This document shows positions 1 through 62,392 of a DNA stretch of 62,392 nucleotides, piece after piece. This DNA comes from an uncultured Pelagibacteraceae bacterium (GTDB lineage Bacteria; Pseudomonadota; Alphaproteobacteria; Pelagibacterales; Pelagibacteraceae): the NCBI GenBank assembly GCA_902557215.1, contig CACDZM010000007.1, positions 1 to 62,392 on the forward strand, in the 5' to 3' direction. Numbering within the stretch: the stretch's first letter is position 1; every line of letters starts with the position of its first letter. The notes below the pieces were generated by a model. That model saw only the letters and a program-made list of their open reading frames with translations. It was not told where the DNA came from and did no database searches. Made by a program: the position numbers and the translations under genes.

Positions 1-401
1 AATAAAAAATAAATTATTTTTGAAAAACCTGTAATTTCGTGATGTAATTCTAAAATGATTTTTTTTTTAAAAATACATGCTAAAAGAGAAAAAATTATAC
101 TACGTGAAAGAAACAATGCATCATCATCGAGTTTTTTAGATAGAATTTTAATTGAAAATATAATCCTAAGTATAAAATTGAGTAAAATAAAATTTTCGAA
201 AATTGAAATAATTTTGAATTTATAATTTATATTATAAATCTTATTTATTAGATTTATATTTTTTTTATTAATTACAAATAAATTAATGTCATATTTTAGC
301 CTGGAAAAAGCTTCACACATTTTCATAACATGAATTGAGTATGCAGATTTACTTGGCAGATTTAGTTCTGCTACATAATAAATTTTTTTTTTCTCTTGCA
401 T
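1..401 (-). CDS. GT4-type glycosyltransferase, N-terminal part (cut by window edge)
   Basis: This reading frame starts at an ATG (position 401, minus strand) and stays open to base 1, so about 133 N-terminal residues are visible. The start reads MQEKKKIYYVAELNLPSKSA followed by YSIHVMKMCEAF, the typical opening of retaining GT-B glycosyltransferases of family 4: a first beta strand, then a Ser/Ala-rich loop and a helix that contacts the acceptor. The LELHHEITGF stretch near residue 120 fits the second strand-loop of the same fold. The catalytic C-terminal domain lies outside the window, so donor and acceptor are unknown. It is divergent from the GT2 gene at 466 and belongs to the surface-polysaccharide block. 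Confidence 0.7.
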   Translation of the reverse strand, partial: MQEKKKIYYVAELNLPSKSAYSIHVMKMCEAFSRLKYDINLFVINKKNINLINKIYNINYKFKIISIFENFILLNFILRIIFSIKILSKKLDDDALFLSRSIIFSLLACIFKKKIILELHHEITGFSKIIYFL

Positions 402-465
402 ATGTAATTAAGAGCTGATTAGTTTTACATGTTTTTCAAAATAAAAAAAGATTAATGTACATTTA

Positions 466-1227
466 ATGGAGCCAAAAAAAATAAATAAGGGTTTGGTATC
501 AATTATAATACCTTATTATAAAAAAAGAGAATATATTTTAAAAACAATAAACTCAATTTTAGATCAATCGTACAATCATTTTGAAATAATTTTAATTTAT
601 GACGATGAAAATTTATCTGATTTATATTATTTAGAGAAATCGTTTAAGTTAGAAAAAAAAATTAAAATTATTAAAAATTCTCAAAATATTGGATCTGGAT
701 TTTCCAGAAATAGGGGAATGGATTACGCAAAAGGTGAATTTATAGCATTTATAGACGCTGATGATATTTGGAAAAAATCTAAGTTGGAAGTCCAAATTAA
801 TTTTATGGTCAACAATAAACTTAAATTTAGTCATACATCGTATGAAATTATTGACAAAAATGGTAAAGTTTTAGGAAAAAGATATTCCAGAAATTTTAAT
901 AAAGTAGATGATTTAGTTAAGTCTTGTGACATCGGATTATCAACAGTAATTTTGAAAAAAGAAATAATTGATGATCAAACAAAGTTTCCAAATTTAAAAA
1001 CAAAAGAGGACTTTGTTTTGTGGCTTAAAATTCTTCAAAAAAAAATTTTAATAAGTTCTTTAGATGAAACGCTAAGTTCGTGGAGAAAACTTGACAATTC
1101 ACTATCTAGTTCAATTACTCAAAAATTAAAAGATGCTTTTAAAGTTTATTATCATCATATGAGATTTAGTTTTGTAAAATCAATTTACTACGTTATATGC
1201 TTAAGTTTTAATTTTTTAAAAAAATAA
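466..1227 (+). CDS. GT2 family glycosyltransferase
   Basis: A 253-residue GT-A fold glycosyltransferase. The N-terminus VSIIIPYYKKREYILKTINS (residues 11-30) and the DADD metal/nucleotide-sugar motif at about 97-100, preceded by SRNRGMDYAKGEFIAF, are hallmarks of family 2 inverting transferases. A short hydrophobic tail near residues 235-250 could place it at the inner membrane. Such enzymes add single sugars to lipid-linked O-antigen or capsule intermediates; the sugar cannot be told from sequence. It starts 64 bases from the divergent GT4 gene and ends one base before the WecA-like gene, so the two are probably co-transcribed. Confidence 0.85.
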   Translation: MEPKKINKGLVSIIIPYYKKREYILKTINSILDQSYNHFEIILIYDDENLSDLYYLEKSFKLEKKIKIIKNSQNIGSGFSRNRGMDYAKGEFIAFIDADDIWKKSKLEVQINFMVNNKLKFSHTSYEIIDKNGKVLGKRYSRNFNKVDDLVKSCDIGLSTVILKKEIIDDQTKFPNLKTKEDFVLWLKILQKKILISSLDETLSSWRKLDNSLSSSITQKLKDAFKVYYHHMRFSFVKSIYYVICLSFNFLKK

Positions 1228-1228
1228 T

Positions 1229-2263
1229 ATGAATTATTTAATTTTTTTAATTATTCCATTATTTATTTTTTTTTCAAATTATTTTATTATCAAAAATAAA
1301 TACTTCTCTAATTTTTCAGGAGATTCCCATCAAAAGTACTTAGGTACAAAAAATACACCATTAATTGGTGGAATTTTTTTGATATTATTTTTATCAATTA
1401 TTTTTATCGAAAAAGATTTGAAGTTTTATACTTTTTTGGCTCTTATTTTTTTATTAGGACTATTTTCTGATTTAAAAATTTTATCTGTTCCTTCAAGAAG
1501 ATTATTCTATCAATTTATACTAGTTATATTATTCGTCTCTTTTTCGAGTCTTAATACAATCTCAACTAGGATCATTTTTATTGATAACGCTTTACAAAAT
1601 TATTATCTAGGTATTTTTTTTAGTACTTTTTGTCTAATTATATTAATTAATGGCACTAATTTTATGGATGGACTTAATGGCTTAGTTCTAACATATTATT
1701 TAATAGTCACAGCCTTACTTTTTAAATTAGATCTACTAATTGGCTTAAATTTTACAGATTTAGATAGTGCTTACTTGTGCTACTTGTTGTTTGTAATGAT
1801 TATTTTTAATTTCTCAAATAAATTTTATTTAGGTGATTCTGGAGCATATTTATTAGGGCTATTGATTGGTTACATGTTGATAAAATTACATAATTATAAT
1901 CCAAATATTTCACCATATTTTATTGTATTGTTATTGTGGTATCCATGTTTTGAAAATTTGTTTTCAATCATAAGAAAATTTAAAGTAGGAAGGTCGCCAG
2001 TCTCCCCGGATAGTAATCATTTTCATCAACTATTATTTTATTTTTTAAAAAAAGAAACCAAATTTAGTAATTTAGCTTGTAATAATTATTCAAGCATAAT
2101 TATTAACTTTTATAATTTTGTAATTTTATCATTTGGTAGCTTTAATATTTATAATACTCAACTGTTAGTTATATTAACATTAATCAATATGATAATTTAC
2201 ACAGTTATTTACTCAAGATTATTTAAGTTTAAATATAAAATTTTAATTTCTGATAAAAAATAG
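1229..2263 (+). CDS. WecA/MraY-like undecaprenyl-phosphate sugar-phosphate transferase
   Basis: A 344-residue polytopic membrane protein of the polyprenyl-phosphate N-acetylhexosamine-1-phosphate transferase family. Diagnostic motifs are NGTNFMDGLNGL (141-152), NKFYLGDSGAYLLG (197-210, with the catalytic-type Asp in LGDSGA) and HFHQL (264-268), the cytoplasmic His motif of WecA-type enzymes. About ten hydrophobic segments are visible. The family transfers a sugar-1-phosphate from a UDP-sugar to undecaprenyl phosphate, the first membrane step of O-antigen-like glycan synthesis. WecA is more likely than MraY because the context is polysaccharide rather than murein synthesis. Its 3' end overlaps the convergent GT2 gene by 21 bases. 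Confidence 0.85.
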   Translation: MNYLIFLIIPLFIFFSNYFIIKNKYFSNFSGDSHQKYLGTKNTPLIGGIFLILFLSIIFIEKDLKFYTFLALIFLLGLFSDLKILSVPSRRLFYQFILVILFVSFSSLNTISTRIIFIDNALQNYYLGIFFSTFCLIILINGTNFMDGLNGLVLTYYLIVTALLFKLDLLIGLNFTDLDSAYLCYLLFVMIIFNFSNKFYLGDSGAYLLGLLIGYMLIKLHNYNPNISPYFIVLLLWYPCFENLFSIIRKFKVGRSPVSPDSNHFHQLLFYFLKKETKFSNLACNNYSSIIINFYNFVILSFGSFNIYNTQLLVILTLINMIIYTVIYSRLFKFKYKILISDKK

Positions 2264-2914
2264 TTTTATCATGTGAGTTAATATTAAAAAACCATCTTTA
2301 AAAACATTAACTTTTTTTTTCCCACCAATTCTTGATCTTTCATAGGCTTTAGATGTTATTAATTTATGGCCTTTTCTTTTGGCTTTAATTGGCAGTTCAA
2401 CACAAAATTTAAAATCTTTTGAAGTTAATTCTAACTCCTTAGCCTTTGAGGTTTTGCCTATTATGTAGGTATATAAAATATCGGAAATATTTAATCCAAA
2501 AAATAATACTCCAATTTTGGTAAAAATGAAGTTACCAACTAACGTAATTATCGTATCATCGTCACTACCACAATTTTTTTCATATCTAGTTCCAAAAACA
2601 AAATCAGCTTCATTTGTTCTAATTTGCTCTAACATTTTGGATAGTTCGCTAGGATCAAACGATCCATCCGCATTAAACAGACAAAATAACTCAGTTTCAA
2701 CAGAGTTTATGCCAGTAATTAGTGCATCACCATAACCCCTACCTTTTTGATAAAGAATTCTACAATTATAATCTTTTATTGAATTGATAGTTTCTATATC
2801 TTCTTTTTCTAAAACAATTATAATCTTAAGATTATAGCTCTTTAACTCATCAAGTACTTTAGGAAGAGATTCTTTTTCGTTTTTGGCAGGAATTACTAAT
2901 GTAAGATTATTCAT
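2243..2914 (-). CDS. GT2 glycosyltransferase, dolichyl-phosphate-mannose-synthase-like
   Basis: A 223-residue GT2 enzyme on the opposite strand to its neighbours. It begins NNLTLVIPAKNEKESLPKVL and carries the NADG acidic motif at about 81-84 inside ETELFCLFNADGSFDPSE, typical of DPM1-like synthases that make polyprenyl-phosphate-linked sugars for GT-C enzymes. VFGTRYEKN after the motif also fits this subgroup. It converges on and overlaps the WecA-like gene by 21 bases. The membrane protein encoded at 3049 could be a downstream GT-C type user, but that pairing is inferred from proximity only. Confidence 0.8.
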   Translation of the reverse strand: MNNLTLVIPAKNEKESLPKVLDELKSYNLKIIIVLEKEDIETINSIKDYNCRILYQKGRGYGDALITGINSVETELFCLFNADGSFDPSELSKMLEQIRTNEADFVFGTRYEKNCGSDDDTIITLVGNFIFTKIGVLFFGLNISDILYTYIIGKTSKAKELELTSKDFKFCVELPIKAKRKGHKLITSKAYERSRIGGKKKVNVFKDGFLILTHMIKLFFIRN

Positions 2915-3048
2915 AAATATTTAAATTTATTATTATTTTTATATTAATAATTGTAATTTTGATTTATCTTAAAATATTAACTTTTTAAATAAAATTCTTT
3001 GAAATACTTTCTTTGGTATTAATGTAAAAAAAATATAGAGGTATATTA

Positions 3049-4710
3049 ATGAATATATTAATTTATTTATCATTTTATGCATTAATAATCATATCGGTAA
3101 TTGGATATTCCTTGATGTTCCAAAAAGTTTTAAGAAATACGGTTGATATTGAATTCGAGTATAATTTATTAGGTGGTTTACTCTTTTTAATTTTCTTATC
3201 TTTTTTAACACATTTTTTTTTAAAACATGGTTACACACATAATATAATTATTTTTATAATAGGAATAGCTCTATCTATATTTTATTTCATTAACGAAAAA
3301 AGAATATCCAAAATATATTTTGGGTATATTTTTTTAATTTTTGGAATATTAGCGGTCGGATTTCTAACATCAAAAACTCATGATGATTTCCCTTATTATC
3401 ATTTTCCTTATACTTACTATTTAACTCAAGAAAATTTGATAATAGGCATGGGGCATTTAGTACATGCTTTTAGAACACCATCTTCGATTTTTTATCTAAA
3501 TTCATTGTTTTATTTACCAATTATAGACTATTTTTTATTTAACATGGGAGCAATTTTAATATTAGGTTTTTCAAACTTAATCTTAATTTTTAAATTAAAA
3601 AATGACTACAAAAGTAAAAATTATGATTTTATATTTTTTTTAACCCTCCTATCTTTTTTATTCATAAATGTATTTTTTTATAGACTAGCTGAACATGGAA
3701 CTGATAGGTCTGCACAAATACTAATTCTTATTTTATTTATTGAAGTTTTTAATTTATATCGAAAAACAGTAGATATAAGAAAAATTTTTTCTAAAATTTT
3801 TATTTTAATGGGATTCATTATATCACTTAAAGCATTCTATGTTTTATATTTAATTATTCTTTTACCGATTTTTATGTATCTTAAGAATAAAAGAATTATT
3901 TTAGGTTTTTTTAAAAATTTTTACTTTTATATTTTCTGTTTTATTGGTTTTTTTTTAATACTTGTTAATATTTTTAATTCTGGCTGCATTTTATATCCTG
4001 TAAGTTTTTCGTGTTTTTCTAATCTTGAATGGTCAATGTTTAATGAAGCTAAAACTTCTAATGATTGGTTTGAACAATGGGCAAAGGCTGGTGCAGGTCC
4101 AACGCATAGAGTAGACAATCCAGATATTTATATTCAAGGTTTTAATTGGGTTCCGAATTGGATTGAGATGTATTTCTTTAATAAGGTAAGTGACTTTATA
4201 CTTGGATTATTCCTTTTATTAATCATAGTCTTTTTCACATTTTACTCAAAACACAAAATTACTATTAAAATGAATAAACAAAGTTATCTAATATATTTCA
4301 CAGCCATTATTTTATTTTGTGAGTGGTTTTATAATCATCCAAGTCTTAGATACGGTGGCTTTAGTTTGGTTGCTATAATTATGTTTGTGCCATTTTCAAT
4401 ATATATTTCAAGATTTTCCTTAATAAAGATTTTTAAAGAAAAAATTATTTTTTTGATTATATTATCTTTAGTCATATTTATTGGAAGAAATGTAAATAGA
4501 ATTAATGATGAAGTACAAAAATATAATTATAATTTGTTTTCATATCCATATTATTATTTAGATGATGTTCATTTCAGAATAGACAAACTCGTAGATAAGA
4601 TATTGCACAATTACAAAAAATGTAAAAATGAAAATAAAATAAATTGTGAACGTTTTAATGGAATATTGGTTACTAAAAAAAATTTTTTCTATATCATAAA
4701 TAAAAATTAA
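3049..4710 (+). CDS. Large polytopic membrane protein of the polysaccharide block
   Basis: A 553-residue protein with roughly eleven to thirteen hydrophobic segments and a soluble loop around residues 320-375, rich in Trp and aromatic residues. A short polar C-terminal tail contains Cys residues. The pattern resembles GT-C glycosyltransferases or O-antigen polymerase/ligase-like proteins, but I see no diagnostic motif. Polar charged residues (KTHDDFPYYHFPYTYYL, about residues 109-125) in the first periplasmic loop are where GT-C enzymes place their catalytic acid pair, so a GT-C role is a reasonable guess. It is preceded by a 134-base divergent promoter region. Confidence 0.6.
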   Translation: MNILIYLSFYALIIISVIGYSLMFQKVLRNTVDIEFEYNLLGGLLFLIFLSFLTHFFLKHGYTHNIIIFIIGIALSIFYFINEKRISKIYFGYIFLIFGILAVGFLTSKTHDDFPYYHFPYTYYLTQENLIIGMGHLVHAFRTPSSIFYLNSLFYLPIIDYFLFNMGAILILGFSNLILIFKLKNDYKSKNYDFIFFLTLLSFLFINVFFYRLAEHGTDRSAQILILILFIEVFNLYRKTVDIRKIFSKIFILMGFIISLKAFYVLYLIILLPIFMYLKNKRIILGFFKNFYFYIFCFIGFFLILVNIFNSGCILYPVSFSCFSNLEWSMFNEAKTSNDWFEQWAKAGAGPTHRVDNPDIYIQGFNWVPNWIEMYFFNKVSDFILGLFLLLIIVFFTFYSKHKITIKMNKQSYLIYFTAIILFCEWFYNHPSLRYGGFSLVAIIMFVPFSIYISRFSLIKIFKEKIIFLIILSLVIFIGRNVNRINDEVQKYNYNLFSYPYYYLDDVHFRIDKLVDKILHNYKKCKNENKINCERFNGILVTKKNFFYIINKN

Positions 4711-4754
4711 TGATTATATTTATAATAAAAGCTGTTAAAAAATAATTTTTAAAT

Positions 4755-5801
4755 ATGAAAAAAAAAATAGCCTTAATTTTTGGTATCACTGGTCAAGACG
4801 GATCTTACTTAGCAGAAATATTATTAAAAAAAAATTATATAGTACATGGTGTAAAGAGAAGATCTTCTAGCATTAATACTTTTAGAGTGGACCACATATA
4901 TCAAGATCCTCACGATAAAAATTATAGATTCAGACTTCATTATGGCGATGTTACTGATACTTTGTCTGTTTCAAATATTATAAAAAAAATTAAACCTCAT
5001 GAAATATATAATTTAGCTGCTCAGTCTCACGTTGCAGTTTCATTTGAGGTTCCGGAATACACTGCTAACGCTGATGCCCTGGGTGCTCTTAGAATATTAG
5101 AGGCAATAAAATTTCATAAACTTGAAAAAAAAACAAAATTTTATCAGGCAGGTACTTCTGAAATGTATGGTAAAGTTCAAAGTTCACCTCAAAATGAAAA
5201 AACCCCTTTTTATCCTTTGAGTCCTTATGGAGTAGCGAAATTATATGCACACTGGATTACCAAGAATTATAGAGAGGCTTATAAAATCTTTGCTTGTAAT
5301 GGAATTTTATTTAATCATGAAAGTCCGAGAAGGGGTGAAACTTTTGTTACTAAAAAAATTATCTCTGCACTTTGTAAGATTAAGGAGGGAAAACAAAAAA
5401 AATTATTTTTAGGTAATTTAAATTCTAAAAGAGATTGGGGTCATGCAAAAGATTATTGTTTTGCTATGTGGAAAATACTTCAACAAAAAAAACCTGATGA
5501 TTACGTTATAGCTACAGGTAAACAATACTCAATTAAACAATTCATAAATTTAACAGCAAAAAAATTAAAAATGAAAATAATTTGGAAAGGGAAAGGAATG
5601 AAAGAGAAAGGATATAATAATCTAGGCTTTCCTATTATTGAATGTGATAAAAATTATATTAGACCATTAGACGTAGACACACTTCTAGGTGATGCTAGAA
5701 AAGCCAGAAAAATACTTAAATGGAAACCTAAAAACAACATTGATTTGTTGATCCATGAAATGATTCAATCAGAATATAAAATGTTAAATGCAATTAAATA
5801 A
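4755..5801 (+). CDS. gmd: GDP-mannose 4,6-dehydratase
   Basis: A 348-residue extended short-chain dehydrogenase. The Rossmann motif is G10-x-x-G13-x-x-G16 in [32 protein letters not shown] is the NADP/GDP-mannose region specific to Gmd; the catalytic set is T134/S135/E136 in GTSEMYG and Y158-x-x-x-K162 in SPYGVAK. Length matches the family. It converts GDP-D-mannose to GDP-4-keto-6-deoxymannose in the cytoplasm, the precursor of GDP-L-fucose. The stop overlaps the start of fcl by 14 bases, so the two pathway enzymes are translationally coupled. Confidence 0.95.
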
Positions 5802-6735
5802 AAAAAGTAAAATTTTCATTGCAGGACATAATGGTATGGTGGGTTCATCAGTATTACGACACTTTAAAAAAAAGGGGTATAAAAAATTGTTTTTTAAAAA
5901 TAAAAAATCTTTAAATTTGATTGATCAAAAAAAAACACTTTTTTATATAAAAAAAATAAAGCCAGATTTCGTTATTATTGCAGCTGCAAGAGTTGGTGGA
6001 ATTTTTGCTAACGATGATCAAAAAGCAAAATTTATCTACGAAAATATTATGATACAAACAAATTTAATTCATTCCTCTTTTTTAGCGGGTGTAAAAAAAC
6101 TTATTTTTTTAGGCTCAAGTTGTATCTATCCAAAGTATGCTAAGCAACCTATTAAAGAAGATTATTTGATGACAGGAAAACTTGAAGAGACTAATGAACC
6201 TTATTCTATTGCAAAGTTAGCAGGTTACAAGATGTGTGAGGCTTATAATAAACAGTACAAAACGAATTATTTATGTTTAATGCCCACAAATCTTTATGGA
6301 CCAAATGATAATTATAATCTAAATACCTCACATTTTTTTCCAGCTATAATTGTTAAAGCTCATACTGCACTAAAAACAAAAAATAAGGTGATAAAAATTT
6401 GGGGAGATGGTACCCCAAAAAGAGAGTTGATGTATGTAGATGATCTCGCAGATGCTTGTGAATTTTTTTTAAAAAAAAAAACAAAACATTCATTAATAAA
6501 TATTGGAAGTGGTGAGGAAAAGACAATTTTAGCATATTACAAATTTGTAATAAAAAAACTAAATGCTAATTTAAAAATAAAATTCGAAAAGAAAAAACCA
6601 AACGGAACACCAAGAAAAAAATTAGATCTTAGTTTAGCAAAAAAATATGGCTGGAAATCTAGGTATAAATTAGATGAAGGATTCAATTTGACCTATAAAA
6701 ACTATTTAAAGAAATTGATTTTAAATAAAAAATGA
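5788..6735 (+). CDS. fcl: GDP-L-fucose synthase
   Basis: A 315-residue NADPH-dependent epimerase/reductase. Evidence is the G13-x-x-G16-x-x-G19 motif (AGHNGMVGS), [12 protein letters not shown], the catalytic GSSCIYP segment (about 109-115), [12 protein letters not shown] with Y139-x-x-x-K143, and the family-typical [10 protein letters not shown]. It converts the Gmd product to GDP-L-fucose. It overlaps gmd upstream by 14 bases and the next epimerase downstream by 4 bases, so the three form one unit that would feed a fucose-like sugar to the glycosyltransferases of the block. Confidence 0.94.
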
Positions 6736-7613
6736 AAAAAATTGTTATTGTTACAGGTGGGAGTGGCTTTGTAGGAAGTAATTTAATTAAATATTTAATT
6801 AAAAAGACTGCATATAATATTATCAGCATAGATGATTATTCATCTGGGACTAAAAAAAATCACATTAATTCAAAAAAAGTTAAATATATAAAAGGTAATA
6901 CAAAAAATATTGATTCTATTTTAAAAAAGTATGTTAAAAAAATTCACTCCATTTTTCATTTTGGAGAATTTTCTAGAATTTATCAAAGTTTTTTAAAAAT
7001 GAATAAATGTATACAATCTAATTCAATAGGTACTAATGCAGTTTTTGACTTTTGTTTAAAAAATAAGATAAAATTAATTTATTCGGCAACATCTGCATCC
7101 TTAGGAAATAAAGGAAAAGATAAAAATCTTTCCCCGTATGCCTTTACGAAAGCTAAAAATTTGGAACTTTTAGAAAATTTAAGAAATTGGTTTAATTTTA
7201 GATATGAGGTTATATTTTTTTATAACGTTTATGGACCTGGCCAGATTAAAAAAGGTGACATGTCAACTGTAATTGGAATTTTTGAAGACTGTTATTTGAA
7301 GGATCTGCCTTTGCCAGTAGTAAAGCCTGGAACTCAATCTAGAAGATTTACTCATATTTCAGATACTGTAAAGGTTTGTTATAAAGCTTGGAAGAATGAT
7401 AAATCAAGATTTTATAGTATTTCAAATAAAAAAAGTTATTCTATTCTTGAAGTTGCAAAGATGTTTGGAAAAAAAATTAAGTTTTTACCCGCAAGAAAGG
7501 GTGAGAGATATGCATCTGCTTTAACAACTTTGGGTTTATCAAAGAAGATTTATCGAATTTATGGTAAAATAGACTTAAAAAATTACGTCAAAGAGTTTGT
7601 TAAAAATAGGTAG
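6732..7613 (+). CDS. NAD-dependent nucleotide-sugar epimerase/dehydratase
   Basis: A 293-residue extended short-chain dehydrogenase with GGSGFVG (G9-x-x-G12-x-x-G15), an acidic IDDYSSG loop that favours NAD, SATSASLG and the Y136-x-x-x-K140 catalytic pair in SPYAFTK. FFYNVYGPGQ and RRFTHISD are the substrate-binding landmarks of UDP-sugar 4-epimerase-like proteins. The usual Ser/Thr-x-Tyr-Gly segment after the SAT motif is degenerate, so the substrate is uncertain; GalE/WbpP-like 4-epimerase is the best guess. It is the last gene of the polysaccharide block before the 5S rRNA promoter. Confidence 0.82.
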   Translation: MKKIVIVTGGSGFVGSNLIKYLIKKTAYNIISIDDYSSGTKKNHINSKKVKYIKGNTKNIDSILKKYVKKIHSIFHFGEFSRIYQSFLKMNKCIQSNSIGTNAVFDFCLKNKIKLIYSATSASLGNKGKDKNLSPYAFTKAKNLELLENLRNWFNFRYEVIFFYNVYGPGQIKKGDMSTVIGIFEDCYLKDLPLPVVKPGTQSRRFTHISDTVKVCYKAWKNDKSRFYSISNKKSYSILEVAKMFGKKIKFLPARKGERYASALTTLGLSKKIYRIYGKIDLKNYVKEFVKNR

Positions 7614-7642
7614 AAATAACGTATTTTTACAGTAAATCTCTG

Positions 7643-7670
7643 TTTACATTGAATAAATTATCTATATAAA
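7643..7670 (+). promoter_or_regulatory. Sigma70-type promoter of the solitary 5S rRNA gene
   Basis: TTTACA (7643-7648) and TATAAA (7665-7670) are separated by 16 bases, and the predicted mature 5S 5' end lies seven bases after the -10 box, at the distance expected for a transcription start. It lies in the 63-base gap after the epimerase gene. This suggests that the 5S gene is transcribed on its own rather than from an upstream rRNA operon promoter. Confidence 0.55.
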
Positions 7671-7676
7671 GCATTC

Positions 7677-7790
7677 GCCGGTAATTATTGCGAAAGTGTT
7701 ACACCCGATCCCATTCCGAACTCGGAAGTTAAGCCTTTCAGCGCCGATGGTACTTTGTCTTAAGATACGGGAGAGTAGGTCATTGCCGGC
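7677..7790 (+). rRNA. rrf: 5S ribosomal RNA
   Basis: The segment has the canonical 5S layout: terminal helix I formed by GCCGGTAAT at the 5' end and ATTGCCGGC at the 3' end, the loop B/helix III core CCCATTCCGAACTCGGAAGT, and the helix IV-loop E portion ending GGGAGAGTAGGTC. Length is about 114 bases, normal for an alphaproteobacterium. There is no 23S or 16S sequence upstream in the window; a surface-polysaccharide block sits there instead. The rpmJ start codon follows ten bases after the 3' end. An open frame that runs across the RNA is fortuitous. Ends are accurate to one or two bases. Confidence 0.95.
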
Positions 7791-7800
7791 ATCTTGTTTT

Positions 7801-7926
7801 ATGAAAATTAAAAGTTCTTTAAAGTCAATTAAAAAAAGAGATCTAAACTCTAAGTTAGTGAGACGTAGAGGAAGAGTCTATATCATAAATAAAACTAACC
7901 CAAAATTTAAAGCAAGACAGAAATAA
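7801..7926 (+). CDS. rpmJ: Ribosomal protein L36 (zinc-free form)
   Basis: A 41-residue basic protein whose [23 protein letters not shown] segment is the L36 signature. The ATG at 7801 gives a full-length alphaproteobacterial L36 beginning [14 protein letters not shown]. The three Cys and one His that bind zinc in the C+ form are absent, as in other alphaproteobacterial L36 proteins. It begins ten bases after 5S rRNA with no room for a separate promoter, so it is probably read from the 5S promoter, with RNA processing freeing the 5S 3' end. Confidence 0.9.
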
Positions 7927-7930
7927 TTTT

Positions 7931-8041
7931 ATGGATAATGAGGACCATAAAAAAACTTGGAACAATTTCACTAAATTCGTGTTGTGGGGAACTGTCGCTG
8001 TTATATCAGTTTTGATTTTAATGGCACTATTCTTACTATAG
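7931..8041 (+). CDS. Tiny aa3-type cytochrome oxidase subunit IV-like membrane protein
   Basis: A 36-residue frame starting at ATG 7931, five bases after rpmJ stops. It has a short charged N-terminus (MDNEDHKKTWNNFTKFVLW) followed by one transmembrane helix ending in MALFLL. The arrangement (acidic/His start, K-T-W/F, aromatic, one helix with a terminal M-A-L-F) matches the bacterial aa3-type oxidase subunit IV family, which in many alphaproteobacteria lies beside the transhydrogenase genes. pntAA starts 12 bases later. Role inferred: a small accessory subunit of a respiratory complex; association with PntAB is an alternative. Confidence 0.65.
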   Translation: MDNEDHKKTWNNFTKFVLWGTVAVISVLILMALFLL

Positions 8042-8053
8042 AATAATTTAGTT

Positions 8054-9142
8054 ATGAAAATCGCATCTATATCTGAAAATTTAAATGTAGAAAAAAGAGT
8101 AGCGATTACTCCTGAAATAGCAAAAAAATATAATTCTCTAGGTTTTGAAGTTTTTATATCTCATGATTACGGCCTTCACCTAGGTTTTGATAATGATAAA
8201 TATAAATCTGAAGGTGTAAATATTATCAAAAACGATAAAGATATTTTGATCAATTCTGATGTAATATTGCAATTAGGTTTACCATCAGATGAAAACCTTT
8301 CTTTGCTGAGAGAGAACCAAAATTTGATTGGTGTTTTGAATCCATTTTTAAACAAAGAAAAATTAGATAATTTATCTAAGAGAAAGGTAAATAATTTTTC
8401 TTTAGAACTATTGCCTAGGATCACTAGGGCGCAGTCTATGGATATTTTATCATCCCAAGCAAACCTTGCTGGCTATAAAGCAGTGGTAGAAGCATTTGCA
8501 TTTTTTGAAAAAGCTATCCCAATGATGATGACAGCAGCTGGGACAGTTCCGGCAGCAAAAGTGTTAGTTGTTGGTGCTGGAGTCGCGGGTTTGCAGGCAG
8601 TAGCAACTGCGAAAAGAATGGGAGCAATTGTTTTTGCTACTGATGTAAGAATGGCTTCTAAAGAGCAAGTTGAGAGTCTAGGTGGTAAATTTTTAGTAGT
8701 TGAGGGAGCGGAAAATCTTGAAACGGAGGGTGGTTATGCAAAAGAAGCATCTGAGGATTTTAAAAAAAAACAAGAAGAACTTTTGTCTGAAACCTTAAAA
8801 AAAATTGATATTGTTATTTGTACTGCGTTAATACCTGGAAAAAAAGCCCCAATAATTCTAAAGGAGAGTATGGTAGAAAATATGCAACCTGGATCAGTGA
8901 TTTACGACTTGGCTGCTATTCAAGGGGGCAATACGGCGTATACAAAAGTTGATCAGATAATTGATAAAAATGGAGTTAAAATAATGGGTGAAAAGAATAT
9001 ACTAAATAAAATTCCTGTTTCATCATCAAATTTATATGCAAAAAATTTATTTAATTTTGTTTCTAATCTTTATGATAAAGATAATAAAAAAATTAAAATA
9101 AACTTAGAAGACGAAATTATAAAAAAAACTTTAGTGAGATAA
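8054..9142 (+). CDS. pntAA: NAD(P) transhydrogenase alpha subunit part 1 (NAD-binding domain I)
   Basis: A 362-residue protein covering only the soluble dI domain, as in the three-gene alphaproteobacterial form. It starts with AlaDH/PNT N-terminal features (VEKRVAITPEIAKKY), has RAQSMDILSSQANLAGYKAV and the Rossmann motif VVGAGVAGLQAVATAKRMGA, then VYDLAAIQGGNTAYT-like C-terminal sequence. dI binds NAD(H) and passes hydride to NADP(H) on PntB while protons cross the inner membrane. pntAB starts four bases after the stop, so assembly is coupled. Confidence 0.95.
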   Translation: MKIASISENLNVEKRVAITPEIAKKYNSLGFEVFISHDYGLHLGFDNDKYKSEGVNIIKNDKDILINSDVILQLGLPSDENLSLLRENQNLIGVLNPFLNKEKLDNLSKRKVNNFSLELLPRITRAQSMDILSSQANLAGYKAVVEAFAFFEKAIPMMMTAAGTVPAAKVLVVGAGVAGLQAVATAKRMGAIVFATDVRMASKEQVESLGGKFLVVEGAENLETEGGYAKEASEDFKKKQEELLSETLKKIDIVICTALIPGKKAPIILKESMVENMQPGSVIYDLAAIQGGNTAYTKVDQIIDKNGVKIMGEKNILNKIPVSSSNLYAKNLFNFVSNLYDKDNKKIKINLEDEIIKKTLVR

Positions 9143-9145
9143 ATA

Positions 9146-9457
9146 ATGGAAATAGATCCTTTTATATTCAGATTAAGCATCTTTATTCTATCTATATTTG
9201 TTGGTTATTACGTAGTTTGGAGTGTTACACCCTCTTTACACACGCCCTTGATGTCAGTAACAAATGCAATATCATCCGTAATAATCGTAGGTGCAATTAT
9301 CGCAGCGTTAGCTGGAGACACAAATGAAGTTTTTAATACAGCTAGTTTATTTGGGTATCTTGGTATTTTGTTAGCAGCTGTTAATATTTTTGGAGGATTT
9401 TTAGTAACACAAAGAATGTTGGCAATGTATAAAAAAAAAAAGAAGAAAGATAAATAA
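9146..9457 (+). CDS. pntAB: NAD(P) transhydrogenase alpha subunit part 2 (membrane)
   Basis: A 103-residue membrane protein with three to four hydrophobic helices, including VTPSLHTPLMSVTNAISSVI, a conserved stretch of the PntA membrane domain, and the GGFLVTQRMLAMYKKKK end typical of the split alpha subunit. It supplies the dIIa part of the proton channel. Its stop overlaps the start of pntB by one base. Confidence 0.95.
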   Translation: MEIDPFIFRLSIFILSIFVGYYVVWSVTPSLHTPLMSVTNAISSVIIVGAIIAALAGDTNEVFNTASLFGYLGILLAAVNIFGGFLVTQRMLAMYKKKKKKDK

Positions 9458-10857
9458 TGATTTCAGCAAATTTATTGGCAGTTTTTTATTTGATATCTGG
9501 AGTTCTATTCATCCTAGCTCTAAGAGGCCTCTCCTCTCCAGAAACCTCAAGGCAAGGAAACCTGTATGGAATAATTGGTATGGGGATAGCAATCGGTGTG
9601 ACTATTTTATCTGTTGGTAATTTTTCAACCGGTTTTTTTTTACTTCTGCTGTTTTTATTAATTGGTGGATCAATCGGTGCTTTCATAGCTTTTAAAATTC
9701 CTATGACTGCGATGCCCGAGTTAGTAGCTGGATTTCACAGTTTGGTTGGATTAGCCGCGGTATTTGTTGCAATTTCTGCTTTTTTAAATCCTGAAGTTTT
9801 TAATTTAGGCTCACAAGGAAATATCAACATTGCAAGTTTAATAGAAATGTCCCTTGGTTCAGCTATTGGCGCAATAACCTTCACAGGTTCAATTATTGCC
9901 TTTTTAAAATTGAGAGGCATTATGTCGGGATCACCCATAACTTTTTTTGGTCAACATTATCTCAATTTGTTTCTTGGATTAGCGCTAATTGGCTTAATTT
10001 TTTATCTTTGTAAAACACAACACGGGAATTTGTTTTGGACATTAATAGTAATTTCTTTTGTTATTGGAATTTTATTAATCATACCAATTGGAGGCGCTGA
10101 TATGCCAGTAGTGATTTCCATGTTGAATTCTTACTCAGGTTGGGCTGCTGCTGGAATAGGTTTTACATTAGAAAACACAGCATTGATAATAACCGGGGCG
10201 CTAGTGGGTTCTTCAGGCGCAATATTGTCCTACATTATGTGTAAAGGTATGAACAGATCTTTCTTTAATGTCATACTTGGTGGTTGGGGTGCAACAGAGG
10301 ATGCTTCGAAGAAGGGTTCAAAAGAACAAAAACCTGTTAAGGGAGGAAATGCAGATGATGCTGCATTTTTAATGAAAAATGCTTCATCGGTTATAATAGT
10401 TCCTGGTTATGGGATGGCTGTGGCACAGGCACAACATGCCCTTAAAGAAATGGTTGATGCCTTAAAAAAGAATGGAGTTAAAGTATCTTACGCAATTCAT
10501 CCTGTTGCTGGTAGAATGCCAGGACACATGAACGTACTTTTGGCTGAAGCAAATGTTCCATATGATGAGGTTTTCGAATTAGAGGAAATAAATAATGATT
10601 TTGCTAACTGTGATGTTGCGTATGTCATAGGAGCGAATGATGTAACTAACCCTGTCGCTAAATCAGACCCTCAAAGTCCAATTTATGGAATGCCAATTTT
10701 AGATGTTGAGAAAAGTAAATCAGTTTTATTTGTAAAAAGAAGTTTATCACCAGGTTATGCTGGAATTGATAATGATTTATTTTATAGAGATAATACACTG
10801 ATGTTGTTTGCAGATGCTAAGAAAATGACTGAGGACATTATAAAATCGCTAAATTAA
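9457..10857 (+). CDS. pntB: NAD(P) transhydrogenase beta subunit
   Basis: A 466-residue protein with an N-terminal half of about eight to nine membrane helices (including GADMPVVISMLNSYSGWAAA, the conserved proton-channel segment) and a soluble C-terminal NADP-binding domain with VPGYGMAVAQAQH, HPVAGRMPGHMNVLLAEA and VIGANDVTNP. It completes the proton-driven transhydrogenase that makes NADPH from NADH. The last nine bases overlap the 3' end of the convergent membrane protein gene. Confidence 0.96.
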   Translation: MISANLLAVFYLISGVLFILALRGLSSPETSRQGNLYGIIGMGIAIGVTILSVGNFSTGFFLLLLFLLIGGSIGAFIAFKIPMTAMPELVAGFHSLVGLAAVFVAISAFLNPEVFNLGSQGNINIASLIEMSLGSAIGAITFTGSIIAFLKLRGIMSGSPITFFGQHYLNLFLGLALIGLIFYLCKTQHGNLFWTLIVISFVIGILLIIPIGGADMPVVISMLNSYSGWAAAGIGFTLENTALIITGALVGSSGAILSYIMCKGMNRSFFNVILGGWGATEDASKKGSKEQKPVKGGNADDAAFLMKNASSVIIVPGYGMAVAQAQHALKEMVDALKKNGVKVSYAIHPVAGRMPGHMNVLLAEANVPYDEVFELEEINNDFANCDVAYVIGANDVTNPVAKSDPQSPIYGMPILDVEKSKSVLFVKRSLSPGYAGIDNDLFYRDNTLMLFADAKKMTEDIIKSLN

Positions 10858-12114
10858 AATTATCTTTAGCTGATTCTTACATAAATTAACAATAAGAAAT
10901 ATTAGATAAAATATATAATATCTTTTACCTAAGTAATTAATGTCATAAATATTTTTGTTAAATTTTACAAAAAATAGTATTATGAAAAATAAAATTGGAT
11001 CAAAATATTTATAATAGATTGTATATTGTAGATTATATAAAATTAGTATCGAAAAAATAATTATATTTTCTAAATTAAAAATTTTAAATAGATAAAAAAC
11101 AAAAAGAGTAATTAAAAAAATTAGAAATAAAAAATAATTGTTACCAAAAATTAAATTTGATATTTGAAAAAAAATTCCTCCACCAGCACCATTTTTAAAA
11201 TCAAAAAAATAAATACATATAAAGAAAACAAATACGATTAATAGAAATTCAAAACTGAAAGAATAAAATGATTTTATGTCTTTTTTCATGAATTTTATAG
11301 CTGGTAAGATGAAAAGAAAAATTATTGACGAAATAATTATCAATTTATTTGCAATATTTAATTTTTCAAAAGATGTAATATCATAACCACTGTTCTGAAA
11401 AAAATAAAAATCTTTCCATATCAAAAATGTTAAAGCTGGAAGGGATATTAAAAATGTAAACAAAGATAAAATTAGCGTTTTTAAACCAAATCTAAATTCA
11501 CCTAAAAATTTAATAAAATAAAATAATATAAAAACAGCAAAGTTTGGTGTGAAATAGGATGCTATAGATAAGTTTATAATACTTAAAGATGCATTTATAA
11601 ATTTTATTTTTTTTTTTTCAACCTTAAGAAATTTCAGGTAAAAATAAATAGAGATTATAAAAAAATTAATTGCCCATAATAATGGGTAAGGATGAATAGT
11701 AAGAGATCTAATAGTTGGCGATAAAATAAGAGCACACAAAAAAAGAATTTTTGTATCAATTCTTATATTTGGATAAGTTAATTCCAAAGATTTTAAAAAA
11801 AAGAACATTATACCAATAACAAAAATACCATTAAGATATTTCAAATATTTGACCTCAAAACCTAAATTTAAAAGCTGAGAAATAATTATGTAAAAAATAG
11901 GGGAATTTCGAGCCTTATTTTCATTACCATACTCTAAGATGGTTTTATTAAAATCGTCCCCAAATTTAAAAAAAAGTTCCTCATGGAACTTATAATCTAG
12001 ATATGCACTACCTAAAGAGTCCTCATTAAAGACAAAACTTAAAATAAATGAAATTAAGGTAATTAAAATACAAAGTGAAATTATAATGTAATTGCTTCTT
12101 TTTAATTTTAACAT
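10849..12114 (-). CDS. Polytopic membrane protein, possible GT-C glycosyltransferase
   Basis: A 421-residue, strongly hydrophobic protein with about ten predicted helices and very high Phe/Ile/Lys content. The N-terminal periplasmic loop carries acidic and aromatic residues (EDSLGSAYLDYKFHEELFF), and HPYPLLWAINFFIISIYFYL lies mid-protein, reminiscent of GT-C glycosyltransferases that use lipid-linked donors. I cannot assign it to a named family. It sits alone on the minus strand between two conserved metabolic loci, overlaps the end of pntB by nine bases, and is probably an accessory gene. Confidence 0.55.
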   Translation of the reverse strand: MLKLKRSNYIIISLCILITLISFILSFVFNEDSLGSAYLDYKFHEELFFKFGDDFNKTILEYGNENKARNSPIFYIIISQLLNLGFEVKYLKYLNGIFVIGIMFFFLKSLELTYPNIRIDTKILFLCALILSPTIRSLTIHPYPLLWAINFFIISIYFYLKFLKVEKKKIKFINASLSIINLSIASYFTPNFAVFILFYFIKFLGEFRFGLKTLILSLFTFLISLPALTFLIWKDFYFFQNSGYDITSFEKLNIANKLIIISSIIFLFILPAIKFMKKDIKSFYSFSFEFLLIVFVFFICIYFFDFKNGAGGGIFFQISNLIFGNNYFLFLIFLITLFVFYLFKIFNLENIIIFSILILYNLQYTIYYKYFDPILFFIILFFVKFNKNIYDINYLGKRYYIFYLIFLIVNLCKNQLKIILI

Positions 12115-12138
12115 TTAAATATATATATATACATTATT

Positions 12139-12837
12139 ATGAGAACAAAAATATATTGTGACATTGCTGATATAAAAACAATCAAATATTTCTCTAAAAA
12201 AAAAATTATTGATGGTTTTACGACAAATCCAAGTTTAATGAGAAAAGCTGGAGCAAAAGATTATGTTATGTATTGTAAAAAAGTACTTAACGTATGTAAT
12301 AATAAGCCAGTTTCTTTTGAAGTTTTTGCCGATGATTATTCAACAATATTGCAGCAAGCTACAAAAATAAACTCGTGGGGTAAAAATATTTTTGTAAAAG
12401 TCCCAGTAGTAAATTCTAAAGGTAAATATATGGGTAAGATTATAAAAGAATTAAATAAAAGAAAAATCAAAATTAATATTACTGCTGTTTATAATGCGAC
12501 ACAAACTAAGAAAATCCTTAATAGAATTGATAAAAAAACTGATGTCATTATATCGATATTTGCTGGTAGAGCTGCTGATGCAGGCAAAGATCCATTACCA
12601 GAGATTAAGAAAAGTATTTTTATGTCAAAAAAATTTAAAAATGTCAAAATTTTATGGGCAAGTGTTAGAGAGCCCTATAATTTTTTGCAAGCTAGACAAA
12701 TAGGATGTCAGATAATTACGATTCCACCAAGTATAATTGAAAAGATAGAAAAATTTGGAAAGAGTTTTTCGAAGCTCACTCAAGAGACTGTAAAAACGTT
12801 TTTAACTGATAGTAAAAAATCAAACTTCAAAATCTGA
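12139..12837 (+). CDS. tal: Transaldolase / fructose-6-phosphate aldolase family (TalC-like)
   Basis: A 232-residue single-domain TIM-barrel transaldolase. IYCDIADI at the start, DGFTTNPSLMRKAG (25-38), the Schiff-base lysine in IFVKVPVVNSKG, NITAVYNATQ, ISIFAGRAADAGKDP and ILWASVREPYN are the conserved strand ends of the short TalC/FSA subfamily. The family interconverts sedoheptulose-7-P and glyceraldehyde-3-P with erythrose-4-P and fructose-6-P, or cleaves fructose-6-P. With transketolase at 19117 it completes the non-oxidative pentose-phosphate route. Its start lies only 24 bases from the divergent membrane protein gene. Confidence 0.88.
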   Translation: MRTKIYCDIADIKTIKYFSKKKIIDGFTTNPSLMRKAGAKDYVMYCKKVLNVCNNKPVSFEVFADDYSTILQQATKINSWGKNIFVKVPVVNSKGKYMGKIIKELNKRKIKINITAVYNATQTKKILNRIDKKTDVIISIFAGRAADAGKDPLPEIKKSIFMSKKFKNVKILWASVREPYNFLQARQIGCQIITIPPSIIEKIEKFGKSFSKLTQETVKTFLTDSKKSNFKI

Positions 12838-12843
12838 TACAAT

Positions 12844-12920
<77 letters not shown>

Positions 12921-12926
12921 ATAAAT

Positions 12927-13121
12927 TTAAATTCTGTTTTTAAGTTTGTTTAATTTCTTAACTCTCTTAATATTTTCTTGTAAAATTCTTTTTTTCTTTT
13001 CTGATGGTTTTTCATAATTATTTTTAAGTTTTATAATTTTAAAAAACCCATCTCTTTGAAGTTTTCTTTTTAAAACTCTCAAAGCTTGTTCAACATTATT
13101 ATCTTTAACTTCTATTTTAAT
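12927..13121 (-). CDS. rpsU: Ribosomal protein S21, probable AUU start codon
   Basis: A short, very basic protein with the S21 core EVKDNNVEQALRVLKRKLQR and YEKPSEKKKR. The only standard start in frame is a TTG at 13133, but a strong Shine-Dalgarno GGAGG (13131-13127) lies inside that reading and is five bases before an ATT codon at 13121-13119. Starting at ATT gives M-KIEVKDNNV, which aligns with the usual M-x-V-x-V-R-D-N-N-V start of S21. I therefore place the start at 13121, giving 64 residues; the alternative TTG adds four. S21 binds the small subunit near the anti-Shine-Dalgarno region. Confidence 0.85.
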   Translation of the reverse strand: MKIEVKDNNVEQALRVLKRKLQRDGFFKIIKLKNNYEKPSEKKKRILQENIKRVKKLNKLKNRI

Positions 13122-13126
13122 AAATA

Positions 13127-13131
13127 CCTCC
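13127..13131 (-). promoter_or_regulatory. Shine-Dalgarno GGAGG deciding the rpsU start
   Basis: GGAGG on the minus strand, five bases upstream of an in-frame ATT codon and immediately inside the alternative TTG start. Strong ribosome sites are rare in this AT-rich window, which makes its position informative. Confidence 0.6.
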
Positions 13132-13184
13132 AAAAAAATGATTCAATATCACTTTTAAAAAAATATGTCTATCAATTTTCCCCA

Positions 13185-13760
13185 TTAAACGTTATTTACT
13201 TTTTGTTGTTTTTCTTTTTCTTTCTTTTCTCTTTTTATACGTCTTTCTGCTTTTTCGATAGCTTCAATTAAATCTTTTTGAGAAAAAAGATTTAGAGCAA
13301 CAGGATCTTTTGGACTCAGATTATTATAATTCCAATAACTTTTATTTCTAATTGATGTTACAGTATTTTTTGTAATACCAACTAATCTTGCTATTTGAGA
13401 GTCTTTGAGAATATTGTGACTTTTAATTAACCATAATGCAGAGTCTGGTTTATCTTGTCTTTTAGATAATGGAACATATTTTTTTATTTTTTGTTCGGTA
13501 TTAGAAATTTCAATATCGGTATTTTTTATTTGAAGCGGTCTATTCTCATCTTTAGAAGAAAGCTCAATTTCATCTTTAGAAAGTTGGCCTGAAATTATAG
13601 GATTGTATGCCTTAATTCCTTTTGCAACTTCTCCATCCGCTATTCCTTGTATCTCAACTTCATGCATGTTACAAAAATTTGCAATCTGTTTAAAGGTCAA
13701 CGTAGTATTTTCAACAAGCCAAACGGCAGTTGCCATTGGCATTAATGGTGTATTAGACAT
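13185..13760 (-). CDS. trcR: TrcR-type cell cycle transcriptional regulator (DUF1013)
   Basis: A 191-residue protein starting SNTPLMPMATAVWLVENTTL, the invariant opening of the alphaproteobacterial DUF1013/TrcR family, followed by FKQIANFCNMHEVEIQGIADGE (first helix-turn-helix-like region) and a second one around DSQIARLVGITKNTVTSIRN (about residues 120-140). The tail is a long Lys/Glu helix. The family is tied to cell-cycle transcription in alphaproteobacteria and binds RNA polymerase. Its ATG overlaps the rpmE stop by one base, so the two share a transcript. Confidence 0.85.
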   Translation of the reverse strand: MSNTPLMPMATAVWLVENTTLTFKQIANFCNMHEVEIQGIADGEVAKGIKAYNPIISGQLSKDEIELSSKDENRPLQIKNTDIEISNTEQKIKKYVPLSKRQDKPDSALWLIKSHNILKDSQIARLVGITKNTVTSIRNKSYWNYNNLSPKDPVALNLFSQKDLIEAIEKAERRIKREKKEKEKQQKVNNV

Positions 13761-13990
13761 TAATTTTTCTTCTCTGATTTAAAATTTTGGAACTTTTTAT
13801 TAAATTTACTTATTCTCCCCTTATCCATTAATTTCTGTTTTCCGCCAGTCCAAGCAGAATGAGATTTAGGATCAATTTCTAACTTTAAAATCTCTCCCTC
13901 TTTCCCCCAAGTTGATTTAGTTTCAAACTGACTGCCGTCTGTCATTTCAACTTTAATTTGATGATAATTTGGGTGAATTTTTTTTTTCAT
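13760..13990 (-). CDS. rpmE: Ribosomal protein L31 (cysteine-free type)
   Basis: A 76-residue protein with [45 protein letters not shown] and RISKFNKKF, the L31 landmarks. It has no cysteine, so the zinc site of the C+ form is missing, as in other alphaproteobacteria. It leads a two-gene unit with trcR and has a good sigma70-like promoter immediately upstream. Confidence 0.93.
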
Positions 13991-13997
13991 GACGAGA

Positions 13998-14025
13998 CTT
14001 ATAGCAAAACAAATTTTTAAAACAA
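13998..14025 (-). promoter_or_regulatory. Predicted sigma70 promoter of rpmE-trcR
   Basis: On the minus strand TTGTTT (14025-14020) and TATAAG (14003-13998) are separated by 16 bases, and the rpmE ATG follows seven bases after the -10 box, so the mRNA would be almost leaderless. The element fits exactly into the gap between suhB and rpmE. Confidence 0.4.
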
Positions 14026-14766
14026 TTAAAAGTTGTCAAGTTTTTCTAACAATTTTGAACTAATATTAGTACTTGAAGCGATAATCTTTATGTTTTTATG
14101 TGTTGAAAGATCAATATTATTAAGTGTTCCTCCTGCTTCTTTAACTAAAATTATTCCTGCAGCGATATCCCACAAATTCAAATTTTTTTGAAAGTACCCA
14201 TCATATCGACCTGATGCGACATAAGCCATATCAAGTGCAGCACATCCAGATTTTCTGTAAGGTAAATCCGGTTCATTATTAATTTTTCCTCCTGTTACGA
14301 ATAAACAATTACTAATTTCATTTTTTTTTGAAACTCTTATTCTGTGATTATTGAAATAGGACCCATTATCTTTTTCAGCAAAAAACATTTCATTTTTTAT
14401 CGGATCAAATACTATTCCTGAAATTATTTCTTCTTTTGATTTTAATGCAATTGATATTGCAAAGTGTGGTATTCCATGTAGAAAATTGATGGTTCCATCA
14501 ATGGGGTCTATTATCCATGTATTTTTCCTATCTTTATTATTTTCAACTCCATTCTCTTCACTTATAATTGAATAGTGCGGTTTTGCTTTTTTTAGTTCAT
14601 CGATTATTACTTTTTCAACTTTTAAATCAGAATTTGTTACAAAATCACTAGGCCCTTTTTTAGAAACTTGTAATTTTTCAATTTCACCAAAATCTCTTAT
14701 AAGTATTTTTGAAGCTTTTTCTGCAGTTTTAATCATTATATTTAGATTGGCAGAAATCGATCTCAT
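14026..14766 (-). CDS. suhB: Inositol monophosphatase family protein (SuhB)
   Basis: A 246-residue FIG-superfamily phosphatase. Metal-binding motifs are ISEENG (about 67-72), [20 protein letters not shown] (the D-P-I-D-G-T signature) and [17 protein letters not shown] (the W-D-x-A-A-G motif). It hydrolyses inositol-1-phosphate and related sugar phosphates; SuhB also acts in rRNA antitermination in enterobacteria. Last gene of the tkt-to-suhB run, starting five bases after efp. A fructose-1,6-bisphosphatase activity would complete gluconeogenesis here, but that is speculation. Confidence 0.9.
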
Positions 14767-14770
14767 AAAC

Positions 14771-15331
14771 TTAAATTTTTTTTATGTATTCGAGATTTCT
14801 AGTATCAACAATTATTTCGTCACCAACTTCGATGAATGGAGGAACTTGAATATTTAAACCATTGCTTAATACCGCTGGTTTATATGAAGATGAGACTGTT
14901 TGACCTTTAAGTGCTACATCAGTTGTATCAATTTTACAGGTTACTTGATTAGGTAAATCAACCGATATAGGTGTATCATTATAAAAATTGATTGAAACTT
15001 TTAAGTTTTCTGAAAGCAGTTTACCTTTTTCACCAATTATATCTTTTTTTATTTCTATTTGTTCAAAAGATTTGGGATTTAAAAAAAAATAATTACGCTC
15101 ATCTTCATATAAGAAATTATAATCTCTTTCATCTAATGATGCTTTTTCAACTGTTTCACTGGATCTAAATCTTTCATTCAATTTAGTATTTTTATTCAAA
15201 TTCTTCATTTCTACTTGTGCAAATGCACCACCTTTGCCTGGTTTTACATGTTGAGTTTTAAGAACTTGCCATAAATCATTCTTATGTTCTAGCAACATTC
15301 CTACTCTTATTTCGCTAGCGTTTATTTTCAT
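14771..15331 (-). CDS. efp: Translation elongation factor P
   Basis: A 186-residue three-domain EF-P. The KOW-like N-terminal domain has the modifiable loop VKPGKGGAF with K33 at the tip, the residue that carries beta-lysine or another group in bacteria that modify it. SYKPAVLSNGLNIQVPPFIEVGD is the C-terminal OB-fold signature. It rescues ribosomes stalled at polyproline. No epmA or earP gene is visible here, so the modification state is unknown. It overlaps thiE by four bases. Confidence 0.95.
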   Translation of the reverse strand: MKINASEIRVGMLLEHKNDLWQVLKTQHVKPGKGGAFAQVEMKNLNKNTKLNERFRSSETVEKASLDERDYNFLYEDERNYFFLNPKSFEQIEIKKDIIGEKGKLLSENLKVSINFYNDTPISVDLPNQVTCKIDTTDVALKGQTVSSSYKPAVLSNGLNIQVPPFIEVGDEIIVDTRNLEYIKKI

Positions 15332-15942
15332 TTCAAATTTTTAATAGCTTCTATTGGTTTTAATTTTTTATTATTCCAAATGTAGCCTGAAATAGCTAAA
15401 AAGTTAGCTTTATTCAATAGTAGTTTTTTATAATTATCAGAATTAATACCACCTATTGCAACTATAGGAGTTTTTGTCATTTTTCTGACTTTTTTTAGTA
15501 AGTTAATTGACGCTTTAAATTTTACCTTTTTAGTTTTTGAAGTATTGAATGCTCCGATTGCTAAGTAACTAGCTTTATTTTTAATAGCATTTTTTACTAA
15601 TTTAATTGAATTATGACAAGTAATTCCAATAATTTTATTTCCAATAAATTTTCTTGCCTCCAAAATATTCATATCTTTTTGACCTAGGTGACAACCATCG
15701 ATGTTTAATTTTTTTGAGAGAAAAACATCATCATTTACTAAAAATTTAACATTGAATTTTTCACAAATTTTTTTGATTTTTTTTCCAATTATAATTTTTT
15801 TCTTAAAATTTTCTTTTTTTAATCTTAATTGAAAAAAGCTAACTTTTTTTGATCTTAGAACTTCATGCAAGTCGTTATAGAAAAAACTGGTAATTTTTGT
15901 GGGAGAAATAAGATAAATGAATTTTTTACTATTATACCTCAA
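15328..15942 (-). CDS. thiE: Thiamine-phosphate synthase family protein
   Basis: A 204-residue TIM barrel. DGCHLGQKDMNILEARKFIG, IIGITCHN, YLAIGAFNTSKTKK and TPIVAIGGINSDN line up with the pyrimidine and phosphate sites of ThiE (canonical HLGQEDM, GxSxH, GPxFxTxTK, AIGGI). The TK element is kept but the loop before it is divergent, so TenI-like function is an alternative. ThiE joins HMP-pyrophosphate and thiazole phosphate. thiD is present at 34762, while no thiC appears in the window. Overlaps fba by 11 bases. Confidence 0.82.
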   Translation of the reverse strand: MRYNSKKFIYLISPTKITSFFYNDLHEVLRSKKVSFFQLRLKKENFKKKIIIGKKIKKICEKFNVKFLVNDDVFLSKKLNIDGCHLGQKDMNILEARKFIGNKIIGITCHNSIKLVKNAIKNKASYLAIGAFNTSKTKKVKFKASINLLKKVRKMTKTPIVAIGGINSDNYKKLLLNKANFLAISGYIWNNKKLKPIEAIKNLK

Positions 15943-16939
15943 GATCTTTAGACCATTTACTTTGAGTTGCTAGTGTATTCATTTTTGCTCGATGATTAAA
16001 AACTTTTTGAGTACCTTTAATGTCTTGGATGTTTTTTGACCAAAACTTTAAAGCGCTTTGTTGAAGGGCTCGTCCATAAGAATAACTCATTATAAAATTA
16101 GTATCATTGTATTTATTTATTAGGTTTAAATTTTCTGTTGCCTCAATTTCAGATTGACCACCGGATAAAAAAGCAATTCCAGGAACTTCTGAAGGAACAG
16201 AATTTTTTAAACATTTAAGTGTCAATTTTGCAACTTCTTCATTTGAAATTGTATTTTTAGATTTATTACCAGCTAAGATCATATTGGGTTTTAGAATAAT
16301 TCCTTTTAAATCAACTTTGTGTAAAATTAATTCATCAAAACATCTTTTTATTACTTCTGAAGTTTTTTCATAACATTCTTTTGCAGAATGTTCACCATCC
16401 ATTAAGACCTCAGGTTCAACTATTGGAACCATCTTACATTCTTGAACCAGCGCCGCATATCTTGCTAATGAATGAGCATTAGATCGCATTGATAGTTTGC
16501 TTGGAAAATTTTTTGTGATAGTGTAAACTCCACGCCATTTAGTAAATTTAGCGCCTAATTTGTAGTATTCTTTAAGTCTTTCTCTTAATCCATCCAAACC
16601 TTCTGTAATTTTTTCATCCGGTGATCCAGCTAAAACTTTTGCACCAGTATCAACTTTAATGCCAGGTGTACTTCCCATTTTAGAAATCAGTTCTGGTATC
16701 TTTATTTTTTTTGAAGTCTCTTGCTTAATTGTTTCATCATATAATATTACTCCCCCAATGCATTCAGACATACTTGATGCACTAAATAGCGTTTCTCTAA
16801 ATAACAACCTATTTTCTGGGGTTGAAGGAACATTTACATTATTTAGTCTTTTGGTCATTGTTCCTGTACTTTCATCAGCAGCTAAAATTCCTTTACCTTT
16901 CTCAAGAATTTTTAATACTATATTGTGTAATTCAGACAT
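15932..16939 (-). CDS. fba: Class I fructose-bisphosphate aldolase
   Basis: A 335-residue class I (Schiff-base) aldolase of the eukaryotic type. KGILAADESTGTMTKRL at the start, KFTKWRGVYTI, IVEPEVLMDGEHS, GIILKPNMILAG (Schiff-base lysine) and FLSGGQSE are all present. It interconverts fructose-1,6-bisphosphate with the two triose phosphates. The gene overlaps pgk by eight bases and thiE by eleven, inside the sugar-phosphate operon. No phosphofructokinase is seen in the window; gluconeogenic use is the likely direction in SAR11. Confidence 0.94.
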   Translation of the reverse strand: MSELHNIVLKILEKGKGILAADESTGTMTKRLNNVNVPSTPENRLLFRETLFSASSMSECIGGVILYDETIKQETSKKIKIPELISKMGSTPGIKVDTGAKVLAGSPDEKITEGLDGLRERLKEYYKLGAKFTKWRGVYTITKNFPSKLSMRSNAHSLARYAALVQECKMVPIVEPEVLMDGEHSAKECYEKTSEVIKRCFDELILHKVDLKGIILKPNMILAGNKSKNTISNEEVAKLTLKCLKNSVPSEVPGIAFLSGGQSEIEATENLNLINKYNDTNFIMSYSYGRALQQSALKFWSKNIQDIKGTQKVFNHRAKMNTLATQSKWSKDLEV

Positions 16940-18119
16940 TTTGATTTAGGGCTTTTATACCAGGAAGTTCTCTTCCTTCAAGATATTCTAAAAATGCTCC
17001 ACCAGCGGTTGAAACAAAGTTAAATTCTTGAATTACATCTAATTGGTTTATTAAAGCTATTGTATCACCTCCACCAATTACAGAGTAGACTGTATTTTCT
17101 TTATTTTTTTTAACAATTGCTTTTGCAATTTCGTGACTTCCACTCGCAAAATTTGGATTTTCAAAATAACCTGCAGGACCATTCCATAAAACTGTTTTAC
17201 TTGTTTTGACAATGTCTTTTATTTTTTGAACTGTTTTTGGTCCAATATCTAAAATTAAATCATTGTCCTCAATATCATTTAATTCTTTAACTTGTGAATT
17301 ATCATTCATACTTTTTCCAACTAAAACATCTTCTGGAAAGATAATTTCACAGGAATGATTCTTCGAAGTTTTAAAAATTTCTTTTATAGCAGAGTCACAA
17401 TTTACCTCTTTAATTGATTTCCCAATATTATGTCCCATATATTTTATGATGTTATTAGCCATTCCTCCAACAATAATAATATTATTAAATTTCGGGATTA
17501 AATTTTTAATGATACTGATTTTTGTCAAAATTTTTGATCCTCCGATAATACAAGTAATAGGTTTTTTGATTTCTGTTGTAACTTTTTTTAACGCATTTAT
17601 TTCAGTTTCTAATTGTAAACCAGCATATGATGGCAGAAATTCTGTAATTTTGCTTACAGACGCGTGTGATCTATGAGAACAAGAAAATGCATCGTTCACA
17701 TATAAATCACCAAGACTAGCTAAATGTTTTGCGAATGACGCATCGTTTTGTTCCTCTTCTTTATAAAATCTTATATTTTCTAAAAAGATAATTTGATCTT
17801 GATGAGTTTTAAATAAATCTTCTTTTTTAAGAGTAAAAATATTGTCATTCAAAAGCTTAATTTTTTTTTTTAGCTTTTTTTCTAAATTTTTACAAATTGG
17901 TTTGAGTGAGAGCATTTTACTTGCCTCGCCTTTTGGCCTCCCAACGTGAGAAATAATTATAATTTTCGATTTTTTCTCTATTAAGAATTTTATGATAGGA
18001 ACAATTTTATCAATTCTAGTTTCATCAGTGATAAATCCACTTCTTAATGGAACATTTAAATCAAGTCTTAACAAAACTTTCTTTTGATTAAGATTTTCTA
18101 GATCTTTTATGTTATTCAT
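16932..18119 (-). CDS. pgk: Phosphoglycerate kinase
   Basis: A 395-residue enzyme with the N-terminal KVLLRLDLNVPL, the ISHVGRPKG substrate loop, VNDAFSCSHRSHAS, and C-terminal nucleotide-site sequences VLWNGPAGYFE and SVIGGGDTIALINQL. Length is normal. It interconverts 1,3-bisphosphoglycerate plus ADP with 3-phosphoglycerate plus ATP. Start and stop overlap gap by one base and fba by eight. Confidence 0.96.
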   Translation of the reverse strand: MNNIKDLENLNQKKVLLRLDLNVPLRSGFITDETRIDKIVPIIKFLIEKKSKIIIISHVGRPKGEASKMLSLKPICKNLEKKLKKKIKLLNDNIFTLKKEDLFKTHQDQIIFLENIRFYKEEEQNDASFAKHLASLGDLYVNDAFSCSHRSHASVSKITEFLPSYAGLQLETEINALKKVTTEIKKPITCIIGGSKILTKISIIKNLIPKFNNIIIVGGMANNIIKYMGHNIGKSIKEVNCDSAIKEIFKTSKNHSCEIIFPEDVLVGKSMNDNSQVKELNDIEDNDLILDIGPKTVQKIKDIVKTSKTVLWNGPAGYFENPNFASGSHEIAKAIVKKNKENTVYSVIGGGDTIALINQLDVIQEFNFVSTAGGAFLEYLEGRELPGIKALNQNV

Positions 18120-19120
18120 TAAGAACTTTTGTAAAGGTATTCTGCTATGTCACACATCCTATTTGAAAAACCCCATTCGTTATCATACCAAGCTGAAATT
18201 TTACCCATATTTTTTCCAATTACTTTGGTCAAATTAGCATCAATTATTGATGAAGCTGGATTATGATTAAAGTCTATAGATACAAGTCTTTCTTTAGTGA
18301 CTTCAATAATCTTATTTTTTTTACTAAAATTATGAAATGCTAAATTAATTTTTTCGACACTCAAATCTTTTTTGGTGCAAAAAACAAGCTCAATTAGAGA
18401 AACATTAGGTGTAGGGACTCTTATTGCAATACCTTCTAATTTTCCTTTTAAAGATGGAATAATTTCACCAATTGCTCTAGATGCACCAGTTGTGGTAGGT
18501 ATTATTGATTGACTTGCAGATCGAGCTCTTCTAGGATCTTTATGAGAATTATCTAAAATCCTTTGATCAGTTGTAAATGCGTGGATAGTTGTCATAAAAC
18601 CTTTTTCTATTTCAAAGTTTTCATTCAAAACATGAACTACTGGGGCAAGACAATTTGTTGTACATGATGCAGCAGAAATTATTTTGTCGGTTTTTTTCAA
18701 TTCTGATTCATTTACTCCATATACAATAGTTTTATCTGCATTTTTACATGGAGCTGAAACAATAACATTTTTTGCTCCATTATTTAGATGAGCTTTTAAC
18801 TCATTTTTTGAATTAAATTTACCTGTGCATTCAAAAACATAATCTACATCAAATTTTTTCCATTCAATTTTATTTAAATTTGTTTCTTGACTAAATGTTA
18901 TCTTTTTTTTGTTTATGATTAGATGTTTGTCATCAAAACCTATATCTGCAGTGAATTTTCCATGGACAGAGTCATATTTTAGTAAATTTGAGCAAGTTTC
19001 AGAATCAGCTCTATTATTTATATGTTTAATCTCAATATTTTTATTACTATTCTCTACTATAGATCGAATAATCATTCTTCCGATTCTTCCCATTCCATTT
19101 ATTCCAATTTTTATTTTCAT
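18119..19120 (-). CDS. gap: Glyceraldehyde-3-phosphate dehydrogenase with unusual cofactor loop
   Basis: A 333-residue [15 protein letters not shown] (7-16) is the Rossmann motif, C153 in [12 protein letters not shown] is the catalytic thiol, and [15 protein letters not shown] and [12 protein letters not shown] are conserved. At the end of the second strand, where NAD-specific enzymes have I-N-D, this protein has I34-N35-N36-R37. Loss of the acidic residue that holds the adenosine ribose, plus an arginine next to it, suggests NADP(H) can be used. The neighbours tkt, pgk and fba give a gluconeogenic/pentose-phosphate setting in which NADPH use would make sense. Confidence 0.95.
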
Positions 19121-21060
19121 AATTTTTCTTTAATTTTCTGTGCTATGTTATCTGCATCTAATCCAAAATGATTATAAATTTTTTTATATGGTGCACTCTT
19201 TCCAAAATCAATTATTCCAAAATTTAATCCTTCTACACCAGTATATTTTTTCCAATAAGCTGTTTCAGAGGCCTCTATTGAAACAACCAATTTGGTTTCT
19301 GATAAAATTTTTTTTTTGTAGTCTTTATTTTGTTGATCAAATAATTCCTGACAAGGCATTGATATTATTTTGGAATAAATACCATCTATGGCCAATTTAT
19401 GACCTACTTCACTGGCCAAACTAGTTTCAGATCCAGTTGCTAAAATTGTTACATTTATATTCTTTCCCGTTCTTAAAATTTCATAAGCACCAACTGAAGA
19501 TTGATTTTTAGATAAACTTTTAAGCCTTAGAGGATTTATTCCTTGTCTACTTAAAGCTATTACACTGGGAGTATCTTTACTTTCTATTGCTAATTGCCAG
19601 CACTCAAAAGTTTCAATCGTATCTGCTGGTCTAAAAACATTTAAATTTGGAATAGATCTTAAACTTGTCAATTGCTCAATCGGTTGATGAGTTGGACCAT
19701 CTTCACCTAAACCAATGGAGTCATGAGTAAACACATAAATTACTCTTTGTTTCATCATTGCTGCTAATCTTATAGACGGCTTGCAATAATCACTAAATAT
19801 TAAAAATGTACCTCCGTATGGTATTAAATTACTATGTAGTGCAATACCATTCATTACTCCACACATCGCATGCTCCCTAACTCCATAGTGAATGTAATTT
19901 CCAGAAAAATTATTAGGTCTTATAATTTTATGATTTTTAGTTTTTGTATTATTTGACCCCGCTAAATCAGCCGAACCACCAATTACATTTGGAAGTTTTG
20001 TCAAAATATTTAAAAACATCTCAGATGATTTCCTTGTTGCAATAGGTTTTGGGTTTTTTAAATAATCTTTTGTTATTTTTTTAATAAAATTTTTTATTGA
20101 GCTCAAATCTTTAAAATTAGACAAAGCTTTTTTGTGTTTAATTTCATGCTTCTTTGCTTTTTGTGACGACTTTTCTCCAATTTTTTTCCATTGATCTAGC
20201 AGTTCACTAGGTAAATTGAAGGGTTCATAATTCCATTTAAGTTTTTTTCTAACTAGATTGATTTCGTCTTCGCCTAAAGGACTTCCATGTGATGAAGCTT
20301 TACCACTTTTGTTCGGTGATCCATAACCTATTTTTGTTTTAAAAGAGATTGCAATTGGTTTGATAGATTTTTGAGCTTTCTTTAATGCACTTGAAATTTC
20401 TCTATAATTATGACCATTAACTTTTAAATAATTCCACCCGTAACTCTTGAATCTTTTTTCATGATTATCAGAAACAGCTAAACTTGTAGGGCCATCTATA
20501 GAAATAGAATTATCATCAAATAAAAGAATAAGATTTTTTAATTTTAAATGACCAGCTAAACTTAGACTTTCATGACTTATTCCCTCCATTAAGCATCCAT
20601 CACCAGCTAATACATATGTTTTATGATTTATTATTTTTTTTCCAAACTTTTTTTTTAAAATTTCTTCTGATATTGCAAAACCAACTGCATTAGATATCCC
20701 TTGCCCTAGTGGACCAGTGGTTGTCTCTATCCCAGTATTTGGGTGATACTCTGGGTGACCAGCACAAATAGAATCAAACTGTCTAAAATTCTTAATGTCA
20801 TTTAAGGATACACTTTTGTAACCAGTTAAATAAAGGAGACTGTAAAGCAACATAGACCCATGGCCTGCAGATAAAATAAAACGGTCTCTGTTAATCCAGC
20901 TAGGATTTTTCGGATTAAAATTTAAAAAATCCTTGAATAAAACTGTTGCTACATCTGCCATTCCCATAGGCATTCCCGGGTGTCCAGAATTAGCTTTTTG
21001 AACGGCATCAATTGACAAAAATCTAATGCAATTGGCCAAATCTCTATATTGTTTGCTCAA
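19117..21060 (-). CDS. tkt: Transketolase
   Basis: A 647-residue thiamine-diphosphate enzyme. [13 protein letters not shown] near the start, [14 protein letters not shown], the ThDP motif [12 protein letters not shown] and C-terminal [14 protein letters not shown] and [20 protein letters not shown] are textbook transketolase. It moves two-carbon units among pentose and hexose phosphates. It is the first gene of the tkt-gap-pgk-fba-thiE-efp-suhB run, in which gaps never exceed five bases. Confidence 0.96.
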
Positions 21061-21113
21061 AAATTATCCTGTCTAGACTAAGAAGATTCTATTTAATATA
21101 TAATCATATATAT

Positions 21114-21437
21114 ATGAATTCTGTGATCGAAAAAGAAAAAAGATTAACTTTAGCGCTAACTAAATTAAAAAATTTGAATTTTAAAAATTCAAATATAAAA
21201 AAAAACATAGATAATTTAGATGAGCAGAGGAATCAATTACAAATTGAAAAACAAGAATTAGAGGAAAAATACAAAAGATTACTTAGTGACTACAATAGTT
21301 TAACCGATAAACTCAGTGAATTTCAGAATCAAGAAAAAAATGAGATTAAAAAGCAACAGCAATTTTCTCAAAAAATTGATGAATTAAATCAAGAAACAGA
21401 TAATTTAATGAATGAATTTGATAAATGGCAAACGTAA
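21114..21437 (+). CDS. Coiled-coil protein upstream of zapA (DUF4164-like)
   Basis: A 107-residue, almost wholly helical protein, rich in Lys, Glu, Gln and Asn with heptad patterning from about residue 25 to the end. It has no membrane segment. A short coiled-coil gene of this kind (DUF4164 family) commonly precedes zapA in alphaproteobacteria, and here it overlaps zapA by 13 bases. A division-related role is inferred from position only. TATAAT at 21099-21104 is a possible -10 box just upstream. Confidence 0.7.
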   Translation: MNSVIEKEKRLTLALTKLKNLNFKNSNIKKNIDNLDEQRNQLQIEKQELEEKYKRLLSDYNSLTDKLSEFQNQEKNEIKKQQQFSQKIDELNQETDNLMNEFDKWQT

Positions 21438-21871
21438 GCATTAAATTTAACGGAAAAGAGTTTTTGTTGTCCTGTGATGATGGTCAAGAAGAACATCTTG
21501 AGGAGTTATTAATTCAGATTAACCAAAAATTTAATAAACTAAAAAATGATCTGGGAAATTTAGGTGAAAACAAGCTTTTATTAATAACGGCAGTAAAAGT
21601 AATGGATGAATATCATGAAACCAAAAAAAAGATTGAACAAAAAAAAAATGAGTTAAAAAATCTATCAAATAAATTTAAAGAATTGAAATCATTAATTTAT
21701 GAATATAGAGATAAAAAAGAAGAGGAGATAGAACAAATAAATAAAAATCATAATCAACTTAAAAATGAAATTGAACAAAATCAAAAAAATTACGAAAAAA
21801 TAATAGATGAAGCTGCTAATGAAATTTCAAGTTTTGTTGAAAAAGCAAGTCTAGAGAATTTGACTAAATAA
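21425..21871 (+). CDS. zapA: Cell division protein ZapA
   Basis: A 148-residue protein whose first 90 residues have the ZapA fold: NVSIKFNGKEFLLSCDDGQEEHLEEL, KLKNDLGNLGENKLLLITAVKVMDE. A long coiled coil forms the rest. ZapA cross-links FtsZ filaments at the Z ring. It overlaps the preceding coiled-coil gene and is followed after six bases by the 5-formyl-THF cyclo-ligase gene, a conserved order. The 6S RNA gene often found between these two genes is not present in the six-base gap. Confidence 0.88.
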   Translation: MANVSIKFNGKEFLLSCDDGQEEHLEELLIQINQKFNKLKNDLGNLGENKLLLITAVKVMDEYHETKKKIEQKKNELKNLSNKFKELKSLIYEYRDKKEEEIEQINKNHNQLKNEIEQNQKNYEKIIDEAANEISSFVEKASLENLTK

Positions 21872-21877
21872 ATTCCT

Positions 21878-22426
21878 GTGAATAAATCAGAAATTAGAAA
21901 AAAGATATTAAATATTAGAAAAATTAATAACTGCAAGAATCAAAGAATTAATTTTAAATCTTTGATAAAAATTATAAGAAAATCAAAAATAGTTGGAAAA
22001 GTTGTTGGGGGATATTACCCTTATAATTTTGAAGTCGATGCTAAAGAAATTTTAAAAAAACTTGAAAAATTTGATTATAATTTGTCATTGCCAAAGATTA
22101 GAAAAAATTATCAAATGGATTTTTTTCAATGGTCAACAAAAGATCCGTTAGAAATAAACAGATATGGAATACCTGAACCTGTTTCGGATATTATTAAATT
22201 TCCTGACTTTTTACTGGTACCTTTGGTCGCTTTTGATAAAAACCGTAATAGAATTGGTTATGGTGGTGGGTTTTACGATAGATATATAAAAAAATTAAAA
22301 AAAAAAAAAATTTTTTTAACTATAGGACTGGCATATTCTTTTCAAAAAGTGAAAAAAATACCGATCACAAAACATGACATTCAATTGGATTTTATACTTA
22401 CAAATGTCACAAGAGGTAAAAATTAA
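21878..22426 (+). CDS. fau: 5-formyltetrahydrofolate cyclo-ligase
   Basis: A 182-residue protein beginning at GTG (21878). LSLPKIRKNYQMDFFQW, EPVSDIIKFPDFLLVPLVAFDKNRNRIGYGGGFYDRY (quoted as its conserved landmarks PLVAFD and RIGYGGGFYDRY) identify the ATP-dependent cyclo-ligase family. It converts 5-formyl-THF to 5,10-methenyl-THF. It overlaps the next gene by one base. A poly-A run near the 3' third codes for consecutive lysines. Confidence 0.92.
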   Translation: MNKSEIRKKILNIRKINNCKNQRINFKSLIKIIRKSKIVGKVVGGYYPYNFEVDAKEILKKLEKFDYNLSLPKIRKNYQMDFFQWSTKDPLEINRYGIPEPVSDIIKFPDFLLVPLVAFDKNRNRIGYGGGFYDRYIKKLKKKKIFLTIGLAYSFQKVKKIPITKHDIQLDFILTNVTRGKN

Positions 22427-23226
22427 TGAGAATATTGTTTTTAGGTGACGTAGTTGGAAATTCTGGTTGTTCTAAAATAATGAGTAATCTCCTTGAGCAA
22501 ATTAGATTAAATAAAATTGATTTTGTTATTGTCAATGGAGAGAACGCTGCAGAGGCTGGGGTCGGTTTAACAAAAGATATATGTGAAGACTTTTTTAAAT
22601 GTGGAGTTAATGTAATTACAACTGGAAATCATGTTTGGGATCAGAAAGAAATAATGAGTTATATTGAAAAAGAAAATAGATTGTTGAGGCCAAAAAATTT
22701 AATTGAACCTGCACCTGGATCAGGATTTGAAATTTTTGAAACTAAAAATAATATTAAAATCGGTGTCCTTAATTTAATGGGAAATGTTTTTATGAAGAAA
22801 TGTGATGATGTTTTTAAAATTTCAAAAAAATTTTTAGAAAAGTTCAAATTAAAAGAGGATTATGATTTTTTAATCGTTGATTTCCATGGAGAAATTACCA
22901 GTGAAAAAAATGCCATTGGCCATTTTTTTGATGGCAAAGCCACTTTAGTAATTGGGACCCATACTCACATACCGACTAATGACGCAAGAGTACTAAAAAA
23001 TGGAACCGCTTTTCAAACAGATGCTGGAATGTGTGGTGATTATGACTCAGTCATAGGTATGAATAAATATAATTCGTTAAACAGATTTATGAAGAAAGAT
23101 TCTGTTAAACATTTTCCAGCAAAAGGAAATGCTACTTTAAGTGGGGCGATAGTTGATTGTGACTTAAAAACTGGATTAGCTTCAAAAATTAAAAGTTACA
23201 TATATGGAGATCTATTAAATAAGTAA
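22426..23226 (+). CDS. ymdB: YmdB-type metallophosphoesterase
   Basis: A 266-residue phosphodiesterase of the TIGR00282 family. LFLGDVVGNSG, VNGENAAEAGVGLT, TTGNHVWDQKE, VDFHGEITSEK and VIGTHTHIPTNDARVL supply the Asp, Glu, Asn and His ligands of a di-iron site. Bacillus YmdB hydrolyses 2',3'-cyclic nucleotides; the role in alphaproteobacteria is not known. Position between the folate gene and yebC is shared by many alphaproteobacteria. Confidence 0.9.
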   Translation: MRILFLGDVVGNSGCSKIMSNLLEQIRLNKIDFVIVNGENAAEAGVGLTKDICEDFFKCGVNVITTGNHVWDQKEIMSYIEKENRLLRPKNLIEPAPGSGFEIFETKNNIKIGVLNLMGNVFMKKCDDVFKISKKFLEKFKLKEDYDFLIVDFHGEITSEKNAIGHFFDGKATLVIGTHTHIPTNDARVLKNGTAFQTDAGMCGDYDSVIGMNKYNSLNRFMKKDSVKHFPAKGNATLSGAIVDCDLKTGLASKIKSYIYGDLLNK

Positions 23227-23235
23227 TTAAAATTT

Positions 23236-23958
23236 ATGGCAGGTCATTCACATTGGGCAGGTATAAAACATAAAAAAGGTAAAGCTGACAAACAAAGATC
23301 TAAAATTTTCTCAAAATTATCTAAAGAAATTACTGTTGCTGCAAAGCTTGGAGATAAAGATCCAAGTATGAATCCAAGATTAAGATCAGCAATTCAAGCA
23401 GCTAGATCAGCTAATATGCCTAAAGACAACATTGAGAGAGCAATAGATAAATCTTCATTAAATGCAGAACTAAATTTTGAAAGTTTGCGTTATGAGGGAT
23501 TTGGACCAGAGAAAATTGCAGTTATAGTTGAGACTCTCACAGATAATAAAAATAGAACTGCATCAAACATCAGAACTATTTTTCAGAAAGCGGGTGGCAG
23601 CTTAGGAACTCAAGGTTCTGCCTCACATAATTTTAGTCAAGTTGGAGTAATCAAAATAGATAAAAAAGAGATTTCTGACGAGCGTATTCTTGAATTAGCA
23701 ATTGAAGCTGGCGCTGATGAATGTAAATCAAATTCTGACTTTCATGAAATTCAATGTTCAATCAATGATATTTACAACATTAAAAAAGAATTAGAAAAAG
23801 AAATTATTAACTTTATATCTACAGAAATTGAGTGGATACCGTTGAATACGATTAGGCTTTCTAAAGAAAAAAATGAAAATTTAATTAATTTTTTTATGAC
23901 ACTAGAGGAGGATGACGATGTGCAAAATGTTTATTCAAACGTGGAATTTACGAATTAG
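23236..23958 (+). CDS. yebC: YebC/PmpR family protein
   Basis: A 240-residue protein with the invariant N-terminus AGHSHWAGIKHKKGKADKQR, NMPKDNIERAID, YEGFGPEKIAVIVE and FQKAGGSLGTQGSASHNF. The family acts on transcription and, per recent work on relatives, on translation of proline-rich stretches. It normally precedes ruvC-ruvA-ruvB; here a RuvC-like gene follows after three bases but ruvA and ruvB do not. Confidence 0.95.
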   Translation: MAGHSHWAGIKHKKGKADKQRSKIFSKLSKEITVAAKLGDKDPSMNPRLRSAIQAARSANMPKDNIERAIDKSSLNAELNFESLRYEGFGPEKIAVIVETLTDNKNRTASNIRTIFQKAGGSLGTQGSASHNFSQVGVIKIDKKEISDERILELAIEAGADECKSNSDFHEIQCSINDIYNIKKELEKEIINFISTEIEWIPLNTIRLSKEKNENLINFFMTLEEDDDVQNVYSNVEFTN

Positions 23959-23961
23959 ATT

Positions 23962-24456
23962 ATGTTAATAATTGGAATAGACCCCGGAATTTCTGGTTCG
24001 ATTTGTTTTTTTGAGAATGGGAAAATTATTGACGTAATCGAAATGCCCACAATGATAGAGGGAAAAAAAAATAAAAGACAAGTCAATGGTGCTCAAATTT
24101 TTAATGAAATTTCAAAAAGAGTTAGTAAATTTGAAAATCACGAGGTCAGGGTAGTAATTGAACAAGTTTCAGCAATGCCTGGTCAAGGTGTTACAAGCAT
24201 GTTTAACTTTGGACAATCATTTGGAATTCTAAAAGGTATTTGCTCTGCAATGCAACTATCTATGTATTTCGTAAGACCAGCTAAATGGAAAAAATATTTT
24301 AATTTAATAAACTCACAGAAAGATGCTAGTAGAACTAAAGCTATAGAGATATTTCCTTATTTTTCACAACAATTATCAAAAAAAAAGGACTCAAATAAAG
24401 CTGATGCTATTTTAATTTCAAGCTTTTATTATGAAACCTTCAAAAACGATGATTAA
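23962..24456 (+). CDS. ruvC: Divergent RuvC-like Holliday junction nuclease
   Basis: A 164-residue RNase H-fold nuclease. D7 in IIGIDPGISGS, E67 in VVIEQVSAMPGQG and D148 in NKADAILIS match three of the four RuvC acidic residues. The fourth (three residues before the last Asp in E. coli) is N145 here, with D143 two residues further back. TSMFNFGQSFGILKGI and FVRPAKWKKYF resemble phage-type and organellar RuvC-like resolvases as much as classic RuvC. It directly follows yebC as a RuvC should, but the next genes are tolQ and tolR, not ruvAB. Confidence 0.8.
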   Translation: MLIIGIDPGISGSICFFENGKIIDVIEMPTMIEGKKNKRQVNGAQIFNEISKRVSKFENHEVRVVIEQVSAMPGQGVTSMFNFGQSFGILKGICSAMQLSMYFVRPAKWKKYFNLINSQKDASRTKAIEIFPYFSQQLSKKKDSNKADAILISSFYYETFKNDD

Positions 24457-24508
24457 TTGCTTAGATATTAAGACAAAATCATGACACATTTAAGTGTGAG
24501 AAGACCCC

Positions 24509-25183
24509 ATGGAAGCAGATATTTCTACCCAAGCAGTTGGTTTAGCATCTAATGCTGACTTTTCTTTAATGAATTTATTTATGAGAGCGGATATCATAGT
24601 AAAATCTGTAATTGTTGTTTTAATTGTCTGTTCAATTTACTCTTGGGCTGTAATTATTGAAAAATTCAGGTTATTTAAAAAGATAAATCAATCTTCTGAA
24701 GAATTTGAAAAAAAATTCTGGAATTCTAAGTCCGCTGAGTCAATGTATAATAGCTTGCCAGCAAACCCCGAGGATCCAATGGCTTTAGTTTTTAAAGATG
24801 CCATGCAGAATTTGCTTAAAAGAAAATCAAAAACAGATTTAAATTCTAGGATGACAACTATGCTAGAAACGGGAATTGAAAAACAAATGTCAAAAATTAG
24901 TAAAGGTTTTACTTTTTTAGCTACTGTAGGTTCTACAGCACCTTTTATTGGATTGTTTGGAACGGTTTGGGGTATTATGAATTCATTTCAATCTATTGCA
25001 ATTTCAAGAAACACGAGTTTAGCAATTGTCGCTCCCGGTATAGCAGAAGCTCTTTTTGCAACTGCTCTTGGTTTGTTAGCTGCTATACCTGCAGTTATTG
25101 CTTATAATAAATTTAATTACGACTCAATAAAATATTCTCAAAAATTAGAAAATTTTTCTAAAAGATTTTTAACAATAATTTAA
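24509..25183 (+). CDS. tolQ: Tol-Pal system proton channel subunit TolQ
   Basis: A 224-residue MotA/TolQ/ExbB-family protein with three hydrophobic segments: around residues 28-50, and the paired TM2/TM3 in FLATVGSTAPFIGLFGTVWG and SLAIVAPGIAEALFATALGL. These last two are the channel-lining signature. With TolR it uses the proton gradient to energise TolA during envelope constriction. The usual ybgC gene before tolQ is absent. tolR starts two bases after the stop. Confidence 0.95.
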   Translation: MEADISTQAVGLASNADFSLMNLFMRADIIVKSVIVVLIVCSIYSWAVIIEKFRLFKKINQSSEEFEKKFWNSKSAESMYNSLPANPEDPMALVFKDAMQNLLKRKSKTDLNSRMTTMLETGIEKQMSKISKGFTFLATVGSTAPFIGLFGTVWGIMNSFQSIAISRNTSLAIVAPGIAEALFATALGLLAAIPAVIAYNKFNYDSIKYSQKLENFSKRFLTII

Positions 25184-25184
25184 A

Positions 25185-25601
25185 ATGGCTTTTAAATTTA
25201 ACCGTTCAACAAAAGAGCCAATGAGTGAAATAAATGTCACACCGTTTGTGGACGTAATGTTAGTGCTTTTGATTATTTTTATGGTCACTGCTCCTTTATT
25301 AACTGTTGGGGTCCAAGTTGATTTGCCAGAGAGTTCTGCCGACTCTCTCCCAGAGGAAACGGAACCTCTCACCTTGACGATAAACTCAAAAGGTGAGATT
25401 TTTATTCAAGAGTCAAAAGTAGAATATGAAAAAATTATTGCAAAAGTTCTAGCTGTTTCAAAAAATAGGACTGACACAAGAATTTATGTAAGAGGTGATA
25501 AAACTATTAATTATGGAAGAGTACTTGAAATAATGGGACTATTATCAGGGTCTGGTTTTACAAAAGTAGCACTCATCTCAGAACCATATAAAGAAAGGTA
25601 A
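25185..25601 (+). CDS. tolR: Tol-Pal system protein TolR
   Basis: A 138-residue ExbD/TolR protein. MSEINVTPFVDVMLVLLIIFMVTAP contains the single N-terminal membrane helix with the proton-carrying Asp (in FVDVMLVLL), and the periplasmic domain includes VQVDLPES and YVRGDKTINYGRVLEIM. It works with TolQ. The stop codon directly abuts the tolA start. Confidence 0.95.
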   Translation: MAFKFNRSTKEPMSEINVTPFVDVMLVLLIIFMVTAPLLTVGVQVDLPESSADSLPEETEPLTLTINSKGEIFIQESKVEYEKIIAKVLAVSKNRTDTRIYVRGDKTINYGRVLEIMGLLSGSGFTKVALISEPYKER

Positions 25602-26417
25602 TTGAATTTGAGTAGAAGTATACTTATATCTTCTGTTTTTCATTTAATCTTAATTTTGATCACGGCAATGAGTTTGCCTATTTTAGCAAAAAAACCTATT
25701 AATTTACCACCAATTGTGTCAGTTGAGTTAATACAAATTACAGATAAAACAAACATTCCTTTCGCACCAAAAGCAAAAAAAATAATAGAAAAAATTAAAG
25801 AAAAGGAGGAAAAGCTAGTCTCTGAACAAGCGCCACCTAAAAAAGTAAAAAAAATTAAACCTGACTCAATACCTATGCCAGATGAGAATGTCGAAAAAAT
25901 TAAAAAAGTTGAGGAAGATAAGCAAAATCCTGAAAAAATTGATAATGAAGTAAAGCAAGTTTCAGAATTTGAAAAGAAAGAGTTATTTGACCCAAACAGT
26001 ATAGCAGCACTTATTGACAAGTCTAAGGTTGAAAGTGCGGAAACTTTAAAAAAGACAAACAAAATTACACAAGACCAGGATAAAAGTATCGTTGATACAG
26101 GTTTAAGTTTAAGTGAGGAAGATGCGCTTAAAGCTCAGATTTTTGGATGTTGGAGTATACCGCTGGGATTACCATATAACGAAGATTTACTAGTTAGAAT
26201 TAAATTAGAATTAAAACCAGATGGAAGTGTTATAAGTTCCGAGATTTTAGATCATGCTAGAATGAATAAGCCTGGACAAGGCTTTTATAAGGTTTTAGCT
26301 GAAAGTGCTCTTAGAGCAATAAAGCTATGCCAACCTTTAAGGGTCCCATCGACTGGTTATGAAAGATGGAAAGATTTACAATTAAATTTTGATGCAAGAG
26401 AAATGTTAGAAGGTTAA
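25602..26417 (+). CDS. tolA: TolA-like energy-transducing periplasmic protein
   Basis: A 271-residue protein starting at TTG 25602, right after the tolR stop, with AAGAAAGG just upstream as ribosome site; a second TTG two codons later is an alternative. One N-terminal membrane helix (SRSILISSVFHLILILIT) is followed by a Lys/Glu/Pro-rich extended region (about 55-130) and a C-terminal domain with LKAQIFGCWSIPLG and an amphipathic end (LRAIKLCQPLRVP), as in alphaproteobacterial TolA. It is shorter than E. coli TolA (421 residues), mainly in the extended domain. Confidence 0.85.
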   Translation: MNLSRSILISSVFHLILILITAMSLPILAKKPINLPPIVSVELIQITDKTNIPFAPKAKKIIEKIKEKEEKLVSEQAPPKKVKKIKPDSIPMPDENVEKIKKVEEDKQNPEKIDNEVKQVSEFEKKELFDPNSIAALIDKSKVESAETLKKTNKITQDQDKSIVDTGLSLSEEDALKAQIFGCWSIPLGLPYNEDLLVRIKLELKPDGSVISSEILDHARMNKPGQGFYKVLAESALRAIKLCQPLRVPSTGYERWKDLQLNFDAREMLEG

Positions 26418-26425
26418 AATAAATT

Positions 26426-27769
26426 ATGACTAAAAAAATAATATTTCTTGTCCTCATTATTTTATTTCCCTTCAATACTTATGGTATAATTAAAGTTGAT
26501 ATTACAAGAGGAAATCTCGATCCTTTACCTTTAGCGGTTTCACCTTTAGCAATAGATAATGATTCGAAAAATGAATTTAAAAAAATTTTGAATATGCGAG
26601 ATATTGGGTCCGAAATATCGATAATTGTCGAAAAAAATCTTAGAACCTCAGGATTATTTAATCCTTTAGATAAAGAGGCTTTTCTTCAAAAACCTGATAT
26701 TGCAAATTTAAAGCCAAGATTTGAGGATTGGAAATTAATTAAAGCTCAAGCACTAATTACAGGCAAGGTCAATTTTATTGATGAAAAATTAAGAGTTGAA
26801 TTTAGATTATGGGATATTCTTGCAGGAAGGGAGATGATGGCATTAGCATTTACAACAGTCCCTACAAACTGGAGAAGAGTTGGTCATATAATTTCAGATA
26901 AAGTTTACGAGAGATTAACTGGAGAAAAAGGTTATTTTGATACTAGGATAATTTATGTAGCAGAAGAAGGACCAAAAACACAAAGAGTAAAAAAACTGGC
27001 AATTATGGATCAAGATGGTTTTAATAATAAATTTTTAACTCTTGGAAATGAGTTAGTTTTAACTCCAAGATTTAATAAAACGAGTCAAATGGTTACTTAT
27101 CTTTCTTATTTTAGAAATCTACCAAGGGTTTATTTGCTCGATATAGAAACTGGCACCCAAGAGGTAGTAGGTGATTTTCCAGGAATGACTTTTGCTCCAA
27201 GATTTTCCCCTGATGGAAAAAAAATTATTATGAGTTTTGCTAAAGATGGCAATTCCGATATTTATACTATGGATTTAGAAAGTAGAGTTGTTGATCGTAT
27301 CACAAATCATCCTTCAATTGATACTTCTCCGTCGTACTCTCCTGACGGTAAATTTATATCATTCAACTCTGATAGAAGTGGTTACCAACAGATATATGTA
27401 ATGGAAAGTAGTGGAAAAAACGTAAAAAGAATTTCGTTTGGGAAGGGACTTTACGGTACTCCTGTTTGGTCTCCAAGAGGAGATTTGATTGCTTTTACAA
27501 AATTACACAAAGGAAAATTTTATATTGGTGTTATGAGAACTGATGGATCAGGAGAGAGATTGCTTACAGAAAACTTTTATCAGGAGGCACCATCTTGGTC
27601 GCCTAATGGTAGAGTTCTAATTTTTTATCGAGAGACAAAAACAGATGACGAGGGAAAGGGTTTCTCTGCAAAATTATGGTCCATAGACCTTACAGGCTAT
27701 AATGAGCGAGAAGTAAAGACACCAACAGATGCTTCAGACCCATCTTGGTCATCTTTATTAAGCAATTAG
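26426..27769 (+). CDS. tolB: Tol-Pal system beta-propeller protein TolB
   Basis: A 447-residue secreted protein: signal peptide (KKIIFLVLIILFPFNTYG, residues 3-20), an N-terminal alpha/beta domain to about residue 165, then a six-bladed propeller with the repeats FAPRFSPDGKKIIMSF, TSPSYSPDGKFISFNSDRSG, GTPVWSPRGDLIAFT and APSWSPNGRVLIFY. It binds Pal and OmpA-type proteins in the periplasm. Nine bases after tolA; 102 bases separate it from pal. Confidence 0.95.
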   Translation: MTKKIIFLVLIILFPFNTYGIIKVDITRGNLDPLPLAVSPLAIDNDSKNEFKKILNMRDIGSEISIIVEKNLRTSGLFNPLDKEAFLQKPDIANLKPRFEDWKLIKAQALITGKVNFIDEKLRVEFRLWDILAGREMMALAFTTVPTNWRRVGHIISDKVYERLTGEKGYFDTRIIYVAEEGPKTQRVKKLAIMDQDGFNNKFLTLGNELVLTPRFNKTSQMVTYLSYFRNLPRVYLLDIETGTQEVVGDFPGMTFAPRFSPDGKKIIMSFAKDGNSDIYTMDLESRVVDRITNHPSIDTSPSYSPDGKFISFNSDRSGYQQIYVMESSGKNVKRISFGKGLYGTPVWSPRGDLIAFTKLHKGKFYIGVMRTDGSGERLLTENFYQEAPSWSPNGRVLIFYRETKTDDEGKGFSAKLWSIDLTGYNEREVKTPTDASDPSWSSLLSN

Positions 27770-27801
27770 ATAAATTAAATTGAGTAATTAGCTAAATTAG
27801 C

Positions 27802-27830
27802 TTGATTTTTAGACTTGAAACATCTATCTA
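27802..27830 (+). promoter_or_regulatory. Candidate promoter upstream of pal
   Basis: TTGATT (27802-27807) and TATCTA (27825-27830) are separated by 17 bases, in one of the few 100-base gaps of this strand, about 40 bases before the pal start. AAGGAG lies just before the pal ATG as a good ribosome site (27862-27867). A separate promoter would let abundant Pal be made in excess over TolQRAB. Confidence 0.35.
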
Positions 27831-27871
27831 GATATGGAAGATTAACTTAAGTAAATTGATCAAGGAGATTT

Positions 27872-28351
27872 ATGGAATTTAACAAAATTTTAAAAAATGC
27901 ACTTTTAATAATTTTCGCGTGTTTAGCGCTTTCTGCTTGTGCAACTAAAAAAGCAGGAACAGGCCAAATGCAAGGAGACGTTTACACTGGTAAAGAAACA
28001 ATTGAATATCTAGCTTCAGGAGTTCCTGACAGAGTATTTTTTGCCACAAACGAGTCAGTTTTGACGACGGCGTCTAGGGAAACTTTAAGAAAACAAGCTG
28101 CATGGTTAAGAAAAAATTCAAAAATAAATATTGTATTAGAAGGTCACGCTGATGAAAGAGGCACTAGAGAGTATAACTTAGCTTTAGGTGAAAGAAGAGC
28201 TAACGCTGCTAAAGATTATCTTATGACATACGGTGTTTCTTCAGATAGAATTTCAGTTTTGAGTTATGGTAAAGAAAGACCAGTGGACTCAGGATCTAAC
28301 CCGTTATCTTGGTCAAAAAACAGAAGATCAGTTACAGTTAAAGCAAACTAA
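27872..28351 (+). CDS. pal: Peptidoglycan-associated lipoprotein Pal
   Basis: A 159-residue outer-membrane lipoprotein. The signal sequence ends in the lipobox L-S-A-C with C23 as the lipidated residue. The C-terminal OmpA-like domain has VFFATNESVLT, INIVLEGHADERGTREYNLALG (split landmarks GHADERG and YNLALGERRA) and RISVLSYGKERPVDSG, which bind meso-diaminopimelate of peptidoglycan. It is followed by a strong intrinsic terminator. Confidence 0.96.
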   Translation: MEFNKILKNALLIIFACLALSACATKKAGTGQMQGDVYTGKETIEYLASGVPDRVFFATNESVLTTASRETLRKQAAWLRKNSKINIVLEGHADERGTREYNLALGERRANAAKDYLMTYGVSSDRISVLSYGKERPVDSGSNPLSWSKNRRSVTVKAN

Positions 28352-28365
28352 TAACATTTAGATTT

Positions 28366-28403
28366 AAAGGACCCCTTGGCTAATTCTTAGGGGTCTTTTT
28401 TTT
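28366..28403 (+). terminator. Rho-independent terminator after pal
   Basis: GACCCC (28370-28375) pairs with GGGGTC (28390-28395), extended outward by A-T pairs, with a 14-base loop and a run of eight T (28396-28403). It is the clearest intrinsic terminator in the window and ends the tol-pal transcript 15 bases after pal stops. Confidence 0.85.
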
Positions 28404-28432
28404 GCCATCATTATCTTTTCTATTAATCATTA

Positions 28433-29416
28433 ATGCATTTTAAAAAAAAAAAATCATTTTTAAGCTTATTGTTGATTTTAAGTTTATTAATAAGTTTTAA
28501 CGTTAAGGCAGATAATGATGATGTTTACGAGGCTCTAAGTTTAATTCAAAAAGATCTAAAAACTTTAGAAAAAGCTGTCTACTTACAATCAAATAATTCT
28601 TTAGATAATAGTTTTGATAATTCAATGAATTCTGAATTCAATTCAGAGGATGTTTTAACAAGACATTTACTTAAACTTTCTGAGATAGAAAATCAATTTC
28701 AAGAACTGACTAATAAATTTGAAGAGATAAATTTCAAATTAGATAAATTATCAAATAGATTATCAAAAGTACAAGCTGATAACCAGATTAGATTCCAAGA
28801 TTTAGAAAAATCAACATCTGTGAATGAAACAAAAATTAAAGTTTCAAAAAAATCCAATAATGAACAATTACCAGGAAGTTCTCAACCTCAAGATTTAGGC
28901 ACAATATCTTACAAAGATACTGCTACAGAGGAAGATACTCAAAAGATAGAGTCTATAGAGACAACTGCATCAATTGTAACCGAAACATTTCAAACAGAAG
29001 AAAAAATATTGCCCCAAGCATCGATAGAAAAACAATATTTCTTCGCAACTAGTTTTTTAAAAAATGGTGATTACACGACTGCTGAAAGGGCATTAAGAGA
29101 ATTTGTTTTGACAAATCCAAATCACGAGTTAGCAGGAAACGCTCAATATTGGTATGCAGAAACGTTCAGAATTAGACAACTTTTTACAGATGCTGCCTCT
29201 GCGTATTTAGAAGGTTATCAAAAATATCCTAAAGGAGAAAAAGCACCTATAAATTTATTAAAGCTTGGTGTATCAATGGTACAGATCGGAGAAAAAGATC
29301 AAGGTTGTAAAATGATTAATGGTGTCGAAAATCAATATCCAAACGCAACCCAATCTGTAATTCAAAAAGCCAAATATGAGTCTCAAAAATTTGAATGTAA
29401 CAAACAAAATTCCTAA
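28433..29416 (+). CDS. cpoB: Tol-Pal associated protein CpoB (YbgF)
   Basis: A 327-residue periplasmic protein: signal peptide (about 1-26, cleaved near VKA-D), a coiled coil around residues 65-125 (LLKLSEIENQFQELTNKFEE), a low-complexity linker, then TPR-type repeats from about residue 205 (KQYFFATSFLKNGDYTTAERALREF). In E. coli CpoB coordinates Tol-Pal with peptidoglycan synthesis. It lies after the pal terminator and its last 41 bases overlap tilS. Confidence 0.9.
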   Translation: MHFKKKKSFLSLLLILSLLISFNVKADNDDVYEALSLIQKDLKTLEKAVYLQSNNSLDNSFDNSMNSEFNSEDVLTRHLLKLSEIENQFQELTNKFEEINFKLDKLSNRLSKVQADNQIRFQDLEKSTSVNETKIKVSKKSNNEQLPGSSQPQDLGTISYKDTATEEDTQKIESIETTASIVTETFQTEEKILPQASIEKQYFFATSFLKNGDYTTAERALREFVLTNPNHELAGNAQYWYAETFRIRQLFTDAASAYLEGYQKYPKGEKAPINLLKLGVSMVQIGEKDQGCKMINGVENQYPNATQSVIQKAKYESQKFECNKQNS

Positions 29417-30404
29417 GACTTTAGAAAAAAATTTAAATAATCATCGAATTAAAAAAATTTATAAGAATTTCGAAAAAAATCTTAACGTTTCAGAAAATTT
29501 TATTGTAGCAGTTTCAGGAGGTCCAGATAGTCTGGCACTTGCATTTTTAGCTAAGATATACTCAATTAAAAAAAGCTTAATTGCAAAGTTTTTTATAGTT
29601 GATCATAAGCTTAGGATAGATTCTTCTAAAGAAGCAAAAAAAATACAAAAAATTTTAAAAAATCTTAATATAAAATCTAAAATATTAACCTGGCTTGGGA
29701 AAAAACCATCAAAAAATATACAGTCAATAGCTAGAAAAAAAAGATATCAATTATTGTTTTTAGAAGCTGATAAACTCAAAATTAAAAATATTCTTTTAGG
29801 ACATCATGAAAATGATCTTTTTGAGAATTTTTTTATTAGGATGCTAAGGGGCAGTGGGTTAAGGGGCTTGGTCTCTTTAGATAAAGAAATCTCAATAAAT
29901 GGAAAAAAATTGTTGAGACCTTTGATAGATAAACAAAAAGAGGATCTTAAATTTATCGCAAAAAAAGTTTTTAATTTTTATATAAATGATCCTTCAAATG
30001 AGGATGATAAGTATTTAAGAGTGCAAGTTAGAAAATTAATCGAAGAGCTTCAAAAAAAAGGCTTAGATCGAAAAAAATTAAGCACCACAATCAGAAATTT
30101 AAAGCAGTCAAACTATGTTGTTAATTATTATGTAAATGCAAATCTAAAAACAAATACTTTTTTTTCAACAAACAAAAAAAAATTGATTATAAAAAATGAT
30201 TATTTTAATCAACCTTTCGAAGTAGTTTTGAGATCTTTATCAGAGTCCATTAAATTTATCGGTAAAAAGAGCTACCCGGTAAGGGGAAAAAAATTAGAGA
30301 AAATTATCTCAAAAATTGAAAATAATAGGCTAAATAAAGAAACTATAGGTGGTTGCATTATAGAAAAAGCAAATCAAACAATATTAATAACAAAGGAGCA
30401 TTAA
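29376..30404 (+). CDS. tilS: tRNA(Ile)-lysidine synthase
   Basis: A 342-residue PP-loop ATPase. The SGGPDS motif at 47-52 binds ATP, and [21 protein letters not shown] and [12 protein letters not shown] are TilS landmarks. It converts C34 of the AUA-reading tRNA-Ile to lysidine. At 342 residues it is shorter than E. coli TilS (about 430), with a minimal C-terminal region. The only ATG lies 41 bases inside cpoB; a later non-ATG start cannot be excluded. Confidence 0.9.
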
Positions 30405-30466
30405 ATTGTCTAAACTTATACCAAAATGCCACTTGTTTAATTTATAATAATTCTTATTTTAGGCAT

Positions 30467-32368
30467 ATGAATATAAAAAATATAACTATGTGGGCAATTA
30501 TAGTTCTATTAACTATAGGTCTATACAATATGTTTAAAAACCCACAGTCTAATTCTCTAAAAACTAACAAAGTTATATTTTCAGAATTCTTAACTTCTGT
30601 CGAAAATGGAGAGGTTGTCAAGGTCGAAATTCAAGGTAAAAATATTAATGGTGTTTATTCAAATGGTAACACTTTTTCTACTTATTCTCCCGAGGATCCA
30701 AACCTTGTAGAAAAACTTTCTGAAAAGGGCGTAAGTATTTCTGCTGCACCTATTGATGAAAAAATGCCATCTCTTTTTGGCGTTTTGCTATCATGGTTTC
30801 CAATGCTTTTACTAATTGCTGTTTGGATTTTTTTTATGAGACAAATGCAAGGTGGAAAAGGTGGAGCAATGGGTTTTGGCAGATCAAAAGCAAAAATGAT
30901 GAATGAACTAAAAGGGAAAGTGACATTCAATGATGTAGCTGGTGTTGAAGAAGCCAAAGAAGAAGTAGAAGAAATAGTTGAATTTTTAAAAGATCCAAAA
31001 AAGTTTAGTAGACTTGGGGGCAAAATACCAAGAGGTGCGTTATTAGTCGGCCCCCCGGGCACAGGAAAAACTTTGTTGGCTAGAGCTATAGCAGGTGAAG
31101 CTGGAGTACCATTTTTTACTATTTCAGGATCTGACTTCGTTGAAATGTTTGTTGGAGTTGGAGCTTCAAGAGTAAGGGATATGTTTGAACAAGGTAAAAA
31201 AAATTCACCTTGTATAATTTTTATAGATGAGATTGATGCTGTAGGAAGAAGTAGAGGTGCTGGACTTGGTGGAGGAAATGACGAGAGAGAGCAAACCCTT
31301 AATCAATTACTTGTAGAGATGGATGGTTTTGATACTAATGAAGGTGTTATAATAATTGCTGCTACAAATAGACCTGATGTTTTAGATCCTGCATTACTTA
31401 GACCGGGAAGATTTGATCGTCAAGTGGTAGTTTCAAATCCAGATATTATCGGAAGAGAAAAAATATTAAAAGTTCATGTGAAGAAAATTAAAATGGCTCC
31501 GGACGTAAATTTAAGAACTATTGCGAGAGGGACACCAGGATTTTCGGGAGCAGATCTTGCAAACTTAGTTAACGAAGCTGCATTATTAGCTGCAAGAAAA
31601 AATAAAAGAATAGTTACCTTGAACGAGTTTGAGGATGCAAAAGATAAAGTCATGATGGGTGCTGAAAGACGTTCAATGGTAATGACCGAAGATGAAAAAA
31701 AATTAACTGCTTATCATGAGGGTGGACACGCTTTAGTATCATTTAATATGCCGAGTTATGACCCTATTCATAAGGCTACTATAATTCCAAGAGGTAGAGC
31801 ATTGGGTATGGTGATGAATTTACCTGAGAGAGATAAGCACGGGTACTCAATTAAATATTTAAAAGCTAGATTAGCAGTATGTTTTGGCGGAAGAGTTGCC
31901 GAAGAGGTTATTTTTGGAAAAGATAATATTTCAACTGGAGCTGGGGGCGGAAACGGTTCTGATATAAATCAAGCTACTCAGCTTGCTAGAGCTATGGTAA
32001 CAAAATATGGAATGAGTGAGGAAATGGGTCCTGTAGAATATGGAGAAAACCAAGAAGAAGTATTTTTAGGTAGATCAGTCACACAAACACAATCAGTTTC
32101 TGAGGAGGTTGCTCAAAAAATAGATAAAGAAATTAGAAAACTAGTGGATGAGGGTTATAATAAAGCCAGAGAAATTTTGACTGAAAAAATTGATGATTTA
32201 CACAAGATTGCTAAAGCACTTATCACTTATGAGACTTTAACAGGTGAAGAAATTGAGAACATAATAAATAAGAATGTTTATCCAGCTGACAAAGAAAGTT
32301 TACAAGTTGATGAAGATAAGGGCTCTGCCTTGGGGGCTTTAGGTCTTAAACCAAAAATAGTGCATTAA
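30467..32368 (+). CDS. ftsH: ATP-dependent zinc metalloprotease FtsH
   Basis: A 633-residue inner-membrane AAA+ protease. I start it at ATG 30467 because [18 protein letters not shown] forms the first membrane helix; the longer open frame from 30353 adds a non-homologous 38 residues overlapping tilS. A second helix lies near 103-124. Walker A GPPGTGKT is at 195-202, Walker B IIFIDEID around 250-257, and the zinc site HEGGH at 417-421. It degrades misfolded membrane proteins and short-lived regulators such as RpoH, whose gene is at 36863. Confidence 0.96.
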
Positions 32369-32373
32369 TTTAA

Positions 32374-33429
32374 ATGCTGCGATATTACACAAGAGCGTGT
32401 AATTTCTACTACGGTAACCACTCAATAAAGTTAGTTAATAGAGGAAAAGCTTTACCTTTATGTAAGAGAAAAGAAATCTCATTTGATCAAATTGAAATAC
32501 TTACTCGAAAATCAAAAAAAAAGATTTATATAAACCAAATAAAAAACTTATCTAAATCGCTTAGGGAAAAAATAAATTTAGATTTAAAAAAAATTAAATC
32601 AAAGAAAAAAAATTTTTCAAACTTTAATTTTAAGAAATCTCCAAATTTATTAGGTATATTAAATTTAACACCTGATAGTTTTTCTGATGGTGGAAAATTT
32701 AATAAAAAGAAAAGAGGTTTTTTTCATGCAATTAATTTGATAAAAGATGGAGCAGACTTAGTTGACATTGGGGGAGAGTCAACAAGACCTGGATCAAAAG
32801 CAATTTCTGAAAACTTAGAATGGAAAAGGATTAATAAAGTTATAAGATTATTAATTAAAAAAAAAATACCTTTATCATTAGATACTAGAAAATCAAATAT
32901 TATGGAGAAAGGTATAAATCAAGGTGTTCGGTTAATTAATGATGTTTCAGGTTTAGATTTTGATTTTAATACAATAAATATACTTAAGAAGTATAAAGTT
33001 CCATTTGTCATCCACCACACCAAAGGTCTTCCAGAAAACATGCAGAAAAAACCAAGTTATAAAAACGAATTATTAGATATATATGATTATTTTGAGCAGA
33101 AAATAAAAGTTATACGATCAAAAGGCATCAAACATAATAATATTATTTTAGATCCAGGTATAGGTTTTGGAAAAAATCTGAAACATAATATGAGTTTAAT
33201 TCATAATATTTCTATTTTTCATTCTCTTGGTTTTCCTATACTAGTAGGAAATTCAAGAAAAAGGTTTATAAAAGATTTGTCTGGAGAAAATGATAGTAAA
33301 TCCCGAATTGGAGGAACAACAGCATCATCAATTTATTTAATGATGCAAGGTGTTCAAATTTTAAGAATTCACGATGTAAATGAAGTAATACAAGGTTTAA
33401 AGATTTTTAAAAAAATTATCAATAATTAA
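32374..33429 (+). CDS. folP: Dihydropteroate synthase with N-terminal extension
   Basis: A 351-residue protein. The DHPS TIM barrel begins near residue 91 with LLGILNLTPDSFSDGGKF; DIGGESTRPG, LDTRKS, NDVSGLDFD and ILDPGIGFGKN follow, covering the pterin and p-aminobenzoate sites. The first 90 residues (YYTRACNFYYG, GKALPLC, then Lys-rich) resemble the extra N-terminal segment seen in other alphaproteobacterial FolP proteins. It makes dihydropteroate for folate synthesis. glmM starts at its stop codon, the same order as in many bacteria. Confidence 0.93.
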   Translation: MLRYYTRACNFYYGNHSIKLVNRGKALPLCKRKEISFDQIEILTRKSKKKIYINQIKNLSKSLREKINLDLKKIKSKKKNFSNFNFKKSPNLLGILNLTPDSFSDGGKFNKKKRGFFHAINLIKDGADLVDIGGESTRPGSKAISENLEWKRINKVIRLLIKKKIPLSLDTRKSNIMEKGINQGVRLINDVSGLDFDFNTINILKKYKVPFVIHHTKGLPENMQKKPSYKNELLDIYDYFEQKIKVIRSKGIKHNNIILDPGIGFGKNLKHNMSLIHNISIFHSLGFPILVGNSRKRFIKDLSGENDSKSRIGGTTASSIYLMMQGVQILRIHDVNEVIQGLKIFKKIINN

Positions 33430-34760
33430 TGATAAAAAAATATTTTGGCACTGATGGTATTAGAGGGGCTATCAATAGTGAAAAAATAAATGGAGACATG
33501 TTTTTTAAATTTGGATTAGCGAGTGGAACATATTTTAAATCTCAAAAAAAAAGTAAACAAACTGCAATAATTGCTAAAGATACAAGATTATCAGGTTATA
33601 CTCTAGAACCAGCACTTGTGTCTGGATTGGCATCAGCAGGAATGCACGTATTTACCCTTGGGCCTTTGCCAACAAATGGATTAGCTATGCTCACAAAAAC
33701 TATGAGAGCAAATATGGGGATTATGATTACAGCCTCCCATAATCCACATAATGATAATGGTTTAAAATTATTTGGCCCAGATGGAATGAAATTGTCTGAC
33801 AAAATAGAAAAAAAAATAGAAAGTTTAATAGATAAAAAAATTATTAAAAATCTCTCTAAACCAGAAAAATTAGGAAGAGTAAAAAGATTAGAAACTGGCA
33901 CAAGAGATTATATTAAAATTTTAAAAAAAAATTTTAATAAAGAATTTAATTTACGAGGGCTAAGAATCGTCATCGATTGTGCAAATGGAGCTGGGTATAA
34001 AGCTGGACCTGAGCTATTAAAATCTTTAGGTGCTAAAGTAATAGCAATTGGAGTAACTCCAAATGGTTTAAATATAAATAAAAATTATGGTTCTACATTT
34101 CCTGAAAAGATAAGATCAGCTGTTAAAAAGCATAAAGCTCATATAGGAATTTCGTTGGATGGAGATGCTGATAGAATAATTATGTGTGATGAAAAAAGTA
34201 ATATTATAGATGGAGATCAAATTATTGCAGCTTTAGCAACAAGATGGAAAAGTAAAAAAATGTTGAAGGGAGGTGTTGTTGGAACACTAATGTCAAATTA
34301 TGGCCTTGAAAAATATTTTAAAAAAAAAGGTATTAAATTTATCCGTGCTGACGTGGGTGATAAGTATGTTAAAGAAAAGATGCGAAAAAATAGATTTAAT
34401 TTGGGTGGCGAACAGTCAGGACATATTATTTTAGGTAAATTTGCAACCACAGGGGATGGTTTGCTTGTTGCTTTAGAGTCTCTATTTGCTCTAAGAAAAG
34501 GAAAAAAAGCTAGTGAGTTTTTTCATATATTTAAAAAAACACCTCAGATACTAAAGAATATTCAAGTTAGAGATAAGAATATTATCAATAAATCTGAAAT
34601 TAAAAATTCAATTAAATTAGCGACTAAACTAATTAAAGGCCAAGGGAGAATACTTGTGAGGAAGTCAGGAACGGAGTCAAAAATAAGAATTATGGGAGAA
34701 AGTGAGAATAGAAATCTTCTTTTAAAATGTGTTAACATTGTTTTAAAAAAAATTAAATAA
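33429..34760 (+). CDS. glmM: Phosphoglucosamine mutase
   Basis: A 443-residue alpha-phosphohexomutase. FGTDGIRG (6-13), the phosphoserine loop TASHNPHNDNG with S103, the metal site SLDGDADR and GGEQSGHII are all present, as is the C-terminal RKSGTESKIRIM. It converts glucosamine-6-P to glucosamine-1-P for UDP-GlcNAc, needed for peptidoglycan and LPS. Overlaps folP by one base and is followed after one base by thiD. Confidence 0.96.
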   Translation: MIKKYFGTDGIRGAINSEKINGDMFFKFGLASGTYFKSQKKSKQTAIIAKDTRLSGYTLEPALVSGLASAGMHVFTLGPLPTNGLAMLTKTMRANMGIMITASHNPHNDNGLKLFGPDGMKLSDKIEKKIESLIDKKIIKNLSKPEKLGRVKRLETGTRDYIKILKKNFNKEFNLRGLRIVIDCANGAGYKAGPELLKSLGAKVIAIGVTPNGLNINKNYGSTFPEKIRSAVKKHKAHIGISLDGDADRIIMCDEKSNIIDGDQIIAALATRWKSKKMLKGGVVGTLMSNYGLEKYFKKKGIKFIRADVGDKYVKEKMRKNRFNLGGEQSGHIILGKFATTGDGLLVALESLFALRKGKKASEFFHIFKKTPQILKNIQVRDKNIINKSEIKNSIKLATKLIKGQGRILVRKSGTESKIRIMGESENRNLLLKCVNIVLKKIK

Positions 34761-34761
34761 T

Positions 34762-37756
<2,995 letters not shown>

Positions 37757-37795
37757 TACAGTTTATCTAATTAATATTTTATTTTTTTCAATATT

Positions 37796-38776
37796 TTATT
37801 TGCTTGTTTTTCTTAGCATTTTAAGAATAGTTTCAAGTTCTTTGGGTAAAATAGAATTAAATATCATCTCTTTATTTTTTTTTGGATGAATAAAACCAAT
37901 TGTTTTTGCATGGAGAAATTGTCTTTTTAGGTTAATAATTTTTTCTTCTAATAATGGGTTGATATTTTTTATTTTTTTGAATTTTTTTTTATATTTATCA
38001 TCTCCAACAATGCTATTGCCTAAGAAATTCATGTGTACCCTTATTTGATGAGTTCTTCCTGTTTCTAGTTTACATTCTAATAAGCTTAAAGTTGGAATAT
38101 TTTTATTTTCAAAAAGTTCTATCGTTTGATAATTTGTTATAGCCCTTTTCCCTTTTGAAGTGCTGACCATCATCATTTGCCGGTTTTTTGAACTTCTTGT
38201 AATTAAAGTTTCTATTTTACCTTTTGATGGCCTTATTTTTCCCCAAACCAACAATTGATAAATTCTTGTAATTGAATGTTTGCTAAATTGAAGCGATAAG
38301 TTTTCATGAGATTGATTATTTTTTGCTATAACAACTAGACCTGAGGTATTCTTGTCAATTCTGTGAACAATCCCGGGTCTTAATTTATCTCCAATACTTG
38401 ATAATGAATCTTTATCGTAATTAATCAAAGCGTTAACAATTGTATTGTCAAAATTTCCTGCTCCAGGATGCATAACAATTCCTGAGGGTTTGTTTAAAAC
38501 AATTAAATCTTCATCTTCATATACAATATTTAATTTATATTTATAAGGTTTTAGAGAGCTCTTTTTTGGCTCAGGAATTATTAAATTAATTTTATCACCA
38601 GGATTAAGCTTTTTTGCAGGATCTAAGATAATCTTATTATTTATTTTTAATTTTTTATCTAAAATTAAATTTTTTATTCTAGTACGACTTATCTCTTTGC
38701 TGTTATTACTGATAAAAACATCTAAACGAAAATTTTTATCATTTTCTTTTACTTTCAAATTTATTTTTTTTTCCAT
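37796..38776 (-). CDS. rluD: 23S rRNA pseudouridine synthase RluD family
   Basis: A 326-residue protein with an S4 RNA-binding domain (about 15-75: FRLDVFISN, RTRIKNLI) and the RluA/RluD catalytic domain. D141 in GIVHRIDKNTSGLVVIAK is the catalytic aspartate; LETGRTHQIRVHM is the second signature. RluD modifies helix 69 of 23S rRNA, but RluC-type specificity cannot be ruled out. It precedes rpoH. Confidence 0.92.
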   Translation of the reverse strand: MEKKINLKVKENDKNFRLDVFISNNSKEISRTRIKNLILDKKLKINNKIILDPAKKLNPGDKINLIIPEPKKSSLKPYKYKLNIVYEDEDLIVLNKPSGIVMHPGAGNFDNTIVNALINYDKDSLSSIGDKLRPGIVHRIDKNTSGLVVIAKNNQSHENLSLQFSKHSITRIYQLLVWGKIRPSKGKIETLITRSSKNRQMMMVSTSKGKRAITNYQTIELFENKNIPTLSLLECKLETGRTHQIRVHMNFLGNSIVGDDKYKKKFKKIKNINPLLEEKIINLKRQFLHAKTIGFIHPKKNKEMIFNSILPKELETILKMLRKTSK

Positions 38777-38799
38777 AAAATGATATATTAATATTATAT

Positions 38800-38876
38800 G
38801 CGCTTGTAGCTCAACTGGATAGAGCGCCTGACTTCGGATCAGGAGGTTCTGGGTTCGACTCCTAGCAGGCGCACCA
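38800..38876 (+). tRNA. tRNA-Arg (TCG)
   Basis: A 77-base cloverleaf: acceptor GCGCTTG pairs with CAGGCGC, D-arm AGCTCAACTGGATAGAGC, anticodon stem CCTGA/TCAGG with loop CTTCGGA (anticodon TCG, reading CGA-family Arg codons), T-arm TCTGGGTTCGACTCCTAG-like, and encoded CCA at the 3' end. TATATT at 38784-38789 is a possible -10 box. The convergent ABC permease gene stops two bases after the CCA. Confidence 0.95.
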
Positions 38877-38877
38877 A

Positions 38878-39669
38878 CTACTCACCCATATTGATTAAAG
38901 TACCTTTGATACGTGCTTTTAAAAAGGAAAAATAAAACAAACTAATTCCACAAACTAGATATATGATATTTAAAACATACGCCTTAGTTAAATTTTCATA
39001 ATTTATTAAGCCATTTAAAAGAATATTTCTTGTTTCATCAAAAATGTAAACTAAAGGCAACCCCTTTGCTATGATTTGAAAAAAAGTTGGAAGAATTTCA
39101 ATTGGGTAATAAATGCAACCAAGTGGAGCTAATAAAAATAAAGATGACCAAGCGATATTTTCAAATGAGGGACCAAATCTCATTAGGCCAGCACTTACAA
39201 ATAAACCAAGAGTTATTCCAAAAATGTATAAACTTAAGAACAATAAAAGAAGGGGAAGGCCTAATTTTAATATAGAAATACCAAACAATGGTGAGGTTAA
39301 TAATATTGCAGGTACCAATCCGATTAGAGTTCTAATTAAAGCTGTAAAAATTAAAGATGAAATTATCTCTTTAAGTTTTAATGGTGCAATAAATAAATTA
39401 GTAAAATTTCTGCTCCAAATTTCCTCTAAAAAAAGCATATTAAAACTAATGCTAGATCTAAAAAGAATGTCGTAAAGAATTGCACAAGTGAGAATTACTC
39501 CAAGCGTATTATTATAATAATCACTATAAATAGAAAAAAATTTAGAAATGAACCCCCAAAGAATTATTTGTATTGTTGGCCAATAAACAAGATCTAGAAT
39601 TCTTGGTAATGAACTTTTAATTAGATAAAAATGTCTTAGGAAAAGTCCATACATTTTATTAAAATTCAT
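38878..39669 (-). CDS. ABC-2 type exporter permease
   Basis: A 263-residue membrane protein with six hydrophobic segments in the ABC-2 pattern, including the re-entrant LLFLEEIWSRNFTNLFIAPLKL region after TM2 and PIEILPTFFQIIAKGLPLVYIFDETRNILL near the end (split here at family landmarks PIEILP and LPLVYIFD). It pairs with the ATP-binding gene that overlaps its start by 11 bases. The substrate is unknown; polysaccharide, lipid or drug export are all possible. Confidence 0.85.
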   Translation of the reverse strand: MNFNKMYGLFLRHFYLIKSSLPRILDLVYWPTIQIILWGFISKFFSIYSDYYNNTLGVILTCAILYDILFRSSISFNMLFLEEIWSRNFTNLFIAPLKLKEIISSLIFTALIRTLIGLVPAILLTSPLFGISILKLGLPLLLLFLSLYIFGITLGLFVSAGLMRFGPSFENIAWSSLFLLAPLGCIYYPIEILPTFFQIIAKGLPLVYIFDETRNILLNGLINYENLTKAYVLNIIYLVCGISLFYFSFLKARIKGTLINMGE

Positions 39670-40393
39670 ATTTTTCCCTCGTAAGTTTCAAAAAAACTTC
39701 TTCCATATTTTTTCGACCATGTTTTTGAATTAATTTTTCTGGACTTCCTTGGTCAATTATAGATCCATTATTCATCATTAATACCGAAGAACACAATCTT
39801 TCAACTTCTGACATATTATGTGAAGCTAGTAGGATAGATGTTTCGTTTTCTTTTTGATAATTTTCAAAAAAACTTCTAACAAAATCTCCTGTTTCAGGGT
39901 CAAGAGATGCTGTAGGTTCATCAAGTAGTAAAACTAATGGATCATTTATAATAGATTTAGCAAGACTTACTCTATTTTTTTGGCCAGATGAAAGTTCTCC
40001 AGTCAATTTATTAATTATATCACCAAGTCTCAGTTTTTCAGAGAGATATTCAATTTTTTTTTTAAGGTCTTTTATGTCATAAAGTTTGCCATACACAATT
40101 AGATTTTGTTTTACAGTCAATTTTTTCGGCAATTCTACATATGGAGAAATAAAATTTAAATTATTCAACAATTGAACTCTGTTTTTTTCTATTTCAATAC
40201 CATTAACTAATATTTTGCCACTTGTTGGTTTTAATAATCCTAGTATCATACCGATTGTTGTTGTTTTCCCACAACCATTGGGCCCAAGTATGCCTATAAT
40301 TTCATTTTTATTTAATTTAAATGAGATGTCTTTTACAGCATTTTTTTCATTATAGTTTTTTGATAATCCGATAACTTGAAGAGTTGCTTGCAT
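39659..40393 (-). CDS. ABC exporter ATP-binding protein
   Basis: A 244-residue ABC ATPase: Walker A GPNGCGKTT (about 37-45), Q-loop near NFISPYVELP, signature LSSGQKNR, Walker B PLVLLLDEPTASLDPE and the switch His in LLASHNMSEVERLC. It overlaps both tsaC upstream (one base) and the permease downstream (11 bases), so the three genes form one transcript. Confidence 0.92.
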   Translation of the reverse strand: MQATLQVIGLSKNYNEKNAVKDISFKLNKNEIIGILGPNGCGKTTTIGMILGLLKPTSGKILVNGIEIEKNRVQLLNNLNFISPYVELPKKLTVKQNLIVYGKLYDIKDLKKKIEYLSEKLRLGDIINKLTGELSSGQKNRVSLAKSIINDPLVLLLDEPTASLDPETGDFVRSFFENYQKENETSILLASHNMSEVERLCSSVLMMNNGSIIDQGSPEKLIQKHGRKNMEEVFLKLTREKYEF

Positions 40394-41325
40394 TAGAATT
40401 TTGATGCTCTTGTCAGTCTGTCGTTAATAGTTTTACCCATTCCCTTATTTGGAATTTTAGCTACAGCAATGGATTTATATTTGTTTTTCTTAATTTTTCT
40501 TAAAGTGCTGTATAAATTTTTTGCAGCTTCATTTAAATTTCCCTTTTTAGATAAAAAATAATAATTTGATTGTGTTTTCTTTCTTTTATTTATAAATAAA
40601 AAAGCTTCCTTATTTTTTGCTTTTTTGGCTTTCAATCTGATAGGAATTCCAGGTGAATAATGAATTTTTGATTGACCAGGGGCAGAAATTTTAGTGGGAC
40701 TATTATTAACTATAATTTTTTTATTTAATATTTTTTCAATATTTATTACGTCTATACCTCCTAATCTTAAAATTTGTGGTTTATCTCTAATATCAATTAT
40801 CGTCGATTCAATTCCAATTGATGATCTTCCTCCCTCAAGGACAAATTTAATTTTTTTACCAAAATCCTCCTTCACATCATTTGAACAAACTGGGCTTAAT
40901 TGAGTGGAAATATTCGCACTAGGGGCGGCTAATGGAAATTCAATCTTTTTCAGTAAATTTCGAGTTACAGAGTGCTTTGGGAATCTAACTGCAAGTGCCA
41001 TTTTTCGATTAGTTGCAATCTTTGAAATCTTTGATTTTTTCTTTAAAGTTAAAATAAATGTGACTGGACCAGGACAGAATTTTTTATACAATTTAAAAAA
41101 ATTTTTGTTAAGAATACAATCATTTTTTAAATCATTGTAATTATAGTAATGCACTATAAGAGGGTTAAATTTTGGTCTTTTTTTCAACCTAAATATTTTT
41201 CTGCATGCATCATCAGAATAAGCATTCCCCGCTAATCCGTAAACAGTCTCAGTTGGTATTGCTATACATTCATTTTTATCAAGGTATTTTTTAGCTTTTT
41301 TAATATGTGCAAGATTAATTTTCAT
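40393..41325 (-). CDS. tsaC: L-threonylcarbamoyladenylate synthase (Sua5/TsaC)
   Basis: A 310-residue protein. The YrdC domain fills the first two thirds: GECIAIPTETVYGLAGNA-type start (here NECIAIPTETVYGLAG), IFRLKKRPKFNPLIVHY, CPGPVTFILT and SANISTQLSP. A shorter Sua5-type C-terminal extension follows PTKISAPGQSKIHYSPGIPI. It makes threonylcarbamoyl-AMP for the t6A modification of ANN-reading tRNAs. Divergent from xseB with a 20-base gap. Confidence 0.93.
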   Translation of the reverse strand: MKINLAHIKKAKKYLDKNECIAIPTETVYGLAGNAYSDDACRKIFRLKKRPKFNPLIVHYYNYNDLKNDCILNKNFFKLYKKFCPGPVTFILTLKKKSKISKIATNRKMALAVRFPKHSVTRNLLKKIEFPLAAPSANISTQLSPVCSNDVKEDFGKKIKFVLEGGRSSIGIESTIIDIRDKPQILRLGGIDVINIEKILNKKIIVNNSPTKISAPGQSKIHYSPGIPIRLKAKKAKNKEAFLFINKRKKTQSNYYFLSKKGNLNEAAKNLYSTLRKIKKNKYKSIAVAKIPNKGMGKTINDRLTRASKF

Positions 41326-41345
41326 GTATTAATTGAAAGTATTAT

Positions 41346-41603
41346 ATGAAAGAAAAAAATTTAACAAATAATAATTACAACAGTTTATCTATTGAAGAAT
41401 TAACGAAACTAGCTAACAAAATAATCGAAGATCTAGAAAATCAAAAAAATTTGGACAACTCTTTTGAAAAATATCAAAAATTATTAAAGCTCAACAGTGT
41501 TATTGAAAATAAATTTAAAGAAAATGTTAGAAATATCAGCAAAAAAACTAAGGAAAATATATTAAAAATTATACTGCAAAAAAATGCAAACAAAGCTAAA
41601 TAA
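41346..41603 (+). CDS. xseB: Exodeoxyribonuclease VII small subunit
   Basis: An 85-residue helical protein. SLSIEELTKLANKIIEDLEN and SFEKYQKLLKLNSVIENKFKE (read as landmarks SIEELTKL and EKYQKLLKL) match the two-helix XseB fold. It precedes ispA with a 20-base overlap and then dxs, a conserved order in proteobacteria. The large subunit gene is not in the window. Confidence 0.8.
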   Translation: MKEKNLTNNNYNSLSIEELTKLANKIIEDLENQKNLDNSFEKYQKLLKLNSVIENKFKENVRNISKKTKENILKIILQKNANKAK

Positions 41604-42456
41604 AATCGCTAGAGATACAAATTTATTTTTAAAAGGATTTATAAAAAAACAAAAAAAATCTGAATTAATTACCCCAATGAAATATGGTTTATTTTCAGGT
41701 GGAAAAAAAATTAGATCAAAAATTCTAATTGATGTTGGTTCATTGTTTAAAATAGATTATAAGTTGTTGATTATAGTAGGCTCAGCAATTGAATGTATTC
41801 ATGCATACTCCCTTATACATGATGATTTACCTTGTATGGACAACGATACTATTAGACGAGGCAAACCTTCAACACATATAAAATTTGGCGAGTCAACTGC
41901 TGTTTTAGCCGGTAACTCTCTTTTAACTTTAGCTTTCGAAATTTTAAGTCATAAAAATTTTAATGTTTCAGAAAAAATTAAAATTGGGTTGATAGATAAA
42001 ATTTCCAGAAGCTCAGGTCATCTTGGTATTGCAGGTGGTCAATTTTTAGATTTAAATTACGAACATAAAAAAATTTCCAAAAAAAAAATTATTGAAATGG
42101 AAATCAAAAAAACAGGAAAACTTTTTAGTTTCGCTTGTGCGGCCCCTTTAATTTTAAAAAGTAAAAGTAAAAAAGAAATAAAGAAATTTGAGGAAATTGG
42201 TGCAGACATAGGATTACTATTTCAAGTTGCTGATGATTTAATAGATTATAAAGGAAAATTAATTATTGCTGGAAAAAAAACAGGAAAAGATAAAAAGAAA
42301 GGTAAAGCTACTCTAATTAGTTTACTAGGATATAAAAATACTGTTAAATATGCTAAATATTTAATTTTAAAGATTAAAAAAAAATTAATAAAATATGGAT
42401 CAAATTCAAAAAATTTGTCTGAAACGTTAAATTATATTTTGAATAGAAAAAAATGA
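41584..42456 (+). CDS. ispA: Farnesyl diphosphate synthase (geranyltranstransferase)
   Basis: A 290-residue all-helical prenyltransferase. [16 protein letters not shown], the first Asp-rich motif [12 protein letters not shown] (with the two-residue insert typical of short-chain bacterial enzymes), [12 protein letters not shown] and the second motif [11 protein letters not shown] define it. It makes C15 prenyl diphosphate for quinones and undecaprenyl carrier. Overlaps xseB by 20 and dxs by four bases. Confidence 0.94.
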
Positions 42457-44366
42457 GAAAAAAGTACGAATTCCTAGATGAAATAAATTTTCCATCTGAT
42501 CTAAAAAAAATTCCTGAAACAAAATTGCAAAAAGTAGCAGATGAATTAAGAGAGGAAATGATTGATGCAGTCTCTGTTACTGGTGGTCATTTAGGCGCAA
42601 GTCTTGGAGTTGTTGAGCTAAGTATCGCATTACATTATATTTTCAATACACCTAATGATAAATTAATATGGGATGTAGGCCATCAATCTTATCCTCATAA
42701 AATTTTAACTGGAAGAAAAGACAGAATCAGAACTTTAAGACAAGGAAAAGGTCTTTCTGGGTTTACAAAAAGATCAGAGAGTGAATATGATCCTTTTGGA
42801 GCAGCACACAGCTCAACTTCAATTTCTTCAGCTTTAGGTATTGCTGTAGCAAATAAACTTTCAAATAAATCCGATAATGTAATTGCAGTAATAGGTGATG
42901 GTGCAATGAGTGCTGGTATGGCTTACGAAGCGATGAATAATGCGGGTGCCTCTAAAACTAAAATGATAGTCATACTTAATGATAACGACATGTCTATTGC
43001 TAGACCAGTTGGTGCAATGAGCACTTATTTAGCAAAAATTTTTTCAGGAAAAATCTACTTTAGTTTAAGAGAGACTTTAAAATTAATTATGTCAGCCTTC
43101 TCAAAAAGATTTAGTGCGAAAGCTGGAAAAGCAGAGGACTTAATTAGATCAGCAGTAACAGGGGGAACTCTGTTTAGTTCACTAGGGTTCTATTATATAG
43201 GTCCTATTGACGGTCACGATTTAAATTCTCTAATTCCAATTTTAAAAAATGCCAGGGACACAAAACACCAAGGACCAATACTTATCCATATTAAAACAAA
43301 AAAAGGTAAAGGATATTCATTTGCAGAAAAAGCAGAAGATCATTATCATGGAGTATCCAAGTTTGATGTGAAAACAGGTAAACAAGTTAAGAACCAAAGC
43401 AAAATTCCCTCTTATACTAAAGTTTTTTCGGACACTTTGATAAAGCATGCAAAAAAAGACAGCAAAATTGTTGCTGTAACCGCAGCAATGCCTGATGGAA
43501 CTGGTTTAGATAATTTTCGGAAAGAGTTCCCAGATCGAACTTTTGATGTGGGAATTGCTGAACAACATGCGGTCACATTTGCAGCAGGTTTAGCGACCGA
43601 AAATTATAAACCTTATGCAGCAATCTATTCAACATTTCTTCAAAGAGCTTATGATCAGGTAGTCCACGATGTAGCAATTCAAAGTTTGCCTGTAAGATTT
43701 GCAATAGATAGAGCTGGACTTGTAGGTGCCGATGGCTCTACACATGCTGGAAGTTTTGATGTAACATATTTATCAACTCTTCCAAATTTTATTGTGATGG
43801 CACCGAGTGATGAAGCTGAACTAGTTAAAATGATTAACACATCTATCGACATAAACGACAAACCCTGTGCTTTTAGGTATCCAAGAGGAACAGGATTAGG
43901 TTCAATTCTACCCTCTATAAACGAAAAAATTGAGATAGGGAAATCAAAAATTATCAAAGAGGGAAAAAAATTAGTTATCCTAAACTTTGGAGCAAGACTA
44001 AATGAAACTTTGAAAGCTGAAGAATATTTATCAAAAAAAGGTATACCAATAACAGTTGTTGACGCTAGATTTGCAAAACCTTTAGATGAAAACCTTATTT
44101 GGCAATTAGCTACAACTCATGAGGCGATCATGACCATTGAGGAGGGTTCAATTGGTGGTTTTGGATCTCATGTCGTAAATTTTTTGACAAAAAAAGGTTT
44201 AATGGACTCAAATTTAAAATTTAGATCACTAACTTTACCAGATATTTTTATAGATCAAGACACTCCAGATAAAATGTATAAAGTGGCGAATCTTGACTCT
44301 GTTTCAATTGAGGAGAAAGTTTTAGATTTATTAAATTCTAATATAGTATTGAAAAAACAAAGTTGA
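42453..44366 (+). CDS. dxs: 1-deoxy-D-xylulose-5-phosphate synthase
   Basis: A 637-residue ThDP enzyme with [30 protein letters not shown], the ThDP/metal motif [18 protein letters not shown] and the transketolase-like region with [17 protein letters not shown] and [18 protein letters not shown]. It condenses pyruvate and glyceraldehyde-3-P, the first step of the MEP isoprenoid route. Gene order xseB-ispA-dxs couples precursor supply and chain elongation. The stop is four bases from the convergent aroC stop. Confidence 0.97.
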
Positions 44367-44370
44367 AAAA

Positions 44371-45453
44371 TTAACCACACTGAGCTTTATGTAAAAGATA
44401 ATGATCTAATAAAACACACGATAGCATTGCTTCACCTACAGGCACAGCCCTAATACCCACACAGGGATCGTGTCTACCTTTCACTGATATACTTGTATTC
44501 TTGCCAAACTTATTAATTGTTTTTCTGCTTTTTAAAATTGAGGAGGTCGGCTTTACAGCAAAAGAAACAATTATTTCTTGACCTGAAGAAATACCCCCTA
44601 GAATACCTCCAGCGTTATTAGATTTAAAATTTGTTTTTTTTCTATTTTGAGAAATTTCATCTGAATTTTCCTCACCAGACAATTGCGCTGAGCTCATACC
44701 CGAGCCAATATTAACTCCTTTTACAGCATTTATACTCATCATAGCTGATGCTATGTCAGAGTCTAATTTTGAGTATATAGGTGCACCTAATCCAGCAGGA
44801 ACACCGTTCGCTCTTACTTCGATTATCGCTCCACATGACGATCCAGCTTTTCTAATACTTAATAAGTATTTTTCCCAAATTTTTAACATTGATTTATCTG
44901 GGCAAAAAAATGGGTTTTTAGAAATTATCTTGTCATTCCATTTATTTGTATCACATCCTAATATTCCAAGTTTGGTTACAGCTCCGATGATTTTAAATTT
45001 TTTTCCTAATTTATTTTCTAAAACTTTTTTCGCTACAGCACCTGCTGCAACTCTTGCAGCTGTTTCTCTAGCAGATGATCTACCACCACCTCTATAGTCT
45101 CTTATTCCATACTTTTTAAAATATGTGAAATCAGCATGCCCTGGTCTAAACTTATCTTTAATTTCATTATAATCCTTTGAACGCATATCTTCATTGTAAA
45201 TTATTAATGATATTGGGGTCCCAGTCGTTTTTCCCTCAAAAACTCCTGAAAGAATTTGAACCTTGTCACTTTCCTTCCTTTGAGTAGTAAATTTAGATTG
45301 TCCAGGTTTTCTTTTGTTTAATTCTTTTTGAATATCGGCCTCTTTTAATGGTATTAACGGTGGGCACCCATCAATGATACACCCAATAGCTGGACCATGG
45401 GACTCCCCCCAAGTTGTGAAACGAAAAGTCTTTCCAAAAGTATTAAATGACAT
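44371..45453 (-). CDS. aroC: Chorismate synthase
   Basis: A 360-residue enzyme with [56 protein letters not shown] (landmarks RPGHAD and RSSARET) and the C-terminal [18 protein letters not shown]. These bind FMN and the substrate EPSP. It forms chorismate, the branch point for aromatic amino acids, folate and quinones. Divergent from pdxH with 33 bases between the starts. Confidence 0.97.
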
Positions 45454-45486
45454 TATTTATATTGTATAGATTATTTTGTTTAAATT

Positions 45487-46113
45487 ATGAATCAAAAAAA
45501 CTCACTAGGGCTTAATAATTGCTTTTTAGATCTAGATAACCCATTTGAGCTATTTCAAAAATGGTTTGAGGAAGCAAAAAAAAAAGAAATTAATGATCCA
45601 AATGCCTTAGCACTTGGTACTGCAAATAAAGAGGGTATTCCCTCAGTAAGAATGGTTCTACTCAAAGGTCATAGTGAAAAAGGATTTGTTTTTTATACAA
45701 ATTTAAATAGTCAGAAAGGAAACGAAATTAAAGAAAATCCTAATGCTACAATGTGCTTTCATTGGAAAAGTCTACTAAGACAAATAAGGATAGTTGGAAC
45801 ACTGAAACAAGTAGATGATCAAACTGCAGACGAGTACTACAAATCTAGAGCATATGATAGTAGAATAGGTGCTTGGGCCTCAAAACAAAGCAGTATTCTC
45901 AAGACTAGAGATGAACTTTTGGATGCTTTAGAAAATTATAAAAAAAAATACAATGACAAAGATAATGTACCTAGACCAAGCCACTGGTCTGGCTGGAATT
46001 TAACACCTTCCACAATTGAATTTTGGTTAGATGGAGATAATAGAATACACGAAAGATTAAAGTACTCTATAAATAAAAATGGTAGTTGGACTAAAAGTCT
46101 TTTAAGTCCCTAA
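45487..46113 (+). CDS. pdxH: Pyridoxamine 5'-phosphate oxidase
   Basis: A 208-residue FMN enzyme. ALGTANKEGIPSVRMVLLKG, GFVFYTNLNSQKGNEI, ATMCFHWKSLLRQIRIVG and the C-terminal PSHWSGWNLTPSTIEFW, with RIHERLKY, are the PdxH signatures. It oxidises pyridoxamine or pyridoxine 5'-phosphate to pyridoxal phosphate. Its last four bases overlap the ispB stop. Confidence 0.96.
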   Translation: MNQKNSLGLNNCFLDLDNPFELFQKWFEEAKKKEINDPNALALGTANKEGIPSVRMVLLKGHSEKGFVFYTNLNSQKGNEIKENPNATMCFHWKSLLRQIRIVGTLKQVDDQTADEYYKSRAYDSRIGAWASKQSSILKTRDELLDALENYKKKYNDKDNVPRPSHWSGWNLTPSTIEFWLDGDNRIHERLKYSINKNGSWTKSLLSP

Positions 46114-47123
46114 AAATCTCTTGACAAACTAAATGAAGTTAAATCTTCAAGAATATTTCTTTCATTACAGTCTCTAAATATCGATAACGAGTTTGACGCT
46201 AATTTTATATAATGATTTGCTTTTAGATAACATTCTTTGATAATTTCATATTTTTTAATTAAAGATAATGTATAATTAAAATTATTTTCGTCTCTACTGT
46301 TTTTTAAAAAAATACTTTTTAGACTTTCCTTTTCTTTAAGATTTGCTTTTTGAAATAACAAAATTATTGGCAGAGTAATTTTCCCTTCATAAAAATCTTT
46401 ACCAATTTTTTTTCCAAATAATTTTAGCTCAGAATTGTAATCTAAAGTATCATCAGCTATTTGAAACGTTAATCCCAAATTTCTTCCGTAAAATTCAAGA
46501 GCCTCCTTTTCTTTTGATGTCACATCTGACAAAATTGCACCAACTTTTGTAGCTGCTGCAAATAATTCAGCAGTTTTTGCAGAGATTATTTTTAAATAAG
46601 TTTCCTCTAACATATCTACTTCACCTCTATGTTGTAATTGAAGAACTTCTCCTTGAGCAATCTTAGACGAAGTTGAGGATAATAATCTTAAGACCTCAAT
46701 ATTTCCATCGTCTACCATCATTTCAAAACATCTACTAAGTAAATAATCTCCAACTAAAACAGAGGAATGGTTATCCCAAACTTTGTTTAAAGTTTTTCTA
46801 CCTCTTCTAATAGATCCATTATCTATTACATCGTCATGCATTAAAGTTGCTGAGTGAATAAGTTCTACACAAGCAGCTAAATTTATATCTCTAGTTCCTT
46901 TTGAATAACCACATAATTTTGCAGAACCTAGAGTCAGTAAAGCCCTTAGTCTTTTTCCGCCCGTATCAAGGTGATACCTCGTCATTTTTTGAACCAGGTC
47001 TACATTGCTTTCTAATTTGGACTTTATTTTTTCTTCAACTAACATCAATCTATCTTCAACTGAATTTTTAAGTTGAAAATATGAATTATTAATTTTATTT
47101 TTTAGTTGTATGACACTTCCCAT
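46110..47123 (-). CDS. ispB: Polyprenyl diphosphate synthase (octaprenyl type)
   Basis: A 337-residue prenyltransferase. LDTGGKRLRALLTLGSAKL, the first motif LMHDDVIDNGSIRRG (no insert, as in long-chain enzymes) and the second motif FQIADDTLDY define it. It probably makes the C40-C50 side chain of ubiquinone. The exact chain length is not readable by eye. Divergent from the S49 protease gene with a 113-base intergenic region. Confidence 0.92.
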   Translation of the reverse strand: MGSVIQLKNKINNSYFQLKNSVEDRLMLVEEKIKSKLESNVDLVQKMTRYHLDTGGKRLRALLTLGSAKLCGYSKGTRDINLAACVELIHSATLMHDDVIDNGSIRRGRKTLNKVWDNHSSVLVGDYLLSRCFEMMVDDGNIEVLRLLSSTSSKIAQGEVLQLQHRGEVDMLEETYLKIISAKTAELFAAATKVGAILSDVTSKEKEALEFYGRNLGLTFQIADDTLDYNSELKLFGKKIGKDFYEGKITLPIILLFQKANLKEKESLKSIFLKNSRDENNFNYTLSLIKKYEIIKECYLKANHYIKLASNSLSIFRDCNERNILEDLTSFSLSRDF

Positions 47124-47168
47124 TTAACAAGCAAATTAGTACAATAAGTTGCTTTTGATACTTATCAA

Positions 47169-47196
47169 TTGACGCACCTAAATCTTCAATTATAAG
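47169..47196 (+). promoter_or_regulatory. Sigma70-like promoter for the protease-glyQS-ppdK run
   Basis: TTGACG (47169-47174) and TATAAG (47191-47196) with a 16-base spacer lie in the 113-base gap between ispB and the S49 protease. It would drive four plus-strand genes with no internal gaps. Confidence 0.5.
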
Positions 47197-47236
47197 GTGT
47201 CTTTATATTCATAAAAAAATTCTATAAATATTCAAA

Positions 47237-48043
47237 ATGCTCTCTTTTTTAAAAAAGAAAAAAATTATTCCACACATAAAGCTAAGTGGTGTAATTGGAA
47301 ATGTTGGTAAATTTAAACAAGGTATAGATTTTGCTGGTCAAGAAGAAATTATTTCAAAAGCTTTTTCGGTTAAAAAAGCACCGTGTGTTGCTATTACAAT
47401 AAATTCTCCTGGAGGTTCTCCAGTCCAATCACATTTAATTTTTAGTTTAATTAAACAACAGGCAAAAAAAAATAAAAAAAAAGTAATAGTTTTTGCTGAA
47501 GATGTAGCAGCTTCAGGTGGATATCTTATAGCATGTGCTGGAGATGAAATTTACGCAAACTCGAGCTCAATTATAGGCTCAATAGGAGTTATCTACTCTT
47601 CTTTTGGTTTTACAGAATTGATAAAAAAGATAGGTGTTGAGAGAAGAGTGCATACTGCTGGGAAAAATAAAAGCACATTAGATCCATTTCTAGATGAAAA
47701 AAAAGAAGACATCGAAAGATTAAAGAATATTCAATTAGATTTACATAAAGATTTCATAGAGGTGGTTGAAAAGAGTAGATCATCAAAACTTAAAAAATCT
47801 GAAGTAGAATTATTTTCAGGTGAATTTTGGTCAGGCAGAAAAGCTAAAGATCTTGGTTTGATAGATGAAATAGGAAACGCAAATCAGGTATTGAGAGAAA
47901 AATTTGGAGAGGATGTTATTATTAAAAAATTTGAAAAATCAAAAAGTTGGCTTAGTAAAAAATTATCGTCTTCAAATGACCATGTTGATCAATTAGCAAA
48001 TATATTAGAGGAAAAATCAGTTTGGCAGAAATATGGCCTCTAA
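47237..48043 (+). CDS. S49 family signal-peptide-peptidase-like protease (SppA/SohB)
   Basis: A 268-residue protein. [13 protein letters not shown] (54-66) forms the oxyanion region, S93 in [15 protein letters not shown] is the nucleophile and a lysine in [12 protein letters not shown] (K143 or K145) is the probable general base. [22 protein letters not shown] follows, as in SohB. No clear N-terminal membrane anchor is visible, unlike E. coli SohB. Its last 11 bases overlap glyQ; this order is common in alphaproteobacteria. Confidence 0.88.
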
Positions 48044-48914
48044 AAAAAATAAAAAAAAACCAAAATTTCAAACTTTCCAAGATACAATTATTAATCTTCA
48101 AAAGTTTTGGAGTAAAAATGGATGTGTAATTTTGCAACCTTATGATATGGAGGTTGGGGCTGGAACATTTCACCCAGCTACTACTCTAAGATCACTTGGA
48201 TCCAGGCCATGGAAAGCAGCATATGTTCAACCTTCACGAAGACCTACAGATGGAAGATATGGAGATAATCCAAATAGGCTTCAACATTATTATCAATTTC
48301 AAGTTATAATAAAACCCTCTCCACTAAATATTAAAAAACTTTATTTAAAAAGTTTGTCTGTAATAGGAATTAATCATAAAGATCACGATATTAGATTTGT
48401 TGAGGATGATTGGGAAAGCCCAACTTTAGGAGCTGCAGGTCTTGGATGGGAAGTATGGTGTGATGGCATGGAAATATCTCAATTTACATATTTTCAACAA
48501 ATGGCAGGTTTCGAATGTAAACCAGTGTCAGTGGAAATAACCTACGGTCTTGAAAGAATTTGTATGTTCACCCAGCAGAAAAAAAATGTTTATGATTTAG
48601 TTTGGAATGATGAAGGTATTAATTACAGGGAAGTTTTTCATCAATCGGAAAAAGAATTCTCAGCCTATAACTTTGAGCATGCTAATACGGAAAATTTATT
48701 TAAAATATTTGATATGCATGAGAGTGAGGCGAAATCATTAGTTGAAAAAAATATATCTTTACCTGCATATGATCAATGTTTGAAAGCAAGCCATATATTT
48801 AATGTATTAGATTCTCGTGGAGCAATCAGTGTTGCTCAAAGAGCAGAATATATTGGTCGAATAAGAGAAATCACAAAACAAGCTGCTGCAATTTGGGTAG
48901 AGTCGCAAACATAA
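48033..48914 (+). CDS. glyQ: Glycyl-tRNA synthetase alpha subunit
   Basis: A 293-residue class II synthetase core. [54 protein letters not shown] (landmarks [10 protein letters not shown] and RLQHYYQ) and [18 protein letters not shown] are invariant in GlyQ. It carries the catalytic site for glycine activation. It overlaps the protease gene by 11 bases and glyS begins at the next base after its stop. Confidence 0.97.
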
Positions 48915-50984
48915 ATGTCAGAATTTTTTTTAGAGTTATTTAGTGAAGAAATTCCAGCAGGGTTACAGAAAAATCTAAGAGAAAAAATTTTTGAAGACTT
49001 TAAAAATTTATTTGAGGAAAAATCAATTAAATCAAAAAAAAATTTTTCTTTTTCAACTCCAAATAGGTTAGTTTTGGTTTTTGAAGGCTTAGATAAACAA
49101 ATTAAAATTAAACCTAAAGAAATTAAAGGCCCTAAAACTAGTGCTCCTGAACAAGCGCTGGAGGGTTTTTTGAGATCAAACAAAATTGAAAAAAAGGATT
49201 TATTTAAAAAAAAAGCTGGAAAGGATGAATTTTATTTTTATAAAACTCCAGCAACCTCATTAAAAACACATAACTTACTCACCGAATTCATTCCAAAAAT
49301 TTTGGGCAACTATCAATGGAAAAAATCAATGAAATGGGGTGAATTTGATTTAAACTGGGGTAGACCATTAAAATCAATCTTATCGGTATTTGATAAAAAG
49401 ATTTTAAGTTTTACTTTCCATCATTTAGTTTCCTCTAACCTAACTTTTTTAGACAAAGATCTTGAGGACAAGAAAAGATCTTTTAAAAATTTTAAAAGAT
49501 ATGAAAAATTTTTTGAAAATACTGGAGTTGTTATTAATCAAAATAAAAGATTAAAAATAATTAATAAATCATTTTCAAAAATATTAAAAAAAAAGGGCTT
49601 AAAAATTAATGAAAATCACAAATTAATGGATGAAGTGGTAAATTTAGTAGATAGCCCAAATGTTTTATTATGTAAGTTTGATAAAAAATTTTTATCAGTT
49701 CCTAAAGAGATTTTGACTCTAACTATGGAGTCTCATCAGAAATATTTTCCAACATTTAATAATAAAAACGAAATTACGAATGAATTTTTAATTGTAACAA
49801 ATAAAAAAGATCAAAAAGGACTTATTAAAATTGGTAATGAAAGAGTTGTTGACGCAAGGTTAAGCGATGCAGAATTCTTTTGGAATAAAGATAAAACTCA
49901 AAATTTAGTTAAAAAAGTATCAGAATTAAAATCAGTGAATTTTTTTAAAGGTCTTGGATCTTATTTTGATAAAGTCCAACGAATGAGAAAAATTGGTGGA
50001 ATGATTTCAGATGAATTGTTAATTAGTAAAGAAAAAGTAGAATTGTCAGCATCAATTTGCAAGACTGACCTAACCTCTGATCTTGTTGGTGAATTTCCTG
50101 AGCTTCAAGGACTTATGGGTGGGTATTTTTCTGAACATCAAGGATTTGACAAAGATATTTCTTTAGCTATTTCTCAGCAATATTTACCGATTGGTCTCAA
50201 TTCAATGGTTCCAAAAAAACCATTCAGCATTGCTTTATCAATCATTGATAAGGTTGATACCTTAGTTGGTTTTTTTGGTATAAACGAGAAACCCACAAGT
50301 TCAAAAGATCCGTTAGCATTAAGAAGAATAGCCTTAGGTATAATTAGAACAACAATAGAAAATAAAATGAATTTAAAAATAAAAGATCTTTTGAATTATT
50401 CTTCGCGTTTATTTGAGGATCAAGGACACAATCTTGATAATAAAGATCTACAAAAAGAATTACATGATTTTTTAAAAGACAGATTTAGATACTATCTTAA
50501 AGAGAAAGAAATACGTTATGATATAATTGAAGCTACTTTATCATCGTTTTCATTAAATAGATTATTTTCATCTTTTGAAAAGGCTAAATGTCTTAACAGA
50601 GTAATTAATAGTCAAATTGGTATAGACATTAATTCTAGTTATAAAAGAGCCTCTAGTATTCTAGATCATGAAATGAAAAATAATAAAATTGAAATAAATG
50701 ATACAACCGATCCTGGTATTTTTAAAAATGAATTTGAAAAAAACTTATACAAAAAAATAAACGACATTAAAAAATATTATTCTACAATAAATAGTGATGA
50801 AAATTGTGAGAAATCATTATCAATTTTAGCTGAAACCAAAAAAGAAGTTTATGAATTTTTTGATAATGTAAAAGTTAATGAGGATAACCAAACTTTAAGA
50901 AAAAATCGATTGGAACTTATCAATATGTTATGTAAAACATTTCGAAATTATATAAATTTTCAATTTTTAAGAGCTAATGAATGA
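48915..50984 (+). CDS. glyS: Glycyl-tRNA synthetase beta subunit
   Basis: A 689-residue protein beginning SEFFLELFSEEIPAGLQ. KKSMKWGEFDLNWGRPLKSI, LTMESHQKYFPTF, VDARLSDAEFFWNKD, GLMGGYFSEHQG and KDPLALRRIALGIIR are the conserved HD-like and tRNA-contact segments. It recognises tRNA-Gly with GlyQ in an alpha2-beta2 enzyme. It overlaps ppdK by four bases. Confidence 0.97.
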   Translation: MSEFFLELFSEEIPAGLQKNLREKIFEDFKNLFEEKSIKSKKNFSFSTPNRLVLVFEGLDKQIKIKPKEIKGPKTSAPEQALEGFLRSNKIEKKDLFKKKAGKDEFYFYKTPATSLKTHNLLTEFIPKILGNYQWKKSMKWGEFDLNWGRPLKSILSVFDKKILSFTFHHLVSSNLTFLDKDLEDKKRSFKNFKRYEKFFENTGVVINQNKRLKIINKSFSKILKKKGLKINENHKLMDEVVNLVDSPNVLLCKFDKKFLSVPKEILTLTMESHQKYFPTFNNKNEITNEFLIVTNKKDQKGLIKIGNERVVDARLSDAEFFWNKDKTQNLVKKVSELKSVNFFKGLGSYFDKVQRMRKIGGMISDELLISKEKVELSASICKTDLTSDLVGEFPELQGLMGGYFSEHQGFDKDISLAISQQYLPIGLNSMVPKKPFSIALSIIDKVDTLVGFFGINEKPTSSKDPLALRRIALGIIRTTIENKMNLKIKDLLNYSSRLFEDQGHNLDNKDLQKELHDFLKDRFRYYLKEKEIRYDIIEATLSSFSLNRLFSSFEKAKCLNRVINSQIGIDINSSYKRASSILDHEMKNNKIEINDTTDPGIFKNEFEKNLYKKINDIKKYYSTINSDENCEKSLSILAETKKEVYEFFDNVKVNEDNQTLRKNRLELINMLCKTFRNYINFQFLRANE

Positions 50985-53647
50985 ATAAGTTGATTTTAAA
51001 CTTTAAATCTAAAGTCTCAAAAAAAATAAAAAATCCAAAAAATTTTTTAGGTGGCAAAGGAGCTAATTTGTCTGAAATGGGAAGAATGGGTTTACCCGTA
51101 CCTCCTGGTTTTACTATTTCAACAAAAGTTTGTGAAATTTTTTATAATGACAAAAAAAAATTAAATCCAAAATTGATAAAACAAATTAAGAATGAAATTA
51201 AAGTAATAGAAAAAGAAGTATCAAAAAAATTTGGAGATTTAAAAAATCCTCTTCTTTTATCAGTTCGTTCTGGAGCAAGAGTTTCAATGCCAGGTATGAT
51301 GGATACAATTCTTAACCTTGGATTAAATGATAAAACAGTAGTTGCTCTGGCTAATAAAACTTCCAATGGAAGATTTGCAAAAGATAGTTATAGGAGATTC
51401 ATCCAGATGTATGGAAATGTAGTTATGGGTGTTGAAAGTTATCATTTCGAGGAACTAATAGAAAATTATAAGTTAACTAAAGGTGTATTATTGGACACAG
51501 ATCTTGATGAGCAAGACTGGGACGGTTTAATAAAAGACTTTAAAAATGTAGTTAGAGAAAAAACAAATAAAGATTTTCCTCAAGATGTTTATCATCAATT
51601 ATTTGGGGCAATCAGTGCAGTATTTTTATCTTGGGAAAGCAAAAGAGCGAAAATATATAGAAAACTCAATCAAATTCCATCTGAATGGGGAACAGCTGTA
51701 AATGTTCAATCTATGGTCTTCGGAAATATGGGTAACAATTGTGCAACAGGAGTTGTCTTCACTAGAGATCCCTCAGATGGATCAAATAATATTTATGGAG
51801 AATATTTAATTAATGCTCAGGGGGAAGATGTTGTTGCTGGAACCAGAACTCCACAATATATTACTAAAAAAGCAAGAAAAAATGCAAAAGTTGATGGTGC
51901 ATCTATGGAAGAGTCGATGCCCGAAGTATATTATCAATTATATAAAATTTTAAAAAAACTTGAGAAACATTATAAGGACATGCAAGATGTAGAGTTTACA
52001 GTTGAAAGCAATAAACTTTGGATATTACAAACTCGTTCTGGTAAAAGAACATCAAAATCAGCAGTAAAAATTGCTGTTGACATGGTAAAAGAAAAGTTAA
52101 TCACTAAAAATGATGCTATTTTAAGAATTGAGCCAAATTCCTTAGACACACTTTTGCACCCCACTTTAGATGAAAAAAGTCTAATAAAGGTTATAGCAAA
52201 TGGTCTTCCAGCATCTCCTGGTGCGGTAAGTGGAAAAGTAGTTTTCACTTCAGAAGAGGCCGAAAGATTAAATGAGATGATGCAAGATGCAATTTTAGTT
52301 AGAGTTGAAACTTCTCCAGAGGATATTCAAGGGATGCATGCCGCTAAAGGGATTCTAACTGCAAGAGGAGGTATGACCAGTCATGCTGCAGTTGTAGCTA
52401 GGGGAATGGGGAGACCTTGTGTCTCTGGCTCAAGTGAAATTGAAATTAATTATGATAAAAAATTTTTTAAAACATCTTTAGCAGAAGTCAAAGAAGGAGA
52501 TACAATTACCATTGACGGTTCTACAGGTAGAATAATTTTAGGTACAGTTCGAACAATAAAACCTGAAATATCTGGAGATTTTTCAAAATTAATGAGCTGG
52601 GCTGATAAAATAAGAAAACTTAAAGTACGAACTAATTCTGAAACTCCATTAGATACCAAGACAGCCAGAGACTTTGGTGCAGAAGGTATTGGACTTTGCA
52701 GGACTGAACATATGTTTTTTGATGAGGAAAGAATTTTATTTGTAAGAGAAATGATTTTATCGAAAACATTAGATGACAGATCTAATGCTTTAAAAAAAAT
52801 TTTACCACATCAAAAAAAAGATTTTATTGAAATATTCAAAATTATGAGTGGTCTTCCAGTGACTGTGAGACTATTAGATCCACCATTGCATGAATTTTTA
52901 CCTAAATCTGATAAAGAAATTACTGAGATAGCTAATGTTATTGGATCAGATAAAAAAGATGTAGAGGCTAGGATTGATGAGCTTCACGAACAGAATCCGA
53001 TGTTAGGACATAGAGGCTGTAGACTAGGTATCTCATTTCCTGAAATTTACGAAATGCAATGCAGAGCGATATTTGAAGCTCTTGCAGATCTTAAAAAAAG
53101 TAAACAAAAATTTGCTTTTCCCGAAATAATGATTCCTCTTGTATCAACTGAGGCTGAGATTAAAATAATGAAAGATTTAGTAATTAATACTGCAAGAAAA
53201 GTTCAAAAAGAAAATAAAACAAAGATTGAGTTTCTCGTAGGTACAATGATTGAGTTGCCTAGAGCAGCAATTAAGGCTGACGATATTGCAAAACACGCTG
53301 AATTTTTTAGCTTTGGTACTAATGATTTGACTCAAACAACCTTTGGAATAAGCAGAGATGACAGTGGCAAGTTTTTAAATGATTATATAGATAATAAGAT
53401 TTTTACAATTGATCCATTTATATCTATTGATGATGGAGTAAAAGATTTGGTAGAAATAGCAGTAGCCAAAGGAAAGAAAAAAAATCAAAAAATTAAACTA
53501 GGTATATGTGGTGAACATGGGGGTGATCCAAAAAGTATCGTGTTTTGCTCAAAAGTTGGGCTCAATTATGTTTCCTGTTCACCTTATAGAGTTCCTATAG
53601 CTAGATTAGCAGCAGCACAAGCCGAACTAATGAAAAATAAAAATTAA
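50981..53647 (+). CDS. ppdK: Pyruvate, phosphate dikinase
   Basis: An 888-residue PPDK with all three domains: N-terminal ATP grasp (GGKGANLSEMGRMGLPVPPG, RSGARVSMPGMMDTILNLG), the swivelling phosphohistidine domain (GGMTSHAAVVARGMGRPCVS with H468, preceded by a Thr that is the usual regulatory site) and the C-terminal PEP-binding TIM barrel (GTNDLTQTTFGISRDD, GICGEHGGDP). It interconverts pyruvate, ATP and Pi with PEP, AMP and PPi, and can feed gluconeogenesis. Fourth gene of the protease-glyQ-glyS run. Confidence 0.97.
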   Translation: MNKLILNFKSKVSKKIKNPKNFLGGKGANLSEMGRMGLPVPPGFTISTKVCEIFYNDKKKLNPKLIKQIKNEIKVIEKEVSKKFGDLKNPLLLSVRSGARVSMPGMMDTILNLGLNDKTVVALANKTSNGRFAKDSYRRFIQMYGNVVMGVESYHFEELIENYKLTKGVLLDTDLDEQDWDGLIKDFKNVVREKTNKDFPQDVYHQLFGAISAVFLSWESKRAKIYRKLNQIPSEWGTAVNVQSMVFGNMGNNCATGVVFTRDPSDGSNNIYGEYLINAQGEDVVAGTRTPQYITKKARKNAKVDGASMEESMPEVYYQLYKILKKLEKHYKDMQDVEFTVESNKLWILQTRSGKRTSKSAVKIAVDMVKEKLITKNDAILRIEPNSLDTLLHPTLDEKSLIKVIANGLPASPGAVSGKVVFTSEEAERLNEMMQDAILVRVETSPEDIQGMHAAKGILTARGGMTSHAAVVARGMGRPCVSGSSEIEINYDKKFFKTSLAEVKEGDTITIDGSTGRIILGTVRTIKPEISGDFSKLMSWADKIRKLKVRTNSETPLDTKTARDFGAEGIGLCRTEHMFFDEERILFVREMILSKTLDDRSNALKKILPHQKKDFIEIFKIMSGLPVTVRLLDPPLHEFLPKSDKEITEIANVIGSDKKDVEARIDELHEQNPMLGHRGCRLGISFPEIYEMQCRAIFEALADLKKSKQKFAFPEIMIPLVSTEAEIKIMKDLVINTARKVQKENKTKIEFLVGTMIELPRAAIKADDIAKHAEFFSFGTNDLTQTTFGISRDDSGKFLNDYIDNKIFTIDPFISIDDGVKDLVEIAVAKGKKKNQKIKLGICGEHGGDPKSIVFCSKVGLNYVSCSPYRVPIARLAAAQAELMKNKN

Positions 53648-53660
53648 TAAAATTAAAAAT

Positions 53661-54494
53661 TTATATTTCTAATTTAAAATCTATTGCTGAGGTACTATGT
53701 GTAATGCTACCAACAGAAATTCTATTTACTCCAGTTCTAGCAATTGATTTAACGGTTTTAAGATTTATATTTCCCGAGGCTTCCGTTTCATAATCATTTT
53801 TAACAAATTTTACTCCTGCTCTAAGATTTTTAATACTCATGTTGTCAAATAGAACGGTATCAAATTTTAATCCAACGATTTTTTTTAGTTGTCTCAAATT
53901 ATCTACCTCAACTGTGATTTTCTTTCCTTTTTTATTTTCAATAGCTAATGAAACTAATTCTTTTAAATCAGCGCTAGAAATATGATTATCTTTAATCAAA
54001 AATTCGTCACTTAAATTAAATCTATGATTTGTACCACCTCCTATTTTGACTGCATATTTTTGAATAACCCTATAATTTGGTAAAGTTTTTCTTGTACAGC
54101 AAATTTTGCACATCTTTCCAGCTAATTTTACAAACTGATTTGTTTTTGTAGCTATACCAGAAATATGAGATAAAAAATTTAATGCAACTCTCTCAGCAAT
54201 CAATATTGAATTAGCTTTCCCTTTTATAATTGCTATCACAGAATTTTTTTGGACTGAGGAACCATCTTTTTTTTTAATTATAAACTTTGTCTTTTTGTCA
54301 ACTTGTTTAAAAGACTGTTTTGTAAATAATAAACCTGCTACTATTGCTTTTTGATTAGAAATAATTTTCGCTTTAATAATTTTATTATTTTTTAATAGGT
54401 TGGAAGTTATATCGCCATAAGGATACAAATCTTCTGCTAAAGCAAGCTTTACTCTTTCTTTAATAAAAGTTTCTCTTAATTCAATTTTTGACAC
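53661..54494 (-). CDS. nadC: Nicotinate-nucleotide pyrophosphorylase (quinolinate PRTase)
   Basis: A 277-residue type II phosphoribosyltransferase. LAEDLYPYGDITSNLL near the start, LNFLSHISGIATKTNQFV, TRKTLPNYRVIQKYAVKIGG, GGTNHRFNLSDEFLIKDNH and VEVDNLRQLKKI followed by LFDNMS are signature segments. It converts quinolinate and PRPP to nicotinate mononucleotide. It follows nadA after six bases; nadB is not adjacent. Confidence 0.95.
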   Translation of the reverse strand: MSKIELRETFIKERVKLALAEDLYPYGDITSNLLKNNKIIKAKIISNQKAIVAGLLFTKQSFKQVDKKTKFIIKKKDGSSVQKNSVIAIIKGKANSILIAERVALNFLSHISGIATKTNQFVKLAGKMCKICCTRKTLPNYRVIQKYAVKIGGGTNHRFNLSDEFLIKDNHISSADLKELVSLAIENKKGKKITVEVDNLRQLKKIVGLKFDTVLFDNMSIKNLRAGVKFVKNDYETEASGNINLKTVKSIARTGVNRISVGSITHSTSAIDFKLEI

Positions 54495-54500
54495 GAAGTT

Positions 54501-55505
54501 TTATCTACCAATAGTAACCATTTTTTCTACTGACAATCTAGCTTTATCTATTGTTTTTTTGTCCATGATAATCTCACCAGTTTCATCTTTTAAACAGTCT
54601 AAAATTTTTGGTAAAGTGATTTTCTTCATATGTGGACACATATTGCAAGGTCTAATAAATTCAACGTTAGGATTTTCAACTTGGATATTATCGCTCATAG
54701 AACATTCAGTTACCATCATTACTTTTTTAGGTTGATTATTTTTAACATAATTGATCATTCCTGAAGTTGATCCAGCAAAATCACTAGCTTTAATGACTTC
54801 CGGAGGGCACTCAGGGTGTGCAATAATTTTTATTCCTGGATTGTTTTTTCTAATATCTTTGATTTCATTTTCGTTGAATTGATCATGGACCATACAAATT
54901 CCTTTCCAAGAAATAATTTCAACTTCAGTTTGTGATGCAACATATTTTGCTAAGTAGTCATCAGGTAAAAAAATAACTTTTTTAACGCCTAAAGATTTTA
55001 CAATTTTAACTGCGTTAGCAGAAGTACAACAAACATCTGTTTCTGCTTTTACATCAGCAGATGTATTTACATATGACACAACAGGAACTCCTGGATACTT
55101 TTCTTTTAATAATTTCACATCTTTACCTGTAATTGAAGAAGATAACGAGCAGCCTGCTTTCATGTCCGGTAATAAAACTTTTTTATTAGGGCTCATTAAT
55201 TTTGCAGTTTCTGCCATAAAATGAACTCCGGCCATTACAATTATATCCGCAGAGGTTTTTGATGCTTCCACTGCAAGCGCTAATGAGTCGGCTGAAAAAT
55301 CTGCTATACCGTGATATATTTCAGGTGTCTGATAATTGTGTGCTAAAATAACAGCGTTTTTTTCTTTTTTTAATTTATTTATTTCGTAAATGTATGGGGC
55401 ATGGATTGACCATTCAATTTCAGGCATAACCTTAGAAATTTTTTGATAAATTGGATCAGTTGCTTTTTTTACTTCTTGACTAAACTCCATAAATAAATTT
55501 ATCAA
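54501..55505 (-). CDS. nadA: Quinolinate synthase
   Basis: A 334-residue [4Fe-4S] enzyme. ILAHNYQTPEIYHGIADFSADSLALA (landmarks LAHNYQ and ADFSADSLA), VMAGVHFMAETAKLMSP, the Cys-containing DMKAGCSLSSS (C119), KGICMVHDQF, HPECPPEV and RPCNMCPHMKKI supply substrate and cluster ligands. It makes quinolinate from iminoaspartate and DHAP. ATG 55505 and ATG 55490 (MEFSQEV) are both possible starts. L-aspartate oxidase (nadB) is not beside it, so the iminoaspartate source must lie elsewhere. Confidence 0.95.
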   Translation of the reverse strand: MINLFMEFSQEVKKATDPIYQKISKVMPEIEWSIHAPYIYEINKLKKEKNAVILAHNYQTPEIYHGIADFSADSLALAVEASKTSADIIVMAGVHFMAETAKLMSPNKKVLLPDMKAGCSLSSSITGKDVKLLKEKYPGVPVVSYVNTSADVKAETDVCCTSANAVKIVKSLGVKKVIFLPDDYLAKYVASQTEVEIISWKGICMVHDQFNENEIKDIRKNNPGIKIIAHPECPPEVIKASDFAGSTSGMINYVKNNQPKKVMMVTECSMSDNIQVENPNVEFIRPCNMCPHMKKITLPKILDCLKDETGEIIMDKKTIDKARLSVEKMVTIGR

Positions 55506-55506
55506 T

Positions 55507-55535
55507 TTGAAACCTACTTGTCATTGATTTAATGT
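55507..55535 (+). promoter_or_regulatory. Candidate promoter of tRNA-Leu
   Basis: TTGAAA (55507-55512) and TAATGT (55530-55535) with a 17-base spacer would start transcription a few bases before the tRNA at 55546. The -10 box is a weak match. Confidence 0.3.
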
Positions 55536-55545
55536 GGGTCATATT

Positions 55546-55631
55546 GCGGTCATGCTGAAACTGGTAGACAGGCACGGTTGAGGGCCGTGTGGACTATGTC
55601 CATGAGAGTTCGATTCTCTCTGACCGCACCA
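55546..55631 (+). tRNA. tRNA-Leu (GAG)
   Basis: An 86-base class II tRNA: acceptor GCGGTCA with TGACCGC, anticodon stem CACGG/CCGTG around loop TTGAGGG (anticodon GAG), a long variable arm (TGGACTATGTCCA), T-loop GTTCGATTC and encoded CCA. It marks the right edge of the core region before the second accessory block. Confidence 0.95.
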
Positions 55632-55720
55632 TCTATTAAAGATTTAGCTAATCAATTTAATTTTTAAGGGCTTTTTTAGCAATGAAAATAAATAATTATT
55701 ATTTTCTTAAAAATGATTAA

Positions 55721-55843
55721 TCAAAAACCCATATTTGACCAATTGTCTTTATCATTATATCTATCAAGTTCCTTTTTTGTTATCGGTCGGAACAATATCC
55801 AAACTACAACCAGAGCCAGAATAAAAAGTATAGTTAATTTCAC
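55721..55843 (-). CDS. Small single-helix membrane protein (hypothetical, 40 residues)
   Basis: A GTG-started frame of 40 residues in the otherwise empty 314-base gap between tRNA-Leu and the FkbM gene. It has one N-terminal transmembrane helix (KLTILFILALVVVWILF, residues 2-18) followed by a positively then negatively charged tail ending in WSNMGF. The hydrophobic-then-polar layout is protein-like, but I know no family and the ribosome site is weak. The rest of the gap shows nothing beyond AT-rich sequence. Confidence 0.45.
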   Translation of the reverse strand: MKLTILFILALVVVWILFRPITKKELDRYNDKDNWSNMGF

Positions 55844-55945
55844 AATTACTATTTAAATGATAATCATAATAATTCACTGTGACCAAAAGTCTTTGAACTA
55901 CAAATATATTTTTATTCTTAATTAGTCTCTATACTAATAGTATAT

Positions 55946-56632
55946 TTATACTTTTTGATAAACCACATCATAGTAACTCCCTACCTTAGGATGATCAGCA
56001 AATTTAGTTTTAAAAATTTCTTTAAATCCATGGTTCTTTAAAAATTTTGACAAGTCATCAATTTTACAACCATTTACGTACGACTCAAAATCTGCAGCCT
56101 CTGTTATTACATATTTGAAGTTTTCCAAAATTTCTACGCTACCTCTAAGAACTAAAAGTTCAGATCCTTGAGTATCAATAAGTAATGCTTGATATTTTTT
56201 TAAATCAATTTTTTTTTGTTTTACTAAACTTGTGAGCGTCAAACTTTTTAATGAAATTTTTTTTGTATAACTTACCTCAGGCCAAACTTCACTATGAAGT
56301 CCTAAATTAAACATCGAAGATGATGCTCCATTATTATTTGCAATTTTAAATTCAACATTTTGATTATCAGTATTAGATAGTAAACATTTAAATGCTTTTT
56401 GATTTGGATAATTTGATATATTTTTTGATAATTGATCATAAATTTCAGGTATTGGTTCAACCCAAATCACTGAAAGAGAATATTTTTCATATTTCTTTCT
56501 CTCCTGTCCTTCATTTGCACCAACATGAATAATACCTGATATATTTTCTAAATAAAAATTTGGATTCTTTTTTAAAAAGATAAGAAACATTAATTTATTT
56601 AAATATTTTTTTATTATTTTTTTAATTTTCAT
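55946..56632 (-). CDS. FkbM family methyltransferase
   Basis: A 228-residue SAM-dependent methyltransferase. GIIHVGANEGQERKKYEKY (about 34-52) is the FkbM SAM-binding loop, VIWVEPIPEIYDQL gives the acidic ribose-binding residue, and ALLIDTQGSELLVLRGS is the FkbM D-x-Q/E-G-x-E motif. The family O-methylates sugars and other small molecules, often in polysaccharide clusters. It starts about ten bases behind the coding piece of ssrA on the same strand, so it may be read through from the tmRNA promoter. Confidence 0.87.
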   Translation of the reverse strand: MKIKKIIKKYLNKLMFLIFLKKNPNFYLENISGIIHVGANEGQERKKYEKYSLSVIWVEPIPEIYDQLSKNISNYPNQKAFKCLLSNTDNQNVEFKIANNNGASSSMFNLGLHSEVWPEVSYTKKISLKSLTLTSLVKQKKIDLKKYQALLIDTQGSELLVLRGSVEILENFKYVITEAADFESYVNGCKIDDLSKFLKNHGFKEIFKTKFADHPKVGSYYDVVYQKV

Positions 56633-56642
56633 TTATAGCGAT

Positions 56643-56909
56643 GCCTAAAAGGGGCGTTCTGTTGCCAGGTGCCCCGAACCCCGTTTACTTAATTAACTTT
56701 GTTAATTAAGCAGCAAGTGCGTAACTTTCGTTAGCAATTATAAATTAGCCCTTCACGGAGGAACAATTCCGAACGAAAGAATAACCTTTAGTCACCCGTC
56801 GAATCTAGTTCACCCCCGTAAGTTGTAAATGGTGGAGGTGGTGGGTACTGCCCCCACGTCCGCAATGGTTATTACGAAATTCGTTTATCGTCATAGTTGG
56901 AAAACCAAC
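56643..56909 (-). ncRNA. ssrA: Two-piece (circularly permuted) tmRNA
   Basis: On the minus strand the acceptor piece comes first: a 5' hairpin GTTGG-TTTT-CCAAC (56909-56896), the T-arm GTGGG/CCCAC, and CACCTCC-ACCA ending at 56830. After a 12-base spacer the coding piece begins at 56817 with GGGGGTGAACTAGATTCGAC. GGGGGTG pairs with CACCTCC to close the acceptor stem, and GGTTATT (56786-56780) pairs with AATAACC (56873-56867) to join the pieces. The tag frame, GCT (56735) to TAA (56706), encodes ANESYALAA. A GGGGTTC/GAACGCCCC fold follows. Outer ends are approximate. Confidence 0.92.
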
Positions 56910-56915
56910 ATGATT

Positions 56916-56943
56916 AATATAAAAGTAATTGTTAAAGATTCAA
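56916..56943 (-). promoter_or_regulatory. Sigma70-like promoter of ssrA
   Basis: On the minus strand TTGAAT (56943-56938) and TATATT (56921-56916) are 16 bases apart. A start about seven bases after the -10 box falls at the base of the GTTGG/CCAAC hairpin that begins the tmRNA precursor. Confidence 0.45.
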
Positions 56944-56953
56944 TAAATTATTC

Positions 56954-57901
56954 ATGAAATTAACTAAGGAACAACAACAAGAAATTAAAGACCAGCAGTC
57001 TCAGGTAAATAAAACTAAAAGAGTTACTGTTGATGAACTTGAAAATATTCTTTATGAAGCTATTCCTATTTTGGATCATGGTTTTATAAGGGTGATTGAT
57101 TATATGGGGGACGATACTTCCATCGTTCAAGCGGCTAGAGTTTCATACGGAAAGGGTACAAAAAAAGTTTCAACTGATGCAGGGCTTATAAAGTACTTGA
57201 TGAGACATTGGCATAGTACTCCATTTGAAATGTGTGAAATAAAATATCACGTCAAACTTCCAATTTTTATAGCTCGTCAATGGATTAGACATAGGACAGC
57301 AAATGTAAATGAATATTCTGCAAGATATTCTATTTTAGATAAAGAGTTTTATTTACCAGCAATAGAAAATTTAGCTGCACAATCTCAAAGTAACAGACAA
57401 GGAAGAGGGGATGTTCTTTCAGGAGATCAGGCAAAAAAAGTTTTAGATTTATTAAAAAAGGATGCAGAACAAACTTATGATAATTATGAAACTATGCTTA
57501 ATGAAAGATATGATGGCTCTATAATTGATGAAAAACAAGTTGGTTTAGCAAGAGAGCTAGCAAGGATGAATTTAACACTTAATACTTATACCCAGTGGTA
57601 TTGGAAAACCGATCTTTTAAACTTAATGAATTTTTTAAGATTAAGAGCTGACCACCATGCACAATACGAGATCAGAGCTTATGCCGATGCAATGTTGGAT
57701 ACTGTTAAAAGATGGGTACCAATTACTTACGAAGCATTCTTAGATTATAGAGTGGGAGGCACCGAAGTATCCTCAAATGGTAAAGAAATAATTAAAAAAT
57801 TAATTAGTGGTGAAAAAATTAATCCTGAAAAATCAGGATTATCCAAACGTGAATGGAATGAGTTAATGACTTCTTTTGATCTAAAAGATAAGTTGATATA
57901 G
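56954..57901 (+). CDS. thyX: Flavin-dependent thymidylate synthase
   Basis: A 315-residue ThyX. The family motif RHRxxxxxxxS is exact, from R112-H113-R114 to S122 in [26 protein letters not shown] and [20 protein letters not shown]-type sequence (here [18 protein letters not shown]) complete the FAD and dUMP sites. It makes dTMP with NADPH and methylene-THF without releasing dihydrofolate. An N-terminal 25 residues rich in Gln/Lys precede the core. It is divergent from ssrA. Confidence 0.95.
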
Positions 57902-57925
57902 TCTCCAAAAAAAAACAAAGTATTG

Positions 57926-60046
57926 ATGAAACTTATAAAAAAAATATTTTTCATAATTATTTTCTTTTTTTTGAACGTAAATGCTTTTGCATTTACAGAT
58001 CCTAATAATGTTGATGATTTTGATATCAGTGATGAAACAACTTCGACTACAGTAAAATTTAGTCGAGATGGTAAGACAATGTTTATTTTAGGTGTTAACA
58101 CTGATACTATAAGACAATATTCACTTAGTACTGCATTTGATTTATCATCTCCACCTGTAGCAGTAAAGACTTTCGACATAGGATCAATTCAAGATGCACC
58201 TCAAGATATAGAATTTAATTCAGATGGAACAGTTTTATTTGTTATTAATAGAGAAATTGGAAATAGAGGAATACATCAATGGGACTTAAATACACCTTAT
58301 GACATAGGTGGTCTTACTGATACAGACGGAAAACGTACTTCATTAAATGGAGATTTAAGGGGATTTAAATTTTCTAATGATGGAAAAAAATTATTCACAA
58401 TAACTCAAACTTCATCGACTGTAGGAACAGTTACCGAATATACTTTATCGGTTGCTTATGATCTTGACACATTAAGTCAAACAAATACTTTAACATCAAC
58501 TTTTTCTGGTGAAGGAAGACGTCAAGGTATAAATTTTAGTTCAGATGGTTACAAATTATTCATCTCAAATTCTGCAACATCTGCAATAAGCCCTCTGAAA
58601 GAAAGAAATTATATAAGGGAATTTTCTTTAATCTCACCATTTAATATTTCAAATCCTACTAATAATGGAGACTTTCAACCTAGTTACGCAGATGATTTTA
58701 GAATTACTGGTTTAACATTTAATAATGATGGATCGAAAATGTTTCATACTGATTTTACGAATAATAATGTGTACGAATATACTTTATCTTGTGGATTTGG
58801 TGTTAAAACTTGTACAGATCCGACTAATGACAAAGATGATGTTGCTTCAATAGAATCTCAGTCAGAGGCAACAAAAAAATTGATACAACATACAACTTAT
58901 CCAGTACTCAATCGAATGGAATGGTTAAGGCGAAATAGTGGGAGAATAAATTTAACAAATCAAAATATAAAGTTTCAATTTAATAATGAAATTTTAAATT
59001 CCTTAACAGATGCATTAATTCCTCTTTATTTCTCAAATGGTAATTCAAATGATGTAAATGATCAAAGTTCAAACTGGTCTTTTTGGAGCGAGGGCACTAT
59101 AAGTATTGGGAAAGTTGGTGACGACTCAGCTTCCTCTGCAAAAGATATCAGCTCATCAGCACTTACACTCGGTGCAGATAAAAAAGGTGAGGATAATATC
59201 ATGAGAGGTATTGCATTAAGATTTGGCGCTGATGATATAGATGTTGGTACCTTAGGAAGTGCACTTGATATGAGCTCTTTTGCTTTAACTTTTTATTCAA
59301 GTAAACCAAAGGGAGACCAAAGATTTACAGACAGCTTATTAGGTATGAGTTTTATAAATTCTAATTTAGTTAATAATAGTGGTTCTGCTTCAACAGATGG
59401 TGAAAGATACGGTGAACAATTATATGGTTCTTTAAGTTTAAGAGATACATTTTCAAAAAACCGATTAAATTTTACACCTAAATTGAAAATTAATTATGGA
59501 ATAACACATCTAGGAGCTTACAAAGAAACTGGAGCTGCAGGATTGAACTTAGAATATAAGGATCAATATATTGGAAACTTTACATCATCTATAGGAACAA
59601 GTTTAGATAATACTTACGATTTTGAAGTAGGATCCTTTATTCCATATTTTGATTTTGAGTATTATGCAGATATGAGTCCAGCTTCAAAACAAAAATTCTC
59701 TTATGTGTCTAATGGTGAGAGTTTTACTTTAAAAAATATTGAAAATTCTACTCATAATTTTATGGGTGGTATTGGATTTGATTTTATTTCAGAAAATGGG
59801 CTTACGCTGATGAGTAAATACACCAGAGATCAAAGCCAAAATAGTAAAAATGATAATTTTATTATTGCTTTGGATTATAGAGGTTCTCAAAATTCTTCTT
59901 ATGCTATGTCTGTACAAGATACTTCAACTAAGCTTTCTCATAACCGAGAAATTAACGGTTTTAACATTAATTTAGATAGTCATTATGACTTTTTTCAAGA
60001 TGATCCAGAATACGGAGTTTATTTAAAGGTCTCTAATGAATACTAG
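57926..60046 (+). CDS. Secreted beta-propeller protein with autotransporter-like C-terminal barrel
   Basis: A 706-residue protein starting at ATG 57926 (a TTG one codon earlier is less likely). A signal peptide (KLIKKIFFIIIFFFLNVNAFA) is followed by about five propeller-like repeats spaced 45-55 residues, each with an F-S/N-x-D-G-x-x-x-F core: VKFSRDGKTMFIL, IEFNSDGTVLFVI, FKFSNDGKKLFTI, INFSSDGYKLFIS, LTFNNDGSKMFHT. Two Cys flank the end of that domain (near 290). From about residue 430 the sequence has alternating amphipathic strands and Tyr-rich turns and ends in an aromatic residue, as autotransporter barrels do. Function unknown; a cell-surface role is inferred. Confidence 0.8.
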   Translation: MKLIKKIFFIIIFFFLNVNAFAFTDPNNVDDFDISDETTSTTVKFSRDGKTMFILGVNTDTIRQYSLSTAFDLSSPPVAVKTFDIGSIQDAPQDIEFNSDGTVLFVINREIGNRGIHQWDLNTPYDIGGLTDTDGKRTSLNGDLRGFKFSNDGKKLFTITQTSSTVGTVTEYTLSVAYDLDTLSQTNTLTSTFSGEGRRQGINFSSDGYKLFISNSATSAISPLKERNYIREFSLISPFNISNPTNNGDFQPSYADDFRITGLTFNNDGSKMFHTDFTNNNVYEYTLSCGFGVKTCTDPTNDKDDVASIESQSEATKKLIQHTTYPVLNRMEWLRRNSGRINLTNQNIKFQFNNEILNSLTDALIPLYFSNGNSNDVNDQSSNWSFWSEGTISIGKVGDDSASSAKDISSSALTLGADKKGEDNIMRGIALRFGADDIDVGTLGSALDMSSFALTFYSSKPKGDQRFTDSLLGMSFINSNLVNNSGSASTDGERYGEQLYGSLSLRDTFSKNRLNFTPKLKINYGITHLGAYKETGAAGLNLEYKDQYIGNFTSSIGTSLDNTYDFEVGSFIPYFDFEYYADMSPASKQKFSYVSNGESFTLKNIENSTHNFMGGIGFDFISENGLTLMSKYTRDQSQNSKNDNFIIALDYRGSQNSSYAMSVQDTSTKLSHNREINGFNINLDSHYDFFQDDPEYGVYLKVSNEY

Positions 60047-60735
60047 TTTTTTTTTAAATTGTAATAAATAATAAAATAAATTGCTGCTAATCCATCTTTC
60101 CACGTAATCTTTTTACCTTCCTCATATTTTCTACCAAAATATTTTACTCCAACCTCATAAATTTTAAGATTTTTTTTAGATATTTTAGCCGTTACCTCTG
60201 GTTCAAAACCAAATCCATCTTCTCTCAAATTAATATTTTTAATAACGTCTTTTTTAAAAACTTTGTAACAGCATTCCATGTCGGTCAGATTTAAATTGGT
60301 AAACATGTTACTTAAAAGAGTTAAAAATTTATTTCCAATTGTATGCCAAAAATATAATACTCTCGTCTCTTGCCCACCTACAAATCTTGATCCATAAACA
60401 ACATCAGCATGATTATTTAAAATAGGCTCTATCAAATTATTGTAATCGGATGGGCTATATTCTAAATCTGCATCTTGGATTAATATGATGTCTCCAGTTG
60501 CTTCTTTAAGCCCTTGTTTCACGGAATACCCCTTACCTTTGTTTTGATCGTTTAAAATTAATTTGATTTCATTATCTTTTTTGTAATTTTCTAGAATTTT
60601 CCTAGAATTATCAGTTGAATAATCATCGACAACGATAATTTCTTTTTCAATAGTTTTCTCATCTTTCACTCTGTCTAAAATAACCGCAACAGTATCTTGT
60701 TCATTAAAACAGGGTATAATAATACTAAGTTTCAT
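60043..60735 (-). CDS. GT2 glycosyltransferase, dolichyl-phosphate-mannose-synthase-like
   Basis: A 230-residue GT2 enzyme: SIIIPCFNEQDTVAVIL, IIVVDDYSTDNS, NKGKGYSVKQGLKEATGD, the DAD metal motif at 88-90 (LIQDADLEYSP), YGSRFVGG and MECCYKVFK. These match DPM1/undecaprenyl-phosphate glycosyltransferases that load a sugar on a polyprenyl carrier. It overlaps the 3' end of the surface protein gene by four bases and lies downstream of the GT-C-like gene on the same strand, which could use its product. Confidence 0.88.
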   Translation of the reverse strand: MKLSIIIPCFNEQDTVAVILDRVKDEKTIEKEIIVVDDYSTDNSRKILENYKKDNEIKLILNDQNKGKGYSVKQGLKEATGDIILIQDADLEYSPSDYNNLIEPILNNHADVVYGSRFVGGQETRVLYFWHTIGNKFLTLLSNMFTNLNLTDMECCYKVFKKDVIKNINLREDGFGFEPEVTAKISKKNLKIYEVGVKYFGRKYEEGKKITWKDGLAAIYFIIYYNLKKN

Positions 60736-60806
60736 AAATTGATTTTATTAATCTTAGGACTTTATTTCATTAATTATCTAAACAGCAAGATATTTTTAAA
60801 AAGGTA

Positions 60807-61880
60807 TTATCTTAGTTTGTAAATATTAAGACGACCAATTTCTTTTAATAAAATAATTTTTTCTTTTTTTAATGGAGGATTAGATATGTTGTAAGTTATA
60901 ATATAATCATTATCTTCAATTGATCTGTTTTGAATTCCTTCTTGATTATTTTTTAAGTTATAGGATCTCATTAAAATATAATCGTACTCTCTACCTCTTA
61001 CATAAACTCCAGGATAATACTTTGAATATTTTTCTCCAAACCTGTTGACCCAATTGTATCTTTTATCATTAAAGCCATATCCAACTTTGATAATTTCATC
61101 ATTAGCGTTTTTTCTCCAATCCTTTACAATATATTCTATAGCCTGTTGTTTTTGAATTAAGGGAACGTCTGCATCTGTTAAAATTTTCCCCTTATAATTT
61201 TTATGATCATTATAAATAAAATATCCACCACACAAATTAACAGCAATAAAAGTCACTAATAAAGATAAGGTGCAAAATTTTAGATATTTATTAAAACTTT
61301 GTGAAAACTGAATTATCCAAGGAGTTAAAAACCAAATAATAAAAAATAATGGTAATAAGTGAACTTGCATATCTAATCGTGCACCTTTAATCCAATTGGG
61401 TGAACCCAGGATTGCACCAGATATTATTACTAAAAATATGAACAAATAAGATGTGAATATAAAAAATAAAATTTTCTTATCTTTGACTGTGAAAAATCTT
61501 TTAAAGAATAGATAAAAAATTAGTAATAGATAAGATATTATTGATTGAACAATTAGAATGATAGAATTAATTTTAAGAAGTAAAATTGAGAATTCAGATA
61601 ATGGACCATCATAAATATTTTTTAACTCTTGCAAATGTAGCTTGTTATAATGAAAGATACTCCAAAAAGGTGAGGAAATTGTATCTAAACCATTGTGCTT
61701 AAAAGTTCCACTAATATCTCCTGCCGCATAAAAAATACTCCAATAAGGATAACCAATTATCGTACTAAAAAATTCTTTTAAATTTATTGATTGGTCTAAA
61801 TAACCAAACAACTTAATATCATTGATAATAAGATTTTTTAAAAAAGGGTACCATATAAAATAGGAAAATAAAATTATCAT
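60807..61880 (-). pseudogene. GT-C-type membrane glycosyltransferase, apparently 5'-truncated
   Basis: A 357-residue open frame with about six hydrophobic segments and a soluble C-terminal domain (about 235-357). It begins within a hydrophobic/loop pattern (MIILFSYFIWYPFLKNLIIN) and lacks the first periplasmic loop with the catalytic Asp/Glu pair seen in full GT-C enzymes, such as the DEASTMW motif of the neighbouring gene at 61967. Its start coincides with an mrp-like fragment on the other strand. I read it as the C-terminal two thirds of a longer gene cut at 61880; a genuine short protein is the alternative. Confidence 0.5.
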
Positions 61881-61966
61881 TACCTATCGTCGAAAAGGAT
61901 CCTCAACATGAAATATCAAAAATATATTTAGATTTAGCAAAAAAATTAAAATCAATTTTTTTCTAA
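61880..61966 (+). pseudogene. mrp: 3' remnant of an Mrp/ApbC-type Fe-S cluster carrier gene
   Basis: A 29-codon frame ending in TAA at 61964-61966, one base before the next ATG. It reads LPIVEKDP, then QHEISKIYLDLAKKLKSIFF, which aligns with the C-terminal tail of Mrp/NBP35 ATPases (pattern G-x-P-V-V-x-x-x-P-x-x-x-x-A-x-I-Y-x-D-I-A). No Walker motifs or upstream part exist: in frame, a stop codon lies at 61856-61858. The fragment meets the start of the truncated GT-C gene at exactly this point. Confidence 0.55.
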
Positions 61967-62392
61967 ATGAGAGAATTATTATTTAAAAATAAGAATTTTT
62001 TAATTTTTTTTTTAATTCTAATTTTCTCACTATACGATAGAACTTTATGGTCAAATATTTCACAGTGGCAAGTTGATGAAGCATCCACTATGTGGATTAG
62101 TTTGAAATATCCCTTTTTTGAAATTCCAGTTGGATTAATAAGTTCTGAAAATATTCCAAATCCTAATGGAATGATCTACTTTTCAAAACTATTAAATAAA
62201 TTTCCAAGTTTATGGCTTAGTAGTTATTTTTTAAGTTTATTACAATTAATTTTAATATGTGTTCTTGGATATATATTATCAAAAAATAATCAGAAACTAT
62301 TTCTTTTTATTATCATACCTTTAATACTTAGTTTGTGTTTGAGATCAATTTCTGCTCATCTTTCTAATCAATGGGTGCTAACATTAGTAAAT
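61967..62392 (+). CDS. GT-C family glycosyltransferase, N-terminal part (cut by window edge)
   Basis: An open frame from ATG 61967 to the window end, 142 codons. One N-terminal membrane helix (KNKNFLIFFLILIFSLYDRT) is followed by SQWQVDEASTMWISLKYPF, the D-E pair expected in the first periplasmic loop of GT39/GT83-like enzymes, then PNPNGMIYFSKLLNKFPS and further helices. Such proteins use polyprenyl-phosphate sugars to modify glycans or proteins. It begins immediately after the mrp-like fragment. Confidence 0.75.
   Translation, partial: MRELLFKNKNFLIFFLILIFSLYDRTLWSNISQWQVDEASTMWISLKYPFFEIPVGLISSENIPNPNGMIYFSKLLNKFPSLWLSSYFLSLLQLILICVLGYILSKNNQKLFLFIIIPLILSLCLRSISAHLSNQWVLTLVN

Follow-up and report, generated by a model that had tools for sequence, protein, structure and literature searches.

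An apparent recombination scar beside mrp at the end of a Pelagibacteraceae contig is most likely an inverted assembly join

The last 513 bases (61880–62392) of a contig assigned to the Pelagibacteraceae are very probably an inverted chimeric join and not a scar in the chromosome. This contig, C7, makes up the whole window, that is, the full stretch of 62,392 nucleotides analysed here, and it belongs to a draft genome of 1.12 Mb in 24 contigs that is 88% complete. A first-pass annotation had described a recombination scar at this place, in which one deletion or island exchange joined two divergent genes, and had named a chimeric join as its alternative. It is the alternative that gains support, since the tail of the contig is inverted when compared with the intact locus of relatives. 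What looks like a scar was most likely produced as an artefact at the level of assembly, within an ordinary variable locus, and the mrp and GT-C-like genes of the source organism are most likely intact. This reading rids the annotation of a false "recombination scar" together with two false truncated genes, and it establishes a link between contigs C7 and C9. The features around the joint are as follows.

61880..61883, no strand: the joint, TTAC, common to the mrp side and the GT-C-like side (base alignment to the relatives L082 and L083)
61880..61966, plus strand: 3' end of mrp, codons 247–274 and stop, out of place and in inverted orientation when compared with the remaining C7 sequence (translation; Mrp of relatives)
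61967..62392, plus strand: GT-C-like membrane protein gene, codons 1–142, running off the contig end (99% to residues 1–142 of the 571-aa frame of genome G067; equal to L082 5359–5784)
60807..61883, minus strand: the same GT-C-like gene, codons 214–571 and stop (97% to residues 215–571 in G067/L082; equal to L082 5998–7074)

The mrp fragment and the two parts of one gene

On the plus strand, positions 61880–61963 encode 28 residues followed by a stop codon (61964–61966), and the next frame opens on the directly adjacent base, 61967. These residues match the C-terminus of Mrp, within the mrp frame, in 16 of 16 same-genus relatives with a clear mrp; a clear mrp is absent in the remaining eight of the 24 same-genus relatives, which are drafts 58–82% complete. 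The sister family gives weak matches to the 28 residues in 8 of 16 genomes (E 0.11–0.77), two of which fall in a 221-aa frame distinct from the main mrp match. The codons at 61880 are therefore the end of Mrp, as had been proposed, and the idea that they might be unlike Mrp can be dropped. All 28 are identical to those of L082 and differ from L083 by three synonymous changes. A search for an intact mrp in the source genome returned two ends only, codons 247–274 on C7 and codons 1–138 on C9. The latter run off the very end of C9, where they adjoin an hflK-like gene (named by reading of the sequence), and C9 is collinear with L082 up to base 4949. Site-specific integration that regenerates the 3' end of a gene was considered and rejected, as the only other mrp piece consists of codons 1–138 at a contig end and an inversion explains the tail.

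On the minus strand, a frame of 357 aa (60807–61880) opens exactly at the joint. Its ATG at 61880 corresponds to methionine 215, inside the 571-aa protein of relatives, so the gene does lack its N-terminal part at this point, in agreement with the first reading. This frame and the frame after the mrp stop both match a single frame per genome, which is 571 aa long in G067 (97% for the long half, 99% for the short half) and 578 aa long in G143 (52% and 65%). Both halves are matched in 3 of 399 genus genomes, namely the source, G067 and G143; a fourth genome gives a weak match to the longer half only, and neither half was found in the first 40 relatives searched. The frame that follows mrp and the one on the minus strand belong to one gene, so an intact gene looks here like two broken ones beside an mrp stub. 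Homologues carry the gene at full length and not with the same short start.

The assembled pieces are readable without stops. Relative to L082, residues 1–142 show five synonymous codon changes and one non-synonymous change, and residues 215–571 show 25 and 9. In the latter segment the comparison with L083 gives 32 synonymous and 37 non-synonymous changes, and because the intact relatives L082 and L083 differ likewise from each other there (44 and 39), this pattern reflects normal evolution of the gene and is no sign of decay.

The intact locus and the position of the joint

Scanning reference genomes with the 357-aa protein gave 38 pattern matches, among which two relatives were confirmed, AG-915-J15 (L082) and AG-895-K10 (L083). 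The locus of G067 is found letter for letter within L082 and comes from the same genome, and thus it provides no third witness. In L082 and L083 the order is mrp (274 aa, 4534–5358), the 571-aa protein from 5359, a GT2 gene and the convergent thyX. The 571-aa gene lies directly downstream of mrp in the same orientation and opens on the base after the mrp stop, which bears out the earlier suggestion that the gene following the stop is the natural downstream neighbor of mrp.

Aligned to this locus, the tail 61880–62392 equals L082 5272–5784 in forward orientation with 98.8% identity (96.5% for L083), and 59990–61883 equals L082 7890–5998 on the opposite strand with 95.8% identity (94.8% for L083, from 60026). 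The tail is inverted relative to the remainder of C7, and the joined points are 726 bp apart. In the base alignment to both relatives, identity on the mrp side starts at 61880 and identity on the GT-C side stops at 61883, so that aligning the two halves with relatives, as had been advised, locates the breakpoint at 61880–61883 and places the joint 513 bases before the end of C7. The four bases TTAC fit both flanks, with L082 and L083 taken in place of the true sequence, which is unassembled; the chance of four shared bases at a random blunt joint is approximately 0.03. At the joint, two stretches of a single locus less than 10 kb apart meet in opposite orientation, with a deletion between them.

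This arrangement bears directly on the reading in which two unrelated divergent genes were brought together by a deletion or island exchange that left behind an mrp stub; we consider this reading extremely improbable. In its favor, the gap between mrp and thyX is truly variable, with cargo of 1.9–4.5 kb in 6 of 16 relatives. Against it, both "genes" belong to a single gene that has the orientation of mrp, they are collinear with the intact locus except for a tail inverted in place, and the unbroken 571-aa gene of L082 and L083 contradicts the exchange. What stands of the proposed scar is the joint itself, but its parts do not come from unrelated genes or places, being mrp and its immediate neighbor. 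A join to another strain or to a distant place in the genome was likewise rejected, as the tail is the sequence of the immediate neighbor.

Probing the source genome with 1601 bases of the intact locus returned three strong pieces (438–899 bits), and the other 51 matches reached at most 50 bits. In L082 coordinates the strong pieces are C9 up to 4949, the tail at 5272–5784, and C7 from 5998. By this whole-genome search, L082 4950–5271 and 5785–5997 (213 bp) are unassembled in the source genome, and both gap pieces are present in none of 43 contig-end stretches; the assembly thus lacks the true path through mrp codons 139–246 and GT-C codons 143–213. Because thyX is on C7 and the start of mrp is on C9, the two contigs end on either side of one locus, C7 being in reverse orientation.

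A real and recent chromosomal inversion of 727 bp, with its ends at mrp codon 247 and GT-C codon 214, truncating mrp at codon 246 and splitting the GT-C-like gene, would produce a C7 sequence identical to the one seen. It also agrees with the way C9 and C7 are ordered, and its reciprocal joint would sit in the unassembled gap. We nevertheless hold this inversion to be very improbable. It would break mrp, which is present in 16 of 16 relatives that are at least 90% complete; its breakpoint shares just four bases; it leaves unexplained that both contigs end within about 1.1 kb of one locus; and two relatives that are 95–99% identical here are uninverted. There is accordingly only a slight chance that a genuine short inversion between mrp and the slot's first cargo gene switched off the cargo membrane protein and broke mrp in this cell. 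If it were true, this ocean bacterium with its small genome would have lost an iron-sulfur carrier that is widely conserved, a surprising outcome.

Among 399 genomes of the genus, only the source genome has the 27-mer across the joint when up to three mismatches are allowed; this uniqueness is weak evidence because both gene halves are present in just 3 of 399. A pairwise comparison of the 43 contig-end stretches, which leave out the far ends of C20–C23, revealed no second fold-back joint, in a test that detects duplicated pieces only. At 95% identity and word size 20 it gave short matches only: 47 bases direct between C1 and C8, 21 inverted between C1 and C4, 23 inverted between C5 and C7, and a 22-base palindrome in C12. 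Further fold-back matches in C18 and C19 are overlaps between the fetched stretches themselves.

A candidate origin by amplification

The inverted chimeric join probably arose during whole-genome amplification. The true order is most likely mrp, the GT-C-like gene (571 codons), GT2, the autotransporter and thyX. The 3' end of a strand being copied within the GT-C-like gene was presumably displaced and primed anew at the common TTAC, 726 bp off on the other strand, and its extension ran through the last part of mrp into the first part of the GT-C-like gene. The assembler would then have taken the chimeric product as the end of C7, leaving the true path missing and C9 stopping inside mrp. That amplification, and not an assembly error of some other kind, gave rise to the join is our inference. 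The AG- names of the relatives suggest that the source genome was amplified, possibly as a single-amplified genome, although one of the two AG- relatives has a record titled MAG; these names presumably point to the GORG-Tropics single-cell workflow.

According to PMC1855051, more than 85% of amplification chimeras are inverted with an intervening deletion, 337 of 406 inversions are less than 10 kb apart, and priming at 2–21 matching bases is seen in more than 70%. PMC4595205 gives chimeric distances from 0 to more than 5,000 nt and overlaps mostly of 5–8 nt, with peaks at 6 bases of overlap and 250–300 nt of distance; the four bases and 726 bp of the present joint are inside these published ranges and off both peaks. 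In benchmarks, PMC11247762 reports 1.5 misassemblies per 100 kb for the GORG-Tropics single-cell workflow, and therefore one would be expected in such a genome. The same paper describes contamination-type chimerism as rare in GORG-Tropics genomes, which is a separate matter from misassembly.

The slot between mrp and thyX

In this genus, the gap between mrp and thyX forms a small slot for variable cargo. In the window it is bordered and filled by the following genes.

60043..60735, minus strand: GT2 glycosyltransferase gene, paired with the GT-C-like gene and downstream of it (PF00535, E 1.5e-37; same order in L082 and L083)
57923..60046, plus strand: autotransporter with a beta-propeller-like passenger, slot cargo (PF03797, E 1.8e-26; PF10282, E 3.5e-5)
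56954..57901, plus strand: thyX, conserved convergent neighbor of mrp (beside mrp in 16 of 16 fetched relatives)

All 16 fetched relatives (L047–L062) have mrp and then a convergent thyX. The 3' ends of the two genes overlap by 20 or 26 bases in 10 of them, with no cargo, and 1.9–4.5 kb of other genes lie between them in six. Judged by names read from translations, the cargo differs among these six and includes acyltransferase-, autotransporter-, carbamoyltransferase- and methyltransferase-like proteins. A clearly similar autotransporter frame was seen by eye in the same slot of G003 and G016, and the C-terminal parts of these frames appear more alike than the N-terminal parts; the autotransporter is missing between GT2 and thyX in L082 and L083. 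In L085 (G143), the GT-C-like relative (52–65%) sits on the downstream rather than the upstream side of a GT2 gene that resembles the one in the window. A literature search found no paper joining Pelagibacter, mrp and thyX. This side result, with surface-related genes among the cargo, is ordinary but useful.

Elsewhere in the window, an FkbM methyltransferase gene (PF05050) at 55946–56632 lies between tRNA-Leu and tmRNA and slightly overlaps the ARAGORN tmRNA call; this is possibly another small cargo site. Positions 1–7791 carry apparent sugar-nucleotide and glycosyltransferase genes, which end at the 5S rRNA (7677–7791), besides which the window gave no other rRNA match. We take this segment to be the edge of SAR11 hypervariable region 2.

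Comparison with known systems

The label GT-C is provisional. Like GT-C membrane glycosyltransferases, the protein is hydrophobic, carries an early Asp-Glu pair (D37 E38) and is encoded next to a GT2 gene, the meaning of this motif and of the GT-C/GT2 pairing being our assumption. Unlike them, it has no family profile match at cut-off: the 571-aa protein matches no Pfam family (E up to 1), no PDB sequence (E up to 1), and NCBIfam below threshold only. When the halves were scanned alone, the 357-aa piece gave no family match and the 142-aa piece gave two below the curated cut-off, and the predicted structure has a mean pLDDT of 35, too low for use of the fold. Going by gene order and the GT2 profiles, the GT-C-like protein and GT2 could plausibly form a pair that makes a lipid-linked sugar and transfers it to a surface glycan.

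With the Mrp/ApbC iron-sulfur carrier ATPases (PF10609, NF008669), the source genome shares the 28-residue C-terminus on C7 and codons 1–138 on C9, and it differs in that only these two ends of mrp are assembled. The intact Mrp of a relative matches PF10609 with an E of 6.1e-97 and lies below the NCBIfam equivalog cut-off (298 vs 348 bits).

The closest parallel for the joint is the inverted chimera of multiple displacement amplification, as described in PMC1855051. Whereas those chimeras are known from reads, the present one lies within a finished contig from a sample whose amplification we infer; the two have in common nearby segments in opposite orientation, a deletion between them, a few shared bases and a distance far below 10 kb.
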